From: an uncultured Methylophaga sp.
Lineage (GTDB): Bacteria > Pseudomonadota > Gammaproteobacteria > Nitrosococcales > Methylophagaceae
Assembly (NCBI RefSeq): GCF_947259025.1
Contig: NZ_CAMYKO010000002.1
Location: 186,001 to 250,000 of the forward strand
Length of the DNA: 64,000 nt
Reading direction: 5' to 3'
The number at the start of each line of letters is the position of its first letter. The stretch's first letter is position 1. A program made the translations under genes and the position numbers. A model generated the notes under the pieces. The model did no database searches. It was not told where the DNA came from and saw nothing but the letters and a program-made list of their open reading frames with translations. This document shows, one piece after another, positions 1 to 64,000 of the stretch.

Positions 1-23
1 CTTTGCATGGAGAATTACGCTAA
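1..23 (+). CDS. Possible 3' end of carB (carbamoyl-phosphate synthase large subunit), partial
   Basis: One frame of the first bases reads LHGELR followed by a TAA stop at 21-23, which shares its last base with the greA ATG. A 1-nt stop/start overlap is typical of a translationally coupled upstream gene. In many gammaproteobacteria carB sits directly before greA, so a carB tail is the best guess. Six codons are too few to prove it; this is inference from synteny. Confidence 0.3.
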
Positions 24-499
24 TGGCAGTACCCATTACCTTGCGCGGTGCGGAAGCACTGAAGGACGAACTGAAACAGCTGAAAACCGTGGCCCGGCCC
101 GAGGTTGTAGCGGCGATCGCGGAAGCCCGTGAACACGGCGATTTGAAAGAAAACGCCGAGTATCATGCGGCACGCGAGCAACAGAGCTTTATCGAAGGCC
201 GTATCCAGGAGTTGGAAGGCACGCTGTCTGAGTCACAGATCATCGATCCGGCGACCTTGCCGCAGGATGGTCGGGTTGTGTTTGGTGTGACTGTGACCTT
301 GCTCAATATTGATAACGATGCCGAGGTTCAATATCAGATAGTCGGTGACTATGAGTCTGATATTAAACTGAACCGGATTTCGGTGTCGTCACCGATTGCC
401 CGTGCTTTGATCGGCAAGGAAATTGATGATGTGGTCACGGTGCAGGCGCCGGGCGGCAACATTGAATACGAAGTTGTTGAAATCACTTACCAGGGCTAA
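23..499 (+). CDS. greA: Transcription elongation factor GreA
   Basis: The 158-residue product matches the usual GreA length. GreA enters the RNA polymerase secondary channel and stimulates cleavage of backtracked transcripts. The N-terminal half (about residues 1-75) is the coiled coil, with the characteristic acidic tip in [15 protein letters not shown] (two Asp/Glu residues that position Mg2+ in the polymerase active site). The C-terminal half is the FKBP-like domain ending [16 protein letters not shown] ribosome-binding site lies about 10 nt before the ATG. The gene heads a same-strand run that continues through ftsH, folP and glmM. Identification is secure. Confidence 0.97.
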
Positions 500-507
500 G
501 CGAACTG

Positions 508-960
508 ATGTTTTCCGGTTACAGCGGTGAACGGCTGATTTTAACGCTCTGGGTAGGCAGCTTATGGGCTATTGGCTATCTTGCCGTACCCATGGCCTTT
601 GCTACTCTGGAGTTACAAGTTGCCGGCGCTTATGCCGGCAAACTGTTTTATGCGGTCAATATTCTGGGTGTGGTATCGGCCGTGATTTTGCTGATCAGCC
701 GTTTATTTGTGTTCGGCCTGGCTCACTTTCATCGCTATTGGCGTAGTTGGATGTTGCTGTTGATGTTGGCGATCAGTCTGGCTTTTATTGGTTTTATCCA
801 GCCGGAAATGCAGGCACTCAAGGCGCAGGGCGAGCAAAATGCTGCCCGCTTTGGAGATTGGCACAAACTCAGTGAAAACCTGTATCTGCTGCTCAGCCTG
901 TTCGGTCTGATGCTGGTTCTGACCACGGATAAGCGTGCAGAAGCCGGAGGCGAAAGCTGA
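508..960 (+). CDS. DUF4149 family integral membrane protein
   Basis: This 150-residue hydrophobic protein has about four predicted membrane helices: near residues 9-30, 42-68, 78-97 and 125-142. It resembles the DUF4149 (TMEM205-like) family, whose biochemical role is unknown. The start is 8 nt after greA and the stop is 2 nt before rlmE, so it is probably co-transcribed with both. A gene of this family is often found near greA or rlmE in gammaproteobacteria. The Shine-Dalgarno sequence is weak, suggesting translation by reinitiation after greA. No catalytic motif is visible. Confidence 0.8.
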
Positions 961-962
961 TT

Positions 963-1580
963 ATGGCCAAGAGCAAATCCAGTCAGAACTGGCTCAAGGA
1001 ACACTTTGATGACCAGTATGTCAAAAAAGCCCAACAAGCCGGCCATCGCTCACGGGCGACCTTCAAGCTGGATGAAATCGACAAGAAAGACAAGTTGATC
1101 CGGCCCGGTATGAGCGTGGTTGATCTGGGCGCGGCTCCCGGTGGCTGGTCCGATTACGCGCTGAGCAAAGTCGGTGAAAAGGGCACCGTGGTGGCGCTGG
1201 ATATTCTACCGATGACGCCACTGACCGGTGTGCATTTTATTGAGGGGGACTTCCGCGAAGATGTGGTGCTGGAAGAACTCGAACAAATTCTGGACGGTCG
1301 ACAGATAGACCTTGTTTTATCGGATATGGCCCCCAATATGACAGGTGTAGGGTCGATTGATCAGCCCGCCAGTATGCATCTGGTGGAACTGGCCCTGGAT
1401 TTTGCCGTCACTAACCTGAGTAAACAGGGGAGTTTGCTGGTCAAAGTTTTCCAGGGCGAGGGCTTTGATGAATTTCTGAAGGCCATGCGTGACAGCTTTA
1501 ACAAAGTGGTCACCCGTAAACCGGACGCCTCGCGAGCCAGGAGTCGTGAAGTCTACCTGCTCGGGCGCGGCCTCAAATAG
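963..1580 (+). CDS. rlmE: 23S rRNA 2'-O-methyltransferase RlmE (FtsJ/RrmJ)
   Basis: RlmE methylates the 2'-OH of U2552 in the A loop of 23S rRNA, a late step of 50S assembly. The 205-residue sequence shows the S-adenosylmethionine motif [16 protein letters not shown] (about residues 48-63). The K-D-K-E catalytic tetrad is recognisable: Lys in the N-terminal SRATFKL segment, Asp in [12 protein letters not shown], Lys in [10 protein letters not shown] and Glu in [10 protein letters not shown]. It precedes ftsH, the classic ftsJ-ftsH (heat-shock) arrangement, with 29 nt between the genes. No sigma-32 promoter was identified with confidence. Confidence 0.97.
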
Positions 1581-1609
1581 TATATAGTGGTAACCAGAGG
1601 TACCAAACA

Positions 1610-3526
1610 TTGAATGACATGATGAAGAATATCGTTTTGTGGGTAGTCATCGCCGTCGTGCTGATGTCCGTGTTCAACAATTTCGGCCCGCAGAACTCAA
1701 CATCAAACGAGATGGATTACTCGACCTTTATTAGCAACGTCAAAAATGGCGGTGTGTCTAATGTCGAAATTCAGGGTCGAACCATCGAAGGTAAATTGAC
1801 CAACGGTGACAAGTTCACCACCTACAGCCCCGAATATGATCCGGGTCTGATTGGTGACCTGCTCGATAATGGTGTCTCCATCCAAGCCGAGCCGGTTGAG
1901 AAAACCAGCCTGCTGATGCAGATTTTCATTTCCTGGTTCCCGATGCTGCTGCTGATCGCCGTATGGATTTTCTTCATGCGTCAGATGCAGGGCGGTGGCG
2001 GCAAAAACCCGATGTCATTCGGTAAAAGCAAAGCCCGCATGCTCAGCGATGACCAGGTCAAAATCACCTTTAAAGATGTCGCCGGCGTCGAAGAGGCCAA
2101 AGAAGAAGTGGCCGAGCTGGTCGACTTCCTGCGTGATCCGAGCAAATTCCAGAAACTGGGTGGTCGTATCCCCCGCGGTATTTTGATGGTCGGTTCACCG
2201 GGTACCGGTAAAACCCTGCTGGCGAAAGCGATTGCCGGTGAAGCCAAGGTGCCGTTCTTTACTATCTCCGGTTCTGACTTCGTGGAGATGTTTGTCGGTG
2301 TTGGTGCTTCGCGTGTTCGTGACATGTTCGAACAGGCCAAGAAACACGCGCCGTGCATTATCTTTATCGACGAGATTGATGCGGTCGGTCGTCATCGTGG
2401 TGCCGGTCTGGGCGGCGGTAACGACGAGCGTGAACAGACACTGAACCAGTTGCTGGTGGAAATGGACGGTTTCGAGGGTAACGAGGGCGTCATTGTCATC
2501 GCCGCGACTAACCGTCCTGACGTGCTGGATCCGGCGCTGCTGCGTCCGGGCCGTTTCGACCGCCAAGTGGTAGTGCCTCTGCCTGATATCCGTGGTCGTG
2601 AACAGATTATCAACGTTCATCTGCGTAAAGTACCGGCGGCAGAAGATGTCGAAGCCCGCGTGATCGCCCGTGGTACACCCGGCTTCTCAGGTGCCGATCT
2701 GGCGAACCTGGTTAACGAAGCGGCCCTGTTTGCTGCCCGTGCCAACAAGCGCCTGGTCAGCATGGAAGAACTGGAACTGGCGAAAGACAAAATCATGATG
2801 GGGGCTGAGCGCCGCTCTATGGTGATGAGCGACAAGGAAAAAGAACTGACCGCCTATCATGAGGCCGGTCACGCCATTGTTGGCCGACTGGTACCGGGTC
2901 ATGATCCGGTCTATAAAGTCAGTATTATTCCGCGTGGCCGTGCTCTGGGTGTCACCATGTTCCTGCCCACCGAAGATAAGTACAGCTTTACCAAGCAGCA
3001 GTTGGAAAGTCAGATTTCCAGCCTCTACGGCGGTCGTCTGGCAGAAGAAATGATCTTCGGTGAGGAAGCCGTCACAACCGGTGCCTCCAATGATATTCAG
3101 CGTGCTACCGAGCTGGCGCACAATATGGTCACCAAGTGGGGCCTGTCAGACAACATGGGCCCGATGTCCTATGGCGAAGATGAAGGCGAAGTGTTCCTGG
3201 GTCGCAGTGTGACCCAGCACAAGTCAGTGTCAGATCTGACTGCCAAGCAGATTGATGAGGATGTGCGTGCGGTGATCAGCCGCAACTATGAGCGTGCTCA
3301 GCATCTGCTGGACGAGAACATGGATAAACTGCACGCCATGGCACAACTCCTGATCAAGTATGAAACCATCGACAGTGATCAGATCGACGCGATTATGGAA
3401 GGTCGTGAGCCGGGTGAGCCTAAAGGCTGGAGCGACAGTTCCAACAACCCGCCGCCATCGGCCAGCGCTGAATCTGATGACAGCGATGAAGCGCCTTCCG
3501 GCAAACCAGCAGATCAACTGCACTGA
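1610..3526 (+). CDS. ftsH: ATP-dependent zinc metalloprotease FtsH
   Basis: FtsH is the inner-membrane AAA+ protease that degrades misfolded membrane proteins and regulatory substrates. In its 638 residues, two membrane helices (about 6-24 and 103-122) flank a periplasmic domain. The AAA module has Walker A GSPGTGKT, Walker [12 protein letters not shown] and the second region of homology ending in [11 protein letters not shown]. The zinc protease motif is HEAGH in [12 protein letters not shown]. The C-terminus is a low-complexity Ser/Asp/Pro tail. The chosen start is TTG at 1610, 9 nt after an AGAGG; ATG codons at 1619 and 1622 are alternatives, and the E. coli N-terminus aligns with either. 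folP follows after 15 nt. Confidence 0.98.
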
Positions 3527-3541
3527 AAAGGACTTCTGCTG

Positions 3542-4381
3542 ATGTTGTATGACTGTGCGGGCAAGTCACTGGATTTGTCCGCTCCTCGCATTATGGGCAT
3601 TGTCAATGTTACCCCCGACTCCTTTTCGGACGGGGGTAAATTCTTTTCACGCGATGCTGCGCTCAAACAAGCCCTGCAACTGGTCGAAGATGGTGCCGAT
3701 ATTCTTGATATCGGCGGTGAATCAACACGGCCCGGCTCCGATCCGGTGGCACTGCAGGAAGAAATTGACCGGGTAGTCCCGGCGATTGAGGCCATCAGCG
3801 CCGAAGTCGATGTGCCTATCTCCATTGACACCATGAAAGCCGAAGTGATGCGCGCCGCCGTATCGGCCGGAGCTGGCCTGATTAATGACGTCAATGCCCT
3901 GCGCGGTGACGGCGCCTTACAGGCTGCCGCTGAGCTGGATGTCCCGGTCTGTATTATGCATATGCAGGGTACGCCGCAGACCATGCAGCAAGAGCCGGAT
4001 TATGAAGATGTGGTGTCGGAAGTGGAAGCCTTCCTGCTGGAGCGGGTTGAAGCTTGTGAACAGGCCGGCATCAAGGCTGACAAGATTATGCTGGACCCAG
4101 GGTTTGGTTTTGGCAAAAGAGCACGGCATAATCTGCGTTTAATGAAACATTTATCGCGCTTCACCCGGCTGCCGTATCCGGTACTGGTGGGCGTGTCACG
4201 CAAATCGATTATCGGCGATATGCTCAAGGTCAGTGTGGATGAGCGTCTCGCCGGCAGTCTGGCTCTGGCGTCCATTGCCGTTTGGCAGGGTGCCAAATTG
4301 ATCCGGACTCACGATGTAAAAGAAACGGCGCAGGCAGTAAAACTGACCCAGCACGTACAGCAGGTAGAAGACTTTGACTAG
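3542..4381 (+). CDS. folP: Dihydropteroate synthase
   Basis: FolP condenses 6-hydroxymethyl-7,8-dihydropterin pyrophosphate with p-aminobenzoate to give dihydropteroate; it is the sulfonamide target. The 279-residue TIM-barrel protein carries [16 protein letters not shown] near its N-terminus, the loop binding pyrophosphate and pABA. It also has the second signature [14 protein letters not shown], the pterin-binding Asp in LINDVNAL, and DPGFGFGK in the pterin site. It follows ftsH by 15 nt and its end overlaps the glmM start, the usual ftsH-folP-glmM order. Confidence 0.97.
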
Positions 4382-5720
4382 ACAACGACGTTATTTCGGC
4401 ACCGACGGCATTCGCGGCCGGGTCGGTGATGGGGTGGTGACACCCGATTTTGTTCTAAAACTGGGTTGGGCCGTGGGCCGGGTGCTGGCTAACGGTAAAA
4501 ACAGCCGCGTTATTATCGGTAAAGACACCCGGATTTCCGGCTATATGTTCGAATCGGCGTTGCAGGCTGGGCTCTCTGCGGCCGGTGTGGATATTTACCT
4601 GCTAGGCCCGATGCCGACCCCGGCAGTCGCTTATTTGACCCGGACTTTCCATGCCCAGGCTGGTATCGTCATCAGCGCTTCGCATAACCCTTATCACGAT
4701 AACGGCATCAAGTTCTTCTCGGCCCAGGGCACCAAGCTGCCTGATGATATCGAGCTGGAAATTGAAGCAATGCTGGAACAGCCGCTGGAAACGGTTGATT
4801 CAACCCGGCTGGGTAAGGCCCATCGGATTGACGATGCCGCCGGCCGTTATATCGAATTCTGCAAAAGCACGATCCCCTCAGGCGTGGATTTATCCAATCT
4901 GAAACTGGTGGTTGATTGTGCTCATGGTGCCACCTATCACGTGGCGCCCGATGTCTTCCGTGAATTGGGCGCTGAAGTGATGGTGATGGGCGCCGAGCCG
5001 GATGGTTTTAATATCAATCAGCATTGCGGTTCCACTGAACCCAGCCTGCTGCAGCAGGCAGTGCTGGAGAACAAGGCCGACCTGGGCATTGCGCTGGACG
5101 GTGACGGTGACCGACTGATCATGGTGGATCACCGCGGTGAGATCGTCGATGGCGATGAACTGTTGTTTATCATTGCCCGTTCGCGCCAGCGTCAGGGCGA
5201 CAGCAGCAATGATATTGTCGGTACCCAGATGTCCAACCTGGGCCTGGAGCATGCGCTGGAGAAATTTGATATGGCCCTGCACCGGGCCAAAGTCGGCGAC
5301 CGCTATGTCATGGAAAAACTGCAGCAGGTAGGCGGCCAACTGGGCGGTGAAGCCTCGGGTCATATTATCTGTCTGGACAAGACCACCACCGGCGACGGTA
5401 TCGTTGCGGCACTGCAGGTGCTGGCCGAAATTCAGCAGTCGGGTAACAGCCTGCATGCACTGCGCTCCGTGGTGACCAAGTATCCGCAGCAACTGATTAA
5501 TGTGCGGGTCAAAAAAATGGTCGATATTGATGCCAATGAAGACATTACCCGCGCTGTTGAGGCGGTGGAAGCAGAACTGGGCAGTGAAGGCCGGGTATTG
5601 CTGAGGCCGTCCGGCACCGAGCCGGTAATTCGGGTAATGGTGGAAGGCCGTGATGCGCCTCTGACCAAAAAGCTGGCCCAGCAACTGGCTTCCACTATCG
5701 AGGGCGTGCTCAAAGGCTGA
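4374..5720 (+). CDS. glmM: Phosphoglucosamine mutase
   Basis: GlmM interconverts glucosamine-6-phosphate and glucosamine-1-phosphate on the way to UDP-GlcNAc, feeding peptidoglycan and lipopolysaccharide. The 448-residue sequence begins [13 protein letters not shown]. The phosphoserine loop is [11 protein letters not shown], with the catalytic Ser at about residue 103. The Mg2+ loop is ALDGDGDRL, the sugar loop GEASGH, and the phosphate-binding segment [13 protein letters not shown]. The start is a TTG at 4374 lying inside the end of folP (8-nt overlap). No ATG or GTG is available before the conserved FGTDGIRG block, so the TTG start is well supported. Confidence 0.97.
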
Positions 5721-5759
5721 TCCGGCTTTTGCTTGCTGCGGTTTTTGCTGATTCTGATT

Positions 5760-5768
5760 TGTTATACA
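5760..5768 (+). promoter_or_regulatory. Possible extended -10 promoter element upstream of tpiA
   Basis: The sequence TGTTATACA is a TG-n-TATACA extended -10 element, about 90 nt before the tpiA start in the 139-nt glmM-tpiA gap. No good -35 lies 17 nt upstream, which an extended -10 promoter tolerates. This would let tpiA-secG-tRNA-Leu be transcribed apart from the ftsH-folP-glmM operon. Pattern match only. Confidence 0.4.
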
Positions 5769-5859
5769 ATAGCCGAGTTATTTAGCTCGCAGCTTTTGCC
5801 CCAGGGCCTGAGACTGTATCGGGCTGTCCTGTCTTTTCTGCATTCGAGAGATCGTATTT

Positions 5860-6645
5860 GTGCGTAAACCGCTGGTTGCTGGTAATTGGAAAATGAACGG
5901 CTCTAGCGTGAGTAACCGGGCATTGCTGCAAGGCATATTGTCGCGGGCAGAGAGCTTTTCCGCGGTTGATGTGGCCTTGTTTCCACCCGCTGTCTATCTG
6001 CAGCAGGTACAACAGGCACTGAGTGGCACTGGCCTTTACTGGGGAACACAGAATCTATCTCAGTTTAACCAAGGCGCCTATACCGGTGAAATCTCGGCGA
6101 CCATGCTGGCGGACTTTGGCTGCCATTATGTGCTGATTGGTCACTCGGAAAGACGTTGTCTCTATGCTGAACTGGATCTGGACCAACGGGTTCTGGATCG
6201 CATCGTGGCTGAAAAGTATGAAATGGCAGTAAAGGCTGGGATCACGCCAATTATCTGTATTGGTGAGAGTCCGGACGAGCATGCGGTGGGCCGCACCGAA
6301 GAGGTCGTCGCCCGCTTGCTGGATACGGTGATTGCCTATCAGGGCGTCAAAGGCCTCGCGCATACCGTGCTCGCTTATGAGCCGGTCTGGGCCATCGGCA
6401 CCGGCCGATCGGCAACACCCGAATGGGCGCAGGATGTACACAGCTTCATGCGTCAGCGGGTGGCGAAACATGATCCAGACATTGCCCGTGATCTGCGAAT
6501 ACTTTACGGCGGCAGCATAAACGGTGATAATGCTGCGCCATTGTTTTTACAACCTGACGTTGATGGTGGGCTGGTCGGTGGCGGCTCGCTCAATGCCGAT
6601 GAGTTCATCAGAATCTGTCAGGCCGCGGTTTTGAAATTAGGTTAA
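5860..6645 (+). CDS. tpiA: Triosephosphate isomerase
   Basis: TpiA interconverts dihydroxyacetone phosphate and glyceraldehyde-3-phosphate. The 261-residue TIM barrel has the substrate-binding Lys in VAGNWKMNG, the electrophilic His in LIGHSERR, and the catalytic Glu in [13 protein letters not shown] followed by the flexible loop 6. The phosphate-binding LYGGSING and GLVGGGSL complete the active site. It starts with GTG at 5860; the conserved N-terminus [13 protein letters not shown] immediately follows, so no other start fits. secG follows after 4 nt. Confidence 0.98.
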
Positions 6646-6649
6646 CTAC

Positions 6650-6988
6650 ATGCACGCTATAATTTTGACGGTACATATTATTGTCAGTCTGATGCTGATC
6701 GGCCTGGTGCTGATCCAGCATGGTAAAGGCGCCGATGCCGGTGCTGCCTTTGGCGGCGGTGGCGGCGGAGCCGGCGGTGGTGCTTCCGGCAGCCTGTTTG
6801 GCAGCCGCGGTTCGGCATCATTTCTAAGCCGCAGCAGTGCGATTCTGGCCGCCGTGTTTTTCGCGACCAGCCTGACCCTGGCCTACTTCTCAGTAGACAG
6901 GCCCGACCAGGCGCAAAGCGTGACCGAGACTGCCCCTGCCGGACAAACGACAGAACAAACTCCTGCAGACCTGCCGGAAATGCCTTAA
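6650..6988 (+). CDS. secG: Protein translocase subunit SecG
   Basis: SecG is the non-essential membrane subunit of the SecYEG channel that stimulates protein export. The 112-residue protein has two membrane helices, about 3-21 and 61-80. They flank the typical cytoplasmic loop starting [16 protein letters not shown], continuing through a Gly-rich stretch to [15 protein letters not shown]. The C-terminal tail is polar. tpiA-secG followed by tRNA-Leu is a conserved gammaproteobacterial order and supports the call. Confidence 0.96.
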
Positions 6989-7005
6989 AATACGCACTCT
7001 TTTTA

Positions 7006-7091
7006 GCCGACGTGGTGAAATTGGTAGACACGCCATCTTGAGGGGGTGGTGGGCATAGCCCGTGGCGGTTCGACTCCGCCCGTCGGCACCA
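7006..7091 (+). tRNA. tRNA-Leu (anticodon GAG)
   Basis: An 86-nt class II tRNA. The acceptor arm pairs 7006-7012 (GCCGACG) with 7081-7087 (CGTCGGC), followed by discriminator A and an encoded CCA. The anticodon stem CCATC/GGTGG encloses loop TTGAGGG with anticodon GAG at 7040-7042. The long variable arm (GGGCATAGCCC) and the T-loop GTTCGACTC are present. It lies directly behind secG, its usual place in many gammaproteobacteria. Confidence 0.98.
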
Positions 7092-7102
7092 TGTAATATC
7101 GA

Positions 7103-7124
7103 AGCCCGAGTCATCGGGCTTTTT
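7103..7124 (+). terminator. Rho-independent terminator after tRNA-Leu
   Basis: AGCCCGA (7103-7109) and TCGGGCT (7114-7120) form a 7-bp stem with a 4-nt loop, followed by TTTT. It lies 12 nt past the tRNA 3' end and probably ends the tpiA-secG-tRNA transcript. Confidence 0.85.
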
Positions 7125-7197
7125 CATATCTGTTGCGGAAATGCTGCTATCCATAAGCAGCGCCTTCGACAGAGATAATCCGTCTGGAGTGCATGCC

Positions 7198-9141
7198 ATG
7201 GCCGATCCCCGTCGACCCCAACAGGCAGTCAATCCCGCGGTCAGACATCAGTGGCTGACACCGCTGAAAATTGCGTCTATCTATGCCATATTTGCCGCGC
7301 TCTGGATTATCTTTTCCGATTATGCGATTGAATTACTGGCGCTGAACAAAAACGTGCTGTCGACCATGCAGACCTGGAAAGGGCTGTTTTTTGTCAGCAT
7401 TACTGCGCTGATGGTGTTTGTACTGGTGCGGGTCTATTTTCTGCAGCAGCAGGCTTTAATCGAGCAACTCAACAGCAATCGCCAGCGGCTCAACCTGATC
7501 CTGGATTCAGTGCCGGGCGGTATCCGCGAAAATGATCTGGCAGGCCGGATCACCTATAGCAACCCCGGCTACCAGCAAATCATGGATTATCCACCAGAGT
7601 CGCTCCTGCATGCTTATGTCTGGGACTTTGAAGTCAGCGACAGCGATGCGCAGCAACTGCGTGATTATTTCTTTCACCTGGTCAAGCACCAGCCGACACC
7701 AGAGCCCTATATCAGCCGTTGTCTGACCAGGTATGGCCAGGAGCGAGTTACAGAGATTAACTGGGGCTATCAGTACGACAGCGAGGGGCAGTTGTCTGGC
7801 TTAATTTCAGTGATTTCCGATATCACCCAGATCCGCCAGCAAGAGCAGGAAATCGCGCATCTGGCTTATTACGATCCCCTCACCGGGCTGCCGAACCGCT
7901 TCCGTTCTCTGGAACAACTGGATAAACAGATCCGTAGTGCCGGACACAGCGGTCAGCAACTGGCCGTGATGGTGCTGGATTTGGATCACTTCAAGAAGGT
8001 CAATGACTCACTCGGTCATGATACCGGTGACCGTCTTTTACAGGCCCTGGTACTGCGTCTGCAGAAAATCCTGCAGCCACAGCAAATGCTGGGCCGGCTG
8101 GGCGGCGATGAATTCATTATCTTGCAGCGCCATCAGTCTGAAATAGACTCCTTGTCAGCTTTTATTGAGTTGGCACTGACACCGTTTAAGCAGGCATTCA
8201 GCATTGAAAACCGTGAAATGATGCTTACTGCCAGTGCCGGTGTGGCGGTTTATCCCGATGACGGCACTACGGCATCAGAGTTACTACGTAATGCCGATTC
8301 GGCCATGTTCCATGCCAAGGATAGCGGCCGCAATACTTTCAGCTATTTCACCCGCACGATGAATGTGGATGTGGCCCGGCGCTTCAGTATTGAGGAGCAG
8401 CTACATTCTGCCCTGGTGCAGGATCAGTTCAGTCTGGTTTATCAACCCCAGGTAGCGTTGAATAATGAACGCATCACCGGCGTAGAGGCACTGATCCGCT
8501 GGCATAACCCGCTGCTGGGTCAGGTTTCACCGGATGAATTTATTCCGGTCGCAGAGCAGAGCAGTCTGATCCTCTCGATTGGCCGATTTGTTCTGGCTGA
8601 GTCAATAAAAATGCTGGCAGACATCCAGCAGAGCCAGCCCGGTTTTCGCATGGCTATCAACCTGTCGCCGGTACAGTTTCGTGATCTCAGTCTGGTTGAC
8701 ACGATTGAGCAGCTTATTCGGCAATATCAGCTTGCACCGTCGACATTGGAACTGGAGATCACTGAGGGCGTGTTACTGAGTGGTGCGGCAACAGTCAAGT
8801 CGACACTGCAGGCGCTGAGTGAACTGGGCATCAGTCTGGCGATGGATGATTTTGGTACCGGCTATTCCTCGCTGAGTTATTTACGAAACTATCCTTTTGA
8901 TGTGCTGAAAATTGATCGCAGCTTTATTGCAGATATTGTCGAAGATCCGGCCGAGCGCGAACTGATTCATGCGATCGTGGCGATGTCCCAGGGACTGGGG
9001 ATCCGGGTTGTCGCCGAGGGTGTGGAGACTGCCGCACAGCGTGATTTCCTGGAAACGGTGGGCTGCGATTATGCCCAGGGCTACTATTTCAGCAAACCGC
9101 TACCCGCGGAGGAACTGCGAAGTCTGTTGAGCCAATCCTAG
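7198..9141 (+). CDS. Membrane-anchored PAS-GGDEF-EAL cyclic di-GMP protein
   Basis: This protein can in principle both make and degrade cyclic di-GMP. From the ATG at 7198 (647 aa): two membrane helices within about residues 23-85, then a PAS domain (about 90-220), a GGDEF domain with an intact GGDEF at 302-306, and an EAL domain starting at EAL 430-432. The EAL metal and catalytic motifs are all recognisable: EALIRW, NLSP, EITEG, DDFGTGYSSL, LKIDRSF and VAEGVET. The phosphodiesterase is therefore likely active. No RxxD inhibitory site precedes GGDEF. The 7198 start has GGAG 8 nt upstream; an in-frame ATG at 7141 lacks a well-spaced site. It converges on the kinase gene with a 4-nt overlap. 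Confidence 0.93.
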   Translation: MADPRRPQQAVNPAVRHQWLTPLKIASIYAIFAALWIIFSDYAIELLALNKNVLSTMQTWKGLFFVSITALMVFVLVRVYFLQQQALIEQLNSNRQRLNLILDSVPGGIRENDLAGRITYSNPGYQQIMDYPPESLLHAYVWDFEVSDSDAQQLRDYFFHLVKHQPTPEPYISRCLTRYGQERVTEINWGYQYDSEGQLSGLISVISDITQIRQQEQEIAHLAYYDPLTGLPNRFRSLEQLDKQIRSAGHSGQQLAVMVLDLDHFKKVNDSLGHDTGDRLLQALVLRLQKILQPQQMLGRLGGDEFIILQRHQSEIDSLSAFIELALTPFKQAFSIENREMMLTASAGVAVYPDDGTTASELLRNADSAMFHAKDSGRNTFSYFTRTMNVDVARRFSIEEQLHSALVQDQFSLVYQPQVALNNERITGVEALIRWHNPLLGQVSPDEFIPVAEQSSLILSIGRFVLAESIKMLADIQQSQPGFRMAINLSPVQFRDLSLVDTIEQLIRQYQLAPSTLELEITEGVLLSGAATVKSTLQALSELGISLAMDDFGTGYSSLSYLRNYPFDVLKIDRSFIADIVEDPAERELIHAIVAMSQGLGIRVVAEGVETAAQRDFLETVGCDYAQGYYFSKPLPAEELRSLLSQS

Positions 9142-11792
9142 GACATCAGGCTGTCGATCGTCTGCTGCAGTTCGCTGAAGTTGATGGGTTTAGTGAGATA
9201 GCGGTCAAAGCCTGCTGCCAGCCCTTTATCAATGTCTTCAGCCATGGCATTGGCAGATAGTGCAATAACCTTGATGTAGCGAGTGACTGCGGATTGCTTG
9301 AGCTGCTTGAGTGCCTGATAACCGTTCATGCCCGGAAGATTAATGTCCATCAGGATCAGATCCGGCTCTTGATCAAATGCTATGGTCAACCCGCTTTCAG
9401 CATCTTGCGCAGTAGTGAGGCTGACACCTTGCTGGCGCTGGAAATACTGCTTAATCAGATCAAGATTGGTCGGGTTATCTTCAATACACAGCAGATGAAG
9501 CGCTTTTCGCTGACTCTGATCAGACTCAGTTTCAACAGCTACTGAGGTAGCCGGCGAGGGTGATGAAGGCGTCACTGAGGACATGGGTAAATCAACCCAG
9601 AAGCTCGAGCCGACATCCAGGGTGCTTTCAAAACCGAAACGCCCCTGCATCAACTTGACCAGTTCATGGCTGATGGCCAGACCGATACCGGTGCCCGGAA
9701 TAGTAGAGCGCTCCTTATCCAGTCGGTTGAAAGGCTCGAACAGGCGCGTCTGCATTTGTTCGTCGATACCATAGCCACTGTCATTCACTGCGATACGAAT
9801 GCTTTCATCATGATGACTGACGCGAAGCAGGATCTGACCGTGGGGTCGGTTGTATTTGGCGGCATTAGACAACAGGTTGAGTAATACCTGTTTGAGTTTG
9901 ACGTAGTCGGCGCGGACAAACAGCGTGTCAATGTTGTCGGGAAACTCTGTTTCCAGTGTCAGCGACAGCGTTGCCAGTTGCACCTGCACCAGCGGCAGCA
10001 CATGTTCAATCAGAGGCTGCAGCGCGACATCCTCAACCGAAATGGTCATATGACCGCTTTCAATCCGTGATAAGTCGAGGACATCATTGATCAGACTGAG
10101 CAGGTGGTTGCCGGAGTTTTCGATCATTTCTATCGACTCGCGCTGGCCGTCTTCAAGTCTTTCCTGTCGCAGCAACTGTGAAAAACCGATAATGGCATTG
10201 AGCGGCGTACGCAGTTCATGACTCATTTTAGTCAGAAATTCGCTTTTTGCCTTGTTGGCCTGTTCGGCTTGCTGCATGGCGTGAATCAACTCTTGCTGAT
10301 ACTGATGACGCTCGGAAATATCGCGGATCACGCCGATAAAAAACTGGCGGTGGCCAAACTGTATCGGTGAAACATGTAATTCGATCGGAAACAGGCTGTC
10401 ATCCTTGCGCCGGCCCCGCAGAGACAGGGTCTGGTGTATCACCTTGCTTGCGCCGAGTTGGCCCTTAGCCAGCAGGCGTTCATCGTCATTTTGATTGTCT
10501 TGCGGCAGCAGTATCGACAACGGCTGGCCAATCAACTCTGCTTCCGCATAAACAAACAGCGTGCATACCGCTGGGTTGACCATGTCAATGATGCCATCGT
10601 CAGCAATGGTGACAAAACCATCGTCTGTCTGGTTGATAATGGCATCACGCTGCTGCAGGCTGGCCATGCGTTGCAGGGTGGAACGCCGGTAGAGCAGGGT
10701 GCCGATAGCGGTCATCACAATGACCACTATGATGCTGAAAATGACACTGAACAATAACGAGCGATAGAGCTTGTAGACCTCGGCCACATCGGTCTCAGTG
10801 ACCACGCCCATGTTCAGTTTTTCATCCCATCGCCAGGCCCCGACTACTTTAACGCCGCGGAAATCGCGGTAACCCTCAATATCGATGCCTGATGCCTGCC
10901 GGCTTAAAGACTGCGCCATTCGGGTCAACGGCATGGCAGCATAATCGGCCGGACTGATAACGCTATCCGTCTCCAGCAAGTTCACATCGGGTCTGCGGAT
11001 ATGCAGGTTCAGATCGGCATGCGGATTCTCTGCGGGCAACAGACCGGCTTTGCGCAATGCTTGGTTGTAGCGGCTCTCGGTCAGTAGTAAGCCGTTTCTG
11101 TCTATGGCGTAACTGTGGCCGCTGTCTCCCACCTGGTTCTGGTGAAAAGCCGGCACAAAGATTTTGTCTGGTGCGGTTTCAAAAGCAAATAACGCGATGA
11201 TGTCGCCATGCCAGTCAACTACCGGGGCAAACAGCAGCATGGTGGGCAGGCCGCGAAGCAGATGACCGTGTTTATCTGGCCAGCGCTGCAGACTTTTGAA
11301 TGGCTGTGTGACAAAGGCGCGGTCGGATTTGGCCTGTTGCAGCACAGAGTCGGGCAGCTTAAGTGCTGCTGGAGGGGGAGCAATGCCGTGGCGCCCCGAC
11401 AACAGCAATTCACCTTGCAGGTTGAACAGTTTGTAGTCGCGGTAATTTTCTGATTCGACAATGGCTGTCAGCGTGCTGTCCAGGCGCCCAAACAATTCAT
11501 CTTCAACGCCTCCGCTGCCGCCTGCCAACAGTACTTGGGTAACCTGGCGCAAAGACAGGTTTTCCGCCCAGTAACGGGCATTGCGGCTGTGCGATTCAAT
11601 ATCGGTTTTTACGCGGGTCAGTGAGGCATCGAGGGTATCGTTAAGCCGGGTTTCGACGTCGGCCTGAATCAGTGAAAATAAGTAGCTCGCTGCTGCACTG
11701 GCGCAAGCAACAGCAATCAGAATCAGCAGTGCCGCTACTGCCACGGGCCGGGTAAACAGCCTGGATTTTTTTACTGAAAGAGACGCATTCAT
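9138..11792 (-). CDS. Hybrid sensor histidine kinase with periplasmic sensor, PAS and receiver domains
   Basis: An 884-residue inner-membrane sensor. An N-terminal helix (about 15-40) and a second one (about 345-370) bracket a roughly 300-residue periplasmic region resembling a dCache-type ligand sensor. Next come a PAS domain (about 375-500), a HisKA domain with SHELRTPLN (phospho-accepting His525), a HATPase_c domain and a C-terminal receiver with LILMDINLPG (Asp816). The ATPase shows the N box LLNLLSNAAKYN and G boxes DSGYGID and GTGIGLAIS. No separate output regulator is encoded nearby, so phosphate may pass to an Hpt protein elsewhere. The ligand cannot be predicted. Confidence 0.93.
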   Translation of the reverse strand: MNASLSVKKSRLFTRPVAVAALLILIAVACASAAASYLFSLIQADVETRLNDTLDASLTRVKTDIESHSRNARYWAENLSLRQVTQVLLAGGSGGVEDELFGRLDSTLTAIVESENYRDYKLFNLQGELLLSGRHGIAPPPAALKLPDSVLQQAKSDRAFVTQPFKSLQRWPDKHGHLLRGLPTMLLFAPVVDWHGDIIALFAFETAPDKIFVPAFHQNQVGDSGHSYAIDRNGLLLTESRYNQALRKAGLLPAENPHADLNLHIRRPDVNLLETDSVISPADYAAMPLTRMAQSLSRQASGIDIEGYRDFRGVKVVGAWRWDEKLNMGVVTETDVAEVYKLYRSLLFSVIFSIIVVIVMTAIGTLLYRRSTLQRMASLQQRDAIINQTDDGFVTIADDGIIDMVNPAVCTLFVYAEAELIGQPLSILLPQDNQNDDERLLAKGQLGASKVIHQTLSLRGRRKDDSLFPIELHVSPIQFGHRQFFIGVIRDISERHQYQQELIHAMQQAEQANKAKSEFLTKMSHELRTPLNAIIGFSQLLRQERLEDGQRESIEMIENSGNHLLSLINDVLDLSRIESGHMTISVEDVALQPLIEHVLPLVQVQLATLSLTLETEFPDNIDTLFVRADYVKLKQVLLNLLSNAAKYNRPHGQILLRVSHHDESIRIAVNDSGYGIDEQMQTRLFEPFNRLDKERSTIPGTGIGLAISHELVKLMQGRFGFESTLDVGSSFWVDLPMSSVTPSSPSPATSVAVETESDQSQRKALHLLCIEDNPTNLDLIKQYFQRQQGVSLTTAQDAESGLTIAFDQEPDLILMDINLPGMNGYQALKQLKQSAVTRYIKVIALSANAMAEDIDKGLAAGFDRYLTKPINFSELQQTIDSLMS

Positions 11793-12102
11793 TTTGTCGG
11801 CATGGGCTTAAAAGTCAGAACATATGCTGCTCTGTGTTGTCTCTGATTGTGGCGGCGATAAAAACAGGCTGTTGTGCAATCAGAGTCAGCTCAGACAGCG
11901 TTCAAACGAACAGCATAAAGGCTTTTTTGTTGCCAGGTAAAATATCTCAGCAATCAGCCGGAGATGAAGCGCATATCCGGCTTCTCATCATGCCCGAGAG
12001 TGTGTAGTATCTCTTGCGATGGTTACTCATTGTCTGACGTGACCGGGCGCATGATGGCTCAGCCTTCGTGCTCTGATGAGAATTCGACCGAGAGGAAACA
12101 GT
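11793..12102 (+). other. Gene-free region upstream of the nuo operon
   Basis: About 310 nt between the divergent hybrid kinase and nuoA. It should hold the promoters for both. An imperfect hairpin, GCCGGA (11957-11962) with TCCGGC (11976-11981), is present. I could not pick a convincing -35/-10 pair, and no ORF here looks real. Confidence 0.6.
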
Positions 12103-12459
12103 ATGCTGGAGAATTATCTCCCGATATTGTTGTTTGTCATCATCGGCATCGGCTTCGGCGTGATGCCGTTAGTGGCCGGTTTTATTCTGGGACCACGGCA
12201 CCCTGATGATGAAAAACGCTCAGCCTATGAATGTGGTTTCGAGCCCTTCGATGACAGCCACATGAAGTTCGATGTGCGCTATTACCTGGTCGCTATTCTC
12301 TTCATTATCTTTGATCTGGAAATCGCCTTTTTATTCCCCTGGGCAATCGTGCTGGATGAAATCGGTGTGTTCGGCCTGTTGTCGATGTTCCTGTTTCTTG
12401 CCATTCTGGTTGTCGGATTTATTTACGAGTGGAAAAAAGGAGCGCTGGAATGGGAATAG
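12103..12459 (+). CDS. nuoA: NADH-quinone oxidoreductase subunit A
   Basis: NuoA is a small membrane subunit at the junction of the hydrophilic and membrane arms of complex I. The 118-residue product has three helices, about 7-28, 64-84 and 90-110. The conserved loop between the first two contains [11 protein letters not shown], whose Cys lies near the quinone channel. The start at 12103 was chosen because GAGGA lies about 7 nt upstream; an in-frame ATG at 12076 would add a charged, non-conserved extension. nuoB begins inside its 3' end. Confidence 0.96.
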
Positions 12460-12938
12460 AAGGCGTGTTGGAAAAAGGTGTGGTCACTACTTCGGCCGAT
12501 AAGCTGATTAACTGGGCCCGCACCGGCTCTTTGTGGCCAATGACCTTCGGACTTGCCTGCTGTGCGGTGGAAATGATGCATGCCGGCGCAGCCCGTTACG
12601 ATCTGGACCGTTTCGGTGTGGTGTTCCGCCCCAGTCCGCGTCAATCAGATGTAATGATTGTCGCCGGCACGCTGGTGAACAAAATGGCACCGGCCTTGCG
12701 CAAAGTCTACGACCAGATGTCAGAACCGCGCTGGGTCATCTCGATGGGCTCCTGCGCCAACGGTGGCGGCTACTATCATTATTCCTATTCTGTGGTGCGC
12801 GGCTGTGACCGTATTGTCCCGGTTGATATCTACGTGCCGGGCTGTCCGCCAACTGCCGAGGCGCTGCTCTATGGCATTGTCCAGTTGCAGAAAAAAATCC
12901 AACGTACTAACACCATTGCCAGACCGGCAGCCAGTTAA
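12450..12938 (+). CDS. nuoB: NADH-quinone oxidoreductase subunit B
   Basis: NuoB carries cluster N2, the last iron-sulfur cluster before quinone. The four ligands are visible as the tandem Cys37-Cys38 in [10 protein letters not shown], Cys102 in MGSCANGGG and Cys132 in VPGCPPT. The 162-residue length is that of the compact form. The ATG at 12450 is preceded by AAGGAG at 7 nt and overlaps nuoA by 10 nt; the GTG at 12429 would add a poorly conserved leader. nuoC follows. Confidence 0.97.
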
Positions 12939-12949
12939 GCGGGAGCCGG

Positions 12950-13609
12950 ATGATGCAAGCCTTGAAAGCCAGACTGGAACGGGACTTTGCGGACGAATTA
13001 CTCGACTGCAGCCTGGATCGGGGCGAGGTCACGCTCAATGTCGGTGCTGAATATATCACCACGGTCTGCCGTCGCCTGCGTGATGAATACGGCTTTGCTC
13101 AGTTGATGGATTTGTGTGGCGTCGATTATTCCGAGTATGGCGGCAGCAGTTGGGAGACCAAGCAGTCCAGTGAGTTCGGTTTCAGCCGCGCCGTCGACGG
13201 CCTCGGTCACAGTGAGCCGGTTGAAGACGGTTATCGCTTCGCCGTGGTTTATCACTTGCTGTCCATTGAACACAATCAGCGGCTGCGGCTGAAAGTCCGG
13301 CTGGATGCGGAGAACCCGGTGGTCGATAGTGTGACTGGGATCTGGCACGGTGCCGAATGGTTTGAGCGTGAGGCCTTCGATATGTTCGGCATCTTGTTTG
13401 ATGGTCACCAGGATCTGCGTCGCATTCTGACTGACTACGGCTTTGTCGGCCATCCGTTTCGCAAGGACTTTCCGCTCATCGGCAATGTTGAAATGCGTTA
13501 CGACGAAGAAAAAAAACGGGTGGTGTATGAGCCGGTTAGTATTGAACCGCGCACGCTGGTGCCGCGGGTCATCCGCGATGATAACCGCTACTGGAAGGAT
13601 GAAAGCTGA
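12950..13609 (+). CDS. nuoC: NADH-quinone oxidoreductase subunit C (30 kDa)
   Basis: NuoC is a peripheral-arm subunit contacting NuoD. The 219-residue sequence holds the 30-kDa family signature region, [17 protein letters not shown] followed by [20 protein letters not shown]. It is a separate gene, not fused to nuoD as in E. coli nuoCD. It has a GGGAG site before tandem ATG codons at 12950 and 12953. nuoD begins 2 nt downstream. Confidence 0.97.
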
Positions 13610-13611
13610 AA

Positions 13612-14865
13612 ATGGCCGAAATTAAGAATTACACACTCAATTTTGGTCCCCAGCATCCGGCCGCGCATGGTGTCCTGCGCCTGATCCTGGAAATGGACGG
13701 CGAGGTTATTGAGCGTGCTGATCCGCATATCGGCCTATTGCACCGGGGCACGGAAAAGCTGGCCGAATCCAAGCCGTTTAACCAGAGCATCGGCTATATG
13801 GATCGGCTCGATTACGTATCGATGATGTGCAATGAGCATGCCTATGTGATGGCCATTGAAAAGCTGCTGGGGCTGGAGATCCCAACCCGGGCGCAGTACA
13901 TCCGGGTCATGTTTGATGAAATCACCCGCATTCTCAACCACCTGATGTGGCTCGGCGCTCATGGTCTGGATATCGGCGCGATGACGGTGTTCTTGTACTG
14001 TTTCCGTGAACGTGAAGATCTGATGGATGTTTACGAAGCCGTCTCCGGTGCCCGCATGCATGCGACGTATTATCGTCCTGGCGGTGTATATCGCGACCTG
14101 CCGGACAGCATGCCGCAATATCAGGCCTCCAAGTGGCACAGCGAAAAGGAAATCAAGCATAAAAATCAGAACCGCGAAGGCAGCGTGCTCGATTTTATCG
14201 AAGATTTCACGGCGCGTTTTCCAAACTGCGTAGACGAATATGAAACCCTGCTGACCGATAACCGTATCTGGAAACAGCGCACTGTCGGCATTGGCGTGGT
14301 CAGCCCGGAGAGGGCTTTGCAACTGGGTTTCAGCGGGCCGATGCTGCGTGGTAGTGGGATTGAATGGGACCTGCGTCGCAAGCAGCCTTATGAAGTGTAT
14401 GACCGTCTGGATTTTGATATTCCGATCGGCAGCGAGGGTGACTGCTATGACCGTTACCTGGTGCGTATTGAAGAGATGCGCCAGTCCAACCACATTATCA
14501 AACAATGCATCGACTGGCTGCGCGCCAATCCGGGGCCGGTGCAGGCCCATGAGAGTAAAGTTGTGCCGCCCAAACGTGATGTGATGAAAAACGATATGGA
14601 AGCGTTGATTCATCACTTCAAGCTGTTCACCGAGGGTTATTGTGTACCGGAAGGCGAGGTCTATGCCACGGTGGAACATCCCAAGGGCGAGTTTGGTGTG
14701 TACATGGTGTCGGATGGGGCTAATAAACCCTACCGGGTCAAAATCCGTGCCCCCGGCTTTCCGCACTTGGCGGCGATGGATGAGATGGCCAAGGGCCATA
14801 TGCTGGCCGATGTGGTGGCGATTATCGGTACCATGGATATTGTATTTGGCGAGATTGATCGATGA
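13612..14865 (+). CDS. nuoD: NADH-quinone oxidoreductase subunit D (49 kDa)
   Basis: NuoD is the 49-kDa subunit that, with NuoB, forms the quinone-binding site. The 417-residue protein begins with the conserved [15 protein letters not shown], containing the quinone-site His, and continues [13 protein letters not shown]. The distal quinone-site region reads [17 protein letters not shown]. The C-terminus ends in [13 protein letters not shown], as in other NuoD proteins. The stop overlaps the nuoE start by 4 nt, indicating translational coupling. Confidence 0.98.
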
Positions 14866-15371
14866 CGGAAATGCTTTTGACCGGTCCCCGCGAAACGCTG
14901 TTCAATGACAGCCTGCGTGAGCAGATGGATAGCTGGATCGTTAAGTATCCGGCCGGGCAGGAACAGTCTGCAGTGATCCCCTGTCTGCACATTCTGCAGG
15001 ACGCCAATGAAGGTTGGCTCAGCCGTGCCATTATGGATGCGCTGGCTGAGTATCTCGATATCCCTTCAATCAGTGTTTACGAAGTGGCGACCTTTTACAC
15101 CATGTTCGAGCTGGCACCGGTGGGCAAACACAAGATCAGTGTCTGCACCAATATCTCCTGCATGCTTTGTGGCTCGGAAACCATCATGAATCACCTGCAG
15201 CAGAAACTGGATATCAAGCCGGGCGAAACGTCTGAGGACGGCCAGTTCACGCTGAAAGAAGTGGAGTGTCTGGGCGCCTGTGTCGGCGCACCCATGATGC
15301 TGCTGGATCGCGATTATCACGAATTTTTGACGCCGGAAAAAATCGATCAAATTCTGGACGGGCTGAGCTGA
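14862..15371 (+). CDS. nuoE: NADH-quinone oxidoreductase subunit E (24 kDa)
   Basis: NuoE carries the [2Fe-2S] cluster N1a of the NADH-oxidising module. The 169-residue thioredoxin-like protein shows the ligands in [12 protein letters not shown] and [12 protein letters not shown]. The N-terminal helical domain includes the conserved [10 protein letters not shown]. Its TGA shares one base with the ATG of nuoF, so NuoE and NuoF are coupled, matching their tight pairing in the enzyme. Confidence 0.97.
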
Positions 15372-16648
15372 TGAAACTGGATCAAATCTGTTTCCGCACC
15401 TCGCATCTGACACCATCATGGACACTGGATGCCTATCGCCAGGTCGGCGGTTACCAGGTGCTGGAACAAGTGCTGAAAAGCAAGATGCGTCAGGAAGAGA
15501 TCATCGAACAGGTCAAGAACTCGGCGCTGCGTGGTCGTGGCGGTGCCGGTTTTCCCACCGGGCTCAAATGGAGCTTTATGCCCAGAAAGCTGCCCGGTGA
15601 TAAATACATTGTCTGTAACTCGGATGAAGGCGAACCCGGCACTTGCAAGGATCGCGATATCCTGCGCTATAACCCTCACCAGTTAATCGAAGGCATGATC
15701 CTGGCCGGGTACACCATCGGTGCCCACACCGGTTACAACTATATCCGCGGTGAGTTTTACGAGCCGATTGAGCGTTTTGAAGCGGCGCTGAAAGAGGCGC
15801 GCGAGGCTGGCTTGTTGGGTAAGGATATCCTGGGTAGTGGGTTTAACTTCGAACTGCATACCCATATCGGTGCCGGCGCCTATATCTGCGGTGAAGAGAC
15901 CGCCTTACTGGAGTCGCTGGAAGGCAAAAAAGGCCAGCCCCGTTATAAACCGCCTTTCCCTGCCGGTTACGGGCTTTACGGTAAGCCCACCACTATTAAC
16001 AATACTGAAAGTCTGGCTTCCATCCCGGTGATTCTGCAGCACGGAGCGGACTGGTTTCATGAGCTGGGTACGCCCAATAACGGCGGCAGCAAAATTTTCT
16101 GTATGACCGGCCACGTCAATAAACCGGGTAACTACGAAGTGCCGCTGGGTACACCGTTTTCTGAGTTGCTGGAACTGGCCGGTGGTGTCCGCGACGGCAA
16201 TAAACTCAAAGCCGTGATCCCGGGTGGAACCTCAACGCCGGTGGTGCCGGGCGATGTGATGATGGAAACGCCGATGAGTTATGACGGCATCAGCAAGGCA
16301 CGCTCGATGCTGGGCGCCGGGTCGGTTATCGTGATGGATGAAAAAACCTGCATGGTCAAAGCCCTGCAGCGTATCGCCTATTTTTACTACGAGGAATCCT
16401 GCGGTCAGTGCACGCCTTGCCGGGAAGGGACCGGCTGGTTGTACCGGGTGATTAAACGTATCGAAGAAGGCCAGGGCCGGCAGGAAGATCTGGATAGACT
16501 GGTGGATGTGGCTGACAATATCAACGGCAACACTATCTGTGCGCTGGGTGATGCGGCAGCGGCACCGGTGATGAGCTTTATCAAACATTTCCGTGATGAA
16601 TTTCAGTATCACATCGACCATGGATGTTGCATGGATAACACGGCGTAA
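15371..16648 (+). CDS. nuoF: NADH-quinone oxidoreductase subunit F (51 kDa, NADH/FMN-binding)
   Basis: NuoF oxidises NADH with FMN and passes electrons to cluster N3. The FMN/NADH-binding segment is [17 protein letters not shown] near residue 60, with [16 protein letters not shown]. The N3 ligands are in [15 protein letters not shown] plus the Cys of [11 protein letters not shown]. Starting at the ATG at 15371 gives 425 residues, the usual size. The frame stays open upstream to 15266, but that extension lies inside nuoE. nuoG follows after 10 nt. Confidence 0.97.
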
Positions 16649-16658
16649 AGACTAAGCT

Positions 16659-18992
16659 ATGGTTAATATCGAAATCGACGGTATTCCACTCAAAGTGGAT
16701 TCAACAAAAATGATTATTCAGGCCGCTGACGAGGCAGGCATTGATATCCCGCGTTTTTGTTATCACAAGAAGCTGTCGATCGCGGCTAACTGCCGGATGT
16801 GCCTGGTGGAAGTCGATAGGGCGCGCAAAGCGATGCCAGCCTGTGCCACGCCGGTGGCAGAGGGCATGAAGGTCTTTACTGACTCCAAAGTGGCGGTGAA
16901 CGCCCAGCGCAGCGTGATGGAGTTTCTACTGATCAATCACCCGCTGGATTGCCCGATTTGCGACCAGGGCGGTGAATGCGAACTGCAGGATCTGTCGATG
17001 GGCTATGGTGACGGCATCAGTCGTTTTACCGAAGGCAAACGCGCGGTTAAAGATAAAGATATAGGCCCGCTGATTCAGACCGAAATGACCCGCTGTATCC
17101 ACTGCACCCGCTGTGTACGTTTCGGTGAAGAAATCGCCGGTATAAAAGAGCTGGGGGCGACCGGACGCGGTGAGCATATGGAGATTGGCACCTACGTCGA
17201 GCATAGCCTGGCTTCGGAACTGTCCGGCAATATCATCGATTTGTGCCCGGTCGGAGCTTTAACTTCCAAGCCATTCCGCTACCAGGCTCGGGCCTGGGAA
17301 ATGCGTGCCCATCCTTCAATTGCGCCGCATGATGCGGTGGGCTCCAATATCGAATTGCACCTGCGCAAGAATGATGTGATGCGGGTAGTGCCCCGTGATA
17401 ACGAGGAGATTAACGAGGCCTGGCTGTCAGACCGGGATCGTTTCAGTTATCTGGGGCTCAACAGTGACAACAGGCTCAAGGAGCCGATGGTCAAATTCGA
17501 TGGCGAGTGGCAGGTGGTGGACTGGCAAACCGCACTGGAACACGTCAACGAAGGCCTGCAGCGGGTGATTGGCAAGTTCGGCGCCGAGGAAGTGGCGGGC
17601 CTGATTGCACCCACCACCACGCTGGAGGAAGCCTACCTGTTCCAGAAATGGCTGCGTGGGCTGGGCGTTGAAAACATCGATCACCGCCTGCGCCAGCAGG
17701 ATTTTACAGACAGCCAGGTGGATTACCGTCAGCAGGACTGGCAACTAGCCGATATCAGTGACAGCGATGCCTTTTTGCTGCTGGGCACCAACATTCGTGC
17801 CGAACAGCCGATTATTGCTCACCGTATCCGTCAGGCCTCACTGGACGGCGCAACCGTATGCAGCATCAACTTTTTCGAACGGGATCTGTTAATGCCGGTC
17901 GACCAGCAACTGGCGCTGAATACCAGTGAGATGCTGGAGAGCCTGGCGGGCATCGCCAAGGCGTTGACTGCCGTTTACCAGGGCGACGATCAGCAATGGC
18001 ATGATTTGTTGCCGTACCGTTCACCCTCGGCCTTTGAACAGAACGTGGCACTGCAGCTGTCCAATGCCCGTCAGGCGACCTTGTTTATTGGTGATTTAAT
18101 CAATCATCATCCCCATGCCAGCAAACTGCGTTCTCTGGCGGCACTGGTGGCAGAACTGAGTGACAGCCGGCTGGTGGTGTTGCCGGCAGCCAATGCCCAT
18201 GCCCACGCTGTTGCCGATACCCAGCCCCGGGGCAAAGCCCGCAACGCTCGCCAAAGCTGGGAGGATGCGCTGCGTGCTTATGTGATGATGGGCTTTGATC
18301 CCAAGCTGGATACGGCACAGCCGCGGGTTGTGCATGATGCGCTGCGCCGCGCCAGTTTTGTGGTCAGCATTGACAGTTTTGAAAACGACTGGGCCCGGCA
18401 ATATGCCAATGTGTTGTTGCCTATGGCCTGCTTCAGCGAAACTTCCGGTACTTTTGTCGGCATCGATCAGCGCTGGCAGCGGTTTGCCGGTGCCGTGCCA
18501 CCTCGTGGTGACAGCCGGCCGGGTTGGAAAATTCTGCGGGTACTGGGCAATATCGCCGAGCTCAGCGGCTTTGATTATGTCTCATCGCAGGATGTGGTGG
18601 ATGAAATCGAACATCAGCCGTCATCCAGCGATGACGAGCGGCAATGGTATCTGCCGGACTCCCTGGATATCGATACCGATTTGATGCTGATTTCGGAAGT
18701 GCCCATGTATGCCACTGACAGTCTGTTACGTCACAGCGAGGCACTGCAAAAAACACCCGAGTCCAAGGCCAGCCTTGTAGCCCGTATTAATCCGGCAGAA
18801 GCGGAAAAACGCGGCCTGGATTCACAGCATCTGGTGCAGATCAGCCAGGGTGAACAGCAGATAACGCTGCCGCTGGAGCTGGATGAACAGATCGCCGATG
18901 GCTGCATTTACCTGGCCGCCGCCACCGAATTCAGTGCCCTGCTGGGCGATATGTTTGCCGAGGTTCAGGTGAGCCAAGTCGGGGACAGCTGA
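16659..18992 (+). CDS. nuoG: NADH-quinone oxidoreductase subunit G (75 kDa)
   Basis: NuoG carries clusters N1b, N5 and N4 of the electron wire. N1b ligands are Cys34, Cys45, Cys48 and Cys62. N5 has His94, Cys98, Cys101 and Cys107. N4 has Cys146, Cys149, Cys152 and Cys196. After them comes a degenerate molybdopterin-oxidoreductase-like domain. The four-cysteine set for N7, found in E. coli-type NuoG, is missing: the equivalent stretch around residue 220 ([12 protein letters not shown]) has no cysteine. That makes this the mitochondrial/alphaproteobacterial-like form. Length is 777 residues. Its stop shares one base with the nuoH ATG. Confidence 0.97.
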
Positions 18993-20047
18993 TGGATATT
19001 CTGCTGGAATATATCCTCCCCAACATCGGTAAGATTTTACTGATCGTGGTGCCTCTGATGCTGTCAGTAGCGTATCTGACTTATGCCGAGCGCAAAGTCA
19101 TCGGCTATATCCAGACCCGTATCGGCCCCAACCGGGTTGGACCGTGGGGCCTGCTGCAACCGATTGCCGACGGTCTCAAGCTGTTGATGAAAGAGGTGAT
19201 TTTTCCGGCGCGCTCCAATCTTTATATGTTCCTGGTGGCACCGGTACTGGCCATTGGTCCGGCGCTCGCAGCCTGGGCGGTGATGCCGTTTGATGCCGGC
19301 CTGGTGCTGGCCGATATTGATGCCGGTTTGCTATATGTGCTGGCGATTACTTCGATGAGTGTCTATGGCGTTGTTATTGCCGGCTGGGCCTCAAACTCGC
19401 GCTATGCCTTTCTCGGGGCTTTGCGCAGTGCGGCGCAGGTGGTGTCCTATGAGATCGCCATGGGCTTTGCCCTAGTCGGGGTGTTAATCGCGGCCGGCAG
19501 CCTCAACCTGGGAGAAATTGTTTTGGCCCAGCAGGGCGGTATCCTGAGTTGGTTCTGGCTGCCTTTATTGCCGTTGTTCGTGGTTTACTTTGTGTCCGGC
19601 GTGGCGGAAACCAACCGGGCACCATTTGATATTGCCGAGGGTGAATCGGAAATCGTCGCCGGTTTCCATGTCGAGTATTCGGGCATGGCCTTTGCCGTGT
19701 TCTTCCTCGCCGAATATGCCGATATGATCCTGATCTCAATGCTGGCCGCGACCCTGTTTATGGGCGGCTGGCTGTCACCGTTTGAAGGCATACCGGTGCT
19801 GGAAAGCCTGTTCGCCTGGGTGCCGGGCCTTGTCTGGCTGCTCGCCAAGACCGCTTTTTTCCTGTTTATCTACCTGTGGCTTCGGGCCACCTTCCCGCGT
19901 TATCGTTACGATCAGATCATGCGTTTGGGCTGGAAAATTTTTATCCCGGTCACGCTGGTTTGGCTGGTAGTGGTGGCCACAGCCCAGGTGCTGGATATTG
20001 GTCCGTGGTTTACTGAACAAGCAGCTTTGGCTGCAGGAGGGGCGTGA
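18992..20047 (+). CDS. nuoH: NADH-quinone oxidoreductase subunit H
   Basis: NuoH is the membrane subunit that helps form the quinone chamber. The 351-residue protein has about eight to nine helices and the typical conserved loops: [34 protein letters not shown], and [20 protein letters not shown] with its quinone-channel acidic residues. The C-terminal [15 protein letters not shown] is also characteristic. The start overlaps the nuoG stop by 1 nt. Confidence 0.98.
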
Positions 20048-20538
20048 TGAATCAGCAAATACGCCATTTCTTTAAAAGTTTTTTCCTGTGGGAATTGATA
20101 CAGGGCCTGCGGCTTACCGGGCGCTACCTGTTTGCCCGCAAGGTGACGGTGCAATACCCGGAAGAGAAAACTCCACAGTCTCCACGCTTTCGTGGCCTGC
20201 ATGCGCTGCGGCGCTATCCCAACGGCGAAGAGCGCTGTATCGGCTGTAAACTCTGCGAAGCCGTGTGTCCGGCGCTGGCCATTACCATTGATACAGAGCC
20301 CCGTGACGATGGCACCCGCCGCACCACCCGCTATGATATTGACCTGTTCAAATGCATCTACTGCGGTTTTTGTGAAGAGTCCTGTCCGGTGGACTCCATT
20401 GTAGAAACCCGCCAGTTTGAATTTCATTTCGAAGAGCGCGGCGATCACATCATCAACAAAGAAAAACTGCTGGCTATCGGCGATAAGTACGAAGTGCAGA
20501 TTGCGGCAGACAGGGAGGCGGATGCACCGTATCGCTAG
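20047..20538 (+). CDS. nuoI: NADH-quinone oxidoreductase subunit I (23 kDa)
   Basis: NuoI carries the two [4Fe-4S] clusters N6a and N6b that link NuoG to NuoB. Both ferredoxin motifs are complete: Cys64, 67, 70 and 74 in [13 protein letters not shown], and Cys103, 106, 109 and 113 in [13 protein letters not shown]. The ATG at 20047 was chosen over the GTG at 20044 because AGGAGG at 20035-20040 is then 6 nt away. It shares one base with the nuoH stop. nuoJ starts immediately after the stop. Confidence 0.97.
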
Positions 20539-21138
20539 ATGGAACAGGTAATTTTTTACGGCTTTGCTGCCATTTTGCTGTTTGCTGCCACCATGGTGAT
20601 CACGGTCAGTAACCCGGTCAAAGCGGCCTTGTTTCTGGTGCTGGCATTTTTTACCAGTGCTGCCATCTGGCTGATGCTGCATGCCGAGTTTCTGGCGATC
20701 AGTCTGGTACTGGTCTATGTAGGCGCAGTGCTGGTGCTGTTTCTGTTTGTGGTGATGATGCTGGATATTGATCTGGCACCGCTGAAAGAAGGGTTTACCC
20801 GTTATCTGCCGCTGGGCATTCTGGTGGCAGCCTTGATCGTGGTAGAGATGATTACCGTGCTGAATGCACCGCAGTTTGATGTGCTGCCAGCAGCAGCCGA
20901 AGACGGCAGTAATACCCGTGTATTGGGACGTTTGCTTTATACCGTTTACGTCTATCCCTTTGAAATCGCCTCGGTGATCCTGACCGTGGCCATTGTCGCC
21001 GCGATTACCCTGACCCTGCGTGAACATCAGCGTAAATTGCAGGATGTGGGCAAACAGGTGGCAGTGCGTCGCGAGGATCGCGTCAGGCTGGTGAATCTGC
21101 GTGAGCCAAAACAAGACAAGGGAGAAGAAACATCATGA
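20539..21138 (+). CDS. nuoJ: NADH-quinone oxidoreductase subunit J
   Basis: NuoJ is a five-helix membrane subunit. The third helix contains the conserved [20 protein letters not shown], which includes the pi-bulge implicated in coupling. Length is 199 residues, with a hydrophilic C-terminus rich in Arg and Lys. The ATG abuts the nuoI stop with no gap, and its own stop overlaps nuoK by 4 nt, so translation is coupled through I-J-K. Confidence 0.96.
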
Positions 21139-21440
21139 TTGTCTTGTCGGACTACCTGATACTGGCAGCCATTTTATTCAGCCTGGCGGTGGCCGGTATT
21201 TTCATCAACCGTAAAAACATCATTATTCTGCTGATGTGCATCGAACTGATGCTGCTGGCAGTAAACCTAAATTTTGTGGCGTTCTCGCATTTCTCGGGCG
21301 ACCCGGCCGGGCAGGTGTTTGTCTTCTTTATTCTCACCGTAGCAGCGGCCGAAGCGGCGATTGGTCTGGCGATTCTGGTGCTGCTGTTCCGTAACCTCAG
21401 CACTATCAATGTCTCCGATATGGACAGGCTCAAAGGATAG
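21135..21440 (+). CDS. nuoK: NADH-quinone oxidoreductase subunit K
   Basis: NuoK is a 101-residue, three-helix membrane subunit related to MrpC. The conserved membrane glutamates are visible in [20 protein letters not shown] and in [17 protein letters not shown]. It begins with an ATGA overlap with nuoJ and is followed by nuoL after 3 nt. Confidence 0.97.
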
Positions 21441-21443
21441 CGC

Positions 21444-23384
21444 ATGAAGGGACTCTTGCTCACCATTGTTCTTGCCCCGCTGCTCGGCGCCATTATTGCC
21501 GGTTTTTTTGGTAAACAGATTGGCCGCACCTGGGCGCACCGGGTCACGATTGGCGGCGTTGGCGTGGCTTTCGCCTTGTCTGTGTGGGTGTTCAAGCTGG
21601 TTGTGGCCGATGGTGTTTATTACAACGACAGCATTTATCAATGGCTGCAGGCGGGATCGCTGACTCTGGAAATCGGCTTTATGGTCGATTCCTTAACGGC
21701 GGTGATGATGACCGTGGTGACTTTCGTCTCGCTGATGGTGCATATCTACACTATCGGTTACATGCATGATGATGACGGCTACAGCCGTTTTTTCAGTTAT
21801 ATCTCGCTGTTTACCTTTGCCATGCTGATGCTGGTGATGTCCAACAACTTCCTGCAGTTATTTTTCGGCTGGGAAGCGGTGGGGCTGGTGTCCTACCTGT
21901 TGATTGGGTTCTGGTATAAAAAGCCCACAGCGATCTATGCCAACCTCAAAGCTTTTCTGGTCAATCGCGTCGGTGACTTCGGGTTTTTGCTGGGCATTGC
22001 CGCGGTGTTGATGTACGCAGGCAGTCTGGATTATATCCAGGTGTTTGCCCAGGCGCCGGCGATGGCCGAGAAAAATATCGTCATCTTCGGTGATGCCCAG
22101 TGGTCGGTGATGACCGTCACCTGTATTTTGCTGTTTATCGGTGCCATGGGTAAATCAGCGCAGGTGCCTTTACATGTCTGGTTGCCCGACTCGATGGAAG
22201 GCCCGACCCCGATATCGGCCCTGATCCACGCTGCCACCATGGTCACCGCCGGTATTTTTATGGTCGCCAGAATGTCGCCGCTGTTTGAACTGTCGGAAAC
22301 GGCACTGTCGTTTATCCTGATTATTGGTGCCGTTACCGCGCTGTTTATGGGGCTGCTGGGTTTGGTGCAGAACGATATCAAGCGGGTGATTGCCTATTCG
22401 ACACTGTCACAGCTGGGTTATATGACGGTCGCATTGGGCGCCTCAGCCTACGCTGCCGGGATTTTTCATCTGCTCACCCACGCTTTTTTCAAGGCGCTGC
22501 TGTTCCTGGCCGCCGGGTCGGTGATTATCGCCCTGCATCATCAGCAGGATATGCGGCAAATGGGCGGACTCAGGAAATATATGCCCATCACTTACTGGAC
22601 CAGTTTGATTGGTTCTCTGGCATTAATTGGTTTTCCGGGGCTGTCGGGCTTTTTCTCCAAGGACGCCATTATCGAGGCCGTGCATGCCTCGAGTATCCCC
22701 GGCAGCGACTTTGCCTATTTTGCCGTGCTGGTGGGGGTTTTTATCACCGCCCTTTACAGTTTCCGCCTGTTTTTCCTGGTGTTTCACGGTGAAGAGCGCT
22801 TTGACAGTCACGGCCACAAGCCGCATGAATCGCCCTGGGTAGTGACGCTGCCGCTGATTGCGCTGGCCATTCCATCGGTGTTGGCCGGGTATTTTATCGG
22901 TGACGTGGTGTTCGGCCGTTTCTTTGGTAATGCGATTTTTGTTGCCGGGCCGCGCGACGTGCTGGGTCAGCTCGGCAGTCATTACCATGGCGTCTGGGCC
23001 TTTATGCTGCACGGCTTGCAGGCCTTGCCTTTCTGGCTGGCCATCGCCGGTGTGGCCATGGCCTGGTATCTCTATATGCATCGGCCTGAAATTCCGGGCA
23101 TGCTCAAAGCCAGGTTACACGGCCTGCACAGCCTGCTGGATAACAAATACGGCTTTGACAGTTTCAACGATAAGGTCTTTGCTGCCGGCTCACGTGGTAT
23201 CGGCGGTCTGTTATGGCGGGTTGGTGATCGCTTTTTGATTGATGGCGCCGTGGTCAACGGCACCGCTAAAACGGTTGACTGGGTAGCCAGGCTGGTGCGA
23301 CAAGTGCAGTCGGGTTACCTGTACCATTATGCGTTTGCAATGATAGTAGGGGTGTGGCTGCTGCTGACCCTGTTTGTAGGTTAA
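21444..23384 (+). CDS. nuoL: NADH-quinone oxidoreductase subunit L
   Basis: NuoL is the distal antiporter-like proton-pumping subunit with a long lateral helix at its C-terminus. The 646-residue protein has about sixteen helices. The key Glu lies in FFGWEAVGLVSYLLIGFW, and conserved Lys and His residues in GAMGKSAQVPLHVWLPDSM, ALIHAATMV and THAFFKALLFL. The C-terminal 100 residues include the amphipathic connecting segment and a final anchor helix. The gene order L-M-N is standard. Confidence 0.98.
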   Translation: MKGLLLTIVLAPLLGAIIAGFFGKQIGRTWAHRVTIGGVGVAFALSVWVFKLVVADGVYYNDSIYQWLQAGSLTLEIGFMVDSLTAVMMTVVTFVSLMVHIYTIGYMHDDDGYSRFFSYISLFTFAMLMLVMSNNFLQLFFGWEAVGLVSYLLIGFWYKKPTAIYANLKAFLVNRVGDFGFLLGIAAVLMYAGSLDYIQVFAQAPAMAEKNIVIFGDAQWSVMTVTCILLFIGAMGKSAQVPLHVWLPDSMEGPTPISALIHAATMVTAGIFMVARMSPLFELSETALSFILIIGAVTALFMGLLGLVQNDIKRVIAYSTLSQLGYMTVALGASAYAAGIFHLLTHAFFKALLFLAAGSVIIALHHQQDMRQMGGLRKYMPITYWTSLIGSLALIGFPGLSGFFSKDAIIEAVHASSIPGSDFAYFAVLVGVFITALYSFRLFFLVFHGEERFDSHGHKPHESPWVVTLPLIALAIPSVLAGYFIGDVVFGRFFGNAIFVAGPRDVLGQLGSHYHGVWAFMLHGLQALPFWLAIAGVAMAWYLYMHRPEIPGMLKARLHGLHSLLDNKYGFDSFNDKVFAAGSRGIGGLLWRVGDRFLIDGAVVNGTAKTVDWVARLVRQVQSGYLYHYAFAMIVGVWLLLTLFVG

Positions 23385-23393
23385 AGGACTGGG

Positions 23394-24905
23394 ATGCTTG
23401 CAGAGTTGCCTTTACTGAGTCTGCTTATCTGGCTGCCGATTGCCGGTGGTGTGATTGCGCTGTTGCTGGGCGATGAACGCGCTTTGCTCAAACCTTTCGC
23501 GCTCGCTATCGCCGCAGTGACGATGGTGCTGTCATTCGGGCTTTATATCGGCTTTGACAGCAGCACACATCAGATGCAGTTTGTGGAAAAAGCGCCGTGG
23601 ATAGAGACGTTTAAGATCTTCTACCACCTGGGTGTCGACGGTTTTTCCATGCCGCTGATCATTCTCACCACCATTTCCACCTTGCTGGTGGTGGTGGCCG
23701 CCTGGGAAGTGATTCAGCACCGCCTGAGCCAATACCTGGCCGCCTTTTTGATTATGGAAGGGCTGATGCTGGCGGTATTTTCAGCGCTGGATGCGGTGCT
23801 GTTTTACGTGTTTTTCGAGGCGATGCTGATCCCACTGTTCCTGGTGATTGGCATCTGGGGCGGACCCAACCGGGTCTATGCGACTATCAAGTTTTTCCTT
23901 TATACCTTCTTCGGTTCGGTATTTTTGCTGCTGGCTTTGCTTTACCTGCGTCATGTCAGTGACAGCTTTGCCATTCTGGATTTTCACAACGTCGCCTTGT
24001 CCCTGGATGAACAAATCTGGCTGCTACTGGCGTTTCTGATTGCTTTTGCGGTCAAGGTACCCATGTGGCCGGTGCATACCTGGCTGCCCGATGCCCACGT
24101 CGAGGCGCCGACCGGCGGTTCGGTGATCCTGGCAGCGATTACCTTGAAAATTGGTGGCTACGGCTTTTTACGATTTGCCCTGCCGATCGCCCCCGATGCC
24201 AGTCTGGCACTGGACTGGTTGATTATCGCCCTATCGCTGATAGCGGTGGTTTATATCGGTTTTGTGGCACTGGCGCAGACCGATCTGAAAAAACTGATTG
24301 CCTATTCCAGTATTGCGCATATGGGCTTTGTCACGCTGGGCCTGTTTATCGTATTTGATATTTTTGCCAACGCGGCGACTGGCAGCGGGGCGATACTGGC
24401 GATTGAAGGGGCGATGGTGCAGATGATTTCGCACGGCTTTATTTCCGCGGCCATGTTCCTCGCTGTCGGCGTCTTGTATGACCGCATGCATACCCGCGAT
24501 ATTCAGGCTTATGGCGGTGTGGTCAACACCATGCCGGTGTTTGCGGCTTTTGCCGTATTTTTTGCCATGGCCAATGCCGGATTGCCCGGCACCTCGGGGT
24601 TTGTCGGTGAGTTTATGGTGATCCTGGCGGCGTTCCAGGCCAACTTCTGGTTTGCCTTCCTGGCTGCGACCACCTTGATTCTGGGTGCCGCTTACACCTT
24701 GTGGATGGTCAAGCGGGTGTTTTTCGGGGAAGTGGCCAATGATGAGGTTCAAGCCCTGTCGGACATCAACCGGCGGGAATTCTGGATGCTGGCCTCGCTG
24801 GCGGTCATTGTTCTGCTGCTGGGCGTCTGGCCTGAGCCACTGCTCGACGTAATGCACACCTCAGTGGAAAATTTACTTACCCAGGTCGCCCAGTCGAAAC
24901 TGTAA
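23394..24905 (+). CDS. nuoM: NADH-quinone oxidoreductase subunit M
   Basis: NuoM is the second antiporter-like proton-translocating subunit. The 503-residue sequence has about fourteen helices. The conserved Glu is in YVFFEAMLIPLFLVIGIWGG, and the Lys/His path in AFAVKVPMWPVHTWLPDAH and FSSIAHMGFVTLG-like segments (here YSSIAHMGF). It lies 9 nt after nuoL and 16 nt before nuoN. Confidence 0.98.
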   Translation: MLAELPLLSLLIWLPIAGGVIALLLGDERALLKPFALAIAAVTMVLSFGLYIGFDSSTHQMQFVEKAPWIETFKIFYHLGVDGFSMPLIILTTISTLLVVVAAWEVIQHRLSQYLAAFLIMEGLMLAVFSALDAVLFYVFFEAMLIPLFLVIGIWGGPNRVYATIKFFLYTFFGSVFLLLALLYLRHVSDSFAILDFHNVALSLDEQIWLLLAFLIAFAVKVPMWPVHTWLPDAHVEAPTGGSVILAAITLKIGGYGFLRFALPIAPDASLALDWLIIALSLIAVVYIGFVALAQTDLKKLIAYSSIAHMGFVTLGLFIVFDIFANAATGSGAILAIEGAMVQMISHGFISAAMFLAVGVLYDRMHTRDIQAYGGVVNTMPVFAAFAVFFAMANAGLPGTSGFVGEFMVILAAFQANFWFAFLAATTLILGAAYTLWMVKRVFFGEVANDEVQALSDINRREFWMLASLAVIVLLLGVWPEPLLDVMHTSVENLLTQVAQSKL

Positions 24906-24921
24906 AAGGATAAGCGCAGAA

Positions 24922-26352
24922 ATGTTTCAGGTTCCCAATATGCTGTTTGTGCTGCCGGAGATGGTCATGCTGGCCATGGCCTGCGTAATCCTGTTGCTAG
25001 TCGCTTTTACCGGCACACGCCAAATCCATTGGGTGATCGGGCTGAGCCAGTTCACCTTGTTCATCACAGCGCTGATTGTGGTCTGGAATATGGGCGAGGG
25101 CGGACTGACCTTTTCCGGTACCTATATCAAGGACAACCTCAGTGATGTGCTGAAAGTCTTTGTCTGTGTGATCAATATGCTGGTGCTGCTTTACTCAAGC
25201 CGCTACCTCAAAGCCCGCGGACTGAGGCAGGGCGAGTTTTATGTATTGGCAGTGTTTTCAACGCTGGGCATGCTGATCATGGTGTCGGCCTATCATCTGC
25301 TCACGCTTTACCTGGGACTGGAACTGATGTCGCTGTGCCTCTATGCCATGGTGGCGATGCAGCGTGACTCGGCGGTGGCCACCGAAGCGGCGATGAAATA
25401 TTTTATCCTTGGCAGTATTGCCTCGGGCATGCTGTTGTATGGCATGTCGATTATCTATGGTATCACCGGCAGTCTGGGCATTAACGACATTGCGTTGGCA
25501 GTGGCTGGCAGCGTCGGCGATGACAGCATTCTGAGTTTCGGCATTGTGTTCCTGGTGATTGGTATTGGCTTCAAATACGGTGCCGTGCCGTTTCATATGT
25601 GGCTGCCTGATGTGTATCACGGGGCGCCGACCGCAATGACACTGTTTATTGCCGCCGCGCCCAAGGTGGCGGCGTTTGCCATGCTGATTCGCTTGCTCGC
25701 CGAGGGCCTGCTGGACTTGCAGCATTATTGGCAGGATATGCTGATCATGCTGGCACTGTTATCGATGATCATCGGTAATATTGTGGCGATTGCCCAGAGT
25801 AATCTGAAGCGGATGCTGGCATACTCCACCATCTCCCATGTCGGCTTTTTGTTAATGGGTGTGTTGTCGGGGACCGATGAGGGCTTTGCCGCATCGATGT
25901 TTTACACGCTGATTTACGCTTTGATGACGCTGGGGGCTTTCGGCATGATTCTGCTGCTCAGTCGCCAGGGCTTTGAAGCTGAGAATATTGACGATTTTAA
26001 AGGGCTCAGTGACAGTCATCCCTGGTTTGCGCTGTTGATGCTGATCCTGATGTTCTCGATGGCGGGCATTCCGCCGCTGGCCGGCTTTTATGCCAAACTG
26101 TTAGTGATCAAGGCGGCGATAGATGTCGATTTGCTGCTGGTTGCACTGGTGGCTGTGGTGACTTCGGTGATTGGCGCGTTTTATTATCTGCGGGTGATCA
26201 AGGTGATGTATTTTGACAAGCCCCTGGTCACACACCGGCTTGATGCCGGCAGGCCAATGCAGATCGCGCTCAGCGTCAATGTGCTGATGATTTTGCTATT
26301 GGGGCTGTTCCCCGGCGCGCTGATGCAGCTTTGTTCATTCGTATTTGTTTAG
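24922..26352 (+). CDS. nuoN: NADH-quinone oxidoreductase subunit N
   Basis: NuoN is the third antiporter-like subunit, next to NuoK. The 476-residue protein has about fourteen helices, with the Glu in YLGLELMSLCLYAMVAM, the Lys in GFKYGAVPFHMWLPDVYHGAP and the second-half motif MLAYSTISHVGFLLMG. It ends the canonical nuo set. A small DUF2818 gene follows after 9 nt and is probably in the same transcript. Confidence 0.98.
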   Translation: MFQVPNMLFVLPEMVMLAMACVILLLVAFTGTRQIHWVIGLSQFTLFITALIVVWNMGEGGLTFSGTYIKDNLSDVLKVFVCVINMLVLLYSSRYLKARGLRQGEFYVLAVFSTLGMLIMVSAYHLLTLYLGLELMSLCLYAMVAMQRDSAVATEAAMKYFILGSIASGMLLYGMSIIYGITGSLGINDIALAVAGSVGDDSILSFGIVFLVIGIGFKYGAVPFHMWLPDVYHGAPTAMTLFIAAAPKVAAFAMLIRLLAEGLLDLQHYWQDMLIMLALLSMIIGNIVAIAQSNLKRMLAYSTISHVGFLLMGVLSGTDEGFAASMFYTLIYALMTLGAFGMILLLSRQGFEAENIDDFKGLSDSHPWFALLMLILMFSMAGIPPLAGFYAKLLVIKAAIDVDLLLVALVAVVTSVIGAFYYLRVIKVMYFDKPLVTHRLDAGRPMQIALSVNVLMILLLGLFPGALMQLCSFVFV

Positions 26353-26361
26353 TAGGTAACC

Positions 26362-26664
26362 ATGTCTGTCTGGCTGATGATTGCTTTGTTCGTGTTAATT
26401 GCCAACCTCCCCTGGATTGGCAACCGCGTTTTTTTTATTTATCCCATGCCGCTCAAGCCGGTCTGGGTACGGCTGGTCGAGTTAATGGTGTATTATTTTG
26501 TCAGTCTGATGATCGGCATTGCTTTCGAGATGCGTTTCTCCGGTGATATTTACACCCAGCAATGGGAGTTTTTTGTCACCACGTTAAGCCTGTTTCTGGT
26601 ACTGGCTGTACCGGGCGTCGTCTACCGTTATCAATGGTTGCCGATGCAGAAAAAGTTCAAATAG
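26362..26664 (+). CDS. DUF2818 family membrane protein
   Basis: A 100-residue protein with three predicted helices: about 3-19, 33-52 and 67-88. It contains LPWIGNRVFF near the N-terminus and matches the DUF2818 family, known mainly as a small gene downstream of nuoN in beta- and some gammaproteobacteria. It starts 9 nt after nuoN. Co-transcription suggests a role as an accessory or assembly factor for complex I, but no function has been shown that I know of. Confidence 0.85.
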   Translation: MSVWLMIALFVLIANLPWIGNRVFFIYPMPLKPVWVRLVELMVYYFVSLMIGIAFEMRFSGDIYTQQWEFFVTTLSLFLVLAVPGVVYRYQWLPMQKKFK

Positions 26665-26858
26665 ACCGCGCGGTTTTCTACCGCTAAGCCCCAGACAGAT
26701 AATAGAAAATCCGCTTTAAGCGGCGACAGACAACAATCTGTAACGTCTGTTGTGAATAATGGGTGCAACTCCTGTCAATCTAGTTTAGAATTGGCGGGTT
26801 TAACTACCGCGAAATAGCGCGGTACCGTTCGATTAACATCAATTAGAGACACAGGATT
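26665..26858 (+). promoter_or_regulatory. Structured leader upstream of fusA2
   Basis: This 194-nt gap contains several inverted repeats. They are the palindrome ACCGCGCGGT at 26665-26674, CCGCTTTAAGCGG around 26712-26724, and ACCGCG (26806-26811) with CGCGGT (26818-26823). The last lies about 35 nt before the fusA2 start. It may hold a nuo terminator and the fusA2 promoter or a regulatory leader. No consensus promoter was assigned with confidence. Confidence 0.4.
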
Positions 26859-28949
26859 ATGGCTTCTGATTTAACCAAGTACAGAAATATAGGTATCTTC
26901 GCGCACGTTGACGCGGGTAAAACCACGACAACCGAGCGTATCCTGAAACTGACCGGTAAAATCCACAAGACCGGTGAAGTTCACGAAGGTGAATCCACCA
27001 TGGACTTCATGGATCAGGAAGCCGAGCGTGGTATTACCATCCAGTCTGCTGCCACCACCTGTGCCTGGAACGACCACCGTCTGAACGTTATCGATACCCC
27101 GGGACACGTTGACTTCACTATCGAAGTGTATCGTTCTCTGAAAGTCCTCGACGGCGGTGTGGGGGTTTTCTGTGGTAGTGGTGGTGTTGAGCCGCAATCA
27201 GAAACCAACTGGCGTTATGCGAACGAATCAGAAGTTTCCCGTCTGATCTTCGTTAACAAACTGGACCGTATGGGTGCTGACTTCTACCGCGTTGTTAAAC
27301 AGGTTGAAGACGTGCTGGCGGCCACCCCGCTGGTGATGGTCCTGCCAATCGGTATCGAAGATGAATTCAAAGGTGTAGTTGATCTGCTGACCCGTAAAGC
27401 GTGGATCTGGTCTGATGATAAAGATCCTGAAAGCTACACCATCGAAGAGCCGCCAGCAGATATGGCTGATGCCGTTGAAGAATGGCGCGAAAAACTGGTC
27501 GAGACTGCCGTTGAGCAGGACGACGACCTGATGGAAAAATACCTGGAAGGTGAAGAGCCTTCTATCGACGAGCTGAAAGAATGCATCCGCAAAGGCACAT
27601 TGAACCTGTCGTTCTTCCCGACTTACTGTGGTTCAGCGTTCAAAAACAAAGGTATCCAGTTGCTGCTGGACGCCGTTGTTGACTATCTGCCTGACCCGAC
27701 TCAGGTTGATCCACAACCGGAAGTTGATCTGGAAGGTAACGAAACCGGTGAAGTGGCGACGGTTGATATCAACGGCCCACTGCGCGCACTGGCGTTCAAA
27801 ATCATGGACGACCGTTTCGGCGCCCTGACCTTTATTCGTGTTTACTCCGGTGAACTGCGTAAAGGCGACACCGTACTGAACACCTTTACCGGTAAAACCG
27901 AACGTGTTGGCCGTATGGTGGAAATGCACGCCGATGATCGTAACGAGCTTGATTACGCCCACGCCGGTGACATCGTTGCTGTGGTAGGTATGAAAGACAC
28001 TCAAACCGGTCATACACTGTGTGATCCGAAGCATCCGGCAACCCTGGAACCAATGGTCTTCCCGGATCCCGTTATCTCTATCGCGATTGCGCCTAAAGAC
28101 AAAGGCTCAGCCGAAAAACTGGGTATCGCTCTGGGTAAAATGATTAAAGAAGATCCTTCGTTCCGTGTTGAAACGGACGAAGACAGTGGCGAAACCATCA
28201 TGAAAGGCATGGGTGAGCTGCACCTGGATATCAAAGTCGATATCCTCAAGCGTACTCACAACATCGAGGTTATCGTGGGTGAACCACAAGTGGCTTACCG
28301 TGAAACCATCACCCAGCCTGTGACTGATACCTACACCCACAAAAAACAAACCGGTGGTTCAGGTCAGTTTGCCCGTATCGATTACACCATCGAGCCGGCT
28401 GAAGCAGGTACCGGTTTTGAATTTGAGTCTACTGTTACCGGTGGTAACGTACCTCGCGAATTCTGGCCTGCTGTGCAGTCTGGTTTCGCGAAGATGATGG
28501 ACAAAGGCGTACTGGCTGGCTTCCCTTGCCTGGACGTCAAAGTAAACCTGCAAGACGGTGCCTTCCACGCGGTTGACTCCTCTGCAGTCGCTTATGAGCT
28601 GGCTTCACAAGCAGCTTACCGTCAATCTATGCCGAAAGCGGGTCCGCAACTGCTGGAACCGATCATGAAAGTGGACGTGTTCACCCCGGAAGACCACGTC
28701 GGTGATGTGATTGGTGACCTGAACCGTCGTCGTGGCATGATCAAGTCTCAGGATGCAGGCCCAACCGGTGTTCGCATCAAGGCTGATGTGCCACTGAGCG
28801 AAATGTTCGGTTACATTGGCACGCTGCGTACCATGACTTCTGGTCGTGGCCAGTTCTCAATGGAATTCCTGCAATACTCACCGTGCCCGAAAAACGTGGC
28901 TGACGAGGTTATCAAGGAAGTTCAGGAACGCGAAGCGGCCAAGAAATAA
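26859..28949 (+). CDS. fusA2: Elongation factor G, second paralogue type (FusA2/EF-G1B-like)
   Basis: A translational GTPase of 696 residues. The G domain has [12 protein letters not shown] (P loop), RGITI (switch I), DTPGHVDF (G3) and VNKLDRMG (G4), followed by domains II-V ending in [21 protein letters not shown]. Segments such as [20 protein letters not shown] match the FusA2 group of Vibrio and Pseudomonas rather than the str-operon FusA. The gene stands alone with its own leader and terminator and is not next to rpsL, rpsG or tuf. In Pseudomonas aeruginosa the paired EF-Gs divide elongation and ribosome recycling. Codon use is strongly biased to CGT, GGT, AAA and GAA, as in highly expressed genes. 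Confidence 0.93.
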
Positions 28950-28971
28950 GCAGCATATTTCTGAACTAGAA

Positions 28972-29000
28972 AAAGGCCGGTTTTTACCGGCCTTTTTTTT
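28972..29000 (+). terminator. Rho-independent terminator after fusA2
   Basis: AAAGGCCGG (28972-28980) pairs with CCGGCCTTT (28987-28995) around a 6-nt loop, followed by a run of eight Ts. It is 22 nt past the fusA2 stop and is a strong intrinsic terminator. Confidence 0.95.
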
Positions 29001-29068
29001 GCCAGAATTTGGCATCTACACCGTCAAACGGTTCACGAATCAGCCATCAGTTCTTATAATTGTCATCA

Positions 29069-29145
29069 CGGAGTGTAGCTCAGCCTGGTAGAGCACTGCC
29101 TTCGGGAGGCAGGGGTCGGAGGTTCGAATCCTCTCACTCCGACCA
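29069..29145 (+). tRNA. tRNA-Pro (anticodon CGG)
   Basis: A 77-nt cloverleaf. The acceptor stem pairs CGGAGTG (29069-29075) with CACTCCG (29135-29141), followed by discriminator A and an encoded CCA. The anticodon stem CTGCC/GGCAG encloses loop TTCGGGA with anticodon CGG. The D arm (TAGCTCAGCCTGGTAGAGC) and T arm (GGAGGTTCGAATCCTC) are canonical. It is a lone tRNA in the gap between fusA2 and pagP. Confidence 0.98.
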
Positions 29146-29317
29146 TCATAAAAATGATGTCAGCCTTGTCCGTTTCTCAAGCTGCTAATTATCGTGAGCG
29201 CAGACGGTGCGGTTTAGTTGGCAAAGCAAAATAGCGAGTGCTGCATGGCAGTCAGGCCATCGATACTGAGCCTGATATCAACAGGCCGGAACCCACAATA
29301 TCAATCATTTATTAACC

Positions 29318-29336
29318 ATCTCAGCGAAGCTGAGAT
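29318..29336 (-). terminator. Perfect hairpin downstream of pagP, possible weak terminator
   Basis: ATCTCAGC and GCTGAGAT form a perfect 8-bp stem with a 3-nt loop, 47 nt beyond the pagP stop on the minus strand. The following sequence is not a strong T tract, so termination is uncertain. The rest of 29146-29382 shows no gene. Confidence 0.4.
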
Positions 29337-29382
29337 TTGATTGCTTTCTGCTTGACGTCAACTCCTCCATTGAAAGACAGTG

Positions 29383-29961
29383 TCAGTCAAACTCCCAACG
29401 TAACCAGCCAAACAGCACATTGCCCTTATTGCGAAGGCCGGGCACATAAGTGGCCTGAAAGTTGAGGCTTTTATAACCGACTGAGGCCAGCGGTAACAGG
29501 TAAGGTACCGGAATATAGTTCCAGTTCTCGCGCATGGTGATGCCGGCAGTGAGGCCCAGGCCCAATCGAAGGTCCTGGTGCTGATCCAGAGGCCGCCAGA
29601 TCTTTTCGTAGCCATAACCACCTACAGGCTCCCACGCGTATTGTGAGTCCTTGAACAGCATCAGATACAAGCCATGCCAGTCACCATCGGCATCATAACG
29701 GGTCAGGCCGTAACCAGCTCCCCAGGGCGTTTCATTGTATTCGTCGCGACGGTCCTTATCCCAGGCAAAAGGTGGATGCCAGGCAATCACAGGTAAATAC
29801 AAACTTTGATGTGATGGCGAATCCCAGGTCTCGAGGCTGTTGAGTTTGAGTCGTTCCCACAACACGATGGGCAGGGCGTTATCAGTCTGTTCCGGTTCAT
29901 CACCGGCCAGCGCAGAACAGCAAAACGCCACTAAGGAAAAAAGCGATAAGTGGATCCACAT
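29383..29961 (-). CDS. pagP: Lipid A palmitoyltransferase PagP
   Basis: PagP is an outer-membrane beta-barrel enzyme that moves a palmitate from a phospholipid to lipid A, raising resistance to cationic peptides. The 192-residue precursor has an N-terminal signal segment (about 1-20, ending SALAG). It aligns throughout with E. coli Pag[18 protein letters not shown], the [14 protein letters not shown] strand, [13 protein letters not shown], and [19 protein letters not shown]. The catalytic residues correspond to His62, Asp105 and Ser106. An AGGAGG site lies just before the ATG. It is divergent from the cupredoxin gene, 104 nt start to start. Confidence 0.95.
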
Positions 29962-30065
29962 AGCCAGCCTCCTGAAGACTGTCTTCCGATTTTAAGATAG
30001 CATGACAGAAACTATCCGGCTCAGCTTTCGTCGAAACCGGAGAGTTGTTTAAAGAGGAGTCAGGA

Positions 30066-30572
30066 ATGCATTCAAATGCTGTAAAAGTCAGTCAAATTCA
30101 ACTGTTGCTGTTGAGTATGCTCAGCATTGCGCTGTTTTGGTTCTCATCAGTGGCCGTGGCCGAGGGTGATTTAACCCGTCAGACACCGATTGAAGTTGAA
30201 GTGCAACTGGGCGTCGGTGAAGCGCACCGTTTTTCACCCAGCCACCTGGAGTTTGAAACCGGCAAACTCTACAAACTGGTTTTGATCAACAACAGCAGTG
30301 CCAAACATTATTTCACCTCGATGGGCCTGGCCAAGAGAGTGTTCAGCCGCAAGGTTCAGGTGATGAAAGAAGTCGATGGCAAATTCAGCCGGACGGCAGA
30401 AATCAAAGGGGATATCAGCGAAATCGAAGTATTCCCGGGCCACAGGGTCGAGTGGTGGTTTGTGCCGGTGCAGACCGGTGAGCTGACTGATCTGCACTGT
30501 CATGTTGATGACGAAGCGTCAGGCATGACACATGAGGAACTGGGCATGACCGGCACTATCAGCATCAAGTAG
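30066..30572 (+). CDS. Exported cupredoxin-like copper protein
   Basis: A 168-residue protein with an N-terminal signal or anchor helix (about 10-32, ending SSVAVAEG), then a cupredoxin-like beta-sandwich. Candidate copper ligands are His81 (AKHYFTSMG), Cys145 with adjacent His146 (LHCHVDDE), His156 and Met161 in THEELGM. The His-x4-Met pair is typical of type 1 sites, but Cys to His spacing is wider than usual. The ATG at 30066 has an AGAGGAG site 7 nt upstream; a TTG at 30045 is unlikely. It is divergent from pagP. The partner is unknown. Confidence 0.75.
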   Translation: MHSNAVKVSQIQLLLLSMLSIALFWFSSVAVAEGDLTRQTPIEVEVQLGVGEAHRFSPSHLEFETGKLYKLVLINNSSAKHYFTSMGLAKRVFSRKVQVMKEVDGKFSRTAEIKGDISEIEVFPGHRVEWWFVPVQTGELTDLHCHVDDEASGMTHEELGMTGTISIK

Positions 30573-30585
30573 CGCTACGCCGTGA

Positions 30586-30617
30586 TGCAAGCCGGCACTC
30601 ATTGCTGCCGGCTTGCA
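30586..30617 (+). terminator. Hairpin between convergent genes, probable bidirectional terminator
   Basis: TGCAAGCCGGCA (30586-30597) and TGCCGGCTTGCA (30606-30617) form a perfect 12-bp stem with an 8-nt loop. It sits between the stops of the cupredoxin gene (+) and the DUF711 gene (-). T tracts on both sides are weak. Confidence 0.65.
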
Positions 30618-30623
30618 ATTGAC

Positions 30624-31997
30624 TTAGTTAACCAGACTTTGAATTGGCGCCGGAATACGGCCGCCCAGGCGCACAAAGCGGTTTTCCTGTTCGCCCATAT
30701 TGACCGCCATCACCGGACCTTCACCCAAGAGGCCACCGAATACTACATGATCACCGGCTTTTTTGCCCGGTGCCGGAATCAGCCGCGCGGCCGTGGTCTT
30801 CTTATTAATAACGCCAATCGCCATCTCATCAGCCATCACCGCCGACAGCATTTCTGCCGAGGTATCGCCGGGCAGGGCAATCATATCAAGACCGACCGAA
30901 CACACTGAAGTCATGGCTTCCAGTTTTTCCAGTGACAGGGTGCCGTTGGCGGCAGAATCAGCAATGCTTAAGTCTTCACAGACCGGAATAAAGGCGCCAC
31001 TCAGGCCGCCCACATGCGAGCTGGCAAAAGCGCCGCCTTTTTTGACTGCATCATTGAGCATAGCCAGAAAAGCAGTACTGCCTGGTGCGCCAATGGCCGG
31101 CAGACCAATGGCTTCAAAGATTTCGCCGACACTGTCATTTTCATTCGGTGTTGGGGCCAGCGACAGATCCACAATGCCGAAAGGTAATCCCAGGCTCTCT
31201 GCAACTTCACGGCCGACCAGTTCACCGGCGCGGGTGAGCCGGGCCGCGGTCTGTTTAATCACGTCTGCGGCGCGACTGAGATCCATATCCTGCTGTTCAT
31301 TGATCGCACGTTCCAGCGCTGCTTTGACCACGCCGGGACCACTGACACCGACACTGACCACCGCATCGGCTTCACCAATCCCCAGGTAGGCACCGGCCAT
31401 AAAGGGAACGTCCTGTGGAATATTGGCAAACACCACCAGTTTGGCGGCCGCCAGACCATCATCCTCGGCGGTCATTTCTGCGGCTTGTTTGACCACCACG
31501 CCCATGCGCTTAATGGCATCCATATTAAGACCGGCGCGGGTGCTGGCCACATTGACTGAAGAGCAAACGCGCTGGCTTTCGGTTAATGCCTGGGGAATGG
31601 CATCAATCAGTGCCTGGTCGCCGCGGCTCATGCCTTTCTCGACCAGGGCACTGAAACCACCCACAAAATCGACGCCCAGTTCCAGCGCGGCTTTATCCAG
31701 GGTTAAGGCTATCTCCACCATTTGTTCAGCATTGAATGGGGCGGCCACGACGCCAATCGGACTGACAGAAATCCGCTTGTTGGCGACTTCAATCCCATAG
31801 CGACGCTCGATCCGCTCACAAGTGGCGACCAGTTGACCGGCAGTGCGGGTGATTTTGTCGTAAACCCGGCTTTTGAAGGTGTTGATATCGTCACTGACGC
31901 AATCAGTCAGGTTAATGCCAACCGTGACTGTGCGCAGATCCAGGTTTTCCTCGCGCACCATTTGCAGGGTGGAGATAATATCTTTGGGATTAAGCAT
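30624..31997 (-). CDS. PFL (DUF711/UPF0210) family protein
   Basis: This 457-residue protein belongs to the DUF711/UPF0210 family, annotated as PFL family because of distant similarity to pyruvate formate-lyase-type folds. I see no glycyl-radical motif, so it is not expected to be a formate-lyase. Recognisable family features include RISVSPIGVVAAPF, GADFVGG-like GVDFVGGFSALVEKG, and FGIVDLSLAPTP. It follows the ACT-domain gene by 26 nt. The same two-gene pair occurs in Firmicutes, including streptococci, so the ACT protein may sense a ligand for this enzyme. Catalytic function is unknown. Confidence 0.85.
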   Translation of the reverse strand: MLNPKDIISTLQMVREENLDLRTVTVGINLTDCVSDDINTFKSRVYDKITRTAGQLVATCERIERRYGIEVANKRISVSPIGVVAAPFNAEQMVEIALTLDKAALELGVDFVGGFSALVEKGMSRGDQALIDAIPQALTESQRVCSSVNVASTRAGLNMDAIKRMGVVVKQAAEMTAEDDGLAAAKLVVFANIPQDVPFMAGAYLGIGEADAVVSVGVSGPGVVKAALERAINEQQDMDLSRAADVIKQTAARLTRAGELVGREVAESLGLPFGIVDLSLAPTPNENDSVGEIFEAIGLPAIGAPGSTAFLAMLNDAVKKGGAFASSHVGGLSGAFIPVCEDLSIADSAANGTLSLEKLEAMTSVCSVGLDMIALPGDTSAEMLSAVMADEMAIGVINKKTTAARLIPAPGKKAGDHVVFGGLLGEGPVMAVNMGEQENRFVRLGGRIPAPIQSLVN

Positions 31998-32023
31998 AAA
32001 ATATCCTGAGTGTGGCTGTGGCG

Positions 32024-32590
32024 TCAGTTAACAATACTGCTGACCGAATCAAAAATCTTGCGGTGCTGGACGCTGATTTCCAGATCCAGCCGCGTGGCGA
32101 TATCAGTCAGCGCATCACGCAATGCTTGCATGACCGTGTCTTTGGGGACATCAACTTCAAACACCATCAGGTTATCCATCGGGTTGCTGCCGCCTTTGAA
32201 AATCGCCTGAATATGGGTGATGTTAACGCCGTGCTGATAAAGCTGGGCGGCAATCTCGGCGACCAGGCCCTGGCGGTCGGGGCCAATCGCAGTGACGATG
32301 TAGGGCTGAACTTGCGCTTTATGCTGATGCCAGTCGCTGCTGCTTTCACGCCAGGGATGGACGCGGATAAACAGATCCATATCCTGGCAGGCGGCTTCCA
32401 GCGCCGTTTGCAAAGCCTCAGCGCTGTCGGCATCCGCCAGTTCAACCTGCAGCAGGGCACCAAACACGGTGTCGAGCAGAGTCTGGCTGAGGTTTTCAAT
32501 ATTGCCATTGTGCTGTTTAATAATGTCGGACACGCGGGCGATGATGCCCGGCTGATCACTGCCCAGCACTGAAATTAACACTTTATTCAT
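32024..32590 (-). CDS. Two-ACT-domain regulatory protein (GcvR-like)
   Basis: A 188-residue protein made of two ACT domains, about 1-85 and 95-180. The first begins VLISVLGSDQPGIIARVSD and the second YIVTAIGPDRQGLVAEIAA, both classic ACT openings that bind amino acids. The architecture matches the glycine-cleavage regulator GcvR and the small ACT proteins paired with DUF711. It is the first gene of the pair and probably regulates or stabilises the downstream product rather than DNA, since no DNA-binding domain is visible. Confidence 0.82.
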   Translation of the reverse strand: MNKVLISVLGSDQPGIIARVSDIIKQHNGNIENLSQTLLDTVFGALLQVELADADSAEALQTALEAACQDMDLFIRVHPWRESSSDWHQHKAQVQPYIVTAIGPDRQGLVAEIAAQLYQHGVNITHIQAIFKGGSNPMDNLMVFEVDVPKDTVMQALRDALTDIATRLDLEISVQHRKIFDSVSSIVN

Positions 32591-32664
32591 AGCTTTATTC
32601 CAAACATGATGTTCCCGGCCTTTTTATCAGTAGAGATACTGATCGCCATAACTGATGGAAGGCA

Positions 32665-33123
32665 TTATGCACCCTGAATGCGCTGCCACAACAGGCCGAT
32701 TAACCAGCCAATCAGCATCACGGTCAGAACCAGCGCGGCAATGACCACCAGGATAAACACGATATTGTCGAGCAGGCTGCGACGCACAGTCCGCTCCGGT
32801 GACTGCTGATACTGGCGCAGTAAGGCACTGTTTTTCTGATTGGCTTTCCAGACAAAATCAAAGGCATCGCCCACCACCGGCAGGCTGCCGACAGCGGTAT
32901 CAATCAACATATTGATCAGCATTCGCATTAATACCGTGCGTGGTACGCCGGCTTGATTGGCTTCTATCACAATCAGCGAAGCCAAAAGACTGCTGATAAA
33001 GTCGCCCAGCCCCGGAATCAGGCCGATAAAACCATCCAGTCCAATCCTGTAACCACCGGGCAGGGGAATACTGTTATCGAGTAACCAGCTCAGTTTTTCA
33101 TGAAAACGGCGCGGCTTGTTCAT
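32665..33123 (-). CDS. DUF4112 family membrane protein
   Basis: A 152-residue protein with hydrophobic segments near 28-52, 65-85 and 117-143. The family-typical LDGFIGLIPGLGDFISSL and DTAVGSLPVVGDAFDFVWKAN identify DUF4112. The function is unknown. Its start overlaps the rluD stop by 4 nt, so the two are translated from one message. Confidence 0.85.
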   Translation of the reverse strand: MNKPRRFHEKLSWLLDNSIPLPGGYRIGLDGFIGLIPGLGDFISSLLASLIVIEANQAGVPRTVLMRMLINMLIDTAVGSLPVVGDAFDFVWKANQKNSALLRQYQQSPERTVRRSLLDNIVFILVVIAALVLTVMLIGWLIGLLWQRIQGA

Positions 33124-34085
33124 TCTTCAATCAGCGCCGCATCATCGGCCAAAATTTTCAGCACAGCCTGCATATCCTCGGGTAAATCAGCCTGCCAGGA
33201 GACCGCCTCGCCACTGCTGGGATGCTCAAAGCCCAGAAAACCGGCATGCAAAGCCTGGCGCCGGAATCCCTGGATAGCGTCCCGGCAGGGCTGTGACATG
33301 CCCTTGGCTTGCTTGAAGCGGCCGCCATAGACCGGATCACCCAAGAGCGGATGGCGGATATGCGCCATATGTACGCGAATTTGATGGGTGCGACCGGTTT
33401 CCAGCTTGCAGCGGATAAAGGTATGGGCACGAAAGCGCTGTTCAACCCGGTAATGGGTGACAGAGGGCTTGCCGGTCTGACTGACCGCCATACGCTTGCG
33501 ATCGATGTGATGGCGGCCGATGGGTTCATCCACCGTGCCACCAGCGGTCATCACGCCAACGGCGATAGCCTGGTATTCACGTAGAACCGTGCGTGCCTGT
33601 AACTGGGCAACCAGCGAGTTGTGCGCCTGCAGGGTTTTGGCCACCATCAACAGACCGGTGGTGGATTTATCCAGACGGTGAACAATGCCGGCACGGGGAA
33701 TATTGGCAAGCTGCGGCGCATGGGCGAGCAGCGCATTAACCAGCGTACCCTGCGGGTTGCCAGCCCCCGGATGAACCACCATGCCAGCCGACTTATTGAT
33801 GATAATGACATCATCATCTTCATAAATGATATCGAGTGAAATCGCCTCGGCTGTCCAGCTATCATCCTGTTTAACCAGTTCGGTGGTGATTAATACCTGT
33901 TCGCCGCCCACCACACTGTCGCGCGGGCGCAGCTGACCGGTATCAACCGAGACCTCACCGGCCTTGATCCATTTGCTGAGCTGGCCACGGGAAAACTCGG
34001 GAAACATTCTGGCCAGAGCCTGGTCCAGCCGTAAACCGCCGAGTTCATCGGGGACTACGCCATTAAGTTGAATTTTGTCTGACAT
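33120..34085 (-). CDS. rluD: 23S rRNA pseudouridine synthase RluD
   Basis: RluD makes pseudouridines 1911, 1915 and 1917 in helix 69 of 23S rRNA. The 321-residue protein has an N-terminal S4 RNA-binding domain (about 15-75) and a RluA-type catalytic domain. The catalytic Asp is Asp139 in GIVHRLDKSTTGLL, the same number as in E. coli RluD. Further motifs are INKSAGMVVHPG and TGRTHQIRVHMAH. It is divergent from a cytochrome gene with 72 nt between starts. Confidence 0.95.
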   Translation of the reverse strand: MSDKIQLNGVVPDELGGLRLDQALARMFPEFSRGQLSKWIKAGEVSVDTGQLRPRDSVVGGEQVLITTELVKQDDSWTAEAISLDIIYEDDDVIIINKSAGMVVHPGAGNPQGTLVNALLAHAPQLANIPRAGIVHRLDKSTTGLLMVAKTLQAHNSLVAQLQARTVLREYQAIAVGVMTAGGTVDEPIGRHHIDRKRMAVSQTGKPSVTHYRVEQRFRAHTFIRCKLETGRTHQIRVHMAHIRHPLLGDPVYGGRFKQAKGMSQPCRDAIQGFRRQALHAGFLGFEHPSSGEAVSWQADLPEDMQAVLKILADDAALIEE

Positions 34086-34113
34086 TTGAACGCTAAATAG
34101 TGATTAGGCGGCT

Positions 34114-34119
34114 ATTATA
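34114..34119 (-). promoter_or_regulatory. Putative -10 element of the rluD promoter
   Basis: The minus strand reads TATAAT here, 29-34 nt before the rluD ATG in a 72-nt divergent region. The -35 match is poor. The stretch is also the only place for a promoter of the cytochrome gene on the other strand. Confidence 0.4.
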
Positions 34120-34157
34120 ACGTAGGCTAGAAGCTGAGTCTGAATTGGGAGAATCAG

Positions 34158-34454
34158 ATGCTGCCATATCGAATGATTGCAGCCGGTCTGTTACTGCTGG
34201 CCATGCCGGGATTACAGGCAGAGGGGCGTGATGCGGCTTTGCTGGCAGCTTCCTGCGCTGCCTGTCACGGCACACAGGGGCATAGTGTCGGCGGTACGCC
34301 CAGTCTGGCCGGCTTGGATCAGCTTTATTTTATTGAGCAGATGCAGCAGTTCAAAAGCGGCGAGCGTCCATCCAGCGTGATGATGAAATATGCCCGTGGC
34401 TACACGGAAGCCGAGATCCGGCTGCTGGCCAAGTATTTTGCCGCACAAAAATAA
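34158..34454 (+). CDS. Monohaem c-type cytochrome resembling FccA
   Basis: A 98-residue periplasmic cytochrome. A signal peptide covers about 1-21 (LLLLAMPGLQAEG). The haem motif is Cys33-x2-Cys36-His37 in ASCAACHGTQGHSVGG, and a Met near residues 75-76 in PSSVMMKYARGY is the likely sixth ligand. The block from the haem motif to the C-terminus resembles the N-terminal haem domain of Allochromatium FccA, the cytochrome of flavocytochrome c sulfide dehydrogenase (KSGE plus KGY-like segments). The flavoprotein gene is 22 kb away at 56.7 kb. A general cytochrome c4/c5-class carrier is the alternative. Confidence 0.8.
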   Translation: MLPYRMIAAGLLLLAMPGLQAEGRDAALLAASCAACHGTQGHSVGGTPSLAGLDQLYFIEQMQQFKSGERPSSVMMKYARGYTEAEIRLLAKYFAAQK

Positions 34455-34560
34455 TCCGCGTAGCCAATAACGCCGGAGATGCTCATGGGAAAACATGATG
34501 ATGGTTGTCGAATCATCACTGTCGATCAGTGACCTCTGCGGCTAAACAATCAGACTCGCG

Positions 34561-35379
34561 CTATCGCGGCTGGCACTGTTTACAGAAATAGGTGGCCCGC
34601 TGAGCCTGCCGTATACAGCTGATGGGTTGCTCACAGCTCAGACAGGGTTGATCCTCGCGGCCGTAAACATTGAGCTGCTGAGAAAAATAGCCGGGTTTAC
34701 CGTCGCTTTTGCGAAAGTCCCGCAGCGTGGTGCCACCGGCAAGCAGTGCTTTGTCCAGTACCTGTTTGATGGCTTCAACCAGCTTCACCATTTTCGTCTT
34801 GCTAACCTTGCCAGCAGCCTTGGCCGGATGAATCGCGGCCAGAAACAGCGCCTCATTGGCATAGATATTCCCTACGCCGACCACGATTTCACCATTCATG
34901 ATAAAAGTCTTGATACTGCTGCTGCGGCCTCTGGAGCGCTGGTAGAGGTAATCACCATTGAACGCATCCGACAGTGGTTCGGGGCCCAGGTGAGCAATCA
35001 GCGGATGTTCGTCGGTATTATCCTGGGTCCACAGCACCGCGCCGAAGCGTCTGGGATCAGTGAATCGCAGAACATGACCATTGCTGAAATAGATATCGAC
35101 ATGGTCATGTTTGCCGATATGAGCATCATTATCCAGCACCCTCAGCCGTCCCGACATGCCCAGATGTATCATCAGCGTGCCAAGGTCACAGCGCAGTAAC
35201 AGGTATTTGGCACGGCGCTCTACCTTGTGCACGGTCTGGCCTTCAAGCAAGGCTTCAAGTCCGTCTTCAACCGGCCAGCGAAGGCCTCGATGACGGACCT
35301 GCATTTTGTTGATGGACTGGCCTTCAAGATAGGGTTGCACACCACGGCGGGTGGTTTCGACTTCGGGTAATTCGGGCAT
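34561..35379 (-). CDS. mutM: Formamidopyrimidine-DNA glycosylase (Fpg/MutM)
   Basis: MutM removes 8-oxoguanine and formamidopyrimidines and cleaves the abasic site. The 272-residue sequence begins MPELPEVETTRRGV, giving the catalytic Pro2 and Glu3. The beta-hairpin Lys lies in VERRAKYLLL. The helix-two-turn-helix includes VVGVGNIYANEALF. The C-terminal zinc finger has four Cys in LSCEQPISCIRQ and TYFCKQCQ. It lies 3 nt after the DUF4340 gene and is probably last in the ABC operon transcript. Confidence 0.97.
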   Translation of the reverse strand: MPELPEVETTRRGVQPYLEGQSINKMQVRHRGLRWPVEDGLEALLEGQTVHKVERRAKYLLLRCDLGTLMIHLGMSGRLRVLDNDAHIGKHDHVDIYFSNGHVLRFTDPRRFGAVLWTQDNTDEHPLIAHLGPEPLSDAFNGDYLYQRSRGRSSSIKTFIMNGEIVVGVGNIYANEALFLAAIHPAKAAGKVSKTKMVKLVEAIKQVLDKALLAGGTTLRDFRKSDGKPGYFSQQLNVYGREDQPCLSCEQPISCIRQAQRATYFCKQCQPR

Positions 35380-35382
35380 GAT

Positions 35383-36240
35383 TTATTGGGGCAGTAGTTG
35401 TGACCGCATCGCCAGCGGGAATTCGTATTGCAGTTGCAGAGCGGGGTTGGTCAGCTGCAGGGTTTCACCGCTCAGCGTCATAATCAGTTGCAGGGGCTGG
35501 CTGTTACTTTCAAGCCACAGGCTTATCTGCGGTGATGGCAGGCTGTTCAGTTCGTCAGCATCAAGATGGCGCACTTGCATGGCATAGGCATGCTGCCAGT
35601 TGTCGACCAAGGTTTTCAGGCCGTCTGAACTGGCCGAGCTATTGTTGCTGTGCCAGCGCCCGTCGCGTTGTTCAATCAGCCGCTGCTCATCCGTCTCATT
35701 GCTGGCAGGCAAAGTCAGTTTGTTAATACTGACGCCTTCTTCAACCAGGCGGTTATCGACAAAGCTGCCGGCAGAGGCTTTAAGCAAGGGCGTCACATCA
35801 TCCTGAACCAGATACACCACGTTCCGGTGCAGCACATAGCGATTCTGGCTCAGCGATTCGGTTGCACCAAAAGCAAAGGGCTGTTCATTCATCAATAAAG
35901 TCACCTCAGGCTGATCGAGGCCGAACTCAAGCAAGGCTGACTCGTCACTAGCCGGTTGCTGACCATGAATTGGCGAGGACAGCAGGCTGAGCAGTAGGTT
36001 GACCCGTGTCTGGTTGGCGCGGGCATTGAAAGGCTGGGTGAGTTGCCAGCTTTGTTGTTGGCGCTCCAGCGTCAGCGTATCTCTGTCCTGACGCTGAATT
36101 TGAATGCGTTCTACAGCTTCAGCGCTCAATGCTGATAACCCGGCGGGTTGTTGTTCAGCGGGCTGTTCACGCTGTGATAGCCACAACAGAACAATGACAA
36201 TAACCAGTAAAACCAGGTTGGTCAGATAGCTGCTTTTCAT
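35383..36240 (-). CDS. DUF4340 domain protein of a GldG-type ABC cluster
   Basis: This 285-residue protein has one N-terminal membrane helix (about 5-22) and a large, probably periplasmic domain of the DUF4340 family. The ATG at 36240 was chosen because it forms an ATGA overlap with the gldG-like stop; an in-frame TTG at 36261 is less likely. DUF4340 proteins accompany GldA/GldF/GldG-like ABC genes in many proteobacteria, but their role is unknown. Predicted Gln/Ser-rich beta strands suggest ligand or envelope contact. Confidence 0.82.
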   Translation of the reverse strand: MKSSYLTNLVLLVIVIVLLWLSQREQPAEQQPAGLSALSAEAVERIQIQRQDRDTLTLERQQQSWQLTQPFNARANQTRVNLLLSLLSSPIHGQQPASDESALLEFGLDQPEVTLLMNEQPFAFGATESLSQNRYVLHRNVVYLVQDDVTPLLKASAGSFVDNRLVEEGVSINKLTLPASNETDEQRLIEQRDGRWHSNNSSASSDGLKTLVDNWQHAYAMQVRHLDADELNSLPSPQISLWLESNSQPLQLIMTLSGETLQLTNPALQLQYEFPLAMRSQLLPQ

Positions 36241-37607
36241 CGGCGTCGTCTCCGCCACCAAATACCCAGGCCGAAGGCCAGTAGTATTAATGGTATCACC
36301 AGCAGGAAGCCAAAGCCGATAATTATTGACTGACTTTTGTCCAGTTCAAGCTGGGTGCCAATGCTGGTTTTGACCGGAATTTCAATCAGCTTGTCGTCCT
36401 CTGCCAACCAGTTAGCCAGCGCCATCGATAGCTCCAGATTAGCCACAGTGCCGATATGACTGTTGCTGATAAAGTCACTGTCACCGACGATGGCAATACG
36501 CTGTTGCCGGTCTGTATCAGGGTGTGGACGGGTCAGGATTTGTGCCAGCGCCAGCGGCCCCGGCATATCCTCTCCGGCATCATAGCGTTGTTGTGGCAGG
36601 TTGCTCTGGCTGATAGCAGTCGACTCCACCCAGGCATCAGGTTGACTGCGCAGCAGCTTGAGATATTGCCAGTCTGTCTGCTGTTCGGTTTTGCTGGTTT
36701 CAATGGCCAGGGCATCGGCCATCAACGTCACACTTTTGATGGCCACACCGATCGGATGATTGGCATAGTCACTGATCAACACAAAGCGGGGGTCATCAAG
36801 TCCCAGCATTGATGAACTGGGATCCATTACGGTACCCGGTACAAAAGCGATGCCCAACTGCTCGGCTAATGGCGATAGCGACACGGTCTGTTCCGGATCC
36901 GCCAGCCACAATAGATTGCCACCCTGGGCCAGGTAGTCTTGAATCAGCGCGATTTCACCTGGCAACCACTCTTCCGTCGGACTGGCGATGACAAGAGCTG
37001 CCGTGTTGTCGGGTAATTCAGGTGTTTTGACCAGATTCTGGGAGTGCAGTTTGAAGCCCTGACTCTGCAGTTGTCCGGCCCAGGTAGAGAGGCTGAAATC
37101 ATGTTGCTCAAACAGGCTGCGTTCGCCATGGCCTTCAATAAATACCAGCCACTGCTGTTGCTGGCGCGACACAGTGATCAGGGCATTGGTCAGTGATTGT
37201 TCAGACAGATCCAACACATGCTGGCTCTGCTCACCGCGGCTGATGACCATTTCACCCTGTTGCTGAATACTCATCTGCCGAACCCGGTCGGGTGCAAAAT
37301 TGGGGTCAATATAGCTGACCTCAAGCTTATCGCTGTGGCGCTGGTAGCGCTGGATCAGATCGGTTACCGCGACGCGGTATTGGTATTCCGGGCTGACAAA
37401 AATATCGACCTGAACCGGTTTTTCCAGGCTGCTGAGTACCTGCAGGCTGGTGTCAGACAGGGTATGACGGGCATTAGCAGTCCAGTCGAACTGGCGGTTG
37501 TAATCCACACTGAGTTTTGCCAGCAGCACGACCGCGGCAATCAGCAGCAGGTAGAAAATGACCTGCTGCAGGCGGAAGAGACGTTGGGCGCGTTGGGTGA
37601 CTTTCAT
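36237..37607 (-). CDS. GldG-like auxiliary protein of an ABC-2 transporter
   Basis: A 456-residue protein with a helix at each end (about 16-32 and 430-450) and a large periplasmic domain between. It matches the family annotated as gliding-motility ABC auxiliary component (GldG). Recognisable stretches are the N-terminal RHTLSDTSLQVLSSLEKPVQVDIF, split across the start of the domain, and FIEGHGERSL. The basic RRRRR end overlaps the DUF4340 start. Homologues are common in non-gliding bacteria, so gliding is not implied. Confidence 0.85.
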   Translation of the reverse strand: MKVTQRAQRLFRLQQVIFYLLLIAAVVLLAKLSVDYNRQFDWTANARHTLSDTSLQVLSSLEKPVQVDIFVSPEYQYRVAVTDLIQRYQRHSDKLEVSYIDPNFAPDRVRQMSIQQQGEMVISRGEQSQHVLDLSEQSLTNALITVSRQQQQWLVFIEGHGERSLFEQHDFSLSTWAGQLQSQGFKLHSQNLVKTPELPDNTAALVIASPTEEWLPGEIALIQDYLAQGGNLLWLADPEQTVSLSPLAEQLGIAFVPGTVMDPSSSMLGLDDPRFVLISDYANHPIGVAIKSVTLMADALAIETSKTEQQTDWQYLKLLRSQPDAWVESTAISQSNLPQQRYDAGEDMPGPLALAQILTRPHPDTDRQQRIAIVGDSDFISNSHIGTVANLELSMALANWLAEDDKLIEIPVKTSIGTQLELDKSQSIIIGFGFLLVIPLILLAFGLGIWWRRRRR

Positions 37608-37625
37608 AGCAAACTTTTCTGGGGC

Positions 37626-38369
37626 TCAGTCCAGTCTTTCTCTGTCGAGACGACGAATGGTCAGTAACAGAAAACTAACGATAACAATAGCGAAAAAGCT
37701 CAGATCCTGGGTGTTGATCTGACCCTGTGACAGGGGCTGGAAATGGTTCATCAGCGAGAGCCAACTGAGTATGGAAAACTCGCCGCCAGTGTTACCGGCC
37801 CAGTCAATAATCCACAGCAGGAATAACACGGTAAAACTGCTGACGGCCGCAATCGTCGGCTGGCGGGTCAGCGAGGACATGAAAATACCGATAGCGATAA
37901 AGCTCGCTATCAACAGCATCAGCCCCAGAAAACCGGCACTCAGCAGGTAATAATCGAGGCTGGTGGCGACACTCAGAGATACAGGCATCAATACCGTCAG
38001 CAGGGCCAGAATAAAGAAAAAACCGAGGTTGCCCAGATATTTGCCGAGCACGATTTGAGTCATGCTCAGCGGGGCTGATGCCAAAAGGGGCAGGGTCTCA
38101 TTGCGTCTTTCCTCGGCAATGCTGCGCATAGTGAGCAGGGGACTTATCAGTAACACGATAATCGCCGCATTACTGAGCAGCGGCATCGCAATCATTTCGG
38201 TGACACCGGGGGCGCCGGGAATGGCCGAAATCCGGCTCTGAATACTGTTGAAATAATCGATATGGGTGAGAAACAGATAGGCCAGCAGTAACTGGGTCAG
38301 GGCCAGCATGACCCAGGCCAGCGGCGACAGAAACAGGCGATGCAGTTCGTTACGGGCAATATTAAACAT
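37626..38369 (-). CDS. ABC-2 type transporter permease (GldF/NosY-like)
   Basis: A 247-residue integral membrane protein with six predicted helices: about 15-35, 62-82, 105-130, 140-165, 172-190 and 220-238. The short charged SIAEERRNETLPLLASAPLS after the second helix is typical of ABC-2 permeases of the GldF/NosY type. It starts within the end of the ATPase gene (8-nt overlap) and precedes the gldG-like gene by 18 nt. The substrate is unknown. Confidence 0.87.
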   Translation of the reverse strand: MFNIARNELHRLFLSPLAWVMLALTQLLLAYLFLTHIDYFNSIQSRISAIPGAPGVTEMIAMPLLSNAAIIVLLISPLLTMRSIAEERRNETLPLLASAPLSMTQIVLGKYLGNLGFFFILALLTVLMPVSLSVATSLDYYLLSAGFLGLMLLIASFIAIGIFMSSLTRQPTIAAVSSFTVLFLLWIIDWAGNTGGEFSILSWLSLMNHFQPLSQGQINTQDLSFFAIVIVSFLLLTIRRLDRERLD

Positions 38370-39300
38370 CGACTTCTTCTTTTTGAATAACCTTCATAAA
38401 GACATCTTCCAGGCTGTGCTGCTCCGGCATCATCAGCGTCAGTTGCCAATCATCCTCAACAGCACGGCGCAGCAGGGACTGGGTTGGATTGTGATGTGGC
38501 TGGTAATGCAGCCGATAGCGTTTGTCGCTGAGGCTGTCAATTCTCTCTATGCCATCAAGCCGTTGCAGCAAAGCGGTTTGCAAGGGTTTTTCGAACTCGA
38601 CCAGCAGGGTTGAGGCCTGCATCTGCTCACCCAGTTTGTCGATATTATCGTTAAACAGTAATTGTCCCTGCGAAATGATTTGCACCCGATCGCAGAGCAT
38701 CTGCACCTCGGGCAGGATATGGGTCGACAGAATGACGCTGTGTTTATCCGCTATGTCACGAATCAACTGGCGGATTTCACGGATTTGAATCGGATCCAGC
38801 CCTGAGGTCGGTTCATCCAGAATCACCACCGAGGGCGAATGGATAATCGCCTGGGCAATGCCTACCCGTTGCTGATAGCCCTTGGACAGGTTGCCGATAA
38901 GGCGTTGCTGCACCTCTCTCAGGCCACAGCGCTCGATGGCGGTATCCACGGCGGCTTTGTGCTGTTTTTTATCAATTTGATTGAGGCGGGCACAGAACTG
39001 CAGAAATTCCCGCACCGTGTGTTCGCGATACAGTGGCGGCGCTTCCGGCAGATAGCCGATATGGGCCTTGGCTTGGCGGGGATAGTCTAGCAGATCAATG
39101 CCGTTAATGTGGATCTCGCCATGATCCGGTGCCAGATTGCCGCTGAGCATGCGCATGGTGGTACTTTTGCCGGCGCCGTTGGGGCCCAGAAAACCAACGA
39201 CCTCGCCTTGTTTGACATTGAAACTGACATTATCGACTGCGGTTTTACCGGCAAACTGTCGTGACAGTTGTGAGGCCTCCAGCAATACGTTCTCGCTCAT
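38362..39300 (-). CDS. ABC transporter ATP-binding protein (GldA/CcmA-type)
   Basis: A 312-residue ATPase. Walker A is GPNGAGKSTTMRML, the signature LSKGYQQRVGIAQA, Walker B VVILDEPTSGLDP, followed by the H-loop in ILSTHILPE. A C-terminal extension of about 85 residues is typical of ABC-2 drug/polymer-type ATPases. It is the first gene of the four-gene unit ATPase-permease-GldG-DUF4340, then mutM. The EAL-HDOD gene ends 4 nt upstream, so it may be read from the same transcript. Confidence 0.93.
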   Translation of the reverse strand: MSENVLLEASQLSRQFAGKTAVDNVSFNVKQGEVVGFLGPNGAGKSTTMRMLSGNLAPDHGEIHINGIDLLDYPRQAKAHIGYLPEAPPLYREHTVREFLQFCARLNQIDKKQHKAAVDTAIERCGLREVQQRLIGNLSKGYQQRVGIAQAIIHSPSVVILDEPTSGLDPIQIREIRQLIRDIADKHSVILSTHILPEVQMLCDRVQIISQGQLLFNDNIDKLGEQMQASTLLVEFEKPLQTALLQRLDGIERIDSLSDKRYRLHYQPHHNPTQSLLRRAVEDDWQLTLMMPEQHSLEDVFMKVIQKEEVDV

Positions 39301-39304
39301 AGTG

Positions 39305-40528
39305 TCAGATCGTTTCCTTCGCTTTCATGGTCCATTCTGTGGCCTGCAGATAATAATGACTGAATTGCTCCATGCTGACGTATTTTTCACTGACGTTATT
39401 CCAATCACCCTGTTCGTAAGACAGCACATCGCCGAGCAGTTCTCCGAGCGATCCGCTGCGTTCTTTCAGTGCTGATTTTGTTGCATCAGCCAATGGCAGC
39501 GGGTCGATAATATCAGCCATCTGGCGATCCAGCATCGCATCAATGGTAGAGAACAACCCGACAATAAAGCCGCTTTCCGCATTACAACCGTAAGCTTCGG
39601 CCAATGACTCGCACATCTTGGCGCGAATCAGCGAGAAGTCAAGTAACTCCTTGGGTTTGCAGTTAACTTCACTCATCGCAATCAGCGTAGTCCAGGTGGT
39701 GATAGCTTTCAGCCCCAGAATCACCAGACCTTCATGGATGGAGTTAATTTTTCGTGGTAAAGCCAGAGCGGCGGAATTGAGCAAACGCAGCAGCTTATAG
39801 GTGAGGCCGGCATCGCGGCTGATGATGGCCTCGACATCCTCAAAATCGGTGTCGGCCCGCTGCAACTGATGGACGAGCTCCAGCACTGTTTGATGATGGG
39901 CAGGTACCGCTTTGTCTTCAATGATGTCGGGCTTGCAGAAAAAGAAGCCCTGGAAATAATCAAAGCCTAGTTCCATGCACAGCTCATAATCAGCCTGAGT
40001 CTCGACTTTTTCTGCCAGAAGTTTGAGATTGTACTGACGCAACAGGCTGACGTGTTCACGCAGCTCAGCCTCATTGAGGGCAAGAATATCAATCTTGACG
40101 ATGGAGGCCAGCTCAACCAGCGGCCGCAAAGCCTCGTTGAAAATAAAATCATCCAGCGCAATCACGTAACCTCGGGCTTTGAGCTTACGCAGGCCGTCCA
40201 GTACTTCATCATCGACTTCGATGTCTTCCAGCAGCTCCAGCACCACATTGCTCTGGCTGGCAGGGATGGGTTCATCATTGAGAATAAAAGAACGGGTCAG
40301 GTTGATAAATGCAATATGTCCCCCGGTTACCCGCTCAATACCCAGTTCCAGAAAGGTGTAATTGATAACCCGGCTGGTAGCGACATCGGCCGACAGTTCA
40401 CTCAGATCGGCCGTTAAATCCTGGCGGGTACGGCGGAACAGCAGTTCATAGGCGTATAGCTGACAGTGGCGGTCCAAGATGGGCTGTCTGGCAATGATGG
40501 CAACTGATGATGTAGCTGATTGGCTCAT
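39305..40528 (-). CDS. EAL-HDOD signalling protein with degenerate EAL
   Basis: A 407-residue cytoplasmic protein of the YuxH/CdgJ type: an EAL-like domain (about 8-205) followed by an HDOD domain (about 210-390). The catalytic EAL signature is replaced by YELLFR, and the DDFGTGYS loop reads ALDDFIFNEALRP, so phosphodiesterase activity is unlikely. It more likely binds a partner or c-di-GMP. In Vibrio cholerae a relative (CdgJ) affects motility. A terminator separates it from the rpmB-rpmG transcript upstream, so it probably has its own promoter. Confidence 0.88.
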   Translation of the reverse strand: MSQSATSSVAIIARQPILDRHCQLYAYELLFRRTRQDLTADLSELSADVATSRVINYTFLELGIERVTGGHIAFINLTRSFILNDEPIPASQSNVVLELLEDIEVDDEVLDGLRKLKARGYVIALDDFIFNEALRPLVELASIVKIDILALNEAELREHVSLLRQYNLKLLAEKVETQADYELCMELGFDYFQGFFFCKPDIIEDKAVPAHHQTVLELVHQLQRADTDFEDVEAIISRDAGLTYKLLRLLNSAALALPRKINSIHEGLVILGLKAITTWTTLIAMSEVNCKPKELLDFSLIRAKMCESLAEAYGCNAESGFIVGLFSTIDAMLDRQMADIIDPLPLADATKSALKERSGSLGELLGDVLSYEQGDWNNVSEKYVSMEQFSHYYLQATEWTMKAKETI

Positions 40529-40576
40529 GCTGAATTTCCGATAAACACCACGACATAGTAATCAGTTTACGGACAC

Positions 40577-40603
40577 AAAAAAACCCGCGATAGCGGGCTT
40601 TTT
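40577..40603 (-). terminator. Rho-independent terminator after rpmG
   Basis: On the minus strand AAAGCCCGC and GCGGGTTT pair around a short loop and run into seven Ts (plus-strand A tract 40577-40583). It lies about 25 nt after the rpmG stop. Confidence 0.92.
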
Positions 40604-40627
40604 CGGAATCCATATCAAGTAGCGAAA

Positions 40628-40783
40628 TTACTTGATTTTGGCTTCTTTGTACATGACATGCTTGCGAACAACGGGATCAAACTTTTTGATCTCCATTTTT
40701 TCCGGCATGTTACGTTTGTTTTTGTCTGTGGTGTAGAAGTGACCAGTACCTGCAGACGAAACGAGTCTAATTTTATCGCGCAT
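40628..40783 (-). CDS. rpmG: 50S ribosomal protein L33
   Basis: A 51-residue ribosomal protein, so short that simple ORF scans may miss it. The minus strand reads [20 protein letters not shown], continues [18 protein letters not shown] and ends [10 protein letters not shown], matching proteobacterial L33 along its whole length. It is of the cysteine-free (zinc-independent) form. It lies 10 nt after rpmB with an AGGAG site, and ends just before a strong terminator. Confidence 0.96.
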
Positions 40784-40793
40784 CTCTTATCTC

Positions 40794-41030
40794 CTAGATT
40801 TTTTCGCCGCGGGCACGCATTTCAGTCAGAACGACATCTATGCCTTTCTTATCGATAATGCGCAGACCGTGGTTGCTGACACGCAGTTTAACCCAGCGGT
40901 TTTCAGACTCAACCCAGAAACGGTGAGATTGAAGGTTGGGTAAAAAACGACGTTTTGTTTTGTTGTGAGCGTGGGAAACGTTGTTACCGCTCATTGGGCG
41001 TTTGCCCGTAACCTGACATACTCTGGCCAT
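40794..41030 (-). CDS. rpmB: 50S ribosomal protein L28
   Basis: A 78-residue ribosomal protein beginning [20 protein letters not shown], the standard L28 N-terminus, followed by [14 protein letters not shown] and ending RARGEKI. It is the cysteine-poor, zinc-free version. rpmB-rpmG is a conserved two-gene operon; in many gammaproteobacteria it lies near mutM, as here at some distance. Confidence 0.97.
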
Positions 41031-41096
41031 TTTAGAACCTGCTCCTGATGAACTTTTTCAACACAGGGTGCCAACCAAGGTCCCTGCCTGCATCTA

Positions 41097-41115
41097 TATA
41101 AAGCCGGACTTTATA
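41097..41115 (-). promoter_or_regulatory. Inverted repeat in the rpmB promoter region
   Basis: TATAAAG and CTTTATA are perfect 7-bp arms around a 5-nt spacer, about 70-85 nt before rpmB. Each arm also resembles a -10 element on the minus strand, so the repeat could be an operator over the rpmBG promoter. Alternatively it is the terminator stem of the upstream tlpA-like gene, though no T tract follows. Confidence 0.4.
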
Positions 41116-41144
41116 CCATAACAGCTTTCAGATGTGTAGTGATT

Positions 41145-41660
41145 TTATGATTGTGCCGGTGTAAGGCCCATTGATGCGAGTTTTTGTTTTACTGATTCGA
41201 TCTTCAGCTCACCGATTTTGCGCATCACGATTTCACCTTCAGGCGAGATCAGGAAATGCGTGGGTGTGACCCGCACATTATCAAAGGCCGCTGTCATTTT
41301 ACCTTCCTCATCCCAGGTAATCAGGTAGGGTAGGCCCTTGTTTTCACGCATGGCCTTGATGTGTTGTGGATGGTCGTGAGGCATGGCGACACTGAGCATA
41401 GCCAGTCCCTGGTCAGCATATTCCTGATGCAACGCAATCAGTTCAGGCATCTCCTTGATACAGCCGGGGCAGTCGGTGGCCCAGAAGATCATCAGAATGG
41501 GCTGGCCTTTGTAATCCGCCAGTTGGTGCTGACCGCCATCAATATCAGTAAAGCTGATCTCCGGCATCGGCTGTCTGGAGCCCGGCATCAGCATTACTGT
41601 GGATAAGGCAGCCACAGCTACAATAAGAGCGATGAGAATATTTCTAGTTACAGGTTTCAT
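41145..41660 (-). CDS. TlpA/ResA-like membrane-anchored thioredoxin
   Basis: A 171-residue envelope thioredoxin. An N-terminal helix (about 8-26) anchors or exports it, then a thioredoxin fold with active site Cys64-Pro-Gly-Cys67 in FWATDCPGCIKEMPEL. The cis-Pro region is VRVTPTHFLIS. The TlpA/AhpC-TSA family typically reduces cysteines during cytochrome c maturation or copper-site assembly. Its ATG overlaps the stop of the acetolactate synthase-like gene by 4 nt, an unexpected partner. The exact target is unknown. Confidence 0.85.
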   Translation of the reverse strand: MKPVTRNILIALIVAVAALSTVMLMPGSRQPMPEISFTDIDGGQHQLADYKGQPILMIFWATDCPGCIKEMPELIALHQEYADQGLAMLSVAMPHDHPQHIKAMRENKGLPYLITWDEEGKMTAAFDNVRVTPTHFLISPEGEIVMRKIGELKIESVKQKLASMGLTPAQS

Positions 41661-43288
41661 GTGCTTAAGGTCAGTTGTCCCAGGGTTTCAGTCAGCTTCA
41701 GATTTTCCCGGTAATCGACCGGACAATCAATCACCGTGACGGTATCACGCGCCAAAGCCTGCTTGAGTACCGGCATTAAATCTTCGGTTTGTTCCACTCT
41801 GACACCGACCGCACCGAAAGATTGCGCATACTGAACAAAATCCGGATTGGTGAAATCCACATGGCTGGTGCGGCCGAATTCGTTCTGCTGTTTCCATTCA
41901 ATCAGACCGTAGCTGGCATCATTCCAGATCAGGATAACGATGGGAATATGCAGACGCATGGCCGTTTCGATTTCCTGAGAATTCATCATAAAACCGGCGT
42001 CACCGGTGACAGCCACGACCTTGCGTTCAGGATGCGCCAGCTTGGCGGCGATGGCGCCGGGCACGGCAATGCCCATACTGGCAAAGCCATTGGAGATAAT
42101 GCAGGTGTTGGGGTATTCGCAGCGGAACATGCGCGACATCCACATCTTATGGGCACCAACATCACAGACCACGATGTCTTCCAGATCCATCGCAGTACGC
42201 AGATCCCAGATGATTTTCTGGGGTTTGACGGGAAACTCTGTGTCGTCCCGGTGCAGGTTCATCTCCTTAATCAGGCTGTCGCGCAGAATACGCAGCGCCT
42301 TACCTTCGTGGGGCGAAGTGAGCGCAGCAATCCGGTTCAGGCTGTGGCAGATATTGCCGACCACGGCGAGTGACACGCTGTAATGGGCATCAACTTCAGC
42401 GTGGCTGGTGTCAATGTGAATAATGGTGCGATCGCGCGACGGGTGCCACAGGTAAGGATGGTATTCAACCATATCGTAGCCGATGCAGATAATGACATCA
42501 GCCCCGGCAAAGCCGCAGTTGGCGTAATCATTGGACTGTAAACCGACACTGCCCAGCGCCATCGGGTGCCGAAACGGAATCACGCCTTTGGCCATAAAGG
42601 TGTTAGCCACCGGAATGCCCAGTTTTTCGGCAAATTGAGACAATTCCTCACAGGCCTGAGAGCGGACCACGCCATTGCCGGCCAGAATAATCGGATTCTG
42701 GGCATTGGTGATGATTTCAGCGGCGCGCTCGATCTGCTCGGCGGCAGGTTCCGGGGGCGAGGTGTGTCTGACCCGTAGCGGCACATCGTCAATATTCATC
42801 TCGGCGATGTTTTCCGGAAACTCAATAAAGCAGGCACCGGTTTTTTCGGTCTGGGCCAGATCAAAAGCTTTACGCACGATTTCCGGTATCACGTTGGGGC
42901 TGACAATACGGGTGGAATACTTGGTAATAGGCAGGAACATGGCTTCCAGGTCCAGTACCTGATGCGATTCCTTGTGCAGGCGATGCGTAGACGCCTGACC
43001 GGCAATGGCGACCAGCGGCGCGTGATCCATATTGGCGTCGGCGACGCCGGTAATCAGGTTGGTCGCACCGGGACCCAGGGTGCCGATACAGACCCCGGCA
43101 CGGCCGGTCAGTCTGCCATAGACATCAGCCATAAAAGCCGCGCCCTGTTCATGGCGGGTGGTGATAAAGCGGATATTGGCATCGAGAATGGCATCTATGA
43201 CATCCAGGTTTTCCTCTCCCGGAATGCCAAATAAAAATTCCACACCTTCGTTTTCCAGTGCCTTGATAAACAGTTCTGCAGCTTTCAT
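41657..43288 (-). CDS. Acetolactate synthase-like thiamine-diphosphate enzyme
   Basis: A 543-residue three-domain enzyme. The activating Glu is in TTRHEQGAAFMADVYGR, followed by GTLGPGATNLITG. The ThDP/Mg2+ motif starts GDAGFMMNSQEIETA and ends in IWNDASYGLI. Length and sequence fit the acetolactate synthase large-subunit family, closest in style to the catabolic (AlsS-type) forms because no small regulatory ilvH-like gene is adjacent. Other members of the ThDP superfamily cannot be excluded. An AAGGAA site precedes the ATG. It is followed by an overlapping thioredoxin gene. Confidence 0.85.
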   Translation of the reverse strand: MKAAELFIKALENEGVEFLFGIPGEENLDVIDAILDANIRFITTRHEQGAAFMADVYGRLTGRAGVCIGTLGPGATNLITGVADANMDHAPLVAIAGQASTHRLHKESHQVLDLEAMFLPITKYSTRIVSPNVIPEIVRKAFDLAQTEKTGACFIEFPENIAEMNIDDVPLRVRHTSPPEPAAEQIERAAEIITNAQNPIILAGNGVVRSQACEELSQFAEKLGIPVANTFMAKGVIPFRHPMALGSVGLQSNDYANCGFAGADVIICIGYDMVEYHPYLWHPSRDRTIIHIDTSHAEVDAHYSVSLAVVGNICHSLNRIAALTSPHEGKALRILRDSLIKEMNLHRDDTEFPVKPQKIIWDLRTAMDLEDIVVCDVGAHKMWMSRMFRCEYPNTCIISNGFASMGIAVPGAIAAKLAHPERKVVAVTGDAGFMMNSQEIETAMRLHIPIVILIWNDASYGLIEWKQQNEFGRTSHVDFTNPDFVQYAQSFGAVGVRVEQTEDLMPVLKQALARDTVTVIDCPVDYRENLKLTETLGQLTLST

Positions 43289-43356
43289 TGAGCGGCTTCC
43301 TTTTCCCGTTCTGATCGTGTTGCAAGGATAGCAGATTAGGTTTTGTTTACATGACC

Positions 43357-43551
43357 AACCACAGAGGCACAGAGGGCACAGAGTTAATAAACATAATCAT
43401 CCGCAGATTACGCCGATTTTCATAGATTAATAAAACAGACTACGAAAAGCCTGCTGAGCAAATAAGCTTGGTGTTCGCGTTGGTGACCAAAATATCTGTG
43501 TAAATCCGTATAATTTGCGGATAGTTTCAAAACCTCTGTGCCTCTGTGGTT
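43357..43551. repeat. Nested inverted-repeat element (MITE-like)
   Basis: A 195-nt element between the acetolactate synthase gene and the gatA terminator. The outer arms are a perfect 19-bp inverted repeat: AACCACAGAGGCACAGAGG at 43357-43375 and its complement at 43533-43551. An inner pair, 43399-43419 (starting ATCCGCAGATTACG) and 43502-43522, is about 80% complementary. The middle is AT-rich and has no ORF. Both arm types resemble dispersed intergenic repeats seen in many bacterial genomes. The structure suggests a non-autonomous mobile element or a transcribed hairpin. No clear target-site duplication was seen. Confidence 0.8.
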
Positions 43552-43557
43552 AAACAA

Positions 43558-43582
43558 CAAAAAAGGGGCCGAGGCCCCTTTT
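43558..43582 (-). terminator. Rho-independent terminator after gatA
   Basis: AAAAGGGGC and GCCCCTTTT pair around a 4-nt loop and, on the minus strand, run into six Ts. It lies just past the gatA stop and ends the gatC-gatA transcript. Confidence 0.93.
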
Positions 43583-43590
43583 CTTTATGC

Positions 43591-45045
43591 TTATTTGAAC
43601 GCTTCCGGTGTGTGCCGGTGCCAGTCGGTTTCCTGCTGGTATTTATGGGCAATATTGAGCAGGCGGGCTTCGTTAAAGTAGTTACCAATGATTTGTAGCC
43701 CTACAGGCATATCATCGACAAAGCCTGCCGGAATAGACATGCCGGGCAGACCGGCGAGATTCACATTGATTGTGTAGATATCTTCCATGTACATGGCAAC
43801 CGGATCATCGGTTTTCTCGCCGAAGCGGAATGCCGGTGTCGGTGCTGATGGGCCCATGATGACATCAACATCTTCGTAAGCTTTTAGGAAGTCATCACGG
43901 ATCAGGCGGCGGCATTGCTGGGCTTTCAGGTAATAAGCATCGTAATAACCGGCCGACAGCGCATAGGTGCCGATCATGATGCGGCGTTTGACTTCATCAC
44001 CAAAGCCCTCGCCGCGTGAGCGGGTGTAGAGATCCATCAGATCTTTGGGATCGTCAGCACGGTGACCGAACCGCACGCCATCCATGCGTGACAGGTTGGA
44101 AGAACATTCTGCCGGTGCCACCACATAATAAGTCGGCACCGCCAGGTGAGAGTTGGGCAGGGTGATTTCTTTCAGGGTAGCGCCCAGCGACTCATACGTC
44201 TTGATGGCGTTTTGCACGGTTTCAGCCACGCGCGAGTCCAGACCCTCGCCGAAATACTCTTTGGGGAGGCCGATGGTCAGGCCTTCCAGAGAGTCATTCA
44301 GTGTTGCTGTGTAGTCGGGCACTTCGCGATCGACGCTGGTGGAGTCACGCGGGTCAAAACCCGACATCACATTCATCAGCCAGGCGGCATCTTCAGCGCT
44401 GTTGGCCATGGGGCCAGCCTGATCCAGGCTGGAGGCGAAAGCAATCATGCCATAACGGGAAATACGGCCATAAGTGGGCTTGAGGCCGGTCAGATTACAT
44501 AATGATGCCGGCTGACGAATGGAGCCGCCGGTATCAGTTCCTGTGGCAATCGGGGCCAGCCGGGCAGCCATCGCTGAAGCTGAACCACCGGATGAACCAC
44601 CTGGTACGCGGTCAGTGTCCCAGGGGTTTTTCACCGGGCCGTAAAAACTGGTCTCATTGGAAGAGCCCATGGCGAACTCGTCCATATTGGTCTTACCCAG
44701 GGTGACCATGCCGGCAGCGTCGATTTTTTCCACCACGGTGGCATCGTAGGGTGAAATAAACTTGTCCAGCATCTTGGAGCCACAGCTGGTGCGAACACCC
44801 TTGGTGCAGAAAATGTCTTTGTGAGCCAGCGGGATACCGGTCAGCGGACCGGCGTTGTTTGCGGCCAGCAGTTTGTCTGCGGCTCTGGCCTGTTCCAGTG
44901 CCCGTTCATCGGTCACGCTAATAAAGGCATTGAGGTTGCCATTATGCTGATTGATACGGTCCAGGTAATGCTGGGTCAGTTCAACACTGCTGATTTCGCC
45001 GTTTTGCAGGGCTGTCGAGAGTTCTGGGAGTGATTTGTTATGCAT
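43591..45045 (-). CDS. gatA: Glutamyl-tRNA(Gln) amidotransferase subunit A
   Basis: GatA is the amidase that releases ammonia from glutamine to convert Glu-tRNA(Gln) (and Asp-tRNA(Asn)) to the amide form. In the 484-residue protein the Ser-cis-Ser-Lys triad is Lys76 in [11 protein letters not shown], Ser151 in [13 protein letters not shown] and Ser175 in [11 protein letters not shown]. It follows gatC by 20 nt. The usual third gene, gatB, is not downstream: a terminator, a repeat element and an unrelated enzyme follow. gatB is needed for the enzyme, so it must lie elsewhere. Confidence 0.97.
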
Positions 45046-45065
45046 GAATGAGCCTGTAACGCGGG

Positions 45066-45353
45066 TTATTCGATGACTTGAGGAACCAGATAGACACCGG
45101 CTTCAGTCTTGGGAGCAATAGCCTGAAAGGCTTCACGCTGATCAACTTCGGTCACGCTGTCGGGGCGCAGTCTCTGATGCGCATCAAGCGGGTGAGCCAT
45201 GGGCGTGATGTTCTGGGTGTCGACCGCACTCATTTGTTCGACCAGATTGAGGATATTGTTCAGATCCCGTGCATAATCCGGGATGTCATTTTCCTGTATT
45301 GACAGGCGCGCCAGATGCGCAATTTTCTCTACGTCGCTCTTATCTAAACTCAT
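45066..45353 (-). CDS. gatC: Glutamyl-tRNA(Gln) amidotransferase subunit C
   Basis: GatC is the small subunit that wraps around GatA and GatB. From the ATG at 45353 it is 95 residues: [20 protein letters not shown], the typical N-terminus, and [24 protein letters not shown] at 45365 would add four residues, but GGAA sits at a better distance from the ATG. It is divergent from mreB with about 120 nt between starts, a common gammaproteobacterial arrangement. Confidence 0.95.
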
Positions 45354-45437
45354 CGACAGTTCCAAATGTTTAAGTATTTAACAAAGTCAGAATTCTAAAC
45401 GAATAGTTGCTTGCCCAACAGCCTAAAGCGTTGCTAA

Positions 45438-46520
<1,083 letters not shown>

Positions 46521-46540
46521 TCTGAATTGGCATTAACAGC

Positions 46541-46579
46541 AAGACCTTTGCGAGTGCCGGGCATTTGCAAGGGTCTTTT
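46541..46579 (+). terminator. Attenuator-like hairpin between mreB and mreC
   Basis: AAGACCTTTGC (46541-46551) pairs with GCAAGGGTCTT (46567-46577), one G-U pair, around a 15-nt loop, followed by TT and then TTAGTTTT-type sequence. It lies 20 nt past the mreB stop and 18 nt before the proposed mreC start, so it could reduce read-through from mreB. Confidence 0.65.
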
Positions 46580-46596
46580 AGTTTTGGAACAGCGTT

Positions 46597-47562
46597 ATTA
46601 AACCGTTATTTACTCACAATCCATCGATCAATACCCGCATGCTGCTGGCTGTGCTGGCCTCACTGGCGGTGTTTTTCCTGGATTCACGACTGGATTATTT
46701 CAAGCCGGTGCGTTCGGTCCTGTCCACCGTGGTCTATCCGCTGCAGGCGACGGCCTCAATGCCCAGTAATTTTGTTGACTGGGTGGGGGAGTTTTTCCAG
46801 GATCGCGAGCAGTTGCGTGAGCAAATTACTGTACTCAATGCCAGTAATAAACTGCAAAGCCTCAGGCTGCAGAAAATGCAGGCGCTGGAACGCGAAAACA
46901 TGCGGCTGCGTGAACTGCTGGGCTCGTCTTTCCGACTGCAGGAGCGAGTACAGGTGGCAGAATTGCTGACCGTCGATCTGGATCCCTTCTCACAACAGGT
47001 CATTATCGATAAAGGTGAAAACTTTGGTGTCTATGTCGGCCAGCCCGTTCTGGATGCTCATGGCGTGATGGGACAGGTCACCGAAACCTCTTATCTGTCG
47101 AGCCGGGTGGTGTTACTCACTGATCCCAGTCACAGCATTCCGGTTCAGATTAATCGCAATGGCCTGCGAGCAGTAGTGACCGGCCGTGGTCTGGGAGAAA
47201 CCTTGAAGATGGACTTCCTGCCGCATAATGCCGATGTGCGCGCCGGTGATCAGCTGGTGACCTCCGGATTGGGCGGGCGTTTTCCGGTTGGCTATCCGGT
47301 AGGCAAAGTGGTGTCAGTGGAATTTCCCCAGGGTAAAGCCTTTGCCGATATCAAGGTGGCGCCGGCTGCGAATCTCTCAACCAGTCGCGAACTGATGCTG
47401 GTTTTGCCGGGTGAAAAAATCAGAACTGAACCCACGGTAGACACGCCGGCGGCATCCGAAGCCACCGCTACGGTCAGCCCCGCTGCTTCTGAAGCCAGCT
47501 CAACCTTAAGTGATAGCAACGGCGAGGACAATGCCGGGGAGCCTGCCGATGGCAATGAGTGA
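46597..47562 (+). CDS. mreC: Rod shape-determining protein MreC, probable ATT start
   Basis: MreC is a bitopic inner-membrane protein that links MreB to MreD and PBP2. Its coiled coil (about 65-115) is followed by a beta-rich periplasmic domain with VIDKGENFGVYVGQPV and VTSGLGGRFPVGYPVG. The first in-frame ATG (46639) starts in the membrane helix. The in-frame codons before it, starting at ATT 46597, read IKPLFTHNPSINTR, matching the conserved MreC N-terminus (MKPIFSRGPS in E. coli). GGAA lies 7 nt before that ATT. No ATG, GTG, TTG or CTG start lies between the TAG at 46579 and 46639. I therefore propose ATT initiation (321 aa); the fallback is ATG 46639 (307 aa). Confidence 0.93.
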   Translation: MKPLFTHNPSINTRMLLAVLASLAVFFLDSRLDYFKPVRSVLSTVVYPLQATASMPSNFVDWVGEFFQDREQLREQITVLNASNKLQSLRLQKMQALERENMRLRELLGSSFRLQERVQVAELLTVDLDPFSQQVIIDKGENFGVYVGQPVLDAHGVMGQVTETSYLSSRVVLLTDPSHSIPVQINRNGLRAVVTGRGLGETLKMDFLPHNADVRAGDQLVTSGLGGRFPVGYPVGKVVSVEFPQGKAFADIKVAPAANLSTSRELMLVLPGEKIRTEPTVDTPAASEATATVSPAASEASSTLSDSNGEDNAGEPADGNE

Positions 47563-48028
47563 TATCCCCCGCAACGGCTTTATGATTGTACTGACCATCA
47601 TTGCAGCGATGTTGCTGATGATGGTGCCCTTGCCGGAAGCAGCACGTTTTTTCCGGCCTGAATGGGTGGTGTTAACGCTGATGTACTGGGCGATGGCCTT
47701 GCCACACCGGGTAAGTATTGGCGTCGGCTGGCTCAGCGGTCTGATTATGGATGTGATGATGGGCGGCACATTGGGCGTGATGGCTTTCAGTTATGCCTTC
47801 GCCGTATATCTGATCGCACGTTTCCACCTGCAATTAAGGCAATATCCCTTATGGCAGCAGGCATTGACCATTTTTTCGGTGGTGTTGCTGGTGCATTTTG
47901 TCTCGGTGATGGCAGGCAGACCAGAGATGAGCTGGGTTGTGTGGATGCCAGTGGTGACAAGTACCCTGATGTGGCCGGTGATTTACCCGCTGTTGCGTAA
48001 AATCAGACGTACGTTCCAGGTCAGCTGA
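47549..48028 (+). CDS. mreD: Rod shape-determining protein MreD
   Basis: MreD is a small polytopic membrane protein of the elongasome. The product from ATG 47549 is 159 residues with five or six helices. It includes the conserved RPEWVVLTLMYWAMALPHRVS segment (split around residue 45) and GLIMDVMMGGTLGVMAF. GGGGAG lies 7 nt upstream of 47549, and the start overlaps the mreC end by 14 nt. ATG 47555 is a minor alternative. mrdA begins 8 nt after its stop. Confidence 0.94.
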   Translation: MAMSDIPRNGFMIVLTIIAAMLLMMVPLPEAARFFRPEWVVLTLMYWAMALPHRVSIGVGWLSGLIMDVMMGGTLGVMAFSYAFAVYLIARFHLQLRQYPLWQQALTIFSVVLLVHFVSVMAGRPEMSWVVWMPVVTSTLMWPVIYPLLRKIRRTFQVS

Positions 48029-48036
48029 GTCTTTTT

Positions 48037-49905
48037 ATGGCTTCCCGCTTTACGCTGAAAGATCATTTCCGTGAGAGCCGGCTGGTGAACGGCAGGCTGT
48101 TGTTTGCCGCCTTGCTGTCGGTGATTGTGTTCAGCGTGGTGATCGTCAGGCTGGTGGTGTTGCAGGTGTTTGAATACGAACACTTCGATTCGCTGTCGGA
48201 CCGCAACCGGGTCGATATCGAGCCGCTGCCACCACAACGTGGGCTGATCTATGACCGTAATGGCGTGATGCTGGCGGAGAACATTCCCACGTTCAGTCTG
48301 GAAATGGTGCCGGAAAAAGTCAAAGATATGGACTACACCATTGATGCGCTGACTGAGTTAATGGCGCTGACTGATGAGGACGTGGCTGAGTTTCGTGATC
48401 GGCTCAAGCGCCATCGTCGTTTTCAGCAGGTGGTCATTCGCCAGCGCCTGACCGAAGCTGAAGTCGCTCGCTTTTCTGCTAACCGTCATCGTTTCCCAGG
48501 TGTGGATATTGAGGGGCGTTTGATCCGTCATTATCCCCAGGCCAACTTGTTTTCCCATGCTGTCGGCTATGTTGGCCGCATCAATGAGCGGGAAATGCAG
48601 ATCATTGATCAGCAGAATTACAAAGGCACACTGCAGATTGGTAAAACCGGGGTAGAAAAATATTATGAAGATCAATTGCACGGTACAGTTGGTTACCGTC
48701 AGGTGGAAACCAATGTGCAGGGGCGGATCGTCAGGGAGTTGATGTCGGAACCCTCACACTCCGGCGACGATTTGTTATTGAATCTGGATATCAACCTGCA
48801 GCGTGCTGCTGCCGAGTCACTGACCGACTTCAATGGCTCGGTGGTGGCAATGGACCCCCGTAATGGTGGCGTACTGGCCCTGGTCAGCAAACCTGATTTT
48901 GATCCTAATCTGTTTGTTTCAGGGATCAGCAGTAAGGATTATTCTGCGCTCAGAGACTCACCCGAGAGGCCATTGTATGATCGTGCGCTGCGTGGCAGTT
49001 ACCCGCCGGGATCAACACTTAAGCCGTTTGTAGCGCTGGCTGGGCTGGAATTGGGCGTGGTGACAGAACAATCCAGGGTCTATGATCCGGGCTGGTATTC
49101 ATTGCCGGGACATCAGCATCGTTACCGTTGCTGGAAAAGCCACGGTCATGGCTGGGTGAACATGAAAGATGCCGTGGCCCAATCCTGTGATACCTACTTT
49201 TATGATTTAGCCCATACCCTGGGCATTGATCGTCTGCACCAGTTCCTGGATTTGTTCGGCTTTGGTCATCGAACGGGTATTGATATTCCCAGTGAAAGTG
49301 CGGGATTGTCCCCATCCAGGGAATGGAAGCGTGCCAGCCGCAATCAGGCCTGGTTTCCGGGGGAAACCCTGATCTCGGGTATCGGTCAGGGCTTTAACCA
49401 GACCACACCGCTGCAATTGGCGCATGCGACATCCACGCTGGCAATGCGCGGGGTGATGCAGGAACCCCGCGTGGTGCGAGCCAGCCGCAAAGCCGGGATG
49501 AGTGAAATGCAGCTTCGCAATACCGAGCGCGTCAACAGTCTGCCCATGCAAGACAGCCAGCACTGGGAAGCGGTGATAGACTCCATGGTTGAGGTCGTAC
49601 ATGGTCAACGAGGCACGGCCCGGCACATTGGCGAGGACATGCCTATTAATATCGCCGGCAAGACCGGTACTGCGCAGGTATTTGGTATTGCCCAGGATGA
49701 GGAGTATGACGCAGAAACCCTGGAACGCAAGCTCCATGACCACGCTTTATTTATTGCTTTTGCCCCCGCGGATAAACCCGAGTTCGTAGTGGCCGTGGTG
49801 GTAGAAAATGGTGGCAGTGGCAGTAAGATGGCAGCGCCGATTGCCCGCAAATTGATTATTGAACATTTCGGACTGGAATTGGATGAACCACAGCCTGATC
49901 AATGA
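48037..49905 (+). CDS. mrdA: Penicillin-binding protein 2 (elongasome transpeptidase)
   Basis: PBP2 is the D,D-transpeptidase of the rod complex, working with RodA. The 622-residue protein has one membrane helix (about 22-45), a pedestal domain, and the transpeptidase domain. The active-site Ser326 is in PPGSTLKPFVAL (S-x-x-K), the second motif includes SCDTY, and the third is GKTGTAQVFG. Length and motif spacing match E. coli PBP2 (Ser330). Its 3' end overlaps the rodA start by about 22 nt. Confidence 0.97.
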   Translation: MASRFTLKDHFRESRLVNGRLLFAALLSVIVFSVVIVRLVVLQVFEYEHFDSLSDRNRVDIEPLPPQRGLIYDRNGVMLAENIPTFSLEMVPEKVKDMDYTIDALTELMALTDEDVAEFRDRLKRHRRFQQVVIRQRLTEAEVARFSANRHRFPGVDIEGRLIRHYPQANLFSHAVGYVGRINEREMQIIDQQNYKGTLQIGKTGVEKYYEDQLHGTVGYRQVETNVQGRIVRELMSEPSHSGDDLLLNLDINLQRAAAESLTDFNGSVVAMDPRNGGVLALVSKPDFDPNLFVSGISSKDYSALRDSPERPLYDRALRGSYPPGSTLKPFVALAGLELGVVTEQSRVYDPGWYSLPGHQHRYRCWKSHGHGWVNMKDAVAQSCDTYFYDLAHTLGIDRLHQFLDLFGFGHRTGIDIPSESAGLSPSREWKRASRNQAWFPGETLISGIGQGFNQTTPLQLAHATSTLAMRGVMQEPRVVRASRKAGMSEMQLRNTERVNSLPMQDSQHWEAVIDSMVEVVHGQRGTARHIGEDMPINIAGKTGTAQVFGIAQDEEYDAETLERKLHDHALFIAFAPADKPEFVVAVVVENGGSGSKMAAPIARKLIIEHFGLELDEPQPDQ

Positions 49906-51016
49906 CAGACAACAGCGACCTAGCTGGCAACCGAGCCGCTTTGTCGAATGGCTGCATATTGACGCCATGCTGATGCTGGGGCTTTTGCTGTTGCTGGGCG
50001 TGGGGCTGATGATGCTGTTCAGTGCCGGTGGTCAGGATATGGGGCTGATCTACCGGCAACTGGTCCGTCTGGGCGTTGCGATTGGGGTGATGCTGCTGGT
50101 GGCGCAGATCCACCCGGACCGCATGCGAGACAGTGCCTACTGGTTATATGGACTGGGCCTGATGCTGCTGGTCGCGGTGCTGTTTTTCGGACACGAAGGC
50201 AAGGGCGCGCAGCGCTGGCTGGATTTGGGCTTTTTCCGTTTTCAGCCCTCGGAAATCATGAAGCTGGCGGTCCCCATCCTGGTGGCGGCATTTCTGGCTG
50301 AGCGGCCCTTACCGCCATCAGTGTGGCGCCTGATTGTGGGGTTGTTACTGATAGGCCTGCCGGCCTTTCTGATTGCCAAGCAGCCTGATTTGGGGACGGC
50401 GATTCTGATAGCCAGTTCCGGGCTTATCGTTATTTTCCTGGCGGGTATTCGTTGGAAGGTGATTTTTGCTTTTCTGGGGAGCTGCGCGGCGGCAGCGCCG
50501 GTGTTATGGTATTTCATGCACGACTACCAGCGGCGGCGGGTGCTGACCTTCCTCAATCCGGAAACCGATCCACTGGGCGCGGGTTATCATATTATCCAGT
50601 CAAAAATCGCCATCGGCTCGGGCGGACTTTTTGGTCAGGGCTGGTTGCGGGGCACTCAATCCCATCTGGAGTTTCTGCCGGAACGCTCGACGGATTTCAT
50701 CTTTGCCGTGATCGCCGAAGAGTTCGGTCTGGCCGGTGCTGTCTTGTTGCTGTGTCTGTATCTTTTGATTGCCGGTCGCGGCCTGTTTATTGCCAGCCAG
50801 GCACAAAGCAGTTTTTCGCGTCTGCTGGCCGGCAGTATTTCCATTACTTTTCTTGTCTACGTGTTCGTTAACGTTGGAATGGTCACCGGTCTTTTACCTG
50901 TCGTCGGTGTACCTTTGCCACTGGTCAGCTATGGCGGCACCTCAATGGTGACCTTGCTGGCCGGCTTCGGTATCCTGATGTCAATTCATACCCATCGGAG
51001 GATGATGTCGCCGTGA
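49883..51016 (+). CDS. mrdB: Peptidoglycan glycosyltransferase RodA (MrdB)
   Basis: RodA is the SEDS-family glycosyltransferase that polymerises lipid II in the elongasome. The 377-residue protein has about ten helices. SEDS features include FFRFQPSEIMKLAVPI, AKQPDLGTAILI with the catalytic Asp, and VPLPLVSYGGTSMV near the C-terminus. The start at ATG 49883 is within the mrdA end; a TTG at 49859 is possible. Its stop overlaps the mltB GTG start. Confidence 0.96.
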   Translation: MNHSLINDRQQRPSWQPSRFVEWLHIDAMLMLGLLLLLGVGLMMLFSAGGQDMGLIYRQLVRLGVAIGVMLLVAQIHPDRMRDSAYWLYGLGLMLLVAVLFFGHEGKGAQRWLDLGFFRFQPSEIMKLAVPILVAAFLAERPLPPSVWRLIVGLLLIGLPAFLIAKQPDLGTAILIASSGLIVIFLAGIRWKVIFAFLGSCAAAAPVLWYFMHDYQRRRVLTFLNPETDPLGAGYHIIQSKIAIGSGGLFGQGWLRGTQSHLEFLPERSTDFIFAVIAEEFGLAGAVLLLCLYLLIAGRGLFIASQAQSSFSRLLAGSISITFLVYVFVNVGMVTGLLPVVGVPLPLVSYGGTSMVTLLAGFGILMSIHTHRRMMSP

Positions 51017-51990
51017 AAAAAGTTGTGCTGAGTAGTGCCCTGTTGTGGCTGGCTTCAATGCCCGCTGTTGCTAACCCTGACTTACCCGAGCTGCCAAAGT
51101 TCATTGATAAAATGGTGACCGAACATGGTTTCGATCAGGCTGAGCTGGAACAGGTATTTGCTGATGTTGAGGTCAAAGACAGCATCCTCAAGGCGATATC
51201 CAGGCCGGCTGAGAAAAGTAAGCCCTGGCATGAGTACCGCGATATTTTTCTGACAGGTTCGCGTATTGAAGGCGGCGTCGAATTCTGGGAGCAGCACAAA
51301 GAGGCGCTGTCACAGGCAGAACAGACTTATGGTGTGCCTGCTGAATATATCGTGGCCATTCTCGGTGTCGAAACCCGCTATGGCGGCAATGTTGGTGGCT
51401 TTCGCGTGATCGATGCCTTATCAACGCTGGCTTTTCGCTACCCGCCGCGCAGCCCGTTTTTCACCAGTGAGCTGGAGCATTTCCTGATCCTGACCCGTGA
51501 AGAGCAGATGTCGCAACTGGATCCGGTTGGTTCTTATGCCGGTGCCATGGGATTGGGACAGTTTATGCCCAGTAGCTATCGGGCCTACGCCGTGGATTTT
51601 GATAAAGACGGTCAGCGCGATATTTGGACCAACCCCACCGATGCCATTGGCAGTATCGCCAATTACCTGGCCGTGCATGGCTGGCAGCCAGGCGAGTCGG
51701 TGGTGCACCGCACTCAGCTTGACAAAGCCTTGCCTGATGACATCAGCGGTAAAGATCTGAAACCAGCATTCAGTCGCGAACAGCTAGCTGTAGCCGGCTT
51801 TTCGCTGGATCAACTGCCGGCTGGAAAAGATAAGTTATCGGTGATTGCGCTGACCCAGAAAGAGGGTGAAGAATACTGGCTGGGTCGACAGAACTTTTAT
51901 GCCATTACCCGCTATAATCACAGCCGAATGTATGCCATGGCCGTTTATCAACTGGCGCAGGCAATCCGTGAACAATTTGGTGAGTTGTAA
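51013..51990 (+). CDS. mltB: Lytic murein transglycosylase B
   Basis: MltB cleaves peptidoglycan glycan strands to give 1,6-anhydro-muropeptides. The 325-residue protein has a signal peptide (about 1-20, ending MPAVANP) with no lipobox, so it is likely a soluble periplasmic form. The catalytic Glu120 is in LGVETRYGGNVG, and the family GAMGLGQFMPSSYR and DPTDAIGSIANYL-like (here NPTDAIGSIANYL) motifs are present. It starts with GTG, overlapping the rodA stop by 4 nt. Confidence 0.95.
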   Translation: MKKVVLSSALLWLASMPAVANPDLPELPKFIDKMVTEHGFDQAELEQVFADVEVKDSILKAISRPAEKSKPWHEYRDIFLTGSRIEGGVEFWEQHKEALSQAEQTYGVPAEYIVAILGVETRYGGNVGGFRVIDALSTLAFRYPPRSPFFTSELEHFLILTREEQMSQLDPVGSYAGAMGLGQFMPSSYRAYAVDFDKDGQRDIWTNPTDAIGSIANYLAVHGWQPGESVVHRTQLDKALPDDISGKDLKPAFSREQLAVAGFSLDQLPAGKDKLSVIALTQKEGEEYWLGRQNFYAITRYNHSRMYAMAVYQLAQAIREQFGEL

Positions 51991-52811
51991 TGAAAATGGC
52001 GCAATATCTACGTGGTGTAGGGCTGGCCACAGCCTTTCTGCTGCTTATCTCCTGTGGCGGGGTGACTGAAAAAGACAGCGCCCCGGACAGGGTGCCGGAT
52101 GTCAGCCAGATTCCGGATGCGGTGCCTAAAGTGGAGCCACGTAGTAAGTACGGCAATCCCAGTCAGTACGAGGTATTCGGCAAAAATTACTACACCATGA
52201 ACAGCGCAGAAGGGTACCAGAAAAAGGGTATTGCCTCCTGGTATGGCACCAAGTTTCATGGCCGCCGGACTTCCAGCGGTGAAATCTATGATATGTATGC
52301 GATGACCGCCGCGCATAAGACGCTGCCACTTCCGACTTATGTCGAAGTGACCAACCTGGAAAACGGCCGTACCGTGGTGGTCAAGGTCAACGACCGAGGC
52401 CCGTTTCATGATAACCGCCTGATTGATTTATCCTATAGTGCAGCAACTAAGCTGGGCATCGTCGACAAAGGCACCGGTATGGTTGAGGTCAGGGCTATCA
52501 CGCCGGGTAAATTGCAAAAAACGGCCACCAGACCACCCAGCGAGGCGGTGACACCGCCGGGAAAGTCCGTCGGCTCAGCCGCGATGTTTTTGCAGGTCGG
52601 GGCATTTAGCAGCCGCCATCGCGCTGAGCAGGTCAAAAGTCGCTTGCAGCAGGATATCGCTGGTACTGTGTTTATCGAAACCTTACCCCAACAACAGGGC
52701 ACCCTGTATCGGGTACGGATCGGTCCGCTGGCCAGTGTCAGCGATGGTGACAGCCTTGCTGCCAGGCTCGCGGGACTGGGGTTTCGCGACAGCCATATCG
52801 TCATTGATTAA
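51990..52811 (+). CDS. rlpA: Septal ring lytic transglycosylase-type lipoprotein RlpA
   Basis: RlpA-type proteins cut glycan strands lacking stem peptides. The 273-residue precursor has a lipobox LLISCGG with lipidated Cys22. The double-psi beta-barrel domain (about 78-170) contains GIASWYGTKFHGRRTSSGE, with the Glu, and KVNDRGPFHDNRLIDLS, with the Asp, of the active site. A C-terminal SPOR domain (about 195-272) binds denuded peptidoglycan. Its ATG shares a base with the mltB stop. Confidence 0.95.
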   Translation: MKMAQYLRGVGLATAFLLLISCGGVTEKDSAPDRVPDVSQIPDAVPKVEPRSKYGNPSQYEVFGKNYYTMNSAEGYQKKGIASWYGTKFHGRRTSSGEIYDMYAMTAAHKTLPLPTYVEVTNLENGRTVVVKVNDRGPFHDNRLIDLSYSAATKLGIVDKGTGMVEVRAITPGKLQKTATRPPSEAVTPPGKSVGSAAMFLQVGAFSSRHRAEQVKSRLQQDIAGTVFIETLPQQQGTLYRVRIGPLASVSDGDSLAARLAGLGFRDSHIVID

Positions 52812-52833
52812 ATATTCATCCTGAGAGTTCAAC

Positions 52834-53985
52834 ATGCTGAAACACACCCAAGTTGTTTTATTTCTAATGCTGCTGATGTCCTTTGTCAGCGTCCAGGCGG
52901 GGGGCGTCATTGCGCCGAAACCGTCGGCGCCCAATGTGGCAGCAAAGTCACATATCCTGATTGATTATGACAGCGGCCGGGTACTGGCTTCAGATAACCC
53001 GGATCAGAGACTGCCACCGGCCAGTATTACCAAGTTGATGACGTCCTATGTGGTTTCGCATGAACTGCACTCGGGTAATATCGCGCTGGATGATGAGGTG
53101 CTGATCAGCGAGAAAGCCTGGCGCATGATCGGCTCGCGCAGCTTCTTAAAAGTGGACACCAAAGTCTCGGTGGAAGCCTTGCTTCGCGGCATGATTGTGC
53201 AGTCTGGTAATGACGCCGCTGTGGCACTGGCAGAACATATTGCCGGTAGCGAAGAAGTGTTTGCGCAGATGATGAACCAGTATGCCCAGCAACTGGGCAT
53301 GGTTGATACCAATTACATGAACTCCACCGGGCTGCCCGATCCCGAGCATTACACCACGGCAAGGGATATTGCGACCCTGTCGGCGGCGCTGATCCGTGAT
53401 TTTCCCGCCCACTACGAGTGGTACAAAGAGAAAGAATACACCTACAACAATATTACCCAGCACAACCGCAACAAGCTGTTGTGGCGTGATAACAGTGTCG
53501 ATGGCCTGAAAACCGGCCACACCGAAGAAGCTGGTTTTTGTCTGGCAGCCTCGGCGCAGCGGGGCGATATGCGCCTGATCTCCGTGGTACTGGGCACCCG
53601 CAGTGAAAATGCCCGTGCTCAGGAAACCCAGAAACTGTTCAACTATGGTTTTCGTTTCTTTGAGACCCATCAACTGTATCAGGCCAATGCCAATATTACT
53701 GACAGCAAAGTCTGGAAAGGCGCACAGGATCAGGTCTCTCTGGGCCTGGCCCAGAGCCTGGCGGTCACGGTACCGCGTGGTCAGTACGATGAACTGAGTG
53801 CCAATACCAATATCCAGCAGCCAGTGATTGCACCGATTGAAGTTGGTGCCGAGCTGGGTGAAGTGGAAATTCGCCTGGGCGAGGAAGTGGTTGCCAGACA
53901 AACCCTGGTTGCCCTGACAGCAGTGGAAGAGGGTAGCTGGTGGCGCCGTCTGATTGATGAAATTCTGCTCTGGATCTGGGGCTAA
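52834..53985 (+). CDS. dacA: D-alanyl-D-alanine carboxypeptidase (PBP5/6-type)
   Basis: This low-molecular-mass PBP trims the terminal D-Ala of peptidoglycan stems. In 383 residues: a signal peptide (about 1-22), S-x-x-K with Ser64 and Lys67 in PPASITKLMTS, S-x-N in QSGNDAAVALAE, and KTG in GLKTGHTEEAG. A PBP5 C-terminal beta domain follows, then a short amphipathic WWRRLIDEILLWIWG that anchors it to the membrane. It follows rlpA by 22 nt and precedes the D-aminotransferase. Confidence 0.96.
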   Translation: MLKHTQVVLFLMLLMSFVSVQAGGVIAPKPSAPNVAAKSHILIDYDSGRVLASDNPDQRLPPASITKLMTSYVVSHELHSGNIALDDEVLISEKAWRMIGSRSFLKVDTKVSVEALLRGMIVQSGNDAAVALAEHIAGSEEVFAQMMNQYAQQLGMVDTNYMNSTGLPDPEHYTTARDIATLSAALIRDFPAHYEWYKEKEYTYNNITQHNRNKLLWRDNSVDGLKTGHTEEAGFCLAASAQRGDMRLISVVLGTRSENARAQETQKLFNYGFRFFETHQLYQANANITDSKVWKGAQDQVSLGLAQSLAVTVPRGQYDELSANTNIQQPVIAPIEVGAELGEVEIRLGEEVVARQTLVALTAVEEGSWWRRLIDEILLWIWG

Positions 53986-53988
53986 GCA

Positions 53989-54837
53989 GTGGCAACCGTA
54001 TTTCTTAACGGCGAGTATCTCCCCGCCGAACAGGCCCGTGTTTCTGTGCTGGATCGGGGCTTTTTGCTGGGCGACGGCGTCTATGAAGTGATCCCGGTCT
54101 ATAACGGCCTGCCTTTCAGACTGACGCCGCATCTAAACCGTCTGCAGCGCAGCCTGGATGGCGTGCGCATGGCCAATCCACATAGCATCGAAGGCTGGCA
54201 AAAAATTATCGAACGACTGGTCGCCGACAACGGCGGCGGCGATCAATCCGTGTATCTGCAGGTAACACGGGGTGTGGCGCCGCGTGACCATGTGTTTCCC
54301 GAAGGTGTGTCGCCCACGGCTTTTGTGATGAGCAATCCGCTTAAGGCTGTGCCTGAATCATTTAAAACAGCCGGTATCAAGGCGATTACCGTCGATGATA
54401 TCCGCTGGGCCCAGTGTGATATCAAGGCTATTACCCTGTTGCCAAACAGTTTGCTGCGACAAAAAGCGCAGGATGTCGGCGCTCAGGAGTCGCTGTTAAT
54501 CCGCGACGGCTATATGACCGAAGGCTCGGCCAGTAACAGCTACGCCGTTATTGATGGTGTGATTTTTACAGCGCCCAAAGATGAAAAGGTATTGCCGGGC
54601 ATCACCCGCGATCTGGTACTGGAACTGGCGCAGTCAGCTGGCATCGCTTATCGTGAACAAGCAGTCTCATTGGCAGAGTTACAACAGGCCGATGAAATCT
54701 GGATCAGCAGTTCCACCCGCGAGTTACTGCCGGTCACCATGCTTGACGACAAGCCAGTCGGCAGCGGCAAACCCGGTCCGGTCTGGCAGCAGGTCGACAG
54801 GCTCTACCAGCGCTACAAGCAGGAGGGCAAGGTATGA
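53989..54837 (+). CDS. dat: D-amino acid aminotransferase (class IV PLP)
   Basis: A fold-type IV aminotransferase that interconverts D-alanine/2-oxoglutarate and pyruvate/D-glutamate, or a close branched-chain relative. In 282 residues: DRGFLLGDGVYEVIPV near residue 22, the PLP Lys in CDIKAITLLPNSL, and TEGSASNSYAVIDG in the cofactor-binding part. The order dacA-dat-ybeD-lipB is conserved, supporting a D-amino-acid role linked to the cell wall. It starts with GTG, 3 nt after dacA, and its end overlaps ybeD by 4 nt. Confidence 0.92.
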   Translation: MATVFLNGEYLPAEQARVSVLDRGFLLGDGVYEVIPVYNGLPFRLTPHLNRLQRSLDGVRMANPHSIEGWQKIIERLVADNGGGDQSVYLQVTRGVAPRDHVFPEGVSPTAFVMSNPLKAVPESFKTAGIKAITVDDIRWAQCDIKAITLLPNSLLRQKAQDVGAQESLLIRDGYMTEGSASNSYAVIDGVIFTAPKDEKVLPGITRDLVLELAQSAGIAYREQAVSLAELQQADEIWISSSTRELLPVTMLDDKPVGSGKPGPVWQQVDRLYQRYKQEGKV

Positions 54838-55112
54838 GCGAACAGGATAAAGATCAGGACACGCTGCTGGAATTCCCCTGTGACTTTCCCATTAAAGCGA
54901 TGGGCGAAACCAGTGATGATTTCGACCAGCTGGTGGTGGAAATCCTGCGCCGTCATGTTGATGATATTGCCGAAGGCGCCATCAGCCAGCGTCAAAGCTC
55001 CGGTGGTAAATTTACCTCTATCACCGTGACCATCCGCGCCACCAGTAAAGCACAACTTGATGCGATTTATCAGGATCTGAGCAGCCATCACCGCATTAAG
55101 TTTGCGCTCTAG
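54834..55112 (+). CDS. ybeD: YbeD family (DUF493) protein
   Basis: A 92-residue protein of the DUF493 family with an ACT-like fold, FPCDFPIKAMGETSDDF near the N-terminus and GKFTSITVTIRATSKAQLD in the centre. In E. coli ybeD lies between dacA and lipB, exactly the order here apart from dat. The role is unresolved; the small ACT-like fold suggests ligand binding or regulation of lipoate metabolism. lipB follows after 6 nt. Confidence 0.93.
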   Translation: MSEQDKDQDTLLEFPCDFPIKAMGETSDDFDQLVVEILRRHVDDIAEGAISQRQSSGGKFTSITVTIRATSKAQLDAIYQDLSSHHRIKFAL

Positions 55113-55118
55113 CCTCCA

Positions 55119-55730
55119 ATGAAAATCAGAGATTTAGGCCTGTCCGACTACCAGCCGGTGGTGGAGGCCATGCGTCAATTTACTCTGGACCGTGATAGCG
55201 ACACCGAGGACGAAATCTGGTTGCTGGAACACCAGCCGGTGTTCACCCAGGGCGCTAACGGCCAGGCCGAGCATGTGCTCAATATCCACGATATTCCACT
55301 GGTGGAAACCGACCGTGGCGGCCAGGTGACCTATCACGGCCCCGGCCAGCTGATTGCCTACACCTTGATTGATTTGCGCCGCATCAAGTCCGGTGTCAGA
55401 CAGATGGTCAGTCATCTGGAACAGACCGTTATCAGTATGCTCGCAGCCCATGATATTGAGGCCTGTGCCCGACGCGATGCGCCCGGTGTTTACGTCAATG
55501 ATCGCAAGATTGCATCGCTGGGATTAAGGGTTAAGCGCGGTGCCTGTTATCATGGTGTCAGTTTCAACATTGATATGGACCTGACGCCATTCAGTTATAT
55601 CAACCCCTGTGGTTATCCTGGCATGGAGGTTATCGACCTCGCATCGCTGGGTATTGAAATGGATATGGCCGAAGCCAAACAACAATTTGTGTCTGCATTT
55701 AAAGCGCAGACAGCGGATAAAAATTTATGA
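55119..55730 (+). CDS. lipB: Octanoyl-ACP:protein N-octanoyltransferase LipB
   Basis: LipB transfers octanoate from acyl carrier protein to lipoyl domains, the first step of lipoate synthesis. The 203-residue sequence has [18 protein letters not shown], the catalytic Lys in [12 protein letters not shown], and the catalytic Cys in [12 protein letters not shown]. Its end overlaps the lipA ATG by 4 nt, so the two steps are coupled. Confidence 0.97.
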
Positions 55731-56683
55731 CAGATACAGCAGACGGCAGACGCGATGTGCGCGCCCTCAAGGGCGAATCCAAAGTCGCGCGGATACCGAT
55801 CAAAATAGAACCCAGCCAGCCTAAACGTAAACCGGAGTGGATCCGCGCCAAGTCGCACGGCCACCCGCGTGTGCAGCACATCAAAGATATGCTGCGTGAG
55901 CATAATCTGCACAGCGTTTGTGAAGAAGCGGCCTGCCCCAACTTGGGCGAGTGCTTTGCCCATGGCACGGCGACTTTCCTGATCATGGGCAATATCTGCA
56001 CCCGCCGCTGCCCGTTCTGTGATGTGGCGCATGGCCGACCCGATCCGCTGGATCAGAATGAGCCGCAGCATCTGGCCAAGACCATTGCCGCCATGCAGCT
56101 CAAACACGTGGTGATTACCTCGGTGGATCGCGATGATCTGCGCGATGGTGGCGCGGGTCACTTTGTCGAATGCATTAACGAAGTGCGCCGCCAGTCGCCG
56201 CAAACCGATATCGAAGTACTGGTGCCGGATTTTCGTGGTCGCATGGATGTGGCGCTGGAGATTCTTACCCAGAGCCCGCCGGATATCTTCAATCACAACC
56301 TGGAAACGGTGCCGCGCCTCTATAAGGCAGCGCGACCCGGCTCGGATTATCAATGGTCCCTCAATCTGATTAAACGCTTCCAGGCTCTGCATCCGGAAGT
56401 ACCGAGCAAGTCAGGCCTGATGCTGGGTCTGGGCGAGACCATCGATGAGGTCAAACAGGTGATGCAGGATTTACGCGATCATGGCTGTCGTATGCTCACC
56501 CTGGGCCAGTACCTGCAACCCAGCCGCCATCACCTGCCGGTGGATCGTTTTGTGACCCCTGAAGAGTTTGAAGAACTGGGCGCTGCCGGCAAAGCAATGG
56601 GTTTTGATCACGTGGCCAGCGGCCCCATGGTACGCTCGTCTTATCACGCTGACTTACAGGCACAGGGCGAAAGCGTGTCCTGA
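55727..56683 (+). CDS. lipA: Lipoyl synthase LipA
   Basis: LipA inserts two sulfurs into the protein-bound octanoyl chain using radical SAM chemistry. In 318 residues the auxiliary cluster Cys are in [13 protein letters not shown]. The radical SAM CxxxCxxC is [10 protein letters not shown]. The C-terminal RSSY-like end reads [11 protein letters not shown], whose Ser ligates the auxiliary cluster. It follows lipB with an ATGA overlap, and the fccB-like gene starts 14 nt after its stop. Confidence 0.98.
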
Positions 56684-56697
56684 TCACAGGAGGTAAC

Positions 56698-57969
56698 ATG
56701 GCAATTAACCGACGAAGGCTGATGCAAACGGCTGTTGCTGCCGGTTCTGCCGTCATGTTTCCTCAACTCAGCCTGAAAGCCAAGTCAGGCAAAAGAAAGC
56801 AACGGGTCGTCGTGGTCGGTGGTGGCTTTGCCGGGGCTACGGCAGCCAAATACCTTAAAATGTGGGCGCCGGAGCTTGATGTGGTCATGGTCGAGAAAAA
56901 CGACCGCTTTGTATCCTGCCCGCAGAGTAACCTGGTGCTGAGCGGTCATCGCAGCCTGCAGCAACTGACTCATGATTATCAGTCATTATCGGCACAGCAT
57001 GATGTAAAGACCGTGCAGGCGACGGTGACGGCGATTGATACCGACAACAAACGGGTCAGGCTCAGCGATAACAGCGACATCGCTTATGATCGCCTGATTC
57101 TGGCTCCGGGCATTGATTTCAGCTACGAAACCTTGCCGATGCTGACGCCGCAGGTGGTCGCAGAGCAGATCCCGCATGCCTGGAAAGCCGGACCGCAAAC
57201 CCAGTTACTGGCCGACCAACTCAAAGCGATGCGACCCGGCGGCATTGTAGTGATGACGATACCGGCAGCGCCGTTTCGCTGTCCCCCCGGTCCTTATGAG
57301 CGGGCCTGCCAGATTGCCTTATTTCTCAAGCAACACAACCCCACTGGGAAGTTGATTATTCTTGATGCCAATGGCGGCATTGTTTCCAAAGCGGCCCTGT
57401 TTCAGGGCGCCTGGGAAAGCCACTATCCGGGACTGATTGATTATTACCCGAGCAATGCGCTGGAATCTGTGGATGTTGCCAGTTTGTCGGTGGAAAGCCT
57501 GTTCGATAGCTTCAAAGCCGATGTGCTTAATGTTATTCCGCCACAGAAGGCCGGTAAAGTCGCTGAACTGGCCGGGGTGATCAATGTGGACAGACGCTGG
57601 TGCGCAGTGGATTTTCGCAGTTATGAATCCACAGCTGTTAAAGACGTGCATGTGATTGGCGATGCTGTGGCGTCCAATATGCCCAAGTCCGGCCATATCG
57701 CCAATTCACAGGCCAAAGTCTGTGCTGCCGCCGTGATTGACCTGCTTAAACACCGTGAAATCGAGGCTAGCCCCAAGTTCGGTAATACCTGCTACAGCTT
57801 TGTTGATGCTGACAAAGCCGGTCATGTGGCAGCGGTGTTTGCCTTCGATGAGCAAGCCGGACAGATGACCGCGATGCCGGGCGGCGGGGTCTCGGCTTCG
57901 GCCAGCGAGCAGGAGGGGCGTTTTGCCGATGCCTGGGCGCATAATCTCTGGTCCGATATGCTGCGCTAA
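56698..57969 (+). CDS. fccB: Flavocytochrome c sulfide dehydrogenase flavoprotein subunit
   Basis: FccB oxidises sulfide in the periplasm and passes electrons to cytochrome c (FccA). The 423-residue precursor carries a twin-arginine signal (NRRRLMQTAVAAG, about 4-27). The FAD motif is VVVVGGGFAGATAAK. All three functional cysteines of Allochromatium FccB have counterparts: Cys74 in FVSCPQSNLVL (covalent FAD), and Cys195 (APFRCPPGPYERA) with Cys365 (FGNTCYSFVD), the redox pair. No cytochrome gene is adjacent. It lies 14 nt after lipA with an AGGAGG site. A SoxF-type role is possible. Confidence 0.93.
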   Translation: MAINRRRLMQTAVAAGSAVMFPQLSLKAKSGKRKQRVVVVGGGFAGATAAKYLKMWAPELDVVMVEKNDRFVSCPQSNLVLSGHRSLQQLTHDYQSLSAQHDVKTVQATVTAIDTDNKRVRLSDNSDIAYDRLILAPGIDFSYETLPMLTPQVVAEQIPHAWKAGPQTQLLADQLKAMRPGGIVVMTIPAAPFRCPPGPYERACQIALFLKQHNPTGKLIILDANGGIVSKAALFQGAWESHYPGLIDYYPSNALESVDVASLSVESLFDSFKADVLNVIPPQKAGKVAELAGVINVDRRWCAVDFRSYESTAVKDVHVIGDAVASNMPKSGHIANSQAKVCAAAVIDLLKHREIEASPKFGNTCYSFVDADKAGHVAAVFAFDEQAGQMTAMPGGGVSASASEQEGRFADAWAHNLWSDMLR

Positions 57970-58084
57970 GTCAGCCCGCTGACCAAGCTGAAAAGACGGT
58001 CGGCACTGTCAATGCAGACAGTTTACAACTGACTGAAAATCAAGGCTTAACCATATCCGGGATGTCGCTGCATCGCCAATGCAG

Positions 58085-58090
58085 TATAAT
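58085..58090 (+). promoter_or_regulatory. Putative -10 element upstream of gltA
   Basis: A perfect TATAAT, 52 nt before the gltA ATG in the 172-nt fccB-gltA gap. No clear -35 is present 17 nt upstream. An activator-dependent promoter would fit. Confidence 0.45.
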
Positions 58091-58141
58091 TCCTGACTTT
58101 CTGAATGTATCTCCACCATCAAGTTATTTATGAGGTTGTAG

Positions 58142-59302
58142 ATGAGTGATTTTTTACCCGGCCTGGAAGGGGTCCCCGCAACAAAGTCAGCCATTTCAAA
58201 TATTGATGGTGAGAAAGGCATACTAAGTTATCGCGGTTACCCGCTGGAAACCCTGGCTGAAAACAGCAGCTTTGAGGAAACGACACTGCTGTTGCTGAAT
58301 GGTGAGTTGCCCAACCAGAAAGCGCTGGATGTGTTCAAACAGGAACTGCGCCAGAACTACCGCATCAAGTACCACATCCGTGAAATGATGCGCCACTTCC
58401 CGCATACCGGCCATCCCATGGATATGCTGCAGACCGCGGTCTCCAGCCTGGGCATGTTCTATCCCGGTACTGAATGCCTGACCGACGCGGCCAGCTGTGA
58501 AGACCTCGATTACGTGCGCAACATGACGGTCAATATCATTGCACAAATGGCGCCGCTGGTGGCGATGTGGGAGCATATCCGCAACGGCTGGGATCCGATT
58601 GAACCACGTTCTGACCTCTCAGTCGCGGAAAACCTGCTTTACATGTTTACCGGTAATGAACCGGATCCATTGATGGCCAAAATCATGGACGTGTGCCTGA
58701 TTCTGCACGCCGAACATACCCTCAATGCCTCGACCTTTGCCGCACTGGTAGCCGGCTCCACTCTGGCGACGCCATACAGCGTGATTTCTGCAGCCATTGG
58801 CACACTGTCAGGCCCCTTACATGGTGGTGCCAACCAGCGCGTGGTGGGCATGCTGCAGGAAATCGGTTCGGCCAGCAAGGTGGAAGCCTGGGTCGACAGC
58901 AAGCTCAAAAACAAAGAAGTCATCTGGGGCATGGGTCACCGCGAATATAAAGTCAAAGATCCACGCGCCACCATCCTGCACAAATTGGTAGAAGAACTGG
59001 TCAACCAGCGTGGCGGTCATCTGGACGATATGTTCGATACCGCGCTTAAACTGGAAGAAGTCTGTGCTGACCGCCTGGGTCACAAGGGCGTCTATCCCAA
59101 TGTCGATTTCTACTCGGGCATTCTCTACAGTGAAATGGGCATTCCCGAAGATGAGTTCACCGCCTTGTTTGCCGTTGCCCGCAGTGCCGGCTGGCTGGCG
59201 CACTGGCGTGAACAAATTGCCAATAACCGTATTTACCGTCCTACCCAGATTTATGTGGGCAGTGAAATGCGTGAATACGTGCCGATGTCGGAGCGCGGCT
59301 GA
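58142..59302 (+). CDS. gltA: Citrate synthase
   Basis: Citrate synthase condenses oxaloacetate and acetyl-CoA. The 386-residue length is that of the compact form common in Gram-positives and archaea (E. coli GltA is 427 and hexameric), so allosteric NADH control may be lacking. The active site is visible: His in CLILHAEHTLNAST, His in GPLHGGANQRV, and Asp in YPNVDFYSGILY. It has its own upstream gap and is followed by a small hairpin (GCGGCT 59295-59300 with AGCCGC 59311-59316). Confidence 0.94.
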   Translation: MSDFLPGLEGVPATKSAISNIDGEKGILSYRGYPLETLAENSSFEETTLLLLNGELPNQKALDVFKQELRQNYRIKYHIREMMRHFPHTGHPMDMLQTAVSSLGMFYPGTECLTDAASCEDLDYVRNMTVNIIAQMAPLVAMWEHIRNGWDPIEPRSDLSVAENLLYMFTGNEPDPLMAKIMDVCLILHAEHTLNASTFAALVAGSTLATPYSVISAAIGTLSGPLHGGANQRVVGMLQEIGSASKVEAWVDSKLKNKEVIWGMGHREYKVKDPRATILHKLVEELVNQRGGHLDDMFDTALKLEEVCADRLGHKGVYPNVDFYSGILYSEMGIPEDEFTALFAVARSAGWLAHWREQIANNRIYRPTQIYVGSEMREYVPMSERG

Positions 59303-59329
59303 GGCGCATTAGCCGCTGTTGTGCCGGAG

Positions 59330-59530
59330 AGATCCTTCGGCAGGCTCAGGATGACGGCTTACTGAAACGCCCGACCATGTCATGCCGACCGCAGTGGAGG
59401 CATCTGGATTCGGAAAGATCCTTCGGCAAGCTCAGGATGACAGGGCGTTGAGAAGCCAAGATGTGTCATACCGACCGTAGTGGAGGCATCTGGGGTCGGA
59501 AAGATCCTTCGACAGGCTCAGGATGACGGG
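59330..59530. repeat. Tandem copies of a dispersed intergenic repeat
   Basis: The sequence AGATCCTTCGGCAGGCTCAG with the extension GATGACGG occurs at 59330, 59416 and 59502, an exact 86-nt period with one or two changes per copy. Between them TCATGCCGACCGCAGTGGAG followed by GCATCTGG recurs at 59380 and 59466. The unit resembles intergenic repeats scattered in many bacterial genomes. No ORF or gene lies here. Confidence 0.85.
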
Positions 59531-59568
59531 GGATGCGACTGAGTGATGGCTTATGACCGGCTATTTTC

Positions 59569-60576
59569 TCAGCGAATCAAGGTTTTACTGGGCTCACCCT
59601 GAATCTCCCGGACCAGCCGGGGCACGAGGTAACCAGGCAACTCAGCCCGGATAGCTTCAATCAAATCAATTGCCCGGCTTTCTTCCACATCAAAATGTTG
59701 GGCGCCGGCCACCTTGTCCAGCAGATGCAGGTAGTAGGGCAGTACATTCACCTCGCTGAGCCGCTCGCTCAAATCCACCAGGGCTTGCTTGCTATCATTA
59801 ACCCCTTTTAGCAACACTGCCTGATTCAGTAACTGACAGCCGGCCTGCTGCAGCTGGTACAGTGCGGTGGCCGTCTCAGCGTCAATCTCATTGGCATGAT
59901 TGGCATGAATCACCATGACCACTTTCAGTTTGCAATTGGCAATCCAGTCAAGCAGCGCGTTATCAACACGCTCGGGCAGAACCAGCGGCAAGCGGGTATG
60001 GATTCGTAAGCGCCTGAGATGGGGCAGTGTCTCCAGCTCAGACACCATCGTCGCCAGTTTTTTATCACTCAGTGACAGCGGATCGCCGCCACTCAGAATG
60101 ACTTCGTTGATACTGGTATCCGCTTTCAGTTGCGTCAGCGTCTGCTGCCACTGACTGGCCAGCGGGTTACTGTCCGCATAGGGGAAATGGCGGCGGAAAC
60201 AGTATCGGCAATGAATGGCACAGGCCCCCGTCGTGACCAGTAAGGCTCGACCCTGGTATTTCTGCAGCATGCCGGGAGAGGTGACAGCAAACTGATCGCC
60301 CACTGGATCACTGGCATAGCCTTCTGCATCAAAGCTTTCGTCAATCAGGGGAAACACCTGGCGTAGCAGAGGATCTTGCGGGTCACCATAGCGCATCTTA
60401 TTGATGTAGCTCTGTGGCACGCGCAGGGGAAACTGGCGGATCTTGTCTTTGCTGATCGCCGGCAAGGCATTACTCAGCCCCAGTTGTGCCAGCAATACAT
60501 CGGCATCGGAGACGGCCTGTGACAGTGCCGTTTGCCAGCCTTGTTTTTCCTTTAAGGGCGGGGATTGCGGTATCAT
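59569..60576 (-). CDS. epmB: EF-P beta-lysylation protein EpmB (lysine 2,3-aminomutase-like)
   Basis: EpmB converts (S)-alpha-lysine to (R)-beta-lysine, which EpmA attaches to EF-P. The protein is 335 residues from ATG 60576 (a TTG at 60594 gives six more). The radical SAM motif is [15 protein letters not shown]. The glycine-rich [10 protein letters not shown] and the PLP Lys region near the C-terminus ([12 protein letters not shown]) match EpmB. It lies divergently next to efp, with 52 nt between starts, and together with efp-epmA makes a compact pathway. Confidence 0.96.
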
Positions 60577-60628
60577 AGTCTCTTTTATTCTCAAGCAGAC
60601 GAAAGATCGTCCCCCAAAAGAGGTTAAG

Positions 60629-61198
60629 ATGGCAAGTTATAGTACCAATGAGTTCAAGTCTGGTCTTAAATTCATGTTGGATGGTGATCCATGCAGCATC
60701 ATCGAGAATGAATTCGTTAAACCCGGTAAGGGTCAGGCTTTCAACCGCGTTAAATTCCGTAACCTGAAAACCGGTCGTGTTAACGAACGGACTTTCAAAT
60801 CCGGTGACAGCGTGGAAGGGGCTGACGTGCTTGAAATCGAACTGGAATATTCCTATAACGACAGCGAATTCTGGCATTTCATGGATCCCAATACCTTCGA
60901 ACAGTATGCGGCTGATGAAAATGCGATTGCTGAAGCCAAGGACTGGCTCAAGGAACAATACTCTTACCTGGTTACGCTGTGGGACGGTGCACCACTGCTG
61001 GTTCAGCCACCCAACTTCGTCAACCTGGCTGTGACCGAAACCGATCCCGGCGTGCGTGGTGATACCTCCAGTGGCGGTGGCAAGCCGGCGACTTTGGAAA
61101 CTGGTGCCGTGGTGCGTGTGCCGCTGTTTATTGAAGTCGGTGAAGTACTGAAAGTCGATACCCGCACCGCAACCTATGTCGAGCGCGCCAAGGATTAA
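60629..61198 (+). CDS. efp: Elongation factor P
   Basis: EF-P rescues ribosomes stalled at polyproline runs. From ATG 60629 it is 190 residues: KOW-like domain I with [14 protein letters not shown], two OB domains, and a C-terminus ending [14 protein letters not shown]. Lys34 in PGKGQAF is the beta-lysylation site, at the same number as in E. coli. The frame remains open to 60443 inside epmB, but AGAGG lies close to 60629 and the conserved N-terminus is [10 protein letters not shown]. epmA follows after 17 nt. Confidence 0.98.
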
Positions 61199-61215
61199 TC
61201 CCCTAAGCAGCCCGC

Positions 61216-62208
61216 ATGAGCCGGAAGATGTCGGCAGATAACTGGCAACCTACAGCGACTATCGACACTTTGAAACGGCGGGCTCAGCTTCTGGCTGATG
61301 TCCGCCGTTTTTTTGCTGCGCGCCAAGTACTGGAGGTCGAAACCCCGGTTTTGTCGCAGGCTGCCCCCACAGCCACCTATCTCGACAGCTTCGAAGCTCA
61401 ATACCTGCCACCCGGCAGTGAGCCTCAGAGCTATTACCTGCAAACGTCGCCTGAATTTCCGATGAAACGGCTACTGGCTGCCGGTAGTGGCGATATTTAC
61501 CAGATTGCCCGGGTGTTTCGTAACGGCGAGCTTGGGCGTTTGCATAATCCCGAGTTCACCATGCTGGAGTGGTATCGGCCAGCGCTTGATTATCATGGCC
61601 TGATGGATGAAGTTGATGCGCTGCTGCAAGAAGTCGCGGGTCTGCCAGCAGCACTGAAATTCAGCTATCAAACGCTGTTTGAGCAATACCTGAAGCTGGA
61701 TCCTTTGCAGGCAGAGGAGGACTCGTTGAAGCAGACGGCACTGGCATCCATTAAAGGTCTGCCGGACGACTGGCAAAGCGATCGCGATGGCTGGCTGGAA
61801 ATGCTGATGAGCGAGGTGATAGAGCCGGCGCTGGCCAAGTTGAAGCAGCCCGTCATTGTGTATGATTTTCCGGCTTCACAGGCGCAACTTGCCCGGATTA
61901 TGCAGAAAGAGTCTGGTGTCAGCGTGGCAGCGCGGTTTGAAGTCTTTGCCGGTGGCCTGGAACTGGCAAATGGCTATGATGAATGCCTGGATGCCGCCGA
62001 GTTAGAGCAACGCTTTGAGGCAGATAACAGGCAAAGACAACAACAGGGTAAAAGCGTGATGCCACTGGATGTTAGACTGCTGGCCGCGATTGAACACGGT
62101 TTACCACCTTGTACAGGGGTGGCAATCGGGCTGGACCGGCTCATGCTTTTGATCACAGGACTGAATCAACTTGAGGCGGTTCAAAGCTTTGGTTTTGAGC
62201 GCAGTTGA
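61216..62208 (+). CDS. epmA: EF-P lysyltransferase EpmA (PoxA/GenX)
   Basis: EpmA is a class II lysyl-tRNA synthetase paralogue without the anticodon-binding domain; it joins beta-lysine to EF-P Lys34. The 330 residues cover only the catalytic core, with motif 1 VLEVETPVLS, motif 2 ARVFRNGELGRLHNPEFTMLEWYR and motif 3 GVAIGLDRLMLL. The motif 2 stretch is interrupted here by the normal loop. The ATG at 61216 and one at 61228 are both possible starts; neither has a strong Shine-Dalgarno. It follows efp and is probably co-transcribed. Confidence 0.95.
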   Translation: MSRKMSADNWQPTATIDTLKRRAQLLADVRRFFAARQVLEVETPVLSQAAPTATYLDSFEAQYLPPGSEPQSYYLQTSPEFPMKRLLAAGSGDIYQIARVFRNGELGRLHNPEFTMLEWYRPALDYHGLMDEVDALLQEVAGLPAALKFSYQTLFEQYLKLDPLQAEEDSLKQTALASIKGLPDDWQSDRDGWLEMLMSEVIEPALAKLKQPVIVYDFPASQAQLARIMQKESGVSVAARFEVFAGGLELANGYDECLDAAELEQRFEADNRQRQQQGKSVMPLDVRLLAAIEHGLPPCTGVAIGLDRLMLLITGLNQLEAVQSFGFERS

Positions 62209-62278
62209 GTAATAATTAAACTGTGAAACACCTCACGGAATGACAGTCGCAGCAGGGAAGCCGGATATAAGGATGCTG

Positions 62279-63223
62279 ATGACAATGCGCAATAAAACTG
62301 GCCTGGTTGAACCGGATAACGACGTTTATAAAACCCTGCTTGAATCAACTCGTGCCATTCCCTGGAAAATTGACTGGCAAACCCTTGAGTTCAGCTATAT
62401 TGGCCCGCAGATCGAGGATTTACTGGGCTGGACCCCGGAAAGCTGGCAATCCGTCAACGACTGGGCCGAGCGTATGCACCCTGATGATCAGGCGTGGGTG
62501 GTCGACTTTTGTGTGTCTCAGTCAAAGGCCGGGTCTGATCATGAAGCCGATTACCGCGCTTTGACCCGTGATGGAAACTACGTTTGGATCCGTGATGTGG
62601 TGCATGTGGTCAGGGATGACAACGGTGAAGTTGAGGCTCTGGTCGGCTTCATGTTTGATATCAGCGAGCGTAAGGAAACTGAGCAGAAATTGCTGGATCT
62701 GCAAAAAGAACTGGAAGCTTTGTCTTATCAGGATGGTCTGACTGCAGTGCCCAACCGCCGTATGCTGGACAGTGTGCTGGAGCAGGAATGGTTAAAAGCG
62801 CGTCATAACCAGCAGCCATTGTCAGTACTGCTCATTGATATCGACTTTTTCAAGCAGTACAACGATTTATATGGTCACATTCAGGGCGATGACTGTCTAA
62901 AACAGGTCGCCGAAGTCCTGTCCGGAGCGGCTACCCGCTCGCGAGATTTCTTTGCCCGCTATGGCGGCGAAGAGTTTGTGATGGTGTTGCCGGAAACCGG
63001 AGCTGATGCGGCGATGAAGGTAGCGCAGCGCTGTCAACGCCGTATTCTGGCTGCGCAGATTCCGCATCAGCAGTCATCGGCGTCGCAGTTGCTGACTATC
63101 AGCATTGGCAGCGGCAGCATTGTACCCACACAGCAGGATCAGCTCAGAGATTTTATTGAACAGGTTGATCAAGCACTTTACCAGGCCAAACAGGCGGGAA
63201 GGAACCGGGTTCAGGCAGGCTAA
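62279..63223 (+). CDS. PAS-GGDEF diguanylate cyclase
   Basis: A probable cytoplasmic diguanylate cyclase. From ATG 62279 (AAGG 6 nt upstream) it is 314 residues: a PAS domain with PAC motif (about 18-140, ending FMFDISERKETE), a short coiled linker, and a GGDEF domain with GGEEF at 229-233. An RxxD inhibitory site, RSRD, lies 5 residues before the motif, so product feedback is expected. ATGs at 62240, 62273 and 62285 are alternatives. No membrane helix is visible; the PAS domain may sense redox, light or a small ligand. Confidence 0.9.
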   Translation: MTMRNKTGLVEPDNDVYKTLLESTRAIPWKIDWQTLEFSYIGPQIEDLLGWTPESWQSVNDWAERMHPDDQAWVVDFCVSQSKAGSDHEADYRALTRDGNYVWIRDVVHVVRDDNGEVEALVGFMFDISERKETEQKLLDLQKELEALSYQDGLTAVPNRRMLDSVLEQEWLKARHNQQPLSVLLIDIDFFKQYNDLYGHIQGDDCLKQVAEVLSGAATRSRDFFARYGGEEFVMVLPETGADAAMKVAQRCQRRILAAQIPHQQSSASQLLTISIGSGSIVPTQQDQLRDFIEQVDQALYQAKQAGRNRVQAG

Positions 63224-63346
63224 AGCAAGGCTTGCCTGCCTGTTGTCAGAAAACTAACAGTATGCACAGGAAATGATTTTGCCTGTCGCATCCAGTAACA
63301 TCGTGATTAAGCCATCACCCAGAGCCAAGCCAACAGATACCAATTT

Positions 63347-63811
63347 ATGAAACTTTCTTTAGCACAGCCCAACGCCAGCCACTATGATGCTTTGTCTACC
63401 TGGATCAGTGATGCAGAGGCCTGCGTCCACTGGGCCGGGCCGGGCATCGACTATCCATTTTCCGGTGAGGCATTGCCGCAGCTGTTGCAAAAACAAGACA
63501 GCAAAAGCTTTTCGCTGACCGATGCCGAAGAGGGACTGATGGGCTTTGGTCAATACTGGCCAGGCAAGCCGGGCACGGTGCACCTGGGCCGGATTATTAT
63601 CAATCCACTCTACCGTGGTCAGGGACTGGGCAAAGCTTTATTGCAGTTGCTGATTGCCGAGGCCAGCCATCGCCATCAGCCAGAGACAATTACCCTGAAC
63701 GTGCTGCGCGATAATCCGCGGGCGACGTTCCTGTATCGCAAGATGGGCTTTGTCCCTCATGAAGATCATTCAACAGCGGACATGATCTTTATGCAACTGG
63801 ATGCCGACTAG
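63347..63811 (+). CDS. GNAT family N-acetyltransferase
   Basis: A 154-residue protein with the GNAT fold. The acetyl-CoA motif A is in LGRIIINPLYRGQGLGKALLQ (R-x-x-G-x-G/A) with the following helix, and motif B includes LNVLRDNPRATFLYRKMGFV. The substrate, a small amine or a protein N-terminus, cannot be inferred. It stands alone, with 123 nt before it and a convergent gene after it. Confidence 0.88.
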   Translation: MKLSLAQPNASHYDALSTWISDAEACVHWAGPGIDYPFSGEALPQLLQKQDSKSFSLTDAEEGLMGFGQYWPGKPGTVHLGRIIINPLYRGQGLGKALLQLLIAEASHRHQPETITLNVLRDNPRATFLYRKMGFVPHEDHSTADMIFMQLDAD

Positions 63812-63886
63812 CCGGATTGCTATGCCTTCATGCCCCGGCAACAGCTTCATGCACTGATTTGATTGTCAGGCCGGTGCTGGCCAAGC

Positions 63887-64000
63887 TCAGCTTTGCATCA
63901 GCTCCGGTAGCCACAGGCTGATTTGCGGGAAAGCGATCATCAGGCCCAGCACCAGGATTTGCACCACCACGAAGGGTACGATGCCTTTGTAGATTGATTG
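63887..64000 (-). CDS. TRAP transporter large permease (DctM-type), C-terminal fragment
   Basis: The last 37 codons of a gene that enters from beyond the window. The minus strand reads QSIYKGIVPFVVVQILVLGL, continues MIAFPQISLWLPELMQS and stops at TGA 63887-63889. This matches the C-terminal membrane helix of DctM/TRAP large permeases (YRGVIPF and FPQI...WLP patterns). The substrate-binding and small-permease genes would be further right. The substrate is unknown. Confidence 0.8.
   Translation of the reverse strand, partial: QSIYKGIVPFVVVQILVLGLMIAFPQISLWLPELMQS

Follow-up and report, generated by a model that had tools for sequence, protein, structure and literature searches.

A conserved AUU or AUC codon as the probable start of mreC in a Methylophaga genome and its family, with AUH counterparts across Gammaproteobacteria

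To our knowledge few bacterial genes start at AUU, AUC or AUA, and one of these, pcnB of E. coli, has an AUU start and a product needed in small amounts, both of which would also be true of the mreC gene described here. Another parallel is infC, whose AUU or AUC start is known through IF3 autocontrol (in the accessible parts of PMC5472188 and PMC5559785). Like infC, this mreC carries an AUH codon (by which we mean ATT, ATC or ATA at the start codon position) and has no usable canonical start; unlike infC its product is a cell-shape protein, so that no self-regulating loop is possible, and while infC is controlled by IF3, such control of mreC is putative. In Streptomyces, sigR starts at GTC and is repressed by IF3 (PMC5472188, from the part available). 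It resembles mreC in that a non-canonical start would set the amount of one protein against that of a partner and in being misannotated in genomes, but its start is GTC and not AUH, it belongs to another phylum, and its start was shown experimentally whereas ours is read from sequence. E. coli mreC itself agrees with our gene in the position of the first codon, in its MKPIF N-terminus and in the mreB-mreC-mreD order, yet it starts at ATG, has a weak Shine-Dalgarno match (-3.0) and sits in a tree group whose starts are all canonical. AUH starts as such are already known (infC, pcnB), and what is notable about that of mreC is its breadth, the gene concerned and the paired Shine-Dalgarno pattern. 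We came across no description of a non-canonical start for mreC in the literature searched (titles and abstract openings, with most subscription journals outside), and the main text of PMC5559785 does not mention mreC, although such a start may be in print elsewhere.

The window, by which we mean the whole stretch of 64,000 nucleotides analysed here from an uncultured Methylophaga sp., holds mreC flanked by mreB and mreD, with the following features.

45474..46520, + strand: mreB, the gene upstream of mreC
46541..46585, + strand: terminator-like hairpin with T-rich tail in the mreB-mreC gap (stem 46541-46577, 17 pairs)
46579..46581, + strand: in-frame TAG closing the mreC frame upstream
46586..46589, + strand: GGAA, a weak Shine-Dalgarno ending 7 nt upstream of the ATT (duplex -3.3 kcal/mol)
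46597..46599, + strand: ATT start codon of mreC, ATT or ATC in 54/54 family genomes and gapless with E. coli Met1
46597..47562, + strand: mreC, 321 codons counted from the ATT, TGA stop at 47560, TIGR00219 and PF04085 over cut-offs
46600..46638, + strand: N-terminal segment KPLFTHNPSINTR, lost with a start at ATG 46639, conserved codon by codon across 53 distinct sequences of the family
46639..46641, + strand: first in-frame ATG of mreC, rejected as main start (ATG in only 26/53 distinct family sequences)
47555..48028, + strand: mreD, whose own ATG overlaps the mreC stop

A profile search identifies the product as MreC (TIGR00219, 210.8 bits, E=2e-62, cut-off 92.75; PF04085, 148.3 bits, E=2e-43, cut-off 28). 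After the TAG the frame reads TTT TGG AAC AGC GTT ATT (46597) AAA CCG TTA TTT ACT CAC AAT and continues through CCA TCG ATC AAT ACC CGC to the ATG at 46639, giving the residues F W N S V I K P L F T H N P S I N T R upstream of that ATG. Between the TAG at 46579 and the ATG the window sequence has no ATG, GTG, TTG or CTG in this frame, as the sequence-only reading had said. That reading had placed the start at the ATT and taken the upstream codons for the conserved N-terminus of MreC, and both proposals are supported by an alignment without gaps (query 1-279 with chain 1-279) to E. coli MreC (7eft), which sets the ATT under Met1, and by the family genomes considered below. The GGAA that it named as a ribosome-binding site is where it was placed, but is weaker than was implied. 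At the other end of the gene the mreD ATG and the mreC stop overlap by 8 nt (47555-47562), which suggests translational coupling of the two genes. On the comparative evidence set out below we consider it highly probable that mreC is translated from ATT 46597, and that this is a conserved start of the infC kind which would lower, and probably gate through IF3, the synthesis of MreC. The position of the start is strongly supported by the alignments; its low output, its IF3 sensitivity and its purpose as a brake we infer.

Our family set comprised 57 genomes, 55 of them with an MreC match, of which 54 including the window's own were read (G079 was left out). The start codon was ATT in 35 and ATC in 19 of the 54, and in 52 of them there was no canonical ATG, GTG or TTG within 10 codons upstream or 4 codons downstream of the AUH. 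AUA did not occur at the start in this family (0/54), as against 17 of 107 AUH starts outside it; the latter share is like that of AUA among internal Ile codons (129/853), and a general bias is not claimed. One family genome listed with 6% contamination (G072) has a second mreC-like match of 48% identity (contig 64, 4144-4968), which is perhaps foreign and was left out of the start-codon counts.

The non-AUG start proposed for this window also turned out to have been framed too narrowly, as AUH is the commonest mreC start state in a class-wide sample. An MreC match was present in 336 of 369 genomes drawn evenly from the class, all with a completeness of 80% or more. Outside the family we read 189 genomes from 156 families, taken in part from the best matches listed for this draw and in part from two further searches of 60 entries each, mostly one per family and picked before their starts were seen, and scored AUH at the aligned position or one codon before it; rows L033-L036 (named contigs), the repeat loci L137, L188, L189, L190 and L193 from genomes counted already, L237 (no profile match) and L183 (start beyond the sequence stretch) were left out of the counts. 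AUH without a canonical start near it was found in 91 of these genomes, AUH with a canonical codon near in 16 (at least three of which, L219, L222 and L231, look like plain ATG starts), a canonical start near in 54, and neither in 28, of which 23 carry a canonical codon farther upstream, at 5-10 codons, and two (L071 and L249) may have an AUH start. By family, 72 of the 156 showed only AUH without a canonical start near, 5 were mixed but included this state (77/156 in all), 44 were canonical only, 23 other and 12 ambiguous. The AUH codons outside the family were ATT 46, ATC 44 and ATA 17 (n=107), with 94 exactly at the aligned position and 13 one codon earlier. Among the 91 loci without a canonical start near, 7 have a stop one codon ahead of the AUH, and examples of nearby stops are TAA ACC ATT AAA CCT (L058), TGA GTT ATC AAT CCT (L065) and TAG ACC ATT AAA CTG (L086). 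Some lineages have ATG at the exact aligned codon, E. coli K-12 among them, and for the start of mreC E. coli is an ATG exception. When mreB was read in the same way, by a control that chooses an ATG near the aligned start where one exists, ATG occupied precisely the aligned codon in 72 of 84 loci and lay near it in 80 of 84, so the reading method is not the source of the AUH starts. A tree built on MreB with 56 rows (28 AUH, 28 canonical) requires 12 changes of the start state, as against 19.0 in shuffles, and well supported branches force only 2 changes; the E. coli group on this tree has 8 rows, all canonical. A sample of the phylum gave 73 matching genomes from other classes, whose alignments all begin at model position 6 or beyond, and the N-terminal motif is therefore not traceable in other classes.

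The Shine-Dalgarno sequences of mreC follow its start state outside the family. Taking one locus per family and the duplex energy with the anti-Shine-Dalgarno, the mean was -7.59 for AUH loci (n=77) and -3.50 for canonical loci (n=45; Mann-Whitney p=5e-11), with background stretches averaging -2.3 to -2.9; lineages with canonical starts are mostly without a Shine-Dalgarno at mreC. The difference from AUH persisted for loci with ATG at exactly the aligned codon (n=17, p=8e-7), and as families are related to each other all of these p-values overstate independence. In control genomes with longer flanks, AUH and canonical genomes did not differ in the Shine-Dalgarno of mreB (20 vs 21, p=0.92) or mreD (16 vs 18, p=0.73), while for mreC these genomes did show a difference (p=7e-5 and 0.003, respectively). 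The split thus belongs to mreC itself rather than to the genomes that carry it. The pairing of AUH with a strong Shine-Dalgarno does not hold in the window's own family, where GGA, GGG or AGG lies at -16 to -5 in 51/54 loci and the duplex is weak (mean -3.77, with 9% of loci at -6 or lower). What this family does have is a hairpin with a T-run within 90 nt upstream of mreC in 49/54 loci. A link between hairpin and AUH was not seen outside the family (16/91 AUH loci vs 19/54 canonical), and the window region overall is not unusually structured (z -1.1). We infer from these elements that three means together may hold mreC low in this family, namely transcript termination downstream of mreB, poor Shine-Dalgarno pairing and a weak start codon.

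Pseudomonadaceae offer a case in which the start codon bears on a published structure, and 396 of 398 genomes of this family have a match to 6zlv, a solved chain of P. aeruginosa MreC. Among the best 30 loci, which are those most like 6zlv and not an even draw, codon 1 is ATC in 28, ATA in 1 and ATT in 1, and an in-frame canonical codon lies upstream in 2, at 9 and 21 codons away. One locus, L283, is 100% identical to the 6zlv chain over 176 residues, and its start reads TAG GAG CGG ATC ATC AAA CCG CTA TTC with no canonical codon between. Counted from the AUH codon of L283 the relevant stretch is 113-274, with P130/F131, R191 and E204/R206, whereas in the published numbering, as given in the portion of PMC8137920 available to us, 6ZM0 covers 97-258 and the residues are Pro114/Phe115, Arg175 and Glu188/Arg190, which is 16 lower throughout. 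With this offset residue 1 of the published numbering is codon 17, and codon 17 is GTG in 22 of the best 30 loci, L283 among them. The numbering in that portion of the source is consistent with a P. aeruginosa MreC start set too late, at the GTG of codon 17. From codon 17 L283 has 328 residues, as against a construct reaching 330 (same portion of PMC8137920), so a small tail difference between strains must be assumed. If our reading is right, the structural numbering of P. aeruginosa MreC would lack 16 residues, and more generally any annotation that allows only ATG, GTG or TTG is likely to miss the MreC N-terminus.

How might such a start work? The initiator fMet-tRNA can start on AUU, AUC or AUA through a third-base mismatch, and we propose that it would read the AUU here in this way, giving a protein that begins Met-Lys-Pro-Leu-Phe. 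The AUH start is probably ancient in mreC and has been kept by many Gammaproteobacteria (in the GTDB sense), where it would act as a brake on initiation. In many other families a strong Shine-Dalgarno would be its partner, and in the window's family the brake would consist of the AUH, the weak Shine-Dalgarno and the terminator-like hairpin after mreB. MreC synthesis would probably be sensitive to IF3, as that of infC is, because initiation complexes on codons other than AUG are rejected by IF3: with reconstituted components, the full-length yield from AUU read by CAU falls as IF3 rises (PMC10158994, in the part we could consult), and IF3 represses the non-AUG starts of infC and sigR (PMC5472188, likewise in part). 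The window's own genome has an infC start that reads TAG AAC ATC GCT AAA (L057 1489-1503; G000 contig 2, about 328740). This infC probably begins at ATC, and the usual IF3 circuit is therefore probably present. Through the brake the amount of MreC would stay small in comparison with MreB. According to the available sections of PMC7793260, MreC has been proposed to switch on PBP2, and E. coli cells with an excess of MreC are shorter and wider, with MreD suppressing the length effect, so that braking mreC would be understandable. In E. coli, however, where the start is ATG, there is about twice as much MreC as MreD or PBP2-RodA (same sections of PMC7793260), and MreC is therefore not scarce everywhere relative to these partners. 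It is conceivable, and we put it forward tentatively as the less probable outcome, that in Gammaproteobacteria with AUH the state of IF3 and translation sets MreC and so couples wall elongation and shape to translation, a link that E. coli would not have. A morphogene seems to use AUH starts throughout a good part of a large class, E. coli being an exception.

A different view of the same start is that the ATT is used but has no regulatory meaning, having drifted there and been tolerated since little MreC is needed. We regard this as a possible but somewhat unlikely account. It fits with the general absence of a Shine-Dalgarno in canonical lineages, which would give two routes to low output, and with a start state that can change, as the 12 changes on the MreB tree indicate, even though its well supported branches force so few. 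Against it, AUH is a single substitution from AUG, yet none of the 54 family genomes and none of the best 30 Pseudomonadaceae loci has made it, which suggests selection against AUG and, with it, selection for weak initiation.

Both of these accounts place the start at the ATT, and the codons around it speak to whether translation could begin elsewhere. Across 53 distinct sequences of the window's family, conservation of the protein type begins at the AUH codon: I1 is kept in 100%, K2 in 98%, L4 and F5 in 100%, S10 in 98% and R14 in 100%, with synonymous variation at codons 4, 5, 10 and 14. The codon directly before the AUH takes 15 forms, and the second codon before it is a stop in 66%. The suggestion that an IKPLF segment would be conserved at the protein level is borne out in these sequences, and the relatives' upstream codons contain no conserved ATG or GTG in its place. 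Translation from ATG 46639 with the KPLF codons untranslated would have the first canonical in-frame codon in its favor; codon 15, however, at which this ATG lies, is ATG in 26/53 distinct sequences, TTG in 13/53 and TTA, CTT, CTG or CTA in 14/53, so that an ATG start is not common even to the family. With 27/53 sequences lacking Met there, and with upstream codons that show protein-type conservation and match the E. coli N-terminus, we share the earlier view that Met 46639 is not the start and hold the contrary to be very improbable; on the family codon conservation we reject this candidate as the main start. Least probable of all is entry in another frame with a frameshift, or one codon earlier, for although a TTG-started ORF of 134 aa overlaps the region (46565-46969), many family members have an in-frame stop at the first or second codon ahead of the AUH, no evident shift site stood out at the locus, and the variable preceding codon argues against a start one codon before the ATT.

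A few loci elsewhere in the class differ in ways of their own. Two genomes from the window's order (family f2), G038 and G039, have TAT at the mreC start position (L042 and L043), with TGA directly before it in L043 and GTG at codon 7 as the next canonical codon; in the genus of G038, 2 of 4 genomes (G037 and G040) gave no MreC profile match though they are listed as 99-100% complete. From the TAT on, L042 and L043 share 91% identity over 120 nt, and over the 90 nt before it 29% (ungapped). Finally, the mreC of L071 (G389) has a duplicated motif, ATA AAG CCG CTA AAG CCA CTC TTT, and may start at the AUA three codons before the aligned position.
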